Source: a virus. Taken from it: a DNA stretch of 33,060 bases. The notes beneath the pieces were generated by a model. That model did no database searches and was not told the origin of the DNA. It saw nothing but the letters and a program-made list of their open reading frames with translations. Positions 1-33,060 of the stretch are shown here, in pieces. Made by a program: the position numbers and the translations under genes. The stretch covers positions 1-33,060 of IMG/VR virus record IMGVR_UViG_3300025101_000092; one strand, written 5' to 3'. Numbering within the stretch: position 1 is the stretch's first letter; each line of letters starts with the position of its first letter.

Positions 1-615
1 AAAAAGCTTGGTAAAATGCCGACCACGACAACCGAAAGAAAAAGTTGCCCAGACTCTTGCCCTATGAAAAACGGCGATTGCTACGGCGAAAAATATCATA
101 CTTCTATTGTGTGGGGCGAAACTGAAACGGGATTTAATAAGCGATGGAAAAAGAAATTTTCTAATAATTGGGATGATGTTATGGAAAAAATTGCAAACTT
201 TCCCGAGTCCGTGGATATATGGCGACATAATCAAATCGGCGATTTACCTAACGACGGCGACGACAACGAGTCTATTGACGAAAAAAAATTAAATCAGTTA
301 GTGAAAGCAAATAATGGACGCCGTGTAATTTGTTTTACTCACAAACATAAATATAAAAAGAATATAGAGCTTATAAAAAAAGCTAATGAAAACGGATTCA
401 CAATTAATTTAAGTGCTAACAATTTAGAACACGCCGACGAATTAGCAAAGCACGGACTCCCCGTTGCCGTGGTAGTGGACGAACACACAACGGCGACTCC
501 AAATGGGCGACCCGTTGCAATGTGTTTGAGTCAGACCAAAGGACTCACTTGTAAGCAATGCAAATTGTGTTCAGTTAACACTAGAAAAACAATTGTTGGA
601 TTTCTTAAACACTAA
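1..615 (+). CDS. DUF7227-like phage protein, 5' end cut by window
   Basis: The reading frame is open to the window edge. The residues before the first ATG (base 16), K-K-L-G-K, match what I recall of this family upstream of its T-T-T block, so the true start probably lies outside. From the first ATG there are 199 residues. The N-terminal Cys block CPDSCPMKNGDCYGE (about residues 11-25) and the C-terminal block CKQCKLCSVNTRK look like a split metal-binding or disulfide cluster. The block WRHNQIGDLP (about 69-78) is another family hallmark. I recall this as the widespread phage family DUF7227, whose function is unknown; the assignment is from memory. It converges on the nuclease gene across an inverted repeat. 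The DNA is richer in GC (many GGCGA and CGACG strings) than the rest of the window. Confidence 0.8.
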   Translation, partial: KKLGKMPTTTTERKSCPDSCPMKNGDCYGEKYHTSIVWGETETGFNKRWKKKFSNNWDDVMEKIANFPESVDIWRHNQIGDLPNDGDDNESIDEKKLNQLVKANNGRRVICFTHKHKYKKNIELIKKANENGFTINLSANNLEHADELAKHGLPVAVVVDEHTTATPNGRPVAMCLSQTKGLTCKQCKLCSVNTRKTIVGFLKH

Positions 616-660
616 GGAATCCGACTCACTAATTCCTGGCGGCAATAACGGCGGCAGGAT

Positions 661-708
661 AACGCCCGGATATATCTTTGACTCCTTAATCTAAAATATC
701 CGGGCGTT
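661..708. terminator. Inverted repeat between convergent genes, possible bidirectional terminator
   Basis: AACGCCCGGATAT (661-673) pairs perfectly over 13 bp with ATATCCGGGCGTT (696-708) around a 22-base loop. It lies between the end of the DUF7227-like gene and the end of the nuclease gene, and its right arm encodes the last nuclease residues. No clear T run follows on either strand, so it is not a classic intrinsic terminator. It could instead be a processing or protein-binding site. Confidence 0.4.
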
Positions 709-1183
709 CAGTTAAATTATTATCCCGATCCCCGACCCCGAATATTGGCTTAAAAATCCCGACCCGATCTGATGTATACTTTATCATTGAGTCTATTAGT
801 CCCGAAAAATTGTCCCCGAAATATAAGCAAGGTATCCCCGATCCCGACCCGATGTCCACCGACCCGAGTCCTTTGGTCGCCAACTCCCGACCATATTCCC
901 CCGAAAATAAATATAGGTGCGAGGTTGAGAGGGGGTTAACCAAGTAAAAACTTACACCCCCCGATTTAAAATACCCGAAATTCCAAGCGATTTGTTGAGC
1001 AGATATAGAAACTCTGTTAGTTTTTGTTACTTTTAGTTCAATCCAAAATGGCAAATGATCTGCACAGATATGCACATCGGGAATACCACCACCTAAACGA
1101 TTTTCAATTCTTGTTATGTGCCAACTGCTTGGTAGATTTTTTCTTACTCTGTTCCACAGAAGACCTTCTGGTTTTTGTGTCAT
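686..1183 (-). CDS. PD-(D/E)XK nuclease, VRR-NUC/resolvase-like
   Basis: A 165-residue protein. The first 95 residues show the order expected of a PD-(D/E)XK nuclease: a basic helix, Glu27 (RIEN), GGGIPDV with Asp36, then IELKV with Glu49 and Lys51, and a Gln pair (SAQQIAW, 62-68) like the downstream helix of VRR-NUC and Holliday-junction resolvase domains. It probably cuts branched or double-stranded DNA. The start overlaps the end of the terminase small subunit gene by 80 bases, which suggests coupled translation and a role in packaging or end processing (inference). The C-terminal 70 residues are Gly-rich and odd: their DNA carries 15 TCGGG pentamers (CCCGA on the + strand) in several frames, so the tail may be a repeat-derived extension outside the catalytic core. 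Confidence 0.75.
   Translation of the reverse strand: MTQKPEGLLWNRVRKNLPSSWHITRIENRLGGGIPDVHICADHLPFWIELKVTKTNRVSISAQQIAWNFGYFKSGGVSFYLVNPLSTSHLYLFSGEYGRELATKGLGSVDIGSGSGIPCLYFGDNFSGLIDSMIKYTSDRVGIFKPIFGVGDRDNNLTERPDILD
724..978 (+). repeat. Cluster of 15 CCCGA pentamers
   Basis: CCCGA occurs on the + strand starting at 724, 731, 737, 758, 763, 801, 815, 837, 843, 848, 863, 886, 900, 960 and 974. Several copies are back to back (CCCGACCCGA). They fall in different codon phases of the nuclease gene on the other strand, so amino acid demand alone does not explain them. The cluster sits just downstream of the terminase small subunit gene, where some phages keep their packaging site. Confidence 0.85.
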
Positions 1184-1679
1184 CTATTACCTCTGCATCT
1201 ATAAATGCTTGTGGGTGTTTATTTCTTAATTCATTTAATCGGTTTTCAATTTCTTCTCTGCTCATTCCATCAATTGCGTGATAGTGATTTGTTTCTCTTC
1301 TATCAATAGTCAATCCACCTAACGAACTTCTAATTTTTTCTGCATTAATACTTGCAGTAAATTGACCTTCTTCTTCTGCTCTATCTCCTAACTCTTTAAA
1401 TCTTTTTAATTGTCCAATTAAAGTAACACCATATTTTTTTTCTCTTTCTTCACGAAGTTCATTTATATATTCCGTAATGTGAGGAAACATTTTAGGGTTT
1501 AACAATTTATTTGCTTGTATTCTAGCAATACCATTTGTATCAGAATATCCTGCCTTGCGAACACATTCTGCATTACTATAAACACCCTCTACAAAGTATT
1601 TAGCAAACTCTTTTTGTCTGTTAGTAAGTTTACGACCAAAGTCTTCTTCTATTTTTTCAATCTTATTTTTACTAGTCAT
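1104..1679 (-). CDS. terS: Terminase small subunit (Terminase_2-like)
   Basis: A protein of about 191 residues. Near its N-terminus is the Terminase_2-type DNA-binding region: LTNRQKEFAKYFVEG, then NAECVRKAGYS, then ANKLLNPKMFPHI, an HTH-like arrangement. A central charged helix follows, and the tail is basic (RRSSVEQSKKKSTKQ). Small subunits form rings that recognise viral DNA and start packaging with the large subunit, which is not in this window. I chose the ATG at 1679: a TTG 63 bases upstream has no ribosome site, and the next in-frame ATG lies inside the domain. The only AGGAG is a single base from this ATG, too close for normal use. A TATATA box also lies just upstream, so the message may be leaderless or the start may differ. 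Confidence 0.8.
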   Translation of the reverse strand: MTSKNKIEKIEEDFGRKLTNRQKEFAKYFVEGVYSNAECVRKAGYSDTNGIARIQANKLLNPKMFPHITEYINELREEREKKYGVTLIGQLKRFKELGDRAEEEGQFTASINAEKIRSSLGGLTIDRRETNHYHAIDGMSREEIENRLNELRNKHPQAFIDAEVIDDTKTRRSSVEQSKKKSTKQLAHNKN

Positions 1680-1684
1680 ACTCC

Positions 1685-1695
1685 TATATATACTG
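1685..1695 (-). promoter_or_regulatory. CAGTATATATA box upstream of terS
   Basis: Read leftward, the sequence CAGTATATATA ends six bases before the terS ATG. The same CAGTATATAT string occurs at 1936-1945 and 1989-1998, in front of the rightward early genes. If TATATA acts as a -10 element, transcription would begin at or very near the terS start codon. No good -35 hexamer was seen. Confidence 0.3.
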
Positions 1696-1759
1696 AACGA
1701 ATCTAAAAAAGAAAATAGTTTTTTTAAAATTGGAAACTGCAATCGGTCAGAATATCTGA

Positions 1760-1883
1760 TTCGTTACACTTTTTGTGCAACGAAAACATAGCAAGTGTAA
1801 CGAGTAGTGTAACGAGTCTTATCTTCTGTAAGTACTGTATTTCTGGTCTTTTTAACTACATTATTTTAGTTCGTTACACTTTT
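1760..1883. repeat. Four copies of TCGTTACACT (iteron-like), two per orientation
   Basis: TTCGTTACACTTTT occurs at 1760-1773 and 1870-1883. Between them, in the other orientation, AGTGTAACGAGT is repeated twice in perfect tandem (1794-1805 and 1806-1817). The repeats fill the gene-free stretch between terS (leftward) and the early genes (rightward). Such symmetric iterated sites are usual for repressor or initiator proteins, or for a terminase or packaging site. Which one applies here cannot be read from the sequence. Confidence 0.75.
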
Positions 1884-1935
1884 ACACTTTTTTTCGTCCA
1901 TTTTTTAATTTTTAAAACATAAAAATATATTTGAG

Positions 1936-1998
1936 CAGTATATATATAAAGTGTTTCGAATATACTTGATAAATATGGATTAATCTGGCAGTATATAT
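1936..1998 (+). promoter_or_regulatory. Putative early promoter region with two CAGTATATAT boxes
   Basis: Two copies of CAGTATATAT (1936-1945 and 1989-1998) lie in an AT-rich stretch ahead of the first early gene. TTGATA at 1966-1971 could be a -35 for the second box, but the spacing to TATATA is about 20 bases, longer than ideal. Promoter assignment rests on position and repetition. The remaining 1680-2025 bases hold only the 10-mer repeats and AT-rich DNA. Confidence 0.4.
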
Positions 1999-2025
1999 GT
2001 ATTATTAATTTAACTAGGAGTTACT

Positions 2026-2460
2026 ATGAAAGATACACATTTAGATGAAATAAGAAAAGACTTTAACGAGTTCTTTGAAACAATGAACACAAGGTATAAG
2101 TCAAACTTTCAAATGAAGACTATTCGATTTGGTGGTTCAAGAGAAGAAGTTACTGAAGGTTCATTTACTGTTCAGTTCTTGGTCAATGGTCAAAAGTCCA
2201 AGGAAGAAAAACTTTTAGAAATGTACGCAAAGGATTACAACCTAGACCTTGAGAAGGTGTACAACCATCATCAGTTAGGAAAGATTAAACTGCATTCGTA
2301 TAGTTCTACATCAAGGAAGAACAAGTACATTATTGAAAGTGAGAATGGCAAGAAGTACAAAGTCGATTACATAAGTGCCAGAAAATGGTTCGGGAAAAAA
2401 CCAACCGAGGGCAGTCTTACTTTAACAGATATAAATGGGAGAGCGATCAATGGAACTTAA
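2026..2460 (+). CDS. Hypothetical early protein, 144 aa
   Basis: First gene of the rightward early string. It has a good ribosome site (AGGAG, eight bases before the ATG) and the leader with the CAGTATATAT boxes. The protein is charged and apparently soluble, with no signal or membrane segment. It starts with an acidic helical stretch (HLDEIRKDFNEFFETMN) and then has a Lys/Tyr-rich half (SSTSRKNKYIIESENGKKY). I do not recognise the family. The end overlaps the next start by 11 bases. Its first place in the operon fits an early host-takeover or regulatory protein, but that is inference only. Confidence 0.75.
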   Translation: MKDTHLDEIRKDFNEFFETMNTRYKSNFQMKTIRFGGSREEVTEGSFTVQFLVNGQKSKEEKLLEMYAKDYNLDLEKVYNHHQLGKIKLHSYSSTSRKNKYIIESENGKKYKVDYISARKWFGKKPTEGSLTLTDINGRAINGT

Positions 2461-2920
2461 TTTTAATCTGAAAGAAGTAAACGAACTTATTAATTTTCAA
2501 AGGATTAATGGGCATTCGTTAAAGAAACCTTACGCAAAATATTTACCAGAGGGGGAGGACAAAACTTGTCCCCCTTCTCTATTATTAGTGGGCGATCAAG
2601 GTGTTTATTTAATGAACCATTCTGAAAAAACTATGCCTAGAAAAAATGGAGAAGGTAAAAAAGAGGGTTGGTCACAAGTTGTTTTTGCAGAAGAATGCAA
2701 TCCTCATAAATTAGATTTTGATGAATGGAGATACAACAAAGAATATTCTTTTGGTGGCGATGATGGTTGTGAAATTTATCCTATCAAAAATTTTGAAATG
2801 GTAAGTCAAGATTACTACAACAAAAAGGGATTACCAAAGAAAGGGTATGAAGATTTTTTTACAATAGAACTTTCACCAAAGAGTTTTTATTTAAAAGGTA
2901 TTAAGAGGAGAAAAAAATGA
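2450..2920 (+). CDS. DUF3085 family protein
   Basis: A 156-residue protein when started at the ATG at 2450, which follows GGGAG by nine bases; an in-frame ATG 15 bases upstream lacks a site. Three blocks match what I recall of DUF3085: LLLVGDQGVYLMN (about 44-56), FAEECNP (79-85) and YSFGGDDGCE (99-108). DUF3085 proteins occur in phages, plasmids and proteobacterial genomic islands and have no settled function. The protein is compact and soluble, with no catalytic signature that I can name. Neighbours are small unknown proteins plus a YubB-like protein, the same company these families keep on conjugative plasmids, so a role in establishment or anti-defence is possible (inference). Confidence 0.8.
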   Translation: MELNFNLKEVNELINFQRINGHSLKKPYAKYLPEGEDKTCPPSLLLVGDQGVYLMNHSEKTMPRKNGEGKKEGWSQVVFAEECNPHKLDFDEWRYNKEYSFGGDDGCEIYPIKNFEMVSQDYYNKKGLPKKGYEDFFTIELSPKSFYLKGIKRRKK

Positions 2921-3465
2921 TTAGTGAATCTATGAAAAAGAAATATTTTGATAGATGGACTGATAGTAGTTACGGCGATGATGTCGTAACTACTAGTATC
3001 GGTTACAACTATATAGACAATCAAGAAGATTATGAAATGCAGTTATGGTATTTAGAAGACCCTACGAATAAAACTAGAGAGCAAGAAAAGTTTGGTTATT
3101 CTACTTACAAATTAAGAATAAGAAAAGATGTATGTGAAGTCACAGAACAAGAGATGAAGGAATACGATTTAGTAAGTGACGACAAGCATTTCATATTGTG
3201 GACAAATAGTTTTGTAAATTTAGTAAAAGCATTAAGAAAGTTTTATCCTTGTTCTGTGGACGAATTGAAGATGGTTGAAACGGATAGTTTCATAAAACAA
3301 ATGTCCAATATTTTGCAAAACTTTTGTACACAGAATAATTTACCACAGTACGATCCAGACGATTTATTGTATGGAGAATATGAAGGAAAAAGAATACCTC
3401 TTACAAAAAAACAAAAATCATTTTTAATATCTTTTACTTCCTTATGGAACAAGGGGGAAGTATGA
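2917..3465 (+). CDS. Hypothetical protein, 182 aa
   Basis: Starts at an ATGA overlap with the DUF3085 gene, behind a strong AGGAG six bases upstream, so it is probably translated at a similar level. The sequence is rich in Asp, Tyr and Lys, soluble, with no membrane segment. The C-terminal part (EYEGKRIPLTKKQKSFLIS) looks like a folded helical tail. I do not recognise a family. The end overlaps the next gene by four bases. Confidence 0.7.
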   Translation: MISESMKKKYFDRWTDSSYGDDVVTTSIGYNYIDNQEDYEMQLWYLEDPTNKTREQEKFGYSTYKLRIRKDVCEVTEQEMKEYDLVSDDKHFILWTNSFVNLVKALRKFYPCSVDELKMVETDSFIKQMSNILQNFCTQNNLPQYDPDDLLYGEYEGKRIPLTKKQKSFLISFTSLWNKGEV

Positions 3466-3671
3466 ATTTAAAACAACTATATGAAAGAGCAAAAAAAAAT
3501 AACTCTCATTATGCGAAAGAAACCTTTGAAGATTTTATTCACGATTATAAAAATGTAAGAGAAGACTTTTTTGTTAGTGAGGAAGAATATAGAAGACTTG
3601 CCCCAAAGTTAGAGGGCGAGTTTTATTCTTATTATAAAAAAATATATGGAGTGGGGTATTTAAATGACTGA
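3462..3671 (+). CDS. Hypothetical small protein, 69 aa
   Basis: The ATG at 3462 follows AGGGGGAAGT directly and overlaps the previous stop (ATGA), so I prefer it to the ATG 18 bases upstream, which has no ribosome site. The protein is helical and charged (LYERAKKNNSHYAKETFED, then VSEEEYRRLAPKLEGEF), with no recognised domain. It overlaps the next start by eight bases, in keeping with a single tightly coupled transcript. Confidence 0.65.
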   Translation: MNLKQLYERAKKNNSHYAKETFEDFIHDYKNVREDFFVSEEEYRRLAPKLEGEFYSYYKKIYGVGYLND

Positions 3672-4047
3672 AAAAATAAATATAAAAGAGAATATTAAGA
3701 ACTATAGGATAAGGGAGTTACAATCTAAAATCCTGTATTGGGAAGGCAGAAGAAAAGAGTCCGATAGATTGATTTTAAAATATCAAGACGAGATTAACGA
3801 ACTCAATTCACCCGAACTAAATTACATAGGTAGTGGAAAACATAAACAATTAGGGTTTGAGTGGGAAGGGTTTTTTGTCACCGACCCATTTGATTCTACT
3901 TGTGGTCGGTTTGCAGTAAATCCCATATTTGAATATGGGTTGACGATCAAACAAGCAAAAAGAATTAAACACGAGAATATATTAGATGTTGATTTAGACT
4001 TTCATTTAACATTACCAAAAACAGAGGAGAAAGATGATGAAGTATGA
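3664..4047 (+). CDS. Hypothetical protein, 127 aa, N-terminal coiled coil
   Basis: The first 50 residues are strongly helical and charged (RIRELQSKILYWEGRRKES, KYQDEINELNS), suggesting a coiled coil or oligomerisation helix. A smaller domain with a Gly/Phe-rich core (FEWEGFFVTDPF) and an acidic end (KTEEKDDEV) follows. No family was recognised. A weak site (GTGGGG) precedes the ATG; the start overlaps the upstream gene by eight bases and the end overlaps the next by 14 bases. Confidence 0.65.
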   Translation: MTEKINIKENIKNYRIRELQSKILYWEGRRKESDRLILKYQDEINELNSPELNYIGSGKHKQLGFEWEGFFVTDPFDSTCGRFAVNPIFEYGLTIKQAKRIKHENILDVDLDFHLTLPKTEEKDDEV

Positions 4048-4300
4048 ATATGGATTTGAAGATTGGTCGAGAAGTACTGATAGATACACTATTGAGTGTG
4101 ATAGGAAACTTGACCAAGACGAAATACTTTTTGTGATAAGTGAAACAGAGGCAACATCACTTTCTGATTATAAGCAGTATGAGAATGTAACATCTAAAAT
4201 ACCATTAGACGATGGAAGTCTTGCACTTGTGACTTATCACGGAAATGAGTTAGGCAGTTCAGATTATGAAATAACAAGAGGAAGGGAGAACTTAAAATGA
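4034..4300 (+). CDS. Hypothetical protein, 88 aa
   Basis: Two adjacent ATGs (4034 and 4037) follow GAGGAGAAAG; either could be used. The protein is acidic with a mixed strand pattern (DEILFVISETEATSLSDY, GSLALVTYHGNEL). It is soluble, with no membrane or metal motif. No family recognised. It ends four bases inside the next gene (ATGA overlap). Confidence 0.65.
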   Translation: MMKYEYGFEDWSRSTDRYTIECDRKLDQDEILFVISETEATSLSDYKQYENVTSKIPLDDGSLALVTYHGNELGSSDYEITRGRENLK

Positions 4301-4698
4301 AGTATGAACAAATGTTAGAGGAAGGTCTTGAGAGAATATTTGAGGCATTATTAGGAGATAATGGCACAGATAGAATTTCAGATTTCAAAAGACATACCAC
4401 TAATCCCGATGAGGGAATGGGAGGCAACTCTATTGAAGATGTAGTCGATGAGATCCACCGAATAAAAGATATCGAGTACAAGTATGAAAATCAAACCAAG
4501 AAAGATTTCAAAGACGGAGTACACGATGGTCTTATGGTCGGGGTACGAGATGAAGACAACTACACACACGATTACAAAGAAGGGTATGACTTTGGTGTTG
4601 GACTTCATACCGAGATTGAAGAGATGCAAGAAAAAGAAAACCAAAAACTTCGTGAAAAAATAAATGGCGAAGATAAATTTTATGAAAGGAGAAAGTGA
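4297..4698 (+). CDS. Hypothetical acidic protein, 133 aa
   Basis: Preceded by GGGAG and joined to the previous gene by an ATGA overlap. The protein is strongly acidic and helical. A middle block, KKDFKDGVHDGLMVGVRDE, and YKEGYDFGVGLHTE repeat a D-G/Y-D-x-G pattern that may mark two similar helical hairpins. No family recognised. Its stop overlaps the next ATG by one base (GTGATG). Confidence 0.65.
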   Translation: MKYEQMLEEGLERIFEALLGDNGTDRISDFKRHTTNPDEGMGGNSIEDVVDEIHRIKDIEYKYENQTKKDFKDGVHDGLMVGVRDEDNYTHDYKEGYDFGVGLHTEIEEMQEKENQKLREKINGEDKFYERRK

Positions 4699-4871
4699 TG
4701 CTAACAGTTAAGGATTTAAAAAAGAAGTTAGAGGATTGTGATGAAAACAGTCCTCTACAATTTTATTTTTTAGAAAACTATAACTTACACAATTGTCAGT
4801 TAGAAACGATTATCGATGCAGATGGGCAAACTGAAATAACAATAGAGAAAGGAGAAAGTAATGGAATATGA
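4698..4871 (+). CDS. Hypothetical small protein, 57 aa
   Basis: An ATG seven bases after AAAGGAG opens a 57-residue frame that ends inside the next gene. It begins LTVKDLKKKLEDCDENSP, the pattern of small phage proteins that start T-V-K-E-L and carry an amphipathic helix then a sheet (QFYFLENYNL, TEITIEKG). The ribosome site, the packed position and the helix-strand pattern support a real gene. Function unknown. Confidence 0.6.
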   Translation: MLTVKDLKKKLEDCDENSPLQFYFLENYNLHNCQLETIIDADGQTEITIEKGESNGI

Positions 4872-5058
4872 AGTAGTAATAGAAAAACATTGGAATGACG
4901 AAACTTACAATGTTGATTTAAAAGCTTGGGAAAAAAATGGTTGGGGTACATCAAGTGGTAGAGCATTTGATGTATCTTACGAAGAAGCAATTAAGGTCGC
5001 AGAAAAAACTGCAAAGACTTACAATGCCGAAATAATAAAAAAAGAAGGAGTAGAATAA
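4861..5058 (+). CDS. Hypothetical small protein, 65 aa
   Basis: Starts five bases after GAAAGGAGAAAGTA, a repeated ribosome-site cassette in this operon. The protein has an N-terminal strand (EYEVVIEKHWNDETYNVDL), a Trp/Gly turn and a C-terminal helix (SYEEAIKVAEKTAKTYNAEI). This looks like a small alpha/beta single-domain protein. No family recognised. Its TAA overlaps the next ATG (TAATG), suggesting re-initiation. Confidence 0.65.
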   Translation: MEYEVVIEKHWNDETYNVDLKAWEKNGWGTSSGRAFDVSYEEAIKVAEKTAKTYNAEIIKKEGVE

Positions 5059-5519
5059 TGCCAAATTATACTAGAAACGAATTAGAAATACAATTTCACA
5101 ATATATCGGGAGATATAAAAGAGAGGAAAAAAAGTGTCAAAGATTTTTTAAAAAAGGTCACGACACTAGAGAAATATCCCGATGGCACAAAAAGACAAAT
5201 ACTTGATTTTGAAAAGATAGTGCCACCACCGAAGAATATGTTTCGAGGAAATCTTTCCGAAGAAGATAGGATAAGATGTGAGAAGAAGGGTATACCGAAT
5301 TGGTACGATTGGTGTAATGAAAATTGGAACACCAAATGGAACAGTCGTAGTTGTGACATTGAGGTAGATGAGGAGTATTATGAACTTATAACCATAAGTT
5401 TTGATACTGCTTGGTCGCCACCTATTCCCGTAATCAATAAGTTAAAACAAATGTTTCCCGATTTGTACATTTCTGGTAATTATGTAGGAGAAGGAAATGA
5501 ATTTGCAGGAGTATTTTAG
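5058..5519 (+). CDS. YubB-like ferredoxin-fold protein (DUF1281 type)
   Basis: A 153-residue protein. ILDFEKIVPPPKNMF (about 48-62), the Trp-rich block WYDWCNENWNTKW (82-94) and ISFDTAWSPPIPVI (about 112-125) match the YubB/DUF1281 family, whose domain has a ferredoxin-like fold. The family is named after an F-plasmid leading-region gene and is also found in phages and integrative elements. Its biochemical role is not known. It starts by TAATG overlap with the upstream gene. Sitting with a DUF3085 protein, it hints that the operon shares cargo with conjugative-element leading regions (inference). Confidence 0.8.
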   Translation: MPNYTRNELEIQFHNISGDIKERKKSVKDFLKKVTTLEKYPDGTKRQILDFEKIVPPPKNMFRGNLSEEDRIRCEKKGIPNWYDWCNENWNTKWNSRSCDIEVDEEYYELITISFDTAWSPPIPVINKLKQMFPDLYISGNYVGEGNEFAGVF

Positions 5520-5530
5520 GGAGAAGTATT

Positions 5531-5704
5531 ATGAAGTATGAAGTGGTAATTCGTCTGGGTTTTAATAAAAGACCCAGACGCAAAGATGTAAACAATAAAA
5601 TGTTTGATCTTATAAGAGATAACAATGTTAAATATCAAACAAATAAAGAAATAAAATTAAAATTAGTAACGATTCAAGGAAAGCGATATGGGAACATTCG
5701 ATGA
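5531..5704 (+). CDS. Hypothetical basic small protein, 57 aa
   Basis: The ATG follows GGGAGAAG by five bases. The protein is basic (RLGFNKRPRRKD, then IKLKLVTIQGKRYG) and could bind nucleic acid. Its DNA contains a strong hairpin, with arms 5552-5563 and 5569-5580 including one G-T pair, that encodes the RPRR region. No family recognised. It ends inside the next gene. Confidence 0.55.
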   Translation: MKYEVVIRLGFNKRPRRKDVNNKMFDLIRDNNVKYQTNKEIKLKLVTIQGKRYGNIR

Positions 5705-5873
5705 TGCTTGGAGAATATCAGTAACAAACTGCAAGTATTGTGGGTTTAAAGCAGATATAAAAAAAAATAATATTTTTTATTGTACAAACTGCTATAATGA
5801 AATAGTCAAACAGAAAGGAGAAAGTGATGGCATTCGTAGGATTTCAAAAAAAACCATTTACCGAAAAATTTAA
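5688..5873 (+). CDS. Small zinc-ribbon protein
   Basis: A 61-residue protein with two CxxC knuckles, Cys15/Cys18 (CKYC) and Cys32/Cys35 (CTNC), 13 residues apart. This is a minimal zinc ribbon, probably for protein or nucleic acid contact. A weak site (GGAAAG) precedes the ATG. It overlaps both neighbours. Phages use such mini-ribbons as transcription or nuclease partners, but no specific family could be named. Confidence 0.7.
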   Translation: MGTFDDAWRISVTNCKYCGFKADIKKNNIFYCTNCYNEIVKQKGESDGIRRISKKTIYRKI

Positions 5874-6045
5874 AGACATAGGCAAGTACATTGAGTTGTA
5901 TGAGTTAGATAAAGTACACCGATGTATTTCTGAATTACACAAGGATTATGATAAACTTTCCAAAGAAGGAAAACATCAATTAGATTTTTTAACCAATTAT
6001 TTTGTTATTTTGGAGCAGAGCGATTATGACAACACAAGAAAATAA
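5827..6045 (+). CDS. Hypothetical protein, 72 aa
   Basis: The ATG at 5827 is placed well behind AAAGGAG; a GTG one codon earlier is possible. The start lies inside the zinc-ribbon gene. The protein looks all-helical (KYIELYELDKVHRCISELH, KLSKEGKHQLDFLTNY). No family recognised. It overlaps the next small gene by 20 bases. Confidence 0.6.
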   Translation: MAFVGFQKKPFTEKFKDIGKYIELYELDKVHRCISELHKDYDKLSKEGKHQLDFLTNYFVILEQSDYDNTRK

Positions 6046-6178
6046 AAAACCCGAACCCGAAGACAGTAAACTATCTTGGTCAGAGGCAATAGAGATTTTA
6101 GAACGGCACATTATTCATAAAGACTATATTTCACAGTCGAGCTTGATAAAAGCATTAGATAGAATAAAGGCAGGATAA
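6026..6178 (+). CDS. Hypothetical small protein, 50 aa
   Basis: An open frame begun by ATG at 6026 and joined to the next gene by TAATG. It has an acidic, Pro/Glu-rich start (KKPEPEDSKLSWSEA) and a C-terminal helix pair (AIEILERHIIHKDY, SLIKALDRIKAG). GGAG lies 12 bases upstream, which is far. Without this gene there would be an unusual gap in an otherwise continuous operon, and the composition matches its neighbours. Function unknown. Confidence 0.55.
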   Translation: MTTQENKKPEPEDSKLSWSEAIEILERHIIHKDYISQSSLIKALDRIKAG

Positions 6179-6447
6179 TGAAGGATATTATTTATAAGGT
6201 GTTATGCCGCGCCCGAATTTTTTTTAGAAGTTTTAAAAAAAGAGATCCCGAGATAATGTTCCGATGGTCATCGGTTCAAGTTTGTCATAGCCTGGAATTT
6301 ATTATGAAATTAAATTCTGTGGCAAAGTCCCCAATAGAAAAGTTAAAAACTAATGACCCGATTGACGAAAGGGAGAGAAAAGATTTATTATTAATTTGCG
6401 AACAATTAGAGGAAGCCGTTGAGCAAATCAAAACTAAAGGTTCTTGA
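6178..6447 (+). CDS. Hypothetical protein, 89 aa
   Basis: Starts by TAATG overlap and ends 29 bases inside the methyltransferase gene. The N-terminus is basic and hydrophobic (YKVLCRARIFFRSFKKRDPE); the rest is a helical hairpin (ERKDLLLICEQLEEAVEQI). No membrane segment is long enough to be sure of. No family recognised. The end encodes the ribosome site used by the methyltransferase. Confidence 0.6.
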   Translation: MKDIIYKVLCRARIFFRSFKKRDPEIMFRWSSVQVCHSLEFIMKLNSVAKSPIEKLKTNDPIDERERKDLLLICEQLEEAVEQIKTKGS

Positions 6448-7690
6448 TTTATTTTCAGGGATCGGTGGATTTAGTCTAGCTTTAGAATCTACAGGTCATT
6501 TTCAAACCATTGGCTTTGTGGAAAATGATGAGTACTGTCAGGCAGTATTGCAACATCATTTTCCCGAAGTCCCGATATTAGGAGATATAAAAAATGTCAC
6601 AAAAGAAACAGTCCCGACCCGTCCAGATGTCATTTGTGGGGGTTTCCCCTGCCAACCCTTTTCAGTCGCAGGAGATCAAAGGGCGAAAGATGATCCTAGA
6701 CACCTCTGGCCAGAGATGTTGCGAATTATCAAGGAACAAAAACCCACTTGGGTTGTTGGAGAAAACGTTAGTGGACTCGTCAAATTGGGCTTGGACGAAA
6801 TACTCGATGAAATGGAGGATCAAGGCTACTCCACGAGGACGTTTAATATACCAGCTTTCTCGGTTGGCGCCCCCCACCAACGACAACGATTATGGATCAT
6901 TGGACACTTGGGCGACCCCGAACACAATGGATCACCTACCCCCGAGAGACAAAGAGGATTGCTCAAGCAACCAGAAGAACCGAAAAAACAGATCTCGATC
7001 TGGGAATCTGAGGGAACAAGTGGTGCATCAAGAGATGTGGCCAACCCCGACAACGAAAGGGTACGGTCACGCATCGGAGGGGATGACTTTGATTATGAGG
7101 AGGAAAGTGGAGAAGGGGGAGTTGACGGAGAAGGAAGCGCAGGAGATGATGAATGGTACGACACTTCGCCCACCCAGGATGAAGGAGTGGATGTTTCCGA
7201 CACCGACAACACAAGAGACCGAACACAAGAACATCAAGTTAACAAAGACGGGAAGAAGAATATCCAAGGACGGCAAGAACACACACAGTCTAAGTCTAGC
7301 AGACACGGTGCAGATGTGGCCAACCCCGAGAGCTTCAAATCCAGGGAGCAGACCGAACGGCAAGGGAGGGAAAATACTGCAAGAAGAAGTGATGATAGCA
7401 GAGGGACTAAGACAGAGAGGACAGAAACTGTTACCGACCCCAACGGCAAGGGACTACAAGGACAGAGGAAAAAATACAAACTACCAAAAAGCAAAAGAAA
7501 AAGGGAGATTGGCGGGAGCAGTTGGTGGGACATTGAACCCAACGTGGGTCGAGTGGCTTATGGGGTACCCAATAGAGTATTTAAACTCCGTGCCTTGGGA
7601 AACTCCATCATCCCGCAAATTGCACAAAAAATAGGTTATGCTATAATAGAAGCCGAAAAAAATGGATGTAAAAAAAGTAGTAAGTTTTGA
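6419..7690 (+). CDS. DNA (cytosine-5) methyltransferase
   Basis: A 423-residue C5 methyltransferase. Motif I DLFSGIGG (10-17) binds SAM; motif IV GGFPCQPFS carries the catalytic Cys78; motif VI is ENV (115-117); motif VIII is QRQRLW (154-159); motif X LGNSIIPQ (about 393-400) is at the end. Residues 165-375 form a long, charged target-recognition region with repeated A-N-P-D, S-D-T-D and T-D-P-N blocks. The start is TTG: AGAGGAAG stands seven bases upstream and motif I begins only ten residues in, leaving no room for an ATG. It may protect phage DNA from host restriction or mark it; the site is unknown. From base 6594 the same DNA is open in the +1 frame for 346 codons. Confidence 0.93.
   Translation: MSKSKLKVLDLFSGIGGFSLALESTGHFQTIGFVENDEYCQAVLQHHFPEVPILGDIKNVTKETVPTRPDVICGGFPCQPFSVAGDQRAKDDPRHLWPEMLRIIKEQKPTWVVGENVSGLVKLGLDEILDEMEDQGYSTRTFNIPAFSVGAPHQRQRLWIIGHLGDPEHNGSPTPERQRGLLKQPEEPKKQISIWESEGTSGASRDVANPDNERVRSRIGGDDFDYEEESGEGGVDGEGSAGDDEWYDTSPTQDEGVDVSDTDNTRDRTQEHQVNKDGKKNIQGRQEHTQSKSSRHGADVANPESFKSREQTERQGRENTARRSDDSRGTKTERTETVTDPNGKGLQGQRKKYKLPKSKRKREIGGSSWWDIEPNVGRVAYGVPNRVFKLRALGNSIIPQIAQKIGYAIIEAEKNGCKKSSKF
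6580..6584 (+). promoter_or_regulatory. Internal ribosome binding site AGGAG
   Basis: AGGAG followed nine bases later by an ATG in the +1 frame, inside the methyltransferase gene where the main frame reads L-G-D-I. It is the signal that could start the overprinted protein. Confidence 0.5.
6594..7634 (+). CDS. Overprinted +1-frame ORF with W-P-T-P-T repeats
   Basis: A 346-codon frame fully inside the methyltransferase gene, shifted by +1, with AGGAG nine bases before its ATG. The protein is basic. It carries five spaced W/F-P-T-P-like blocks: WATPN (about 106), WPTPT (149), FPTPT (201), WPTPR (242) and LPTPTARDYKD (280-290). Near the end is LNPTWVEWLMGYP (314-326). An upstream block, YSMKWRIKATPRGRLIYQL (70-88), and these motifs resemble phage proteins I remember being annotated as hypothetical. 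Those may themselves be frames overlapping methyltransferases. Either this is true dual coding or a frame kept open by the repeated target-recognition codons. Function unknown. Confidence 0.45.
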   Translation: MSQKKQSRPVQMSFVGVSPANPFQSQEIKGRKMILDTSGQRCCELSRNKNPLGLLEKTLVDSSNWAWTKYSMKWRIKATPRGRLIYQLSRLAPPTNDNDYGSLDTWATPNTMDHLPPRDKEDCSSNQKNRKNRSRSGNLREQVVHQEMWPTPTTKGYGHASEGMTLIMRRKVEKGELTEKEAQEMMNGTTLRPPRMKEWMFPTPTTQETEHKNIKLTKTGRRISKDGKNTHSLSLADTVQMWPTPRASNPGSRPNGKGGKILQEEVMIAEGLRQRGQKLLPTPTARDYKDRGKNTNYQKAKEKGRLAGAVGGTLNPTWVEWLMGYPIEYLNSVPWETPSSRKLHKK

Positions 7691-7970
7691 TAAAGGTGTT
7701 CATTGGAAGTCAGACCATACTTCCAACCCATATGCCATTGTCCTAAAAGCAAAAAAGATTTGGTACTTTACAGAAAAAGAAAACTCTAAATCGTATACAT
7801 TTTTTAAATTACTAATTCAAGATAATGCCAAACCATACAAATGGGGGTTGCAGCACCAGAAAACTATTATGATATTTAAACACAATGAGTATTATTATTT
7901 TATGGCGCCACCTGACATTGTATATCGAGTATTACCAAAAGAAGAAAAGAAGAAGAAAAAGAAAAAATAA
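7662..7970 (+). CDS. Hypothetical protein with poly-Lys tail, 102 aa
   Basis: Starts inside the end of the methyltransferase gene with no clear ribosome site, so translation may be coupled. The core is beta-rich and aromatic (NPYAIVLKAKKIWYFTEKE, HNEYYYFMAPP), and the tail is almost all Lys/Glu (about residues 92-102), perhaps for nucleic acid or membrane contact. No family recognised. It converges on the GNAT-like gene with only two bases between stops. Confidence 0.6.
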   Translation: MDVKKVVSFDKGVHWKSDHTSNPYAIVLKAKKIWYFTEKENSKSYTFFKLLIQDNAKPYKWGLQHQKTIMIFKHNEYYYFMAPPDIVYRVLPKEEKKKKKKK

Positions 7971-7972
7971 AT

Positions 7973-8380
7973 TTATCTGTAGTATTCAAAATTATAACTT
8001 TTTTTATTTTCTGCAATAAGCTTTGCTCCATTTCTTATATGAAACTTTTTAGCCATTTCTGTTTTAGGTGACAGTGTTACAAACCTTTTAGTTTTTAACA
8101 TAGGTAATAAATAATTTAAAATTAAACGACCATAACCTTTTTGATAAGACCACACCGTATAAAAAATTGTAAATTCTTCTGTATCTTCTAAAGAAAATCT
8201 TTTTAATTGATTTATGTTAATAGGAATTTTGTACGTGTTAGCAGTACAGACAACAGCTTTTCCGAATATAGTATAAATTTTTCTACCCTCTGCTGTTCTA
8301 AAATCATAGCTTAAATTTTTTCTAACAGGATCATCACTAATAATTACCTCACTAGGTTGAGTAACTAGTTTTAATTTCAT
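7973..8380 (-). CDS. GNAT-fold N-acetyltransferase-like protein
   Basis: A 135-residue protein. The region YQKGYGRLILNYLL (79-92) resembles GNAT motif A, the pyrophosphate-binding Q/R-x-x-G-x-G/A loop and helix. TLSPKTEMAKKFHIRNGAKL near the end fits the following strand and helix of GNAT domains. I recall similar proteins in marine podoviruses. The substrate cannot be deduced. It is the last gene of a leftward block led by the helicase and follows the repressor gene by five bases. Confidence 0.7.
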   Translation of the reverse strand: MKLKLVTQPSEVIISDDPVRKNLSYDFRTAEGRKIYTIFGKAVVCTANTYKIPININQLKRFSLEDTEEFTIFYTVWSYQKGYGRLILNYLLPMLKTKRFVTLSPKTEMAKKFHIRNGAKLIAENKKSYNFEYYR

Positions 8381-8385
8381 TTTAG

Positions 8386-8628
8386 TTACTCTTGCATTCT
8401 TTCAATTAAAATAGCATCAAGCTCATAACCCATTGCCCGGAGAAGTAATTCCATTTTATAAATAGATGGTTCTGATATTTTCATTCTCTCATAATTTTCT
8501 ATTGTGCTAACACCAACACCAGACTCACAAGACAATTCTTCCCTAGACATTTTGGTTTTTTTTCTTAGCTCACACAAAATGTCTGCCCAATGTGATTTTA
8601 AAACAGACTTACAGTGCATACTTACCAT
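8386..8628 (-). CDS. XRE-family helix-turn-helix regulator
   Basis: An 80-residue protein with a Cro/CI-type HTH at about 28-48 (SREELSCESGVGVSTIENYE) and a C-terminal helix pair (MELLLRAMGYELDAILIE). It is one domain long, so probably a dimerising DNA-binding switch or repressor. ATGs at 8628 and 8619 are both possible; neither has a ribosome site. An inverted repeat (TACCATAA / TTATGGTA) covers the first of these and probably serves as its own operator. No integrase is seen, so this need not mean lysogeny; it may time expression of the leftward block. Confidence 0.75.
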   Translation of the reverse strand: MVSMHCKSVLKSHWADILCELRKKTKMSREELSCESGVGVSTIENYERMKISEPSIYKMELLLRAMGYELDAILIERMQE

Positions 8629-8652
8629 AAGTCTTAAATATCATTTATGGTA
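8623..8652. promoter_or_regulatory. Putative operator: TACCATAA inverted repeat
   Basis: TACCATAA (8623-8630) and TTATGGTA (8645-8652) are perfect inverted 8-mers separated by 14 bases (centres about 22 bp apart, two helical turns). They cover the start of the XRE gene and the 25-base gap after the upstream gene. This spacing and position suit binding by an HTH dimer and autoregulation. Confidence 0.5.
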
Positions 8653-8653
8653 T

Positions 8654-8920
8654 TTAATGTAAAGTTTTATTGAGTTTCTCAGGAGAATAGTCTTCTAATA
8701 AATTTTCAAAACTAGCATCTTTGCCTGCTACCATATTTAAAGTAGTTTTTCTAACTTCTGCTAAAACATCGCACACAGTAAAAATACCCATTTTACCTTG
8801 TGCCCCTTTTTCTAGAGCTACACGAATTAATGCAATAATTTTTTCGTGCTCTTTACTTTCATCTTTATCAAATAGTTTAGATAACTTTAAATAAAATTCT
8901 TGTGTTGTTTGTTCACTCAT
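8654..8920 (-). CDS. Hypothetical helical protein, 88 aa
   Basis: Good ribosome site (AAGGAG, seven bases before the ATG) overlapping the end of the upstream gene (ATGA). The protein looks all-helical (EFYLKLSKLFDKDESKEHE, KIIALIRVALEKGAQG), with no membrane segment. No family recognised. It lies between the XRE gene and another small unknown in a leftward operon. Confidence 0.6.
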   Translation of the reverse strand: MSEQTTQEFYLKLSKLFDKDESKEHEKIIALIRVALEKGAQGKMGIFTVCDVLAEVRKTTLNMVAGKDASFENLLEDYSPEKLNKTLH

Positions 8921-9165
8921 TTTCTTTCTCCTTTTTTATTATGCACTAACATAATAGTGCTTTTCATATCATCTAATATTTCGTTTGCCGCATCATCATA
9001 ATCAAAATAATCCATATTACTTAATATGCAAAACCTTATATTTTTATCTTCTAAAATTTGTTCTTTAGCCTGCTCTCTAGAAATTTTTTTTGCTTTAAAT
9101 GATAAACAAATATTCTCTATTTTTTTCTCTGCTTCCTCTGAACAAGTGTTGTACAACCTACTCAT
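8917..9165 (-). CDS. Hypothetical protein, 82 aa
   Basis: Preceded by GAGGATGGATAA; the ATG directly follows the RHH gene. The protein is charged and helical with Cys residues but no paired knuckle (SRLYNTCSEEAEKKIENIC). There is an acidic middle (MDYFDYDDAANEILDD). No family recognised. Confidence 0.6.
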   Translation of the reverse strand: MSRLYNTCSEEAEKKIENICLSFKAKKISREQAKEQILEDKNIRFCILSNMDYFDYDDAANEILDDMKSTIMLVHNKKGERK

Positions 9166-9354
9166 TTATCCATCCTCCTGGCCATTCATTGCCTTTTTTA
9201 TCATTTGTTTTTCTGAAGGCAAACTGTAAGCTATATCGACAAGATAAGCTATTTGTCTAGCTATTGACCTTGAGTTTTTTTTCTTTAACTTTTCTAATTT
9301 TTTGTAGGTTTCTATTGGAACAGCTACACTTTTCATTTTTGTTATATCTGGCAT
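9166..9354 (-). CDS. Ribbon-helix-helix DNA-binding protein
   Basis: A 62-residue protein begun at the ATG that follows AAGGAGAAAATT; an ATG 24 bases upstream lacks a site. KSVAVPIETYKKLEKLKK gives the basic strand and first helix of an Arc/MetJ-type fold, and SRSIARQIAYLVDIAYS gives the second helix. Such proteins dimerise and bind operators by the strand pair. It directly follows the helicase gene and may regulate this block or the divergent replication promoter (inference). Confidence 0.65.
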   Translation of the reverse strand: MPDITKMKSVAVPIETYKKLEKLKKKNSRSIARQIAYLVDIAYSLPSEKQMIKKAMNGQEDG

Positions 9355-9365
9355 AATTTTCTCCT

Positions 9366-10808
9366 TTATGTTAACCATTTTTTTAATTCATCGCCCATAA
9401 CTAAACTGGCAATTTTCTTTTTGTTTACCAATGCTTTTACAATCTTTTCATCTATTGTTTTTTCTGCAATAAGATCTACATAGGTAACTTTCTTCTTTTG
9501 ACCTATTCGATGACAACGATCTTCTGATTGCATACGAAGTGCTAAGTCAAAACTATTAGCAAAATAAATAACGTTGTTAGCCGCAGTTAATGTTATGCCG
9601 TGCCCACCCGTTTGAGGATTGCCAATAAAAAAACGAGCATCTCCATTCTGAAACTGCTCAATAGCTTCTCTTCTGTCCTCATCAGAAGTATCACCATAAT
9701 AAGTAACCGTGGACCTGGAGCCGTGTATCTTGGTAAGTGATTCGTAAATTCGCTTAATATCGTAGCGAAATCGTGACCATATAATTATCTTACCTGACAT
9801 ATCTTCTATGCAGTTGATAAGCTCTGGCAGACGGTTATCCTTAATTTCTATAATTTTTCCATCATCCGTTTTTGTGTGACCAGATAATACTTGTTGTAGT
9901 CGCACTAATTGTGTCATAATATTCGGTGCTGTCATAAAGTCTTCATCAGTAATATTAGCTAAGGCAAACTCTTTTATTTCCGAATATATTCTTTCCTGGT
10001 CCTCAGTTAATTGGACAGATCTAGTAATGTAAATCTTATCAGGTAAATCCAGGCACTCCTCTTTCATAATGCGAGAAGAAAAGTTTTTTAACAGCTCTGC
10101 TAATTTATCTAAGTTACGATAGCCTACTATCATATTAAAAGAGTTCGCACCCACCGTTGTTTTTTTCATAATAGCAAAACGATATTGGTACTGAAAAAAG
10201 TTATCACCCGTTTCTCCTAATAAGGTAGGACTTAAAAAATTACACTGCGCCCATAAATCTAATGGCGATTGTGTGACAGGAGAACCCGTTAAGATTCGTT
10301 TATATTTTATTCCTTTACCCATTTTTATAATTGTCTTTGTACGTTTGGCTTTTGGATTTTTGATAGCAGTTGATTCGTCAATCGCTAAAAATGTATTCGA
10401 TTTTTTTAACAACGCTGCCAAATATGATGTACCTTTGGCAGTGGACAGAGCCTCTACATTCATTACAAAAATTCGTAGTACGCCCGGAACTTTTTCTTTC
10501 AACAGCGATAGCAGTAATTCTTTTTCTTTTTTATTTGGCGATGGTCTCCACACGCAAATAACTTTTTCTATGTGATCTGGTAGATGCACTGGTATCTCTA
10601 TGTTTGACCAGTTTCTATATACACCCTTGGGTGCAATAACAACAAAGGTATCTATTTCATTTTTCTCAAACAAGATACCTACATTATCTATACATACTTT
10701 GGACTTACCTGTACCCATTTCCATAAAGTATGCCCACACCGTATTTGACCACGATGTCTTGAGCACATCCTTTTGATGTTGAAATGGTTCGGTCTTAAAT
10801 TTATACAT
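9366..10808 (-). CDS. SNF2-like superfamily 2 helicase/ATPase
   Basis: A 480-residue SF2 translocase. It has the Q-type motif (FQHQKDVL, 9-16), Walker A MGTGKSK (31-37), motif Ia APKGVYRNW (59-67), Walker B with DEST (144-147) in place of DEAH, motif III LTGSPVTQ (173-180), and C-terminal motifs through DRCHRIGQ (430-437). This HRIGQ ending is typical of SNF2/Rad54-like enzymes. In phages such helicases may remodel replication or recombination intermediates. It is the first gene of the leftward block, with no Shine-Dalgarno. A GATAAT box ends six bases before the ATG, so the message may be leaderless. Confidence 0.92.
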   Translation of the reverse strand: MYKFKTEPFQHQKDVLKTSWSNTVWAYFMEMGTGKSKVCIDNVGILFEKNEIDTFVVIAPKGVYRNWSNIEIPVHLPDHIEKVICVWRPSPNKKEKELLLSLLKEKVPGVLRIFVMNVEALSTAKGTSYLAALLKKSNTFLAIDESTAIKNPKAKRTKTIIKMGKGIKYKRILTGSPVTQSPLDLWAQCNFLSPTLLGETGDNFFQYQYRFAIMKKTTVGANSFNMIVGYRNLDKLAELLKNFSSRIMKEECLDLPDKIYITRSVQLTEDQERIYSEIKEFALANITDEDFMTAPNIMTQLVRLQQVLSGHTKTDDGKIIEIKDNRLPELINCIEDMSGKIIIWSRFRYDIKRIYESLTKIHGSRSTVTYYGDTSDEDRREAIEQFQNGDARFFIGNPQTGGHGITLTAANNVIYFANSFDLALRMQSEDRCHRIGQKKKVTYVDLIAEKTIDEKIVKALVNKKKIASLVMGDELKKWLT

Positions 10809-10814
10809 AAATCC

Positions 10815-10842
10815 ATTATCTGAATATTTTTTCCCAAGTCAA
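10815..10842 (-). promoter_or_regulatory. Putative sigma70-type promoter for the leftward block
   Basis: Read leftward, TTGACT (10842-10837), a 16-base spacer and GATAAT (10820-10815) match the -35/-10 pattern at 5 of 6 positions each. The expected start of transcription falls on or next to the helicase ATG at 10808. Confidence 0.45.
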
Positions 10843-10845
10843 GTA

Positions 10846-10874
10846 TTGACACAATTATTTTTATCAATTACATT
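10846..10874 (+). promoter_or_regulatory. Putative sigma70-type promoter for the replication module
   Basis: A perfect TTGACA (10846-10851), a 17-base spacer and TACATT (10869-10874; 4 of 6). It faces right toward the gene at 10972, back to back with the leftward promoter, so the two -35 elements are only a few bases apart and could be controlled together. The transcript would include the hairpin at 10919-10945. Confidence 0.5.
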
Positions 10875-10918
10875 TATTTTACATTTGTTTAAATTTTTTA
10901 TTCAAGTGACTCCAATCA

Positions 10919-10945
10919 AGTGGCTTAGACTTTTTCTAAGCCACT
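10919..10945 (+). promoter_or_regulatory. Leader hairpin before the replication module
   Basis: AGTGGCTTAGA (10919-10929) pairs over 11 bp with TCTAAGCCACT (10935-10945) around a five-base loop. It lies in the predicted untranslated leader, about 26 bases before the ATG. There is no T run after it, so attenuation by simple termination is unlikely; RNA stability, processing or protein binding are more plausible. Confidence 0.5.
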
Positions 10946-10971
10946 AGACGATTGCTAAGAAAGGGATAAGT

Positions 10972-11301
10972 ATGAATACAGTTTATGTGGTGCAGGAAAA
11001 TCCAAAGGTGGATATTATATCTGCTACAAAGTATGGAGAGCTGATACCACTAGCTAATCCAACAGAACAACTACATTTAAATCCAAGTAGAATTATTAGC
11101 CAATTTAAAAGAAAGCTTACTAAGTTTTCAGACAACGATTATTTATTGTTGCTTGGCGATCCTGCTTTGATTGGTGTGGCAGTTACTGTTGCCAGTGATG
11201 TTAATAACGGTAAGGTTACTGTTTTGAAATGGGATAGGATAGAAAAGATGTACTACCCAGTCAAACTTTCCTTTCGTGGTGGCATTGGAGATTATCAATA
11301 A
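10972..11301 (+). CDS. Conserved phage protein of unknown function, 109 aa
   Basis: First gene of the rightward replication operon, with AAGGGATAAG before the ATG. The sequence is a compact alpha/beta protein: VYVVQENPKVDIISATKYG, a helix, then DYLLLLGDPALIGVAVTVAS and VTVLKWDR. I recall similar proteins with this L-K-W-D-R end beside single-strand binding genes in marine phages. No enzymatic motif is seen. Its place ahead of an SSB-like gene suggests a DNA replication accessory (inference). Confidence 0.7.
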   Translation: MNTVYVVQENPKVDIISATKYGELIPLANPTEQLHLNPSRIISQFKRKLTKFSDNDYLLLLGDPALIGVAVTVASDVNNGKVTVLKWDRIEKMYYPVKLSFRGGIGDYQ

Positions 11302-11328
11302 TAAACCTGACAAGGAGGTATGTGAAAA

Positions 11329-11904
11329 ATGAACGAAGAAATATGGAAACAAGCCGAAGCAGATGCAGACAAATTTAAAGACTTATCTACTCAAGGTGGA
11401 AAAGATCTTAGCGATCTGATAAAGCAAGCCAGTACTGTTAACAAACAAATAGATGTTTTAGAAGAAGAAGTAAAAATTTTAAAGCAAAAAAAGAATAGTT
11501 ATTTGTTTGATTTAATCCCTGCGAAAATGGCAGAGATGGGTATGGATAAAGTAGAGGTAAATGGTAATGCCGTTTCACTTGCTACTTTTGTAAGTGCCAC
11601 TATGCCAAAAGATCCTATTCAAAGGGAACAAGCTATATTGCATTTGCGTGATATAGGAGCCTCGGACTTCATCAAAAACGAAGTGACAGTAAAGTTTGGT
11701 GTCAACGAGGATAACAGAGCACGTTCTATTCAATCAGAGTTAGAAGAAAAAGGAATGGATACAACGGCAAGAGTGTGGGTAGAACCATCTACACTAAAAA
11801 AATTGGTTCGTGAAAGAGTAGAGAATAATCAAAATATTGATATGGAATTATTCAATGCTCATGTTGGTCAAATCGCTAAAATCAAAGGAGGTAAAGATGA
11901 GTAA
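11329..11904 (+). CDS. Conserved phage protein with coiled coil, 191 aa
   Basis: An excellent ribosome site (AAGGAGGT, nine bases before the ATG) implies high expression. Residues about 15-55 form a coiled coil (NKQIDVLEEEVKILKQKKN). The rest is a mixed domain with a basic, Arg-rich stretch (ARVWVEPSTLKKLVRERVE). No catalytic motif. Its position directly before the SSB-like gene, overlapping it by eight bases, suggests a partner in single-strand handling or recombination. I cannot name the family with confidence. Confidence 0.7.
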   Translation: MNEEIWKQAEADADKFKDLSTQGGKDLSDLIKQASTVNKQIDVLEEEVKILKQKKNSYLFDLIPAKMAEMGMDKVEVNGNAVSLATFVSATMPKDPIQREQAILHLRDIGASDFIKNEVTVKFGVNEDNRARSIQSELEEKGMDTTARVWVEPSTLKKLVRERVENNQNIDMELFNAHVGQIAKIKGGKDE

Positions 11905-12649
11905 GACTAATAATAAAAAAGCAGTAAGCATCCTAGAGGAAATGTCAAAAGACTCTGGTGGTGGTTTTGAAGAGGTAACATCTTCTGATGTACAAATACC
12001 TTTTATAAGAGTGATACAAGCATTAAGTCCACAGATAAAAAAATCTGACTCTGCTTTTATTAAAGGTGCAAGTCAAGGAGATATTTTTAACACAGTAACA
12101 AAACAATTCTGGAGTGCAGAGGAAGGTATACTCGTTATACCTATTCACTTTCAATTGAAGTTCCTAGAGTTTGTTCCAAGAGATCAAGGTGGAGGTTTTG
12201 TGGGTGAATTAAACCCTTCTTCAGAAGAAGTTAAAAAAGCAAAAAAAATTGATAAAAACTCTTCTATAGAATTTCTAGAAAATGATAATGAGTTGGTAAG
12301 AACTGCTCAACATTATGTGAAGATTGTGCACGAAGATGGCACTCTTGAGAATGCGATTGTGGATATGAAAAAAACACAATTAAAAAAATCAAGACAGTGG
12401 ATGAGCATAATGATGATGCAAAAACACAATGGAAAAACATTACCCTCTTTTTCACAAGTATACAGATTAAAAACTGTTGAAGAAAGTAATGACAAAGGCA
12501 ATTGGTATACTTGGTCTGTTCAACACGAGAAAATGGTTGACAGTATCGAGAGTTATAATGATGCAAAATCATTTCACGCTAGTATTAACAGTGGTGAGTT
12601 AACGGCTTTACCACCTACTGATGCTAATAAAGACGAAGTACCATTTTAA
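11897..12649 (+). CDS. Putative single-stranded DNA-binding protein
   Basis: A 250-residue protein started at the ATG six bases after GGAGGT. The acidic C-terminal tip DANKDEVPF ends in V-P-F, like the D-D-I-P-F tails with which SSB proteins recruit partners. The centre shows alternating strands (EEGILVIPIHFQLKFLEFV, HYVKIVHEDGTLENAIVDM) and a Lys/Trp-rich stretch (KKSRQWMSIMMMQKH), consistent with an OB-like DNA-binding core. The gene is second to last before a hairpin terminator and sits among replication genes. The assignment rests on tail, position and resemblance to marine phage SSB-like proteins. Confidence 0.65.
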   Translation: MSKTNNKKAVSILEEMSKDSGGGFEEVTSSDVQIPFIRVIQALSPQIKKSDSAFIKGASQGDIFNTVTKQFWSAEEGILVIPIHFQLKFLEFVPRDQGGGFVGELNPSSEEVKKAKKIDKNSSIEFLENDNELVRTAQHYVKIVHEDGTLENAIVDMKKTQLKKSRQWMSIMMMQKHNGKTLPSFSQVYRLKTVEESNDKGNWYTWSVQHEKMVDSIESYNDAKSFHASINSGELTALPPTDANKDEVPF

Positions 12650-12654
12650 CCAAA

Positions 12655-12682
12655 AAGAGGAGTGGGGTGACCCACTCCTCTT
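12655..12682 (+). terminator. Hairpin terminator after the SSB-like gene
   Basis: AAGAGGAGTGGG (12655-12666) and CCCACTCCTCTT (12671-12682) form a perfect 12-bp stem closed by GTGA, a GNRA tetraloop, starting six bases after the stop codon. The T run after it is short (ATTTC), so termination may be partial, letting some transcription reach the SET and primase genes. Confidence 0.65.
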
Positions 12683-12700
12683 ATTTCGGAGAATAGATTA

Positions 12701-12748
12701 ATGAATAATATGTACATTATATACTGCTATGAAAATAAAATACAATAG
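12701..12748 (+). CDS. Possible 15-aa leader peptide
   Basis: GGAG at 12688-12691 stands nine bases before an ATG that opens a 15-codon frame (M-N-N-M-Y-I-I-Y-C-Y-E-N-K-I-Q). It overlaps the start of the SET gene by 20 bases in another frame. The SET ATG itself has no ribosome site, so ribosomes finishing this short frame could supply it. It may instead be chance. Confidence 0.35.
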   Translation: MNNMYIIYCYENKIQ

Positions 12749-13046
12749 ATTTTACTATAAGCCTTTACCAGAAGAAGTCTGTATAAAAGAAAGCAAGGTT
12801 GATGGTCACGGAATATTTGCTTCTACAAACATAAAAGCACAAACAAATTTAGGAGCAACGCATATAAAAGTTCCAATGATTATTACCTATATTAGAACAC
12901 CACTTGGTGGCTTTATAAATCACTCAAATAAACCAAATTGTTTTTTAGCTTGCACACAAGATTGGGATGATTATTTAATTTACAATGTCATTACCAAAAG
13001 ACCAATTGTTAAGGGCGAGGAACTATTACTAGATTACGAGAAGTGA
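12729..13046 (+). CDS. SET-domain protein (putative protein lysine methyltransferase)
   Basis: A 105-residue minimal SET domain. VDGHGIFA (24-31) matches the G-x-G SAM-binding start, INHSNKPNC (63-71) is the pseudoknot N-H-S motif, and KGEELLLDYE (95-104) the closing E-E-L-x-x-x-Y block. SET enzymes transfer methyl groups to lysines; small free-standing ones occur in bacteria and marine phages, with unknown targets (host ribosomal, nucleoid or phage proteins are candidates). There is no pre-SET or post-SET zinc cluster. It sits between the SSB-like and primase genes. The ATG lacks a ribosome site; see the leader frame. Confidence 0.85.
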   Translation: MKIKYNRFYYKPLPEEVCIKESKVDGHGIFASTNIKAQTNLGATHIKVPMIITYIRTPLGGFINHSNKPNCFLACTQDWDDYLIYNVITKRPIVKGEELLLDYEK

Positions 13047-13053
13047 TTTTGAT

Positions 13054-14589
13054 ATGGAGTCACTAACAGAGAAATTTTATAATTTATTTAGAGGTTTCTC
13101 AAACGCACACGGTCAAACAGAACTTATTGACTCTAAAAAGCACGGTAAACAAATGTCAAAGAGTTACATTGTCCGTGAGCCGTTGTCTTTGGATTTAGTA
13201 CAACAACACCTTGATGGAAAAAAAGGTATCGGCAGTATACCTATCGATGAAAATAATCAATGCCGTTTTGGTGTATTAGATATTGATGAATACAATTTAG
13301 ACTTACAAGGTTTAGCAAAAAAAATTAAAAAATTAAAATTACCATTGACTTTATGTAGATCAAAAAGTGGTGGTGCACATCTATATATATTTTTAAGTGA
13401 GCCTATATCGGCAACAGAGATACGAGATAGACTAGCCGAGTTTGCATCGGCATTAGGGTATGGCAACTGTGAAATATTTCCAAAGCAAGAAGAAGTTATT
13501 GTAGAAAGAGGAGATGTAGGAAACTTTATTAATCTGCCATATTTTAATTACAAGTATACGATGCGATATGCTATAGGAAATAATGGTCAAGACATAACAC
13601 TAGAAGAATTTATAAAGAGAGCAGAAAAAAATAGAATTACAATAAAAAAACTAAGAGACATTGTGATAGGTACAAACAATGATATACTACCTTCAGGACC
13701 ACCTTGTCTTCGACAGTTGACAGAGTTTGGTATACCAGAGGGTGGTAGAAATAATACGATGTTAAATATAGGACTGTACTATAAAATGTCTTCACCAGAA
13801 AATTGGAAAGACTTACTTGAAAAACATAACAATGAAAATTGTAATCCACCATTGCCTGCAAAAGAAATTGTAACAATACAAAATCAATTAGAAAAAAAAG
13901 AATATTTTTATGCGTGTAAGCAAGAGCCTTTAAAAAGTCATTGCAATAAATCGTTATGTAAAACAATGAAGTTTGGTGTAGGTACAAGTTTATCTATGCC
14001 TACTATCGGAGGTCTTACAGTTGTAGAGTCTGAACCACCTGTTTGGTTTTGTGATGTAGATGGACATAGATTAGAACTGTCTACAAAACAATTACAAATG
14101 CAGGTAGATTTTCAAAGAGCTTGTATGGAGCAAATGTATAAGATGCCTGCAAGATTAAAAGAGTCAGACTGGAGAGAAATGGTAGATGCCTTGTTAGCAA
14201 ATGCTACAAGAATATCTGTACCAGAGGAGTTAACAACCAAAGGTCAGTTTCAAGAATTATTAGAAATGTTTTGTACGGCTAGATTACAAGCAAGAAGTCC
14301 AGAAGAATTAATGACAGGCAAACCCTGGACAGAAGATAACTACACACATTTTAAGTTGAGTTCTTTGCAGGAGTTTTTAAAAAGACATAACTTTACTACA
14401 TACACTAGAGGTCAAATAACAGAGCGACTAAAAGAAATGAACAATGGAGAAGAGGCAGACAAACAATATAGATTTAAAGACAATAAAAATAAATGGCAGA
14501 CCGTTCGTGTTTGGTTTATACCAGAAATAAAAAAAGGAGATGTAGAGTTTCCTAAAGTAACTATAGATGATGAGGAGCCACCGTTTTGA
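13054..14589 (+). CDS. TOTE-type archaeo-eukaryotic primase
   Basis: A 511-residue protein. The N-terminal half fits the primase domain named after TOTE conflict systems: FGVLDIDEY with metal ligands Asp76 and Asp78, SKSGGAHLYIF (103-113) with the catalytic His, EIFPKQ (140-145) and GNFINLPYF (156-164). A helical C-terminal region starts near GIPEGGRNNTMLN (about 227-239), and a Cys cluster (YACKQEPLKSHCNKSLC, about 287-303) may bind zinc or iron-sulfur. The last 100 residues are acidic. It probably makes primers for the polymerase encoded downstream. The gene starts seven bases after the SET gene with a weak ribosome site. Confidence 0.85.
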   Translation: MESLTEKFYNLFRGFSNAHGQTELIDSKKHGKQMSKSYIVREPLSLDLVQQHLDGKKGIGSIPIDENNQCRFGVLDIDEYNLDLQGLAKKIKKLKLPLTLCRSKSGGAHLYIFLSEPISATEIRDRLAEFASALGYGNCEIFPKQEEVIVERGDVGNFINLPYFNYKYTMRYAIGNNGQDITLEEFIKRAEKNRITIKKLRDIVIGTNNDILPSGPPCLRQLTEFGIPEGGRNNTMLNIGLYYKMSSPENWKDLLEKHNNENCNPPLPAKEIVTIQNQLEKKEYFYACKQEPLKSHCNKSLCKTMKFGVGTSLSMPTIGGLTVVESEPPVWFCDVDGHRLELSTKQLQMQVDFQRACMEQMYKMPARLKESDWREMVDALLANATRISVPEELTTKGQFQELLEMFCTARLQARSPEELMTGKPWTEDNYTHFKLSSLQEFLKRHNFTTYTRGQITERLKEMNNGEEADKQYRFKDNKNKWQTVRVWFIPEIKKGDVEFPKVTIDDEEPPF

Positions 14590-16106
14590 AGAAAACAATT
14601 TTGGGACCGCCAGGATGCGGTAAAACACACACCAACTCTAAACTAGTAAAAGAGTTTATTGAAAAAGGTATTGATCCTTCAAAGATTGCCAATGTTTCTT
14701 TTACAAAAAAAGCTGCAAATGAAAGTAAAGATAGAGTGTGTAGTGATTGGGGGATAGTGGACAAAGATTTACCATACTTTCAAACATTACATTCGATGGC
14801 ATTTCACGCACTTGGATACAAAGTAGATGACGTTATAAGAGGATCTGATTTAAAAAAAATATCTGAAGCAATAGGTTTAGATTTTACAACTCAATCTAAA
14901 GATGCAGAAAATGATTTTGATATGGTGGGATATAAAAAAGGTGATGCGTATTTAAATCTATATCATTTGTATAGAAGTAAAACAACATCGTTAGAAGAAG
15001 TATTTCAACAAGAGGGAAACTATGATTTAGATTATGGAGAACTTTTACGAATGATAGAAACCTATGAAGATTACAAAAAGAAAAAAGGCAAGATAGATTT
15101 TACAGATATGATTTCTGAGTTTATAAAAAAAGGAGAGTGCCCAGATATAGATGCATTGTTTGTCGATGAAGCTCAAGACTTGTCTACACTACAATGGAAG
15201 ATGGTAGATGTACTCAGACAAAATCCAAAGATACAAATTTTTACTGGAGATGATGATCAAGCAATTATGAGTTTTCAGGGAGCCGATGTAAAAAGTTTTT
15301 TAAAAGCAACAGAAGAAAAAGAAGTATTAACACAAAGTTATCGTGTACCAAAAGAAGTGTGGAGTTTAGCACAACAGATTGTAACAAGGATAGATGGTCG
15401 AGCATTAAAACAATGGGAGCCAAGAGATGAAAAAGGTTCGGTTACTTATCACTATAATTTATCAGACGTTCCAATAGATACAGGCGAGTGGGTAATACTT
15501 GGTAGGACAAATAGAATTTTAGATAGATATGCTGCAAGTTTAAAAGAAGAAGGTTGGATTTATAGCAGACACGATCATCCTAGTATTCCTAAAAAAATGT
15601 ATGAAGCTATTTTAACGTGGGAAGATTTATGTAAAGGCAAAGAAGCAAATATTACTAGTGTAAGAAATTTATATTCTTATATGTCTGTAGGAGAAGGATT
15701 TAAAAAAGGATGTGGCCCTACATCAAAAGCATTTAGACAATTTGATGTAGATCAAATGTTAAACCTAAATATATTAGAAGAAAAAGTAGGATTACAAATG
15801 GGTAAAGAATTTAGATGGCATCAGGTGTTAGGTAAGATTGGATTACAAATGCAACATTATGTTTTGAATGCATTGAAAAGAGGAGACAATGTAAAAAAGC
15901 CTAGAATAAAATTAAGTACGATACATTCTATGAAAGGTGGCGAGTGTGAAAATGTTTTACTCATACCAGATATATCGTATGCCGCTAGTAAAGAATATCA
16001 AAGAGATCCATCAACAGAGCATAGAGTGTTCTATGTTGGTGTAACTAGAGCAAAAAATAATTTACATATTATGCAACCACAAACAGAAAGGTATTATCAA
16101 CTATGA
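14586..16106 (+). CDS. UvrD/PcrA-like superfamily 1 helicase
   Basis: A 506-residue SF1A helicase: Walker A GPPGCGKT (7-14), motif Ia SFTKKAANE, Walker B VDEAQD (193-198), motif III GDDDQAIMSFQGAD, motif IV QSYR, motif V STIHSMKGGE and motif VI VGVTRAK (484-490). It is shorter than UvrD, lacking most of the 1B/2B insertions. The start is TTG, in a TTGA overlap with the primase stop, with GAGGAG eight bases upstream; Walker A begins only six residues in. Directly downstream of a primase, it is likely the replicative or accessory unwinding enzyme, since no DnaB-type helicase is present in the window. Confidence 0.92.
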   Translation: MKKTILGPPGCGKTHTNSKLVKEFIEKGIDPSKIANVSFTKKAANESKDRVCSDWGIVDKDLPYFQTLHSMAFHALGYKVDDVIRGSDLKKISEAIGLDFTTQSKDAENDFDMVGYKKGDAYLNLYHLYRSKTTSLEEVFQQEGNYDLDYGELLRMIETYEDYKKKKGKIDFTDMISEFIKKGECPDIDALFVDEAQDLSTLQWKMVDVLRQNPKIQIFTGDDDQAIMSFQGADVKSFLKATEEKEVLTQSYRVPKEVWSLAQQIVTRIDGRALKQWEPRDEKGSVTYHYNLSDVPIDTGEWVILGRTNRILDRYAASLKEEGWIYSRHDHPSIPKKMYEAILTWEDLCKGKEANITSVRNLYSYMSVGEGFKKGCGPTSKAFRQFDVDQMLNLNILEEKVGLQMGKEFRWHQVLGKIGLQMQHYVLNALKRGDNVKKPRIKLSTIHSMKGGECENVLLIPDISYAASKEYQRDPSTEHRVFYVGVTRAKNNLHIMQPQTERYYQL

Positions 16107-16423
16107 AAGAAAAACTTAGTGAAATGTTAGTAAAATTTTTTGAAGAAAACAAAGATATACCAAAAGAAACAGTAGAAGAATTTCAAACTGTTTTAAACAA
16201 AGTTTATAATCATGCCTCTGATGATAACTTGTGGGACAAGGGCGGAGATCATTATAAAGATTTTAAGATACAACCTTCTCAGTTTATAAACAAAAACGAA
16301 TTACCGTTTGCAGAAGGCAATGTTATTAAATATATTTGTCGTCACGCTAAGAAAGGTAAGAAGGAAGACATACTAAAAGCGATACATTATTGTGAAATGA
16401 TAATAGAGCGTGATTATGAATGA
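16103..16423 (+). CDS. DUF3310 family protein
   Basis: A 106-residue protein. The block DHYKDFKIQPSQFI (49-62), followed by EGNVIKYICRHAKKGKKEDI (71-90) and AIHYCEMII, is the signature of DUF3310, which some databases call a nucleotide kinase-like family. It is very common in phages, next to DNA metabolism genes, but its activity is not established. It overlaps the helicase stop (ATGA). An N-terminal 40-residue helical extension is present. Confidence 0.88.
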   Translation: MKEKLSEMLVKFFEENKDIPKETVEEFQTVLNKVYNHASDDNLWDKGGDHYKDFKIQPSQFINKNELPFAEGNVIKYICRHAKKGKKEDILKAIHYCEMIIERDYE

Positions 16424-16526
16424 TTTACAAGGTACAATCATAAGCAAGACTTATTTTAAAGCACTCAGTGGTCATTTAAACGGGTTTTTATTTAAAACAC
16501 AAGCTCACAGGGGGTTTTGTGGATAA
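16416..16526 (+). CDS. Possible 36-aa protein
   Basis: An ATG overlapping the DUF3310 stop opens a 36-codon frame that ends eight bases inside the adenine methyltransferase gene. Otherwise 95 bases would be untranslated in a fully packed operon. It has no ribosome site of its own (coupling possible), and the protein (DLQGTIISKTYFKALSGHL) matches nothing I know. Confidence 0.3.
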   Translation: MNDLQGTIISKTYFKALSGHLNGFLFKTQAHRGFCG

Positions 16527-17085
16527 GATTAGTTTGCCCAGAGGTAAATACAATATTATTTACGCAGATCCACCTTGGCAATACAAAACATACTCTGGAG
16601 ATTTGGTTACACCGTATCCGATTATGAAAGATGAAGACATTTATAGTATGCCAGTACAAGAGATAGCAAATGATAATTGTATTTTATTAATGTGGGTTAC
16701 GTTTCCTAAATTAATAGAAGGCATTGAAACAATGAAGCGTTGGGGTTTTACATATAAGACGTGTGCCTTTGCTTGGATAAAGACAAATAAAAAATTTAAC
16801 ACCAAACAGTTTACGTTTTTACCAGAAGATAACTTTTCATCTTTTTGGGGTATGGGGTATTGGACGAGAGCTAATGCAGAACTTTGTTTGTTAGGTACAG
16901 TTGGTAAACCTAAACGTGTATCAAAGTCTGTGCATCAGGTTATCTATGAGCCAATAGAAAGACACTCAAAGAAGCCAGACTGTGTAAGAGATAAAATAGT
17001 TGAGTTATGTGGGGATTTGCCTAGAATAGAGTTATTCGCAAGACAAAAGACCCCAGGGTGGGTGACTTGGGGAAATGAGGTATAA
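16519..17085 (+). CDS. MT-A70 family DNA adenine N6-methyltransferase
   Basis: A 188-residue protein with the catalytic DPPW motif at 17-20, the MT-A70 core ILLMWVTFPKLIEGIETM (about 55-72) and the late block HSKKPDCVRDKIVELCG, followed by RIELFARQKTPGW, where SAM contacts lie in this family. It methylates adenine N6 in DNA; the target is unknown. The start is GTG behind AGGGGG; no ATG fits upstream of DPPW. With the cytosine methyltransferase at 6419 it gives the phage two kinds of DNA marking, probably against host restriction. Its stop overlaps the polymerase ATG (TAATG). Confidence 0.9.
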   Translation: MDKISLPRGKYNIIYADPPWQYKTYSGDLVTPYPIMKDEDIYSMPVQEIANDNCILLMWVTFPKLIEGIETMKRWGFTYKTCAFAWIKTNKKFNTKQFTFLPEDNFSSFWGMGYWTRANAELCLLGTVGKPKRVSKSVHQVIYEPIERHSKKPDCVRDKIVELCGDLPRIELFARQKTPGWVTWGNEV

Positions 17086-19007
17086 TGTACGAAAGAGATT
17101 TATTTGACGAGAAGACTTGGACACCACCAAGTAATTTACCAGATTTATCAAAAGAAAAAATTATAGCAATTGATACAGAGACTTGCGATCCTAATATACA
17201 AACACTAGGGCCAGGTTGGTCACGCAAAGATGGTTTTTTAACAGGTATAGCAGTTGCTACTCCTAACTGGAAATCATACTTACCTATAGCACACGAGGGT
17301 GGCGGGAACTTGTCAAAGAACATAGTGCTACGTTGGTTGAAGGATCAGTTAAAACACGGTATGTCTGTTGTGTTTCACAACGCACAGTATGACTTAGGTT
17401 GGCTATCAACAGAGGGTATAGCAGTTCCGGGCAAAGTGTTAGATACAATGATAGCAGCACCTTTGTTAGATGAGAACAGGTTCTCTTACAGTTTAAATGC
17501 TTTAGGCTATACATATTTAGGTGAAAGAAAAAAAGAAGATGATTTAAAAATAGCGGCACATCAACACGGTGTGGATGCTAAAAAAGAAATGTGGAAACTG
17601 CCTGCATCAAGAGTAGCAAGTTACGCTGAAACAGATGCCAAGCTTACACTTGATTTATGGAATGTGTTACGCAGAAAACTATCGTTTGAAAACTGTGACA
17701 AGATACTAGACTTAGAGTTATCCTTGTTACCAATTATATTTAATATGAGACAAAAAGGTATACGAGTTGATTTAGACAAAGCAGAAAAAACAAAGAAGAT
17801 GCTACAACAAAAAGAAGATGTATTGTTAAAACAAGTAAAAGATGAAACAGGAGTGAACATTGAACCGTGGACGGCGACTAGTTTAGCAAAGGCATTTGAC
17901 TCATTAAGTTTAACTTATGAGAGAACAGAAAAATCTAATGCACCTAGTTTTACAAAACATTTTTTAAAAACACATAAACATCCTATAGCTAAAAAGATAT
18001 TAGAGATACGAGAGTACAACAAAGCAAATACCACGTTTATAGAAACAATACTTAATCATCAGTACAAGGGTAGAATACATTGTGAGTTTAACCAGTTACG
18101 ATCAGATGATGGGGGTACAGTAACAGGTAGATTTTCATCTAGTCATCCTAACCTACAACAAGTACCCGCTAGACATCCTGAGATTAAAAAAATGATACGT
18201 GGTTTGTTTTTACCAGAAGAGGGTGATAAGTGGGCGAGTTTAGATTACAGTGCGCAGGAGCCTAGATGGTTAATGCACTATGCTTCTTTAACACCTGCTA
18301 CAAAAGACAATATAAAAGTACAAGAGATTGTAGCTAGTTATAAAAAAGATGATATAGACTTTCATCAGATGGTAGCAGATATGGCAGACATAGATAGGAC
18401 ACTGGCTAAAACTATTAATCTTGGAATTATGTATGGTATGGGCATTGGTAAGTTGGCACATATTTTAGGTGATATACCCTTTGATGAGGCTAAGTCTCTC
18501 CGGGCAGAGTATAATGAGAAAGTACCTTTTATTAAAGATATGGCTTCTGCGGTTATGAAGGTAGCTACAGAAAAGGGAGAGATACGAACATTACTAGGTA
18601 GAAAATGTAGGTTTCCTATGAGAGAGCCAAAAGGTTTTGGTGGATATAAAAAAGTTATACATATGGATAAGTTAGAAGAAGAATGGCAAAACATATTAGA
18701 TACACCACTAGAAGATAGAGATAAAGATTGGAGAAAGAAAAACCCAGGTAATTATCAAGTTGCTTTTACATACAAAGCTTTAAATAGGTTGATACAATCA
18801 TCTAGTGCAGACCAGACAAAAAGAGCTATGATTATCTGTCATAATGAAGGTTTTATGCCTATGTTAACCGTGCACGATGAACTTTGTTTTTCTGTAAGCG
18901 AATCTAGTAAGGTAAATAAAATAAAAACTCTTATGGAAAACTGTTTTCCTGAGATGAAGATACCATCAAAAATAGATGTAGAAGTGGGTGACAGTTGGGG
19001 CGAATAA
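17085..19007 (+). CDS. polA: Family A DNA polymerase with 3'-5' exonuclease
   Basis: A 640-residue phage PolA without a 5' nuclease domain. The exonuclease has DTET (30-33), HNAQYDLGW with Asp103, and YAETD (180-184). The polymerase has SSHPNLQQVPAR, motif A LDYSAQEPRW with Asp387, motif B RTLAKTINLGIMYGM with Arg438 and Lys442, and motif C VHDEL with His597-Asp598. The O-helix position equal to E. coli Phe762 is Leu446. Work on virioplankton has linked this residue type to polymerase speed and fidelity and to phage life style. It is the last replication gene. Its stop touches the stop of the lysozyme gene on the other strand with no base between. Confidence 0.95.
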   Translation: MYERDLFDEKTWTPPSNLPDLSKEKIIAIDTETCDPNIQTLGPGWSRKDGFLTGIAVATPNWKSYLPIAHEGGGNLSKNIVLRWLKDQLKHGMSVVFHNAQYDLGWLSTEGIAVPGKVLDTMIAAPLLDENRFSYSLNALGYTYLGERKKEDDLKIAAHQHGVDAKKEMWKLPASRVASYAETDAKLTLDLWNVLRRKLSFENCDKILDLELSLLPIIFNMRQKGIRVDLDKAEKTKKMLQQKEDVLLKQVKDETGVNIEPWTATSLAKAFDSLSLTYERTEKSNAPSFTKHFLKTHKHPIAKKILEIREYNKANTTFIETILNHQYKGRIHCEFNQLRSDDGGTVTGRFSSSHPNLQQVPARHPEIKKMIRGLFLPEEGDKWASLDYSAQEPRWLMHYASLTPATKDNIKVQEIVASYKKDDIDFHQMVADMADIDRTLAKTINLGIMYGMGIGKLAHILGDIPFDEAKSLRAEYNEKVPFIKDMASAVMKVATEKGEIRTLLGRKCRFPMREPKGFGGYKKVIHMDKLEEEWQNILDTPLEDRDKDWRKKNPGNYQVAFTYKALNRLIQSSSADQTKRAMIICHNEGFMPMLTVHDELCFSVSESSKVNKIKTLMENCFPEMKIPSKIDVEVGDSWGE

Positions 19008-19481
19008 TTAACTTTTTGGCCATTTGTCAGTCTTCATCATACCACTTAATCTTTCGGCTCTTGTTCTTACTTGTTTACTCCAAGAGCTATCCAACATTTC
19101 TTTTGAAGCGTTCTCCCAATCGTGATTACCTATAGCTTCAAAAAACTTTGGCCATTTATTAGGATTAAATCTAGTTCTACCCATATTAAATAACATATCT
19201 ATAATCACGGCTTGTCTAACTTTACTAAGACCGTTAAAAAATATCCAATCTTTTGCTTCACCTTTTACTCTTTTAATATCGTTTATTAGCATAAAATTTA
19301 TTTCTTCTCTGGTAATACCAATACCGTCTGCAGCTACATTTCTACCAACACCAATAGTGGGATGACCTACTAAAGTATCACCTGCTTTTATTTCTTTTCC
19401 GTTTGCATCATCATATACACGATACTTTACGCCTTCATGTAAGGATATTAAATCTGTTATATTATCCAGTTTTTCTGACAT
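19008..19481 (-). CDS. Phage lysozyme (GH24 endolysin)
   Basis: A 157-residue muramidase of the T4/P22 lysozyme family. From the ATG that follows AAGGAG, residues LHEGVKYRVYDD give the catalytic Glu16 and Asp24/25, and GHPTIGVGRN gives Thr42, the usual E-8-D-5-T-like triad with a short insertion. RQAVIIDMLFNMG and DSSWSKQVRTRAERL are further family blocks. An upstream ATG would add nine residues but has no site. There is no signal peptide, so release needs a holin; small membrane proteins upstream in the module are candidates. It is the last late gene. Confidence 0.93.
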   Translation of the reverse strand: MSEKLDNITDLISLHEGVKYRVYDDANGKEIKAGDTLVGHPTIGVGRNVAADGIGITREEINFMLINDIKRVKGEAKDWIFFNGLSKVRQAVIIDMLFNMGRTRFNPNKWPKFFEAIGNHDWENASKEMLDSSWSKQVRTRAERLSGMMKTDKWPKS

Positions 19482-19770
19482 TTTTTCTCCTTGTTTTTCT
19501 CTTAGCAAATGTTCTTACATTTGTAGGTTTTTTACCAGGATTGCCTGCGGCTCTTTTTCTTTTTACAGCACTTGTTATTTGAGATTTTGTCATACGTTGA
19601 GCCGTAGCTCTTGGAACGCATTTAGGATATTTGCGTTTACTTTTTTTAGTTGACTTTCTACCACAAGCCTGAAACTTACCTTTTTTCTTTGGAGATCCAA
19701 TATCTACCCAGTCGCCTTTAGAACCTTTTCCAAACCACGCTGTAAGACCACCTGTAGGTTTAGTAGCCAT
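19462..19770 (-). CDS. Basic conserved phage protein, 102 aa
   Basis: Started at M-A-T-K-P-T-G-G (ATG at 19770). GGLTAWFGKGSKGDWVDIG (about 7-25), QACGRKSTKKSKRKYPKCVP and SAVKRKRAAGNPGKKPTNV are blocks I recall from a widespread phage and virus family with the pattern G-G-L-x-x-W-F ... C-G-R ... Y-P-K-C (tentatively near DUF5872). The C-terminus is extremely Lys/Arg-rich. It probably binds DNA or packaged nucleic acid, but this is inferred only from charge. It overlaps the neighbours on both sides. Confidence 0.7.
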   Translation of the reverse strand: MATKPTGGLTAWFGKGSKGDWVDIGSPKKKGKFQACGRKSTKKSKRKYPKCVPRATAQRMTKSQITSAVKRKRAAGNPGKKPTNVRTFAKRKTRRKNVRKTG

Positions 19771-19967
19771 TATGCAGTCCTGTATCCACCACCACGTTTT
19801 TTGTACGTACGAACTAACCAAGCATTTGCATAAGCGGAGGGATATACATCAAACTTTCTTTTTGCCTCTGCCTTAACCCTTGCATATAACGCAGGATTAG
19901 TTGGCTTTGCTCCTTTTTTCTTGGTAGTTTTTTTCTTTCGTGTAGTGGTTTTTCTTTTAACAGCCAT
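19770..19967 (-). CDS. Basic conserved small protein with YPSAYANAW motif
   Basis: A 65-residue protein. The first 20 residues are nearly all Lys/Thr/Arg (RKTTTRKKKTTKKKG), followed by KPTNPALYARVKAEAKRKF and the conserved Y-P-S-A-Y-A-N-A-W and a Gly-rich end (YKKRGGGYRTA). I recall this motif in many marine phages and some large viruses; function unknown. It shares one base with the gene on either side, so three basic proteins in a row are probably made together. Confidence 0.7.
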   Translation of the reverse strand: MAVKRKTTTRKKKTTKKKGAKPTNPALYARVKAEAKRKFDVYPSAYANAWLVRTYKKRGGGYRTA

Positions 19968-20176
19968 TAAGACTTTTTCACTAGTTTATAACCTTTTTTA
20001 TTTGCAGCAGCTCTAATCTGTGCAACGGTCATAACTTTAGTTGTTTTCTTTACACCACCTTTGGCCATATATTTACCACCTTTAGCCATCTTGGACATAT
20101 ACTTACCGCCTTTAGCCATTTTAGACATATATTTTCCACCTTTGGCCATATATTTACTCATTTTTTTTCCTGGCAT
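19967..20176 (-). CDS. Basic repeat protein (MAKGGKYM repeats), 69 aa
   Basis: A 69-residue protein whose first 41 residues are repeats of M-A-K-G-G-K-Y-M with S-K spacers. A short conserved-looking end follows (TVAQIRAAANKKGYKLVKK), like a small helix with nucleic acid affinity. The repeats match a 21/30/30/21-base DNA tandem repeat and could change copy number by slippage. A good ribosome site (AAGGAG) precedes the ATG. Probably a DNA-binding or virion protein (inference from charge and neighbours). Confidence 0.65.
   Translation of the reverse strand: MPGKKMSKYMAKGGKYMSKMAKGGKYMSKMAKGGKYMAKGGVKKTTKVMTVAQIRAAANKKGYKLVKKS
20055..20156 (-). repeat. Coding tandem repeat, 21/30/30/21 bp units
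   Basis: Units begin at 20055, 20076, 20106 and 20136, each opening with CC(A/G)CCTTT(A/G)G on the + strand. The outer two are identical 21-mers; the inner two are 30-mers with a nine-base addition encoding S-K-M. They encode the M-A-K-G-G-K-Y-M repeats. Confidence 0.85.
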
Positions 20177-20839
20177 TTACTTCTCCTTTTTATATAGGTT
20201 GTTAAACGTAACATCAGAATCGGTGTAACTGTCGTGTATTTCTGCGGTGTGAATATATTGGCTAGGTCTAAAATCTGGTGCACCTTCGCCTGTTGTCCAC
20301 AAAGCAGGATTAGTTACCCTAACTCTGTTATTAGGTAATGCTACTATATTACCAGTCCAAGAACCAGAGTCAATAAGTTGTAGTACGTGACTCTGCTTAT
20401 GTTGTGCAGGATCATCTGAGATATAGCTATCTGTATAGTCTACTGTAAACATATATCTGCCCTTATAAAACTCACCACCTATTTTACAAAACCAAGGACT
20501 AGAACTTACTCTGTCCATAACAATAATAGAATGACCTCTTGATGAGCAGTCCCAAGGTTGTGCTAGATGTGTATCCATACGCTCTGGCATCTCCTCTAAC
20601 ACTTCGTCAGCAACCAAACTAGTAATTGGCATACGTGCCCACATAGCACCACCGTGAACATTTTCTTCTTCATCAATACCTGTAAATACTACTTGAAACG
20701 ATAAACATCGATCAGGGATAGTAGTTACTGCTATGACTAAAGCGTGCAAATACTCACCGTGATATTTTATGTGATTGTGTGTAAACTCTTTTCTAACCCA
20801 CGCTTTAAAGTGTGGGATGTTGGACATTAAATACGACAT
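20177..20839 (-). CDS. Conserved phage protein, 220 aa, probable virion component
   Basis: A mixed alpha/beta protein with no membrane segment. Conserved-looking blocks include FTHNHIKYHGEYLHALVIAV, VHGGAMWARMPITSLV and a Trp/Gly-rich second half (QLIDSGSWTGNIVALPNN, EIHDSYTDSDVTFN). I recall homologues in marine podoviruses without assigned function. ATGs at 20839 and 20827 are both possible; neither has a clear ribosome site. Its place between small basic proteins and membrane proteins of the late operon suggests a structural or lysis-timing role (inference). Confidence 0.7.
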   Translation of the reverse strand: MSYLMSNIPHFKAWVRKEFTHNHIKYHGEYLHALVIAVTTIPDRCLSFQVVFTGIDEEENVHGGAMWARMPITSLVADEVLEEMPERMDTHLAQPWDCSSRGHSIIVMDRVSSSPWFCKIGGEFYKGRYMFTVDYTDSYISDDPAQHKQSHVLQLIDSGSWTGNIVALPNNRVRVTNPALWTTGEGAPDFRPSQYIHTAEIHDSYTDSDVTFNNLYKKEK

Positions 20840-20858
20840 CCCATAAGACTAACACACT

Positions 20859-21059
20859 TTATTCTTTTTTACCAGACCCACAATACAAACCAAACCAAGC
20901 CGCACCTGCTCCTACTAAAACACTTACAAAAGCAGATTGTGCATTGGTTGGGTCTTCGAGTTGCATAAACCATTCTGTAACTCTAAAGAAAGCTAAACCA
21001 TATAAGGTTATTAGCAATCTTGGCCATATACGCCACTTATCTAAATTTTCTGGTTTCAT
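20859..21059 (-). CDS. Small two-helix membrane protein, putative holin
   Basis: A 66-residue protein with two likely membrane segments: WPRLLITLYGLAFFRVTEW (about 12-30) and SAFVSVLVGAGAAWFGLYC (about 42-60), joined by an acidic loop, with a Lys-Glu end. This size and layout match class II holins. The gene lies in the same late operon as the lysozyme, and GGGAG seven bases before the ATG is a strong site. The closest families I recall are unnamed marine phage membrane proteins, so holin is likely but unproven. Confidence 0.6.
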   Translation of the reverse strand: MKPENLDKWRIWPRLLITLYGLAFFRVTEWFMQLEDPTNAQSAFVSVLVGAGAAWFGLYCGSGKKE

Positions 21060-21060
21060 A

Positions 21061-21687
21061 TTAATCTCCCTCTATTATTATCCAATTTTCTTTTTCTCTT
21101 TTATAATCTAAGTATAATTGTGTATCAGCGTAACCTCTTCCCTCAGACATGCATATTAAAAAATATTTAGGTTCATATAACCTACAAGATTTTTCGTCTC
21201 CTTCCACAGAATGTGCCCAGACAAATTTAACCATAACAGCTAAAGCAACACCTATAAAAGCTATTACTACGGTTGCTAGTAAACCATATTTTATATACTC
21301 AGCAATTTGTTGTTGTTTTTTCATCTTTGCTGCTTTGGCTTCTTTAATTGCTTGTTTTTTTGCATCAATACGTTTCTTACGTTCTTGTAAGATAAACTCC
21401 CAAGTGCCAGGACCAAAACGGAGATTAACCAAGTTACGTAATTCGTTCATTTGTTCACGAGCTAATTTAGCATCTATTACTTCTTGGGCCACATTTTCTA
21501 CGGCAAAATGATCAACGTTTTTACTGTCTCTAGCTTTAATGACTTGTTGTTCGCCCATCATAGCCTTATCAATATGACCAATAATGTCGCCTATATCGTT
21601 AGCGGTTTGTATCTGTTGTTTTACAAAATCTACACTTTTTTTAACTAATGCTATACCAGCGAGCGCTGTGGATATTGGTTCAACCAT
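21061..21687 (-). CDS. Membrane-anchored conserved phage protein, 208 aa
   Basis: Started at the ATG at 21687 (M-V-E-P-I-S-T-A-L-A-G); a TTG 12 bases upstream is less likely. A short hydrophobic start is followed by a long basic helix (about 100-125, RKKRIDAKKQAIKEAKAAK), then one clear membrane segment (YGLLATVVIAFIGVALAVMV, about 135-154) and a C-terminal domain with Cys pairs (SCRLY, LICMS) that would lie outside the membrane. I recall marine phage homologues without function. It might be a spanin-like, holin-associated or DNA-injection protein. Confidence 0.65.
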   Translation of the reverse strand: MVEPISTALAGIALVKKSVDFVKQQIQTANDIGDIIGHIDKAMMGEQQVIKARDSKNVDHFAVENVAQEVIDAKLAREQMNELRNLVNLRFGPGTWEFILQERKKRIDAKKQAIKEAKAAKMKKQQQIAEYIKYGLLATVVIAFIGVALAVMVKFVWAHSVEGDEKSCRLYEPKYFLICMSEGRGYADTQLYLDYKREKENWIIIEGD

Positions 21688-21916
21688 TGTTCTTCTCAAT
21701 AAAACGATCTAGCTTTTGCTCTATGCGGATAACTAATTCCTTTATCTCTTTCGTTTCATTTTGAAGCTCTTTCTTAGTTGCGTAATCTTCTCTTGTTCGA
21801 TTTAACAAGATCTGTAAACGTTTTATTTCTGCAAACATCTTACTAAATGCCCATGCAAATGGTCCAAGGACCACGGTTATGATAACGTTCCACATTAACA
21901 TTGGATCTATTTGCAT
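21680..21916 (-). CDS. Membrane-anchored coiled-coil protein, 78 aa
   Basis: One membrane segment near the start (MWNVIITVVLGPFAWAFSK) and then a long charged coiled coil (TKKELQNETKEIKELVIRIE, LDRFIEK). The layout resembles XhlA-type or holin-helper phage proteins. It overlaps both neighbours (TAATG upstream). With the two other small membrane proteins it makes a probable lysis or membrane cassette. Confidence 0.65.
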   Translation of the reverse strand: MQIDPMLMWNVIITVVLGPFAWAFSKMFAEIKRLQILLNRTREDYATKKELQNETKEIKELVIRIEQKLDRFIEKNNG

Positions 21917-24900
21917 TAGTTTATTCCTAGTAATTTGTCTTGTTCTACTTGTTTAAGTGCGTTACTTGCTTGATTAACGATTTGGTTTTTGGTTGGTATT
22001 TGTACGCCTGATTTTTCTAATTCTTCTACGCCCGGAGTTATTACTTCTCTTTCTATTGCCTCTGCTCCTGACTCACCAGTATCAGATAAAGATAATGTTG
22101 CATATTTTCTAACATTTTGATTTATAAATTCTTTTATCTGCATATTTCTTACACTTAAATCATCCAAACCTGCACCTAACTCTCTTGCTCTTTTTAATTC
22201 TCTAGAAGACAATCTAGTTTGTGTAAGAGATTTTAAAACTGTTTCTGTTCGTAATGCTTTTCCTAAAAGAAAAATAGAACTAACTTCACCTAAAAAAGAT
22301 AATGGAGCAGTTATAGCTCTTAAACCTGCGCCTGCAATAAATGCCGCAGGAGCTAATCCTGCTTGACCTTTAAAAGCTTGATCAGACATTTTAGTTGTGT
22401 TTTTTAAAGCTTCTCTTAGTAAACTAATTTGTTCTTTTCCAATAATAGTATCTAACGCACCTGTTTGATTCATTGTGTCTATGTTTTTTAATATTGGATC
22501 TGCAAACTTACCTGATTTTACTAAATCGGCACTTATACCATCAGGAAAACCTGCGGATAAAACTTTTTGCATTACATAATCTTTTATTCCTGGTTGATAA
22601 ACACCCTCTGGACTTACAAAACCCTCCATAGCATCTGCTGCTCTTTTACCTTGGTCTCCTGTTTGTCTTAATTTAGTGATTAGTTTTTGATAAGACTCTG
22701 GATTTTTTAATAAACCAGTTGTAATTGTTTCTAAGTTGTCAACCTTACCACTAGACAATGCTTTGAATAAATCATCAGAACTGTCTGCTATAATACTATT
22801 TAAATTGTTTTGTATATCTTCAACCATAGAACGTGTGCTTTTTAATGTTAAATTACCTAACGGACTTAAATCTTTTAATGTTGCTTGACCAACAACAAAT
22901 GAATCATTCATTATGTTTTCTAAAGAATTAAAAGTATCTTTATCAAATACTTTTTTATAAAACTCTCTATTTTTTTTAAACTCACCACTAAAAGAACTAA
23001 AATCAAAAGTATCTTTTTGTCTTCCAATACCTGCGGTTAATAAATTTTTCATTTCATTGTTTGCTATTTTTTCTTTTACACCATTAATAAAAGCAGAGGG
23101 ATCTGCTTTTCTTGTAGAAAGAGTTGCATAAGTATCCATTTGATCTCCAACTTGTTTACCTAAATATTTTACATAATCTAAATTTTTAGGTAGTTGATCT
23201 AATCTTTCATCAAACTTAGGTATAAATTTAGTTAACTTTTTTTCTGCTACTAGCTTGTTAAAATTAATAAAGTCTCCACGTTTAGAATAACTAGCTAATT
23301 CATTAAAAACAGAAGAGGGAATTTTAGACAAAGAAAGAACCTCAGTTTCATCTGGTGTAATAGTTTGTAAAAAATTATCTAACTGCCCTGGTTGTCTTTT
23401 AAACGTATCCATAGCAAAATTAAGATCTACTACTTCTTTTTCTTTTACCTTTCTAAGAAAAGTTTTTACATTACTATTAAGAAATGTTTTTGCTCCTTCA
23501 GAGTAATATTCATTAGCTTGACGTAAAGCATCAAATCCTCTTTGTACTTTTTCTATACCCATAATATCTTTTTTAGAAGTTGCCTCTGCTAAATCTAAAC
23601 CTAGTTGAACTTGTTTTGCTTCTATTGATTTATTAATTTGTTCTATAACTCTACCGATATCATTATCTAATATTCCTGGAGCAACAGATGGGTCTTTAGA
23701 TAAAGATCTTAAAGCTTGTCTTAAAGAATTAATTTCTTTGATGGTAAATGCTTTTTGTTGCGATGGTTCGTGAACAAAAACTCCTGCTTTTTTTGAGTCT
23801 TTTACAAAACCAATTTTTTTTCTTAATTCCACCATTATTGGAGAGTCAAAAAGATTTGCAGATTTGTCTGCCCTTTTAAAAACATCTTTCTGTAAATCTT
23901 CAATTAGTTTAACTAATCCAGGCAAAGCATCTATTTTACTTCTTTTACCTGTGCCAATTAAACTTTCTGCATTTCTAAACAACGCATCAGAGTCTGTTTT
24001 CCATAACTTAGAAGCACCTTCATATAATGTTTCAAAAAAAGATGCTTGCGTTTCATTTGGCACACCCTTAGTAACAATATTATCTAACTCATCTAATTCT
24101 TTTTTAATAACATCATTTAATCTACCTTGAGCTTGTTTAAAAGCTTTATTAGGATCTTTCATATCATTTGCTATAATAGAACTTACATCTTCTGCTTGTG
24201 CTTTTAATGTTTGTTTTAATTCTGTTTCTGATAAATTACCTGCATTAAACTCATCAAAAACTTTTTTTACATAATTACGATTAGCAACTGCGGCTCCTCT
24301 ATTAGGAATAATAGCTTCGTAAATAGCCTGCATTCTTCCTAAAAAAGCTTTACCACTAACTTCACTAATATTGGGTCTTGCACCTTCTTTTATAGCTGTT
24401 CTCATTTCAAAACGTGCTTCTTCTGTAGCAACTTTTCTTGCTTCTTTTGGACTAGATCCTAAATCAATTAACTCATCTACTCTCGCTTCATTAGGTTTTG
24501 GCCCTGGTCCTTTAATAATTCTTCTTGCTCCTGCAAACAAACCTCTAAAGATACCTTCTCCTAAAGCCATTGTTATACCTTCTTTAGCAATATCTCCATA
24601 TATCTCATCTCTAGTTTGATCTTGTAAACCTTCAAAATATTCTTCAGAAACTAATTCATCATACGCTTTACCTGTTGCACCTGCTACACCCATAATCGCC
24701 ATTGATGGTAATATACCAACACCTGTAAATGCTAAACCTGCGGCAGTAGTAGCAATCAATGGACCACGATATTCACCACCAAATCTACTTAAATCATATC
24801 TTGAAAAACCTTTTTTGTTTACACGTATAGTTCCTTCTTCTGGTAAATTATATTGACGTTTTTTTTCTGTAGATATATTATCTAACAATAACATATAATC

Positions 24901-25251
24901 ATTAGTGCCTAACTTTTGAAAAGTACCATCACCAAACTCTTGAGTTAATCGCATCTCTCTACCTTTGTCATTGTCTGCTTTACCATAAAAGTATTGAAAA
25001 GCATGACTTTGCACTTCACCATCATTAGTAACTAAATCTTTTTGTTGTGCCTTTTCACTAGTTTGCTGTTCAGTTTCTAATAATCTTTGTTTATTAGCCT
25101 CTGCAAAAATTTCTGGAGCGTATTTAGGTTTAGCCTCTTGAAACAGTTCAGGTTTTTTTGCTTGCATACCTTGAAGAGTTTTTTTAATTGATTCTTTATC
25201 CATATCTCCAAAATCAATGGTTTGACCTGAAGGTAATGTTAATAATGTCAT
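21916..25251 (-). CDS. Large virion protein (internal/ejection or tape-measure-like), 1111 aa
   Basis: The largest gene in the window. It begins with a phage-typical LPSGQTIDFGDM. A hydrophobic stretch at about 165-190 (IATTAAGLAFTGVGILPSM) could cross a membrane. Most of the remainder is long helical sequence, with a second hydrophobic patch near 985-1020 (GLAPAAFIAGAGLRAITAP). Size, helicity and position after the other virion genes suit an internal virion protein that is ejected with the DNA, as gp15/gp16 in T7-like phages. No lysozyme-type catalytic motif was recognised. It overlaps the 742-residue gene by four bases (ATGA). Confidence 0.65.
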   Translation of the reverse strand: MTLLTLPSGQTIDFGDMDKESIKKTLQGMQAKKPELFQEAKPKYAPEIFAEANKQRLLETEQQTSEKAQQKDLVTNDGEVQSHAFQYFYGKADNDKGREMRLTQEFGDGTFQKLGTNDYMLLLDNISTEKKRQYNLPEEGTIRVNKKGFSRYDLSRFGGEYRGPLIATTAAGLAFTGVGILPSMAIMGVAGATGKAYDELVSEEYFEGLQDQTRDEIYGDIAKEGITMALGEGIFRGLFAGARRIIKGPGPKPNEARVDELIDLGSSPKEARKVATEEARFEMRTAIKEGARPNISEVSGKAFLGRMQAIYEAIIPNRGAAVANRNYVKKVFDEFNAGNLSETELKQTLKAQAEDVSSIIANDMKDPNKAFKQAQGRLNDVIKKELDELDNIVTKGVPNETQASFFETLYEGASKLWKTDSDALFRNAESLIGTGKRSKIDALPGLVKLIEDLQKDVFKRADKSANLFDSPIMVELRKKIGFVKDSKKAGVFVHEPSQQKAFTIKEINSLRQALRSLSKDPSVAPGILDNDIGRVIEQINKSIEAKQVQLGLDLAEATSKKDIMGIEKVQRGFDALRQANEYYSEGAKTFLNSNVKTFLRKVKEKEVVDLNFAMDTFKRQPGQLDNFLQTITPDETEVLSLSKIPSSVFNELASYSKRGDFINFNKLVAEKKLTKFIPKFDERLDQLPKNLDYVKYLGKQVGDQMDTYATLSTRKADPSAFINGVKEKIANNEMKNLLTAGIGRQKDTFDFSSFSGEFKKNREFYKKVFDKDTFNSLENIMNDSFVVGQATLKDLSPLGNLTLKSTRSMVEDIQNNLNSIIADSSDDLFKALSSGKVDNLETITTGLLKNPESYQKLITKLRQTGDQGKRAADAMEGFVSPEGVYQPGIKDYVMQKVLSAGFPDGISADLVKSGKFADPILKNIDTMNQTGALDTIIGKEQISLLREALKNTTKMSDQAFKGQAGLAPAAFIAGAGLRAITAPLSFLGEVSSIFLLGKALRTETVLKSLTQTRLSSRELKRARELGAGLDDLSVRNMQIKEFINQNVRKYATLSLSDTGESGAEAIEREVITPGVEELEKSGVQIPTKNQIVNQASNALKQVEQDKLLGIN

Positions 25252-27476
25252 GTTTGAGTACCTTTTGGAAAAGAAAGTTCTGTTTTAAAATCACCTGCTC
25301 CATCATCTCCATCTGGATCCCATATATCAGAAATTTTAATTGCTTGTCCTCCTCTACCTGTAAAACCAAAAGTTAAATCATCTCTTATGCCTTTTAGCTG
25401 TTCTTTAGGATCTAAAGTTTTTATATCAACATCTTTTATTTTTAAACCATCTTCAAATTTTCTTTCAAGTCTATTCATTGTTGTTGTATTAGATACAATT
25501 CCTTTTTTAATTTGACCATCCAAAAATGTCATCATATCTTGAACTTCTTTTAAACTTTTAGTAAAATCTCCTCCTCGTAGAACTTGAGATGTTAACTCTT
25601 CCACTCTTTTTCTGTCTTGATCAGAAATAGTTTTAGTGCTTTCATTTAAAATTTCAACAAGCATTGTAGTACCGATTTGTTTCATTTTTGCATTAAAAAT
25701 TTTTAATTTACCTTCATTTCTTAATGCATTTAATTCACCTCTATTAAGACCAGCAAGGTTAAGAGCTTTATCTGCCATAGTTCCTAAGTAACCTTTTGCT
25801 CCTAAAATAGCATCAGGATCATCCATAAGTATTGCTGCTGCTTCTCCTAACTGAGCACGCATTCTTAAACCTGTATAATAACCCTCACCTGATTTTTGAT
25901 AAGTTTCCATATTTTTATCAAACTCAGCACTTTTAATTCCTTGTCCTAACTGTTCCTTTTTAAAAGCGGCATTAGCTACTTCAATAAGTCTTAGATTATC
26001 TGAAAAAGTTCTTTCACTTTGTTTTATTTGTCCAAAAGCACTTTCTGAAGCTAACGTTCCAGCAGGAATATTTTTAAATTCATTCGTTTCCATTTCTCCT
26101 CTGGTAAATTCAAAAAAATCATTTTTACCGTATTTTTTACCTTTATATGTAAAAGGTTTTAACACTACTCTTCCTGGAGCATACGTTCTTCCCTCTTTTG
26201 CTAATTGGTCTGATAAAGCTAAATCTCTTGCTCTATCTTGATCTACTTTACTTATACCATATTTAGCTGCAGCTATATTTATTTGTTGATTAAAAGCTCT
26301 TTCTTGCTCTTTGTTTTTAGCAAACTTTTTTACTAACGGTTGTAAACCATTGGATATATTTTCTAAGGCTCTAGGACTTTGACCTCCCATAATAGCTAAT
26401 CCAGCTTCCATAATAGCAAAACCTTTTTCTTCTTCAGTCATACCTTCAAATTTAGGCATAGCTTTTTTAAACTCTTCTGTGTAATCTTCAATACTTTTTT
26501 CCGTTTCTTCTTGATTACCTTCTTCTGCATTTTTGTTTATGTTTTGAATTGTTTCATCCATAGCAGTTTTAGCTTCTTCATTTTGATTAACAGGTTCTTG
26601 AGTTGTTTTATCTAAAATTGCGTTCACTCCTTTTTCATTTGCAATAGTTTCTGCATTCTGATTATCTTGTTGATCCTCTGATGTTTTAGCTACACTTGTT
26701 TTTTCTTGTTTAGCAAAAGGAAAAGTAAACTCTTCTGTTTTGATATCTTTATCAGAAGCATCTTTGCCTTCTATACTTTTAGTTATTTCTTCTATTCTTT
26801 GTGCCTCTGCCTCTTTTATAGATTTTTTACTTTGTTCTCTTTGTTTATCAGTAATAGGGTCAATACTTGTTTTATTTCTTTCTATTTCTTCAGAAGTCAA
26901 TTCTCTAGGAACAGCTCTACCTATCTGATCAACTGCTTTTTGAAGTTTACTGTCTATTTCTTTTCCGTAATTTGGATTTTCATTATAAACTTTGTAAGCC
27001 GTTTCCATTATTTTACGTGGATCTTTTTTAGGGTTCTTTTTTATTAACATATCCACTGCTCCTAATTGTCCAACACTAAAAGATTTTGTAAGAGCATCTT
27101 TTGTAAAAATACTTCTAATTGCTGATGGTATACCCTCTCCCCCTGGTATAAGGTCATAAAAATCTGCTTTAATATTTGACCTTGGATAAAGATTTTGATA
27201 AAGATTTTGTAAACCTCTTCCTAATTTTAAGTCTAGATCTCTAAGTCTAGATGTAGTTCTACCCGTAGGAACATCCACTGTACCACCTTGATTAAAGTTC
27301 AAAGGAGACATACCACCTTGTGGATTACCTGCACTTTGTGCAACCATATCTACCAGTGGTTGTGAAGATGCCATAATACCAACGGCTTCTTCAGGTGCGG
27401 CAGGTTTCATCGGAGCTAGTCCACCACCTTGAAAGTATTTTCTATTTGCTACTGTTGATCGTACGGGTTTTCTCAT
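25248..27476 (-). CDS. Virion protein with GG-rich N-terminus, 742 aa
   Basis: The N-terminus carries Y-F-Q-G-G-G-L-A-P and FNQGGTVDVPTG (about 61-72), G-G repeats I recall from structural proteins of marine phages. The middle is a long, highly charged, low-complexity helical stretch rich in Glu/Lys (about 195-340); the last part is folded (FTYKGKKYGKNDFFEFTRG and on). It is probably an internal virion or ejection protein acting with its large neighbour. It is coupled to the upstream gene by TAATG. No enzyme motif. Confidence 0.65.
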   Translation of the reverse strand: MRKPVRSTVANRKYFQGGGLAPMKPAAPEEAVGIMASSQPLVDMVAQSAGNPQGGMSPLNFNQGGTVDVPTGRTTSRLRDLDLKLGRGLQNLYQNLYPRSNIKADFYDLIPGGEGIPSAIRSIFTKDALTKSFSVGQLGAVDMLIKKNPKKDPRKIMETAYKVYNENPNYGKEIDSKLQKAVDQIGRAVPRELTSEEIERNKTSIDPITDKQREQSKKSIKEAEAQRIEEITKSIEGKDASDKDIKTEEFTFPFAKQEKTSVAKTSEDQQDNQNAETIANEKGVNAILDKTTQEPVNQNEEAKTAMDETIQNINKNAEEGNQEETEKSIEDYTEEFKKAMPKFEGMTEEEKGFAIMEAGLAIMGGQSPRALENISNGLQPLVKKFAKNKEQERAFNQQINIAAAKYGISKVDQDRARDLALSDQLAKEGRTYAPGRVVLKPFTYKGKKYGKNDFFEFTRGEMETNEFKNIPAGTLASESAFGQIKQSERTFSDNLRLIEVANAAFKKEQLGQGIKSAEFDKNMETYQKSGEGYYTGLRMRAQLGEAAAILMDDPDAILGAKGYLGTMADKALNLAGLNRGELNALRNEGKLKIFNAKMKQIGTTMLVEILNESTKTISDQDRKRVEELTSQVLRGGDFTKSLKEVQDMMTFLDGQIKKGIVSNTTTMNRLERKFEDGLKIKDVDIKTLDPKEQLKGIRDDLTFGFTGRGGQAIKISDIWDPDGDDGAGDFKTELSFPKGTQT

Positions 27477-28495
27477 TAACTACTACTCGGTTTAAATATA
27501 GACTCAAACGGATTACCAAAAGATTTTATACCACCAAGAACCACGGTTCCTGCACCAATAGCCTGTGATAATGGACTAGGTGATGGTGCCACAGTTGAGC
27601 CTAATACAGACTGCGCAGAACCTATATTAGGTTTAAAGATATCACTTGTAAAACCAATTCTTTGATAAGGTTCATAAATCTGTTGTAGTTGTGACTGTCT
27701 AGCCGCATCTAGCTCTGTTTGAGCTTGTTGTTGTCTTAAATTACCAAGACCAGATAACAACTGTGTCTGTGACTGTGTCAATGCTTGACCTGCACCTGCT
27801 AACTGTTGTTGTGCCTCACCAAACGCACCTATGCCTTGACCAAGTCTTTGTGCTTCTTGACCTGTAGTCTGTCCTATACCTGTTAACAATTGGCTAACCT
27901 GTTGTTGTCTTTGTTGTTGGTTCTGGAACGCATTTTGTGCTTGTTGAAAATTCTTTGACATATCTTCAAAAATACGTCTGCTTTGCATATCAGTTAAGTT
28001 TCTCTGTAATTCTGCTAACTGTAACTGTCCTCTGTCACCACCAAGTGCACCTATACCTGCCTGTTGAGCAAGTAGTTTATTTCGTTCCATATCGGCTTGT
28101 CTAGCTAACTCAGCAGTTGCCTGCTCTGTAACAAGGCTTTGATACGGATCCATTAAAGCTTGTATGTTTGCCTGTGTTGGTAATTCGTCTGCACCTCTTG
28201 CAGTTGCCGCAGCTTCTTCTAATAATCCTGGAACACCCGTTGCTTGTGATTTTAATGTCGCTAATCCCTCATCGATAGTGCCTGCACCTTTGGTAAAGTA
28301 CGGCATAAAAGAACCAATACCTGCACCAGTTTCAATCGCTTGTGTAGTAAGTGGATCTTGAGATGCAACCTGTATATCAGGGACATCAATTGGTGTTTCA
28401 CCTCTTGCTAGTGCTTGGTCTAGTATTTTTCTTTGTATCTCCTCTAAAAAGGGAGCTTGTCTTACTATACTAGATGTTGTTGTTAACTCAGCCAT
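27476..28495 (-). CDS. Gln-rich virion protein, 339 aa
   Basis: Started at the ATG seven bases after AAGGAGGT, which implies strong expression; an upstream ATG lacks a site. From about 165 to 290 the sequence is a Gln/Ala/Leu-rich helical rod (NFQQAQNAFQNQQQRQQQV), typical of proteins packed in the virion or ejected into the cell. The C-terminus is Ser/Pro/Gly-rich. I do not recognise a named family, but this type lies beside ejection proteins in marine podoviruses. It overlaps the upstream gene by eight bases. Confidence 0.65.
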   Translation of the reverse strand: MAELTTTSSIVRQAPFLEEIQRKILDQALARGETPIDVPDIQVASQDPLTTQAIETGAGIGSFMPYFTKGAGTIDEGLATLKSQATGVPGLLEEAAATARGADELPTQANIQALMDPYQSLVTEQATAELARQADMERNKLLAQQAGIGALGGDRGQLQLAELQRNLTDMQSRRIFEDMSKNFQQAQNAFQNQQQRQQQVSQLLTGIGQTTGQEAQRLGQGIGAFGEAQQQLAGAGQALTQSQTQLLSGLGNLRQQQAQTELDAARQSQLQQIYEPYQRIGFTSDIFKPNIGSAQSVLGSTVAPSPSPLSQAIGAGTVVLGGIKSFGNPFESIFKPSSS

Positions 28496-29999
28496 AAGCA
28501 GGACCTCCTTCAAATCTTCTCATTAAATCATACATTCTTGCAGCACCTGCGTTTCTATCTCCACCACCTGCGTTTCGTACTGCCTTGGCAGTCATAACAA
28601 ATTCACCGTCAGATAGTTTAGCGTTTATATCATCAGAAGTACCTGTTCCTGGTCCGATGACTTCACCACCACCTGCAAAATTAGCAAGATATCTTTGTGC
28701 ATCTGCTAATGATATACCTGCAATATTAGCTAGAGTTTGCGGGCTATCAGCATAAGGAGAAAAGATGCCCGCTTTTTGTTTTAACGATTGTGCTTCTGCA
28801 CTGTTTTTATCTGCTAATGCTAAATATTGGTCATAAGCAGTTCTTTGTGGTGCAGATAATTTATTTAAATCTTCTTCTGGTAGTTCACCCTCTGGTGTTA
28901 AAGCATATGCTAAAGCTCCAGCTCCACCTGCTACAACAAACGGATTTTTTACAAGTTTCTTAGCTATCTCTCCTGCGGTTCCTGAGAAAATACCACTGGA
29001 TGTTGTTCCTGCTGCATCACCTATTGGTTTTAAGCTTGTGCTAGATCCTGCTATATCTGATGCTCCTGCTGCTTGAAGTTGTTGATCAACTGTCATACCA
29101 CCACTACTTGGCGGTCCTGCCGTATCAACTCTTACACTTCCTGCGTTAACGCTACCATCTGGGTTAACTCCTTCTATTGAAGCATAACCTCTACTAGGTT
29201 TTGCACTACTGCTAGAAAGTTCTGGGTTAATGTTTTGAGCTTGTATTGTTTGTGGAACTCCATAATTAGCTGCTGCCCCTTGATAACCAGGAAATAATGC
29301 AGATCCAATACCTGCAAATTTATTTGCACCTAATTCTCTTGCACTTTCTCTAAATAACACGTTTGCCCCTCTTGGACCAAAAATACCTTGAGCTAACGGA
29401 TTTTGTGGGCCACTACTAAAAAGATTACCTGCGGCTTCAATAGGAGACAACGCTCCTTGTTTTAATCCTTCTAAGAATGATTTACCATATCCTGCTGTTG
29501 AGCCTTGTGAAAAAGCTTTTGCCGCACCACCTGCCACGGCTTGACCTGCATACGCCATAGCCGCACTCTTAAAAGCATCGGACATTGAACCACCTTGTAT
29601 CTTTGTCATCAAAGCAGATGCAAGAGGTCCACCTACGCCCGGAGCTATCATATTACCAACTATGGGTACAATAATAGGGGCGGCTTTTTTAATAATTTTT
29701 CTAACGGCTCTAAAAGCTTTTTTAAAGAAAAATTCTGGTTGACCAGTTATAGGGTTGATTGAGTTTAAATTATTACCTACTACATATCGGTTTGGGTCTT
29801 TAATACCCATCATACGCATTTGCGTGAATAATTGATTTTTTAATTCTGGATTAGCGTTAAGTATTTCTGCTGGTATAACGGTTTCGCCTTCGGCGGCGTG
29901 TACCATATATGTATCTCCATATCTACCTAATGATGCTAAACCTGAAGCAACGGATTGAACAGTTGGTTCACCTGAATATTTAGGACTTGTCTGCTCCAT
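28488..29999 (-). CDS. Conserved virion protein with duplicated GE(T/F)V motif, 503 aa
   Basis: Near the N-terminus is VHAAEGETVIPAEIL (about 33-47) and near the C-terminus INAKLSDGEFVMTAKAVRN (about 464-482), two forms of the same E/D-G-E-x-V-x-x-A block often seen in phage tape-measure and internal proteins. Between them are GNNLNSINPITGQPEFFFK, a membrane-like stretch (APIIVPIVGNMIAPGVGG) and long Gly/Ser/Ala-rich linkers. It probably is a tail or ejection protein. It starts by TAATG overlap with the upstream gene. Confidence 0.7.
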   Translation of the reverse strand: MEQTSPKYSGEPTVQSVASGLASLGRYGDTYMVHAAEGETVIPAEILNANPELKNQLFTQMRMMGIKDPNRYVVGNNLNSINPITGQPEFFFKKAFRAVRKIIKKAAPIIVPIVGNMIAPGVGGPLASALMTKIQGGSMSDAFKSAAMAYAGQAVAGGAAKAFSQGSTAGYGKSFLEGLKQGALSPIEAAGNLFSSGPQNPLAQGIFGPRGANVLFRESARELGANKFAGIGSALFPGYQGAAANYGVPQTIQAQNINPELSSSSAKPSRGYASIEGVNPDGSVNAGSVRVDTAGPPSSGGMTVDQQLQAAGASDIAGSSTSLKPIGDAAGTTSSGIFSGTAGEIAKKLVKNPFVVAGGAGALAYALTPEGELPEEDLNKLSAPQRTAYDQYLALADKNSAEAQSLKQKAGIFSPYADSPQTLANIAGISLADAQRYLANFAGGGEVIGPGTGTSDDINAKLSDGEFVMTAKAVRNAGGGDRNAGAARMYDLMRRFEGGPAYG

Positions 30000-30319
30000 T
30001 ATGAAATCTCCAAAATACTTAGAAATGCATTAATTACACTTCCTGTTGCACAATTTAATATGAGCGTATCACTTTCCTCTAAAACAAACGGAGCAGTGAG
30101 GGACGTTTCTCCAGCGGCAGCCATAGTACTCTTATCTATAATGACTGTTGTAGAAGCAGAGCTATCTCGTATACTTATAATAACATCTACTGTTCCACTA
30201 TGATTATTATACAAATTTATATTTTTTACAATAGCTTGTGTAGCGGTAGGGCACGTATATATTGTGGTATCTGATGTCCCTGATACTACTGTTGCTACAT
30301 TTTGAAACGAATTTGCCAT
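29999..30319 (-). CDS. Small beta-rich virion protein, 106 aa
   Basis: A beta-sandwich-like protein: TIYTCPTATQAIVKNINLY, NHSGTVDVIISIRDSS, TSLTAPFVLEESDTLILN. This pattern is shared by small phage structural proteins (decoration, neck or tail-tip type). It has no Cys pair or membrane segment. The ribosome site is weak (GAG, nine bases before the ATG). It is placed between a 55-residue gene and the 503-residue virion gene. Confidence 0.7.
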   Translation of the reverse strand: MANSFQNVATVVSGTSDTTIYTCPTATQAIVKNINLYNNHSGTVDVIISIRDSSASTTVIIDKSTMAAAGETSLTAPFVLEESDTLILNCATGSVINAFLSILEIS

Positions 30320-30322
30320 ATT

Positions 30323-30490
30323 TTAACTCATAAACCAAGAAACTGACCTAGATCCATCTAAGCTTTCTACCTCTTGAGGAAACTCTTTTTTAGTCAAAGC
30401 AGTCTCTATATCTCGTAATATTCTTTGAAATGTTATTACATCATACTCATCTGGAGCATCTGCAAAACTTTGTTCTAACAATTTAGCCAT
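30323..30490 (-). CDS. Hypothetical small protein in the late operon, 55 aa
   Basis: An ATG overlapping the stop of the tail gene (TAATG) opens a 55-codon frame ending three bases before the next gene. The protein is acidic and helical (AKLLEQSFADAPDEYDVIT, LRDIETALTKKEF) and ends LDGSRSVSWFMS. Position, coupling and lack of any other gene in the gap support it. I recall similar short proteins beside gp10-like genes in marine phages. Function unknown. Confidence 0.65.
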   Translation of the reverse strand: MAKLLEQSFADAPDEYDVITFQRILRDIETALTKKEFPQEVESLDGSRSVSWFMS

Positions 30491-32766
30491 TACCTTCTCC
30501 CATCTTTTCTAATATCTAATCGTAAATCTCCAAGTGTCCACGCAACATCTGCGGTATTACTTTCTATTCTAACTACTGCCTGTCTTGTTCTAGCTCGCAA
30601 GAAAGACTGATCAGTGGTAGAAGTAACTGTATTAGTAGAGTTTGTTGTTAAACTTTGACCAGGAAAGTTTCTAGTCTTAATAATATATTGAACAGATGCA
30701 TCAGAGTTATTTAACGATACATCTGGTATTAATCTATTTACAAACATAAATTCATTACCATCGCCTAAATCAAAATCAGCAGATTCTATAAAACTTGTCA
30801 TAGGAGTTCCATCATCATTCTGACCTGTTTCGTGCGTATAGACAAATTGTGTTCCACTCACAGAACCAGTGGCTCTTGGATTATCGTGTATACCATAATC
30901 AACCCAAGCTGTTCGTACCATAGTGCCAATATCCCAAGTATTTTCTGTGTAGTTGTATTTTACATAACGATCTATTTCTGTTGAGTCACCAGATACATAA
31001 AACCAAAATACCTCATCAAACATTCTATTTGATGCAGCAAAAAATTTAAAACTTTGTTGTAAGTTAATATCATCAAAAACATAACGCAGTACAGTACAAG
31101 GTATAACTTGTAACTTACCAGTGTATGCATAAAAATTTTCTCTATCCATCCAAAACACTCTATCTCCAACAGTTGTAATAGCGTTTGGTCCTACAATAGA
31201 AACGTTACCTGCAAGCAAGGTAAAACTAAAAGTAAATGGTGGTCCTACAAAACGCATAGCGTGTAAGTTAGCATCTGTTAATATTAATATTTCTTGCCTT
31301 GTTTTTCTTGCTGTAATAATTTCTGAACCAGAAGATATTCTTTGACCGCCTGCGGTATTAGTAGCAGTGGGTGTCCAGTCAAATGGGTTTTCTTGATCAG
31401 ACCAACGAACTTGTAGTAAATCTTGTTCTGTTTCTCCTCGAGGGTTAGACGCTAAAGCGATAACGTGTCTGTCAGAAGGAGATACCATAATTTTTCTTAC
31501 AACTGTAGGACAGTCAGATGCTCCTGCTTGAGAGGCTAAACTAGAACCTCGTGTAGAAGTACCAAGTGTTTTATCCCAGTAAAATGGTGTACCATCAAAC
31601 ACATTAAATATTAAATCTTCACCCCAGTTATCTTGAGACCATAAACGTATATTTTGACCAGTAGATGCAGAAGTTAAAGATCCCTCGCCCCATCCAATAA
31701 AATCATTTGCTTCTTTTACAGATACGCCACTACTATGTGCTACAGCAGTTGTGCCTCTTGCTCCTCGAGCAACTCCTGCATCAAGCGTATTTGTAGATTT
31801 ACCTGTGTATAAAATTAACTCATCTTCTATTAATATTAGTCCTACAAAAGTAACTGCATCGGTGCTACTATGTGCTGCTATAGTAGAGCCATCAGAAGCT
31901 CTTGTTAAAGAACCAAATGTATTTCCTGTTTTTGTTGCGTATCGTATAAACTCACTATTTATTTTTATAGTGCCTTTAGATGGAAAAGAAGAGGCGTCTG
32001 CTACGGTAACACTCGTACTATACACATCTAAATCAGAACTTAATGTAGTAGATGCAGTTTCAAAATCAGAAGCACTAGTTAAAGGTATAGAGGTAACAGA
32101 ATTATTAATGCCTGTAGATAATGTGGTTGCAGAGTAAGTGGAGGCAGTACCACCCCAAAAACCTGCACCCCAACCTGTGCCTGAAACAACCGTTCCTAAA
32201 CCTGTATTAATTTGATATTGAGCCAATACAGAAGAACCACCTCCTGCGGTAGAACCAGATGATGCACTTCCTGTTGTAGTTATGACATAAGAGTTTGCAT
32301 CTATAACTTGTGTAATTTGATGTTCTTTATTTATTTGATCAGCGGTTATTCCATCAACAGCAGTTGCTCCACTGTAAGTAACATAATCATTTACAACGGC
32401 TCCGTGACTTGCGTGTGTAACCGTTAAATTACTAGTTCCTGCATCACCAGTATAAAATGGATTAGCTCCTAAAGTAACGGTAGATCGAATAGGAGTAATA
32501 TCATTATAACCTCCTCCTTCTTCAATATAAAATTTTGCTTCAGTTCCTAAACCCATAAATTTAGAACCATCTAAAGCCGCCCAAACGTGTAACGACCTGC
32601 CAGTACCATCGTAGTTATTACTACTTAATCGAGACCATCCTCCCATTTTTTCAGGACGACCTTTTCTAAATCGTATTAAATTAGAATTAAACCAACCAAA
32701 TTCATTGGCATAAGATGTGGTTTCTCTATTAACCCCTGGTTTAAAAGGTATTTTTTTTAAAGGCAC
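30490..32766 (-). CDS. P22 gp10-like tail/DNA-stabilisation protein, 758 aa
   Basis: The N-terminus PLKKIPFKPGVNRETTSY, followed by GWFNSNLIRFRKGRPEKMGG, and the C-terminal blocks WSDQENPFDWTPT and TDANLHAMRFVGPPF are typical of the large podovirus tail proteins related to the P22 packaged-DNA stabilisation protein (gp10). The long insertion at about 105-345 is Ser/Thr/Gly-rich. It holds a segment HASHGAVVNDYVTYSG (like the FCCH beta domain often annotated in phage tail proteins) and two similar S-V-T-V-A-D-A-S-S-F-P-type repeats, probably adhesive or spacer beta domains. The start is GTG, fixed by the conserved P-L-K-K-I beginning. Confidence 0.8.
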   Translation of the reverse strand: MPLKKIPFKPGVNRETTSYANEFGWFNSNLIRFRKGRPEKMGGWSRLSSNNYDGTGRSLHVWAALDGSKFMGLGTEAKFYIEEGGGYNDITPIRSTVTLGANPFYTGDAGTSNLTVTHASHGAVVNDYVTYSGATAVDGITADQINKEHQITQVIDANSYVITTTGSASSGSTAGGGSSVLAQYQINTGLGTVVSGTGWGAGFWGGTASTYSATTLSTGINNSVTSIPLTSASDFETASTTLSSDLDVYSTSVTVADASSFPSKGTIKINSEFIRYATKTGNTFGSLTRASDGSTIAAHSSTDAVTFVGLILIEDELILYTGKSTNTLDAGVARGARGTTAVAHSSGVSVKEANDFIGWGEGSLTSASTGQNIRLWSQDNWGEDLIFNVFDGTPFYWDKTLGTSTRGSSLASQAGASDCPTVVRKIMVSPSDRHVIALASNPRGETEQDLLQVRWSDQENPFDWTPTATNTAGGQRISSGSEIITARKTRQEILILTDANLHAMRFVGPPFTFSFTLLAGNVSIVGPNAITTVGDRVFWMDRENFYAYTGKLQVIPCTVLRYVFDDINLQQSFKFFAASNRMFDEVFWFYVSGDSTEIDRYVKYNYTENTWDIGTMVRTAWVDYGIHDNPRATGSVSGTQFVYTHETGQNDDGTPMTSFIESADFDLGDGNEFMFVNRLIPDVSLNNSDASVQYIIKTRNFPGQSLTTNSTNTVTSTTDQSFLRARTRQAVVRIESNTADVAWTLGDLRLDIRKDGRR

Positions 32767-32768
32767 AA

Positions 32769-32879
32769 CTAACCACTCTTTCTCGGTCTGCCTCTTTTTT
32801 TCTTAGGCTTACACTCACAAAGTTTACCAAATAGTCTTTGTTTTATTTTACCTAATATAGTCTTTAACTGTGCTATCAC
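32769..32879 (-). CDS. Small AT-hook-like basic protein, 36 aa
   Basis: A GTG-started frame behind AGGTGG, overlapping the end of the upstream gene by 32 bases and ending two bases before the tail gene. The protein is basic, with a CEC pair and KKKRGRPRKSG at the end; R-G-R-P-R is the core of an AT-hook, which binds the minor groove of AT-rich DNA. Short proteins ending in K-K-R-G-R-P-R-K occur in marine phages, as I recall. Function unknown. Confidence 0.5.
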   Translation of the reverse strand: MIAQLKTILGKIKQRLFGKLCECKPKKKRGRPRKSG

Positions 32880-33060
32880 TTGTCCACCTATGTATTCTTG
32901 CTACTGTTTTTACTGTAGCATCACTATTTAACTCGTCTGTATACAATACTTTAAATGCATCCATATCACTAGCATTAGTAATTGCTGTTTCTATTTCTGC
33001 ACAATCTGTTCGTATTGAAGCAACATAAGTTTTTACTGCATCTGGTATAGCTTTACTACT
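32848..33060 (-). CDS. Partial conserved phage protein, 3' 70 codons
   Basis: The frame runs in from the right edge and ends with TAA; the start is outside. The visible 70 residues are helical and acidic (AVKTYVASIRTDCAEIETAI, ASDMDAFKVLYTDELNSD), like small tail-assembly or tail-fibre-chaperone-type proteins with an A-V-K-x-Y-x-x-x-x-R helix. The family cannot be fixed from this part. It is upstream of the AT-hook-like and tail genes in the same operon. Confidence 0.65.
   Translation of the reverse strand, partial: SSKAIPDAVKTYVASIRTDCAEIETAITNASDMDAFKVLYTDELNSDATVKTVARIHRWTSDSTVKDYIR

Follow-up and report, generated by a model that had tools for sequence, protein, structure and literature searches.

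The pac site of phage P1 comprises seven hexamers, TGATC[A/G], within one 161-bp site (PMC10028697), and that of SPP1 consists of three sets of direct repeats around the start of terS, the gene encoding the terminase small subunit (PMC6316719, PMC4737164). In SF6 one DNA-binding domain of the small subunit (TerS) occupies 4-5 bp, and no sequence-specific word was found (PMC4737164). How a small terminase recognizes the genome of its own phage is not well settled. To our knowledge, known pac sites are a few hundred bp long at most, and several arrays spread over 1.5-5 kb, as described here, are unlike any of them.

The DNA analysed, a 33,060-base IMG/VR virus record referred to here as the window, carries an array of the pentamer TCGGG next to terS, and its relatives carry arrays of this or of another word. 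As in the PacA/PacB-recognized pac of P1, short repeated words lie inside coding sequence at the small-terminase locus, where in P1 they are recognized for packaging. Unlike the P1 word, which contains the Dam target GATC, none of the words TCGGG, TCGGA and GCTTG contains GATC, which speaks against a P1-type methylation control, and whereas P1 has one site, here two or more arrays lie outside terS, on one strand and with a lineage-specific word. With SPP1 and SF6 the locus shares a homologous TerS DNA-binding domain, direct repeats at the terminase locus and a unit of 4-5 bp per domain, yet the isolated SF6 domain has little sequence preference, whereas this locus repeats one exact 5-bp word many times downstream of terS. 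By analogy, the array appears to work most like P1 pac or SPP1 pac.

The first-pass annotation had reported fifteen exact CCCGA pentamers at 724-978, lying just downstream of terS and in different codon phases. The count on the plus strand is exact, CCCGA being TCGGG on the minus strand, and in 5,000 dinucleotide-preserving shuffles of the 255-bp array stretch CCCGA occurred 2.9 times on average and never more than 8 times. No other 5-mer across the 33-kb window reaches 15 copies in 255 bp, and the best 5-mer cluster in 20 shuffled windows held at most 7 in 255 bp. The TCGGG spelling is that of the coding strand of terS and of the nuclease ORF, and the array does follow terS in the sense of transcription. 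The location needs one refinement, as the array is not intergenic but lies inside codons ~69-152 of a separate 165-aa nuclease ORF overlapping the terS end, and its copies indeed occupy all three codon phases of that ORF (Table 1). Arrays 2 and 3 of the relatives are missing from the record because the contig ends ~100 bp short of array 2. Between the stops of the nuclease and DUF7227 genes, a stem-loop at 662-708 is probably a terminator. Its stem differs among relatives, in which it reads CCCAGATTAAATT..AATTTAATCTGGG with the loop AGATTAGGAGTC as in the window, and the loop AGATTA(A)GGAGTC is kept; a different stem with the same loop suggests a covarying structure. RNAalifold did not recover a covarying stem at 662-708, where the relatives are misaligned.

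Table 1. Coordinates of the terminase-locus features in the window.
Feature	Position	Strand	Remarks
Left contig edge	1..15		~100 bp before array 2 site in close relatives (L008: +1210 from terS end)
DUF7227 gene	16..615	+	PF23872; between array 1 and the relatives' array 2 site
Stem-loop	662..708		End of nuclease ORF, edge of array region; from sequence and relatives
165-aa predicted PD-(D/E)XK nuclease, VRR-NUC/Holliday-junction-resolvase type	686..1183	-	phrog_2165; hosts array 1, overlaps terS end
Array 1	724..978	-	15 direct TCGGG copies, all on one strand, spacing 5-60 bp
Terminase small subunit (TerS)	1104..1742	-	PF03592 (Terminase_2), phrog_51
TerS helix-turn-helix region, presumed reader domain	1503..1628	-	Residues ~39-80, AlphaFold model pLDDT ~90

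The profile of the TerS protein matches SF6 TerS (4zc3, 3zqp, 2cmp) and Pam5 TerS, and the top PDB fold match of its modelled helix-turn-helix (HTH) is the SF6 TerS DNA-binding domain, 4zc3. Translation of terS may in fact start at the ATG at 1679, as relatives begin nearby. The 165-aa ORF that hosts the array has no named family in Pfam; the profile of its family matches PDB 4qbo 'Nuclease' (E 0.004), and its AlphaFold model (mean pLDDT 83) resembles in fold archaeal Hjc, RecU resolvases and the VRR_NUC domain 4qbn. Together with the E, PD, ExK and Q of PD-(D/E)XK, invariant throughout the family, the model predicts an active-looking resolvase/VRR-NUC-type nuclease. The model is folded over residues ~1-140 and its tail is predicted to be disordered, and the majority of the pentamer copies fall in codons of the folded part, beyond the disordered tail alone. 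Elsewhere in the window, a C5-methyltransferase gene at 6419-7690 (+) contains in another frame a 346-aa ORF (6594-7634, +); each of the two frames matches 'DNA methyltransferase' families of PHROG, and the AT skew reaches an extreme value of 0.52 at 7001-7500, as if both frames were constrained together. An MT-A70-type gene at 16519-17085 (+) encodes a second DNA methyltransferase of this phage.

Relatives were sampled by TerS search alone, blind to the array, yielding 28 loci. All close TerS relatives with contigs extending beyond terS have the array. The 26 loci that were measured carry 11-15 TCGGG within 450 bp past terS, at most one copy on the opposite strand and none upstream, and in L010, the contig of which ends 290 bp past terS, 7 copies are still visible. 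An alignment of relatives had been proposed at the outset as a check on whether the array is kept while the protein tail varies, and this is what we find. Loci of the clade whose TerS is 71% identical (L021-L027) have 11-13 copies, located at shifted positions, and the 88% clade (L016-L020) shows both gains and losses of copies. In L004 an 8-bp insertion shifts the frame and truncates the nuclease, and five copies persist past the new stop, while L028, with a truncating deletion in the nuclease, keeps 12 copies, some of them past the stop; in both the nuclease is cut off after residue 134. At third codon positions of the close clade the diversity is 0.050 inside the copies compared to 0.121 outside (2.4-fold less), and only 1 of 84 circular shifts gave a value as low, indicating that the low silent-site variation reflects constraint on the DNA and not only on the protein. 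The array is thus conserved as a cis-acting DNA element, independent of the encoded protein, as expected of a pac site.

Relatives reaching past DUF7227 have another TCGGG array, on the strand of array 1, ~1.2-1.7 kb downstream of terS, and the close clades have a third at ~2.0-2.9 kb. Two or more extra arrays precede terL. The order in L026 is terS, nuclease with array 1, DUF7227, array 2 and terL (6204-7664, phrog_38). Scanning 2.9 million viral contigs (IMG/VR) with the fixed DNA pattern TCGGGTCGGGNTCGGGTCGGG, using no protein information, returned 79 stretches, mostly of the terS-terL locus; most of them show terS, the nuclease, array 1, further arrays and terL, one strand throughout, and a few are fragments with arrays alone or with arrays and terL. 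Whole-record scans of 18 larger records (ten with TCGGG and eight with CAAGC, a second word described below) found the arrays on one strand and mostly in one zone of a few kb; among the few exceptions is G008, in which one array lies 4 kb apart from the main zone. The points at which metagenome and GenBank records start are no guide to virion ends. The same locus carries arrays in well over 100 contigs, with 8-21 pentamers in each first array and two or more arrays over 1.5-5 kb. A pac site is expected in or beside terS, or in the interval up to terL, which is where the arrays lie. In DSL-LC04 no array was detected despite the presence of TerS and the nuclease.

A different word occupies the equivalent place in the SAR11 phage HTVC027P, the TerS of which is 33-40% identical to that of the window. 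There, CAAGC/GCTTG repeats with a 7-bp period are found at the 3' end of the nuclease gene, and more arrays lie beyond a DUF7227-like gene; the arrays of this phage, which grows on Pelagibacter HTCC1062, fall at 16.5-17.75 kb of MN698241.1. A scan of viral contigs for four successive CAAGCNN units gave at least 120 stretches, and nearly all of the matches listed show terS (on the opposite strand), nuclease, array 1, DUF7227 (on the opposite strand), array 2 and terL. The copies are spaced 5-6 bp apart in TCGGG arrays (48 non-redundant arrays) versus 7 bp in GCTTG arrays (66), sets that partly reflect the scan patterns. Helical phasing of the gaps is weak (period ~5.5 bp, R 0.25) and could be caused by decayed copies. 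HTVC023P-type phages (L231 and its relatives) carry CAAGC/CGAGC repeats at the equivalent place, with a period of ~4 in L231; in HTVC023P itself there are just six CTAGGA, located upstream of terS.

The strand of the arrays was compared with that of the neighbouring genes using arrays of at least 6 copies; near-identical contigs were included, so that the comparisons cannot be treated as independent. Arrays lie on the terL strand in 77/77 TCGGG comparisons and, among the matches listed, in 49/49 GCTTG comparisons (126/126 in total), and on the nuclease strand in 179/179 and, among the matches listed, 146/146, respectively. TerS lies on the array strand in 185/185 TCGGG comparisons and on the opposite strand in 140 of the 143 GCTTG comparisons among the matches listed. 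Array direction is tied to terL, which is the direction expected for packaging, and such directionality with respect to the terL side is as expected of pac. The strand of DUF7227 relative to the arrays is variable, the gene being present in relatives on either strand or absent while the array strand is constant. We considered DUF7227 as the owner of the arrays and rejected it, as in many TCGGG loci it is absent or on either strand.

Location and strand also bear on the thought that the arrays form an iteron-type replication origin or enhancer, the copies of which would be bound by an initiator of the phage or by a host factor to start replication, proximity to terS being historical. Direct-repeat iterons bound by an initiator are a classic design of phage origins, oriL and oriR of SPP1 are direct repeats bound by gp38 (PMC6316719), and several arrays could form a multi-part origin; with the iterons of phage origins and plasmid centromeres they share many direct copies of a short site, for which cooperativity at the level of the array is expected. 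Nevertheless, we consider an origin rather unlikely. An origin would not be expected to keep a constant strand with respect to terL, and the arrays differ from such iterons in having their orientation locked to terL and in the lack of an initiator or partition gene recognized in the vicinity. No initiator-like gene was recognized in the L026 array zone, the neighbours being terS, nuclease, DUF7227 and terL. Primase, helicase and PolA genes of the window lie 8-18 kb away, and the arrays stay with terS and terL while everything else rearranges.

A second array-blind sample consisted of 80 loci with L104-type TerS, in which the array lies 20-70 bp past terS, including loci without the nuclease. 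This observation bears on ownership of the array by the nuclease, a resolvase-like protein that would bind or cut the repeats of its own gene for a selfish or a regulatory end. In both word groups array 1 does overlap the nuclease ORF toward its 3' end, always on the sense strand, and yet we find such ownership very improbable. The L104-type loci keep the array after terS and no nuclease was detected in those examined, arrays 2 and 3 lie outside the nuclease gene, and nuclease genes of the array-hosting family situated away from terS, as in an Achromobacter phage and in RcRudolph, carry no array. Two further features were seen at L104-type loci. Most members have 7-8 CTTAC in 250 bp, 0.8-1.3 kb upstream of terS (for example L281, L282, L298), a possible further short-site array. 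A protein of ~400 aa encoded in the array zone (+2362..3582 from the terS end in L298, +1390..2574 in L282) shows 33-37% identity between TCGGG and TCGGA phages; it is also diverse inside the TCGGG class and looks like a swapped module.

The arrays of L104-type loci are spelled TCGGG in some loci, TCGGA with TCGGT in others, and are mixed in yet others. Array 1 and the distal arrays share their word (Spearman 0.83, n=51; the loci are related by descent, and the P-value is not to be read literally), and the TerS tree requires at least 3 changes between the pure TCGGG and TCGGA classes. That arrays separated by kilobases have switched repeatedly and in parallel implies a single trans-acting reader, and we conclude that a protein in trans reads the array as a directional DNA element. 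The concerted change also bears on an RNA element, in which UCGGG or GCUUG repeats of a transcript would be targets of an RNA-binding protein or have a role in translation or termination. TRAP-like ring proteins bind RNA arrays, and one-strand copies 5-7 nt apart are similar to these. We regard an RNA element as extremely improbable, since arrays kilobases apart in different genes change word together, and since the varying strand and presence of DUF7227 place them sense or antisense of different transcripts. The chance that the arrays are functionless products of low-complexity or repeat drift is virtually negligible. Slippage can expand tandem short words, and L209 has three neighbouring microsatellites at the locus, but irregular spacing, silent-site conservation, a single strand, a shared locus and the concerted word change all oppose drift, which conservation and the strand rule refute in practice. 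The L209 microsatellites follow one another at 6040-6480, 2 kb downstream of terS, as (AAGGAACG)13, (GTCGCTT)n and (CGGGCAACAGTAGGG)11; among its relatives GTCGCT arrays are found in L236, L241, L246 and L252, and TCGTCG arrays in L242 and L244.

Which protein reads the word was pursued across the same 80 TerS sequences. The closest pair of TerS across the two classes is 94% identical and differs within the HTH solely at residue 44 (A/S), almost all 80 sequences have the same canonical recognition helix, and no single TerS column accounts for the TCGGG/TCGGA switch. Gene-by-gene comparison of TCGGG and TCGGA phages likewise identified no neighbouring gene that follows the word cleanly. The word sorts alike on the trees of TerS, TerL, nuclease and DUF7227 (1-2 changes each), and for this reason the trees do not single out TerS as the reader. 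It is conceivable that the copies are sites for another phage or host DNA-binding protein, such as a partition or anchoring factor, a late-gene regulator or a nucleoid protein. The residues of TerS do not follow the word switch, and TCGGG is common to TerS only ~25% identical (window compared to L073/L104), so that TerS may be less conserved than the reader. Tandem sites of seven bp also recall the plasmid centromere arrays bound by ribbon-helix-helix proteins. Weighing against such a protein, no nearby gene follows the word cleanly, parA/parB- or parM/parR-like genes were not recognized among the window proteins scanned (which included part of the small ORFs), and there would be no reason for a regulator or sponge site to stay on one strand with respect to terL in hundreds of contigs. 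We therefore judge another reader to be unlikely, while giving it some weight.

TerS is in our opinion the best candidate for the reader, as it adjoins the arrays in both groups and its DNA-binding domain is homologous to that of SF6 TerS. The lack of arrays at nuclease genes situated away from terS agrees with this. TerS proteins oligomerise. The 4-5 bp occupied by one SF6 domain (PMC4737164) fits the pentamer length and the copy spacing of 5-7 bp. On the other side, the isolated SF6 DNA-binding domain is nearly non-specific, and the HTHs of the SF6 ring are about one helical turn apart and not 5-7 bp (PMC4737164). Counting against a pac reading, too, are the spread of the arrays over 1.5-5 kb and the situation in HTVC023P, with its six CTAGGA upstream of terS. 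The first-pass annotation had suggested that the array is the packaging recognition site or, alternatively, a site for another iterated DNA-binding protein or a methyltransferase. The packaging suggestion is favored by the location between terS and terL, the strand constant relative to terL and the concerted word change, and the methyltransferase alternative gained no positive evidence. Because SF6 DNA-binding domains are non-specific, the ring geometry does not match, TerS that are ~25% identical share TCGGG and DSL-LC04 lacks a detectable array, we put the probability that the array is part of a pac region recognized by TerS at roughly 0.6.

Based on this reading we propose that the arrays from terS to terL constitute one multi-part, pac-like packaging-initiation region. 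Oligomerised TerS, presenting many HTH domains, would bind the 5-bp words of one strand side by side, and the complex of TerS with the array would recruit TerL, so that packaging would start at the arrays. Packaging would be directed toward terL and the structural genes by the fixed strand of the copies, and the adjoining resolvase-like nuclease could plausibly trim branched DNA ahead of packaging.

More tentatively, and with somewhat less than an even chance in our view, marine phages of this wider group may possess a packaging-initiation or genome-polarity system in which two or more strand-locked pentamer arrays are spaced by kilobases and the word of the reader can be quickly re-spelled genome-wide, so that related phages sharing the same water avoid packaging or using each other's DNA. 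The literature searched holds no multi-array packaging system of this kind, and in open-access literature we found no report of the pentamer arrays; they are absent from the text of papers on HTVC023P, HTVC027P and marine fosmid phages. A search of genome contigs for the host found no TerS relative. As two very different words, TCGGG and GCTTG, are available together with a 94%-identical TerS pair from TCGGG and TCGGA phages, the specificity of recognition is directly testable. The arrays provide a sequence-only marker of the packaging locus and its direction in abundant, mostly uncultured marine phages, a marker that also covers relatives of cultivable SAR11 phages.

Follow-up and report, generated by a model that had tools for sequence, protein, structure and literature searches.

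The window analysed here, which is the whole stretch of DNA under study, is a 33,060-base virus record of IMG/VR. It harbors a gene for a C5 cytosine methyltransferase (MTase), and wholly inside this gene lies a long open reading frame in the +1 frame, named W in the following. The MTase frame is matched by PF00145 (E=7.6e-50), TIGR00675 (8.6e-40) and PHROG 363 (3.7e-76). Its TTG start at 6419 is the choice of the ORF tool, which is assumed and unproven. W is open from the ATG at 6594 to the stop at 7632-7634 and is matched by PHROG 1008 (E=1.5e-23), while profile and structure-database searches returned no Pfam, NCBIfam or PDB match for it.

6419..7690, + strand: C5 cytosine MTase ORF, 423 aa (PF00145, TIGR00675, PHROG 363)
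6580..6584, + strand: Shine-Dalgarno-like AGGAG for W within the MTase coding sequence, nine bases before the ATG
6594..7634, + strand: W ORF, 346 aa, proposed recognition subunit (recodings, profile score, dNN/dNS, PHROG 1008)

The initial annotation, made from the letters of the DNA, had described a 346-codon +1 ORF from 6594 inside the MTase gene with an AGGAG nine bases before its ATG, and this held. Its observation that the same repeated DNA reads V-A-N-P-D in one frame and W-P-T-P-T in the other was likewise confirmed, at 7037-7051, where the former is the MTase and the latter the W reading.

Elsewhere in the window, an MT-A70 adenine MTase is encoded at 16519-17085 (+; PF05063, E=6.9e-30), and the phage thus carries two different DNA-modification genes, the C5 MTase and the MT-A70 adenine MTase. 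The MT-A70 gene fits a DNA-modification strategy of the phage, but it proves nothing. A 105-aa SET-domain protein at 12729-13046 (+; PF00856, E=2e-10), unusual for a phage, adjoins the AEP-TOTE primase gene.

The MTase frame displays the motifs I, IV (PCQ), VI (ENV), VIII and X, all present and in order.

6446-6472, + strand: MTase motif I, DLFSGIGGF
6638-6664, + strand: MTase motif IV, GGFPCQPFS
6758-6769, + strand: MTase motif VI, GENV
6878-6898, + strand: MTase motif VIII, QRQRLWI
6920..7561, + strand: MTase-frame reading of the cassette region, residues 168-381, predicted to be disordered (AF2 pLDDT mostly 30-50)
7535-7579, + strand: MTase-frame EPNVGRVAYGVPNRV
7586-7618, + strand: MTase motif X, LRALGNSIIPQ

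In the AF2 model of the MTase most of residues 1-166 are confident, residues 168-381 are disordered and residues 386-421 are helical, and no folded target-recognition domain (TRD) is present in this model between the motifs VIII and IX. With Foldseek, no more than about 170 residues of the model could be aligned to M.HhaI and M.HaeIII. Furthermore, the residues VILMFWY make up 15% of the VIII-IX stretch vs. 27% in the canonical MTases obtained in the same searches (p about 1e-14). The alignment underlying the model contained 54 rows only, in which the shuffled cassettes align poorly, and low confidence by itself is no proof of disorder. As an argument against the present reading, it is possible that the disorder partly reflects this shallow alignment. 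The MTase chain is a C5 MTase by its catalytic motifs, and the model predicts that it is one without a visible recognition part.

Architecture of W and its cassettes

Within the W family, the N-terminal part is followed by an array of cassettes and then by the element LNPxWVEWLMGYPxGW. In the window this order is as follows.

6702..6908, + strand: W N-terminal part (TSGQRC...WRIKATPRGRLIYQL), facing the MTase core as far as motif VIII
6909..7037, + strand: cassette 1 (WATPNTMDHLPP...NLREQV), family with 80 members in 79 of 174 W proteins
7038..7193, + strand: cassette 2 (WPTPTTKGYGHASEG...), family in 37 loci
7194..7316, + strand: cassette 3 (FPTPTTQETEH...SLADTV)
7317..7430, + strand: cassette 4 (WPTPRASNPGSRPNGKGGKILQEEV...), missing from the close relatives L082/L083
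7431..7532, + strand: cassette 5 (LPTPTARDYKD...LAGAV)
7533..7571, + strand: LNPTWVEWLMGYP, motif-IX-like end element of W, opposite MTase-frame EPNVGRVAYGVP

The blocks start with WATP at 6909, WPTP at 7038, FPTP at 7194, WPTP at 7317 and LPTP at 7431. Five W/F-P-T-P blocks had been claimed from the sequence, which held in part, as there are four W/F/L-P-T-P blocks and one W-A-T-P block. Throughout the family a cassette begins with [WFL]PTPxAxD, ends with L...V and has a median length of 40 aa. The LNP end element shows eight columns that are invariant across 54 sequences.

In total, 613 cassettes were counted in 174 W proteins, mostly two to six in each (range 1-9), and single-linkage clustering at 50% grouped them into 142 families. 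The same cassette is found at 75-94% identity on backbones that are 20-37% identical and at differing positions of the array. For example, the family of cassette 2 occupies the array positions 1, 2, 3 and 5 and shows 78% identity across backbones merely 21% identical, and a cassette common to a virus contig (L006) and a Paraburkholderia chromosome (L173) is 81% identical on backbones with 21% identity. The cassettes are mobile modules, which move between backbones.

One long cassette holds a helix-turn-helix (HTH)-like segment, for which the Pfam HTH scores are weak. This segment is also present within an N6/N4 DNA methylase of Staphylococcus phage Alsa_4 (L188:1422-2564), where it lies between the SPPY motif and the C-terminal DPFIGSGTT motif. 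This might be the usual recognition position of an amino-MTase, although the placement of a TRD there is our own reading.

W proteins are basic with a median pI of 9.7. In contrast, the VIII-IX region is acidic when read in the MTase frame (5.6). AF2 modelled W poorly (pLDDT 57), and the model does not show a DNA-binding fold; a hairpin at residues 71-90 is one of its two more confident parts.

Coding evidence and conservation of W

None of 5,000 MTase-synonymous recodings reached the open +1 length of W under either of two codon models, the longest open +1 frame being 269 codons when the gene's own codons were shuffled and 186 codons with the codon usage of the window. Since none of the recodings stayed open so long in the +1 frame, W is beyond chance. 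The GC content at codon position 3 of the MTase rises from 0.26 before the overlap to 0.47 within it, and ranges from 0.19 to 0.39 in four other genes of the window.

For a second recoding null, a W profile was derived exclusively from the window and viral sequences. It was scored on 77 bacterial loci against 200 synonymous MTase recodings per locus, with stops forgiven. Here, the real +1 frame outscored all 200 recodings in 76 of the 77 loci (median z 12.7). By region, all 100 recodings were beaten in 37/37 loci after motif VIII and in 33/41 opposite the MTase core.

Substitutions were counted per frame in 15 independent pairs, each change being classed by its effect in each frame. After motif VIII, dNN/dNS of W is 0.27 (0.23-0.32) vs. 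a dNN/dSN of 0.90 (0.79-1.03) for the MTase. In the MTase core region the MTase value is 0.24 and that of W 0.56 (0.46-0.68), and at the 3' end of the overlap both frames are near 0.25-0.30. The values after motif VIII therefore indicate that in the usual TRD region W is under selection, while the MTase reading is nearly free.

In six loci (L028, L041, L090, L092, L096, and L097) W extends 268-694 bases beyond the MTase stop and carries more cassettes there. In the four that were written out (L028, L090, L092, and L097), the MTase frame beyond its stop is full of stops. W ORFs with cassettes beyond the MTase stop are, for example:

L092:2559-4364
L090:1368-2744
L028:475-2208

It is conceivable that new cassettes land in such tails.

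In 76/85 viral loci, a candidate W start within the MTase gene is preceded, at a distance of 3-12 bases, by a Shine-Dalgarno match of five or more bases, often AAGGAG at a spacing of 7. This count is somewhat generous, since each locus was scored by the best among several candidate starts; the recurring AAGGAG-N7-ATG carries more weight. Within the group of L185 and L271, the start codons of MTase and W are four bases apart (ATGAATGAG).

W served as the query on viral contigs, with a separate search for the MTase. All W/MTase pairs obtained in this way overlap, with W in the +1 register. In addition, 80/80 viral loci picked by MTase motif patterns alone carry one uninterrupted W ORF; these loci had been ranked by likeness to the MTase of the window and are thus a sample of its subfamily. 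By record title, bacterial W loci stem from Bacillota, Bacteroidota, Pseudomonadota, Spirochaetota, Actinomycetota and Verrucomicrobiota, and further ones from Nitrospirota, Synergistota, Chloroflexota, Acidobacteriota, Planctomycetota and others. Nearly all of these overlap a C5 MTase as in the viral loci, and the exceptions, the split loci described below, are informative. Overall, hundreds of viral loci show the overlap, as do prophage-like loci from more than ten bacterial phyla.

In the family of the Paraburkholderia genome G001 (200 genomes), W was found in three close members of the subfamily and in 0/17 other C5 MTases; therefore, W is bound to an MTase subfamily and not to all C5 MTases. 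Among the loci holding both genes, W is linked to its MTase subfamily without exception. No standalone W without an MTase was found among the loci searched, those without a detected MTase core being either cut by a contig edge (L514, L541, and L550) or deletion-like (L509 and L537). In the latter two, the start region of the MTase is almost directly joined to the LNPDWVEW element and motif X, which has the look of an internal deletion. MTase core and W were fused in one ORF in 0/159 loci and always lie in different frames. Of 5,426 E. coli genomes, only 4 contain a relative of the L185 locus at the DNA level, which is annotated as MTase. A plasmid search revealed few relatives and none in E. 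coli.

Some loci contain single stops. L143 and L166, from Synergistaceae MAGs, have one MTase-frame stop each at the same place of the core, between profile positions 99 and 100, which may be a reassigned stop codon. L119 has a single MTase-frame stop with W intact and is possibly a decaying copy or one with a sequencing error. In L074/L075 a stop lies inside W, but only after the complete LNPxWVEWLMGYP end.

One explanation to be considered is that W is a shadow ORF, conserved merely through the MTase protein and its codon usage. In its favor, some W motifs face conserved MTase motifs, e.g., LNPxWVEWLMGYP opposite EPNVGRVAYGVP, and the stronger constraint in the core region is on the MTase frame. 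Against it stand the recoding null beaten in 76/77 loci, the presence of W cassettes beyond the MTase ORF as well as in split loci with a stop-filled MTase frame, the near neutrality of the MTase frame after motif VIII and the conserved internal Shine-Dalgarno sequence. The shadow ORF, which can be regarded as practically ruled out, was rejected as the constraint on W exceeds that of the MTase. W is a conserved and selected protein-coding frame.

The conserved dual-coding module of an MTase and a basic partner proposed by the initial annotation is supported (family median pI 9.7). It had asked whether homologues always overlap a C5 MTase, and those of W do so in all loci with both genes. It had also asked for a per-frame analysis, in which W-altering changes proved far less frequent in the overlap than others, with near neutrality of the MTase frame behind motif VIII. 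Loci with W broken by stops and the MTase intact, named as a possible refutation, were sought and not found in the 80/80 MTase-selected viral loci. The rival view that the second frame is a shadow of MTase genes failed, since homologue overlap and per-frame tests both favor dual coding.

Split loci and the proposed position of motif IX

In 36 split loci (type 2), one of them on the Paraburkholderia chromosome L173, the MTase frame terminates behind motif VIII. Here, 381 stops are present in 5,049 MTase-frame codons up to the LNP element, while W is open throughout. Some of the split contigs are near-duplicates and the independent cases are therefore fewer than 36. The second ORF of these loci contains, in this order, the cassettes, LNPxWVEWLMGxPxGW, a spacer and RVxRLKxxGNxxVP, which is motif X. 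This equals the canonical order of TRD, IX and X, with the cassettes occupying the TRD slot, and W can thus be fused in frame to motif X in relatives. The window is of type 1, in which motif X lies in the MTase frame and W holds the cassettes and the LNP element.

The specificity of C5 MTases resides mainly in the variable region between the motifs VIII and IX, and motif X is part of the large catalytic domain (PMC3404938). A protein bearing motif X must join the catalytic chain to give an enzyme; therefore, W is very likely an MTase subunit, a conclusion inferred from sequence alone. The assignment of motif IX is weaker. hhalign sets the LNP element on motif IX of canonical MTases only, but with E=0.018 and a probability of 2.6% this is not significant, and the assignment therefore rests mainly on order and precedent.

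Alternatively, W could be real without taking part in recognition; for example, it could regulate or inhibit the MTase, or be an anti-restriction protein merely travelling along. W is basic and has neither a confident fold nor a functional match, and the MTase could retain a weak or non-specific DNA-binding mode, both of which would fit. However, W of the split loci carries motif X, which is needed by a C5 MTase, and the cassettes occupy the slot from VIII to X, while the MTase chain is without a visible TRD. This alternative is therefore considered unlikely.

A programmed ribosomal frameshift could also join the frames into one chain with the motifs I-VIII, the cassettes and the motifs IX-X. 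In split loci, one shift after motif VIII would indeed produce the complete canonical order. Nevertheless, W has its own conserved Shine-Dalgarno sequence and start, its constrained N-terminal part opposite the MTase core would not enter into a fusion, and type 1 loci would require a second shift back, which makes frameshifting very improbable.

Finally, the closest precedent in the literature searched for a second protein within a phage methylase is the ShiLan domain, reported as an HNH homing element that lies out of frame in the methylase, with a disordered in-frame reading (PMC11855218). W resembles this case in being a second protein out of frame in a phage methylase. W or its cassettes could accordingly be selfish homing elements, and the spread of the cassettes across distant backbones would be in line with this. 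In contrast to ShiLan, a patchy inserted nuclease, W is universal in its MTase subfamily, as 80/80 MTase-selected viral loci carry it. No nuclease family, HNH or other, matches W in profile searches, and W extends over the greater part of the gene and, in the 36 split loci, is joined to motif X. A homing element thus remains a remote possibility, and W as a subunit of the MTase stays the preferred reading.

Known systems and a proposed two-polypeptide enzyme

C5 MTases consisting of two polypeptides have been described with M.EcoHK31I and M.AquI. M.EcoHK31I is an experimentally known two-chain enzyme with the motifs I-VIII and X in the large chain and motif IX alone in the small one (PMC3404938). 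The large-chain gene of M.EcoHK31I (YGGCCR) also encodes, in a second reading frame, the small chain. W resembles the latter as a second polypeptide encoded in an overlapping frame. The MTase frame of the window holds the motifs I-VIII and X, and the assignment of motif IX to W is tentative. In contrast to the window, the TRD of M.EcoHK31I has been predicted in the large chain (PMC3404938), which counts against the present reading. Further differences are that in the window the stretch where a large-chain TRD would be expected evolves almost neutrally and is predicted to be disordered, that exchangeable cassettes form a variable array in the small frame and that the family is widespread in phages. 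In M.AquI (CYCGRG), a catalytic chain with the motifs I-VIII is complemented by a second chain, which holds the remainder of the variable region together with the motifs IX-X. This arrangement matches the type 2 loci. Unlike in M.AquI, the second ORF of type 2 begins far upstream inside the catalytic ORF and carries the cassette array, and the window itself is of type 1.

Multispecific C5 MTases of phages are known as well (Trautner 1996, cited in PMC12707154). The C5 MTases of the phages SPbeta, phi3T and SPR hold several swappable recognition modules of ~40 aa between the motifs VIII and IX, all in one chain and one frame. The W family is similar in having several exchangeable modules in the recognition region, although DNA recognition by them has not been shown. 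It differs in that the modules lie in the other frame and apparently on another chain.

Proteins of the W frame are already present in databases, in PHROG 1008, 26627, 31772, 27243, and 35493, where they are named "DNA methyltransferase" or are of unknown function. In Paenibacillus phage Shelly, SHELLY_56 (L272:1417-2121) is the W ORF and is listed in GenBank as "g55 internal gene", a hypothetical protein; papers on Paenibacillus phages do not discuss this internal gene. The names in PHROG and GenBank thus mix both frames. PHROG 1008, 31772 and 10223, which are labelled "DNA methyltransferase", match the out-of-frame W, and automatic annotation can misname the frame. In the open-licence literature searched, neither the W/MTase overlap as a conserved pair, nor the role of W, the cassette array or the near-neutral "TRD" has been described. 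Compared with M.EcoHK31I and M.AquI, what is likely to be new is the scale, together with an array of mobile cassettes and a "TRD" that evolves almost neutrally.

Taken together, it is likely that the locus encodes a two-polypeptide C5 MTase, whose chains share the same DNA and of which W is the recognition subunit; translation, complex formation and DNA recognition are inferred here. The MTase frame would produce the catalytic subunit, in which the motifs I-VIII for SAM binding and catalysis are linked to motif X by an unstructured spacer. From its own internal Shine-Dalgarno sequence and ATG, the +1 frame would give rise to W, composed of the N-terminal part, 1-9 exchangeable cassettes of about 40 aa each and LNPxWVEWLMGYPxGW at the position of motif IX. 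W would then join the catalytic chain and supply sequence recognition in trans. Different cassettes would act as mini-TRDs, probably reading different targets, and by swapping or adding a cassette a phage might protect its DNA from different restriction enzymes. The translation of W, the formation of a heterodimer, DNA recognition by the cassettes and an anti-restriction role are inferred only, from sequence alone. Of the two functions suggested initially, a partner protein fits the data better than an anti-defence protein, although the whole enzyme may still serve anti-restriction. What had been missed was that W, by its position and its partners, corresponds to a recognition subunit of the same enzyme.

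A bolder reading, towards which the evidence leans only slightly, is that a large and old class of phage MTases keeps its specificity in a separate protein of tradable cassettes in the other frame, the "TRD" of the MTase being an unstructured by-product. By trading interchangeable mini recognition cassettes, phages would then alter their methylation targets or gain additional ones.

In bacteria and phages it is rare for two frames of the same strand to overlap over a long distance with both under strong selection. The present analysis suggests that many annotated phage C5 MTases are half an enzyme, and such an MTase, expressed alone, may therefore be inactive or without specificity. If this holds true, a modular and transferable recognition code for C5 methylation could open up.
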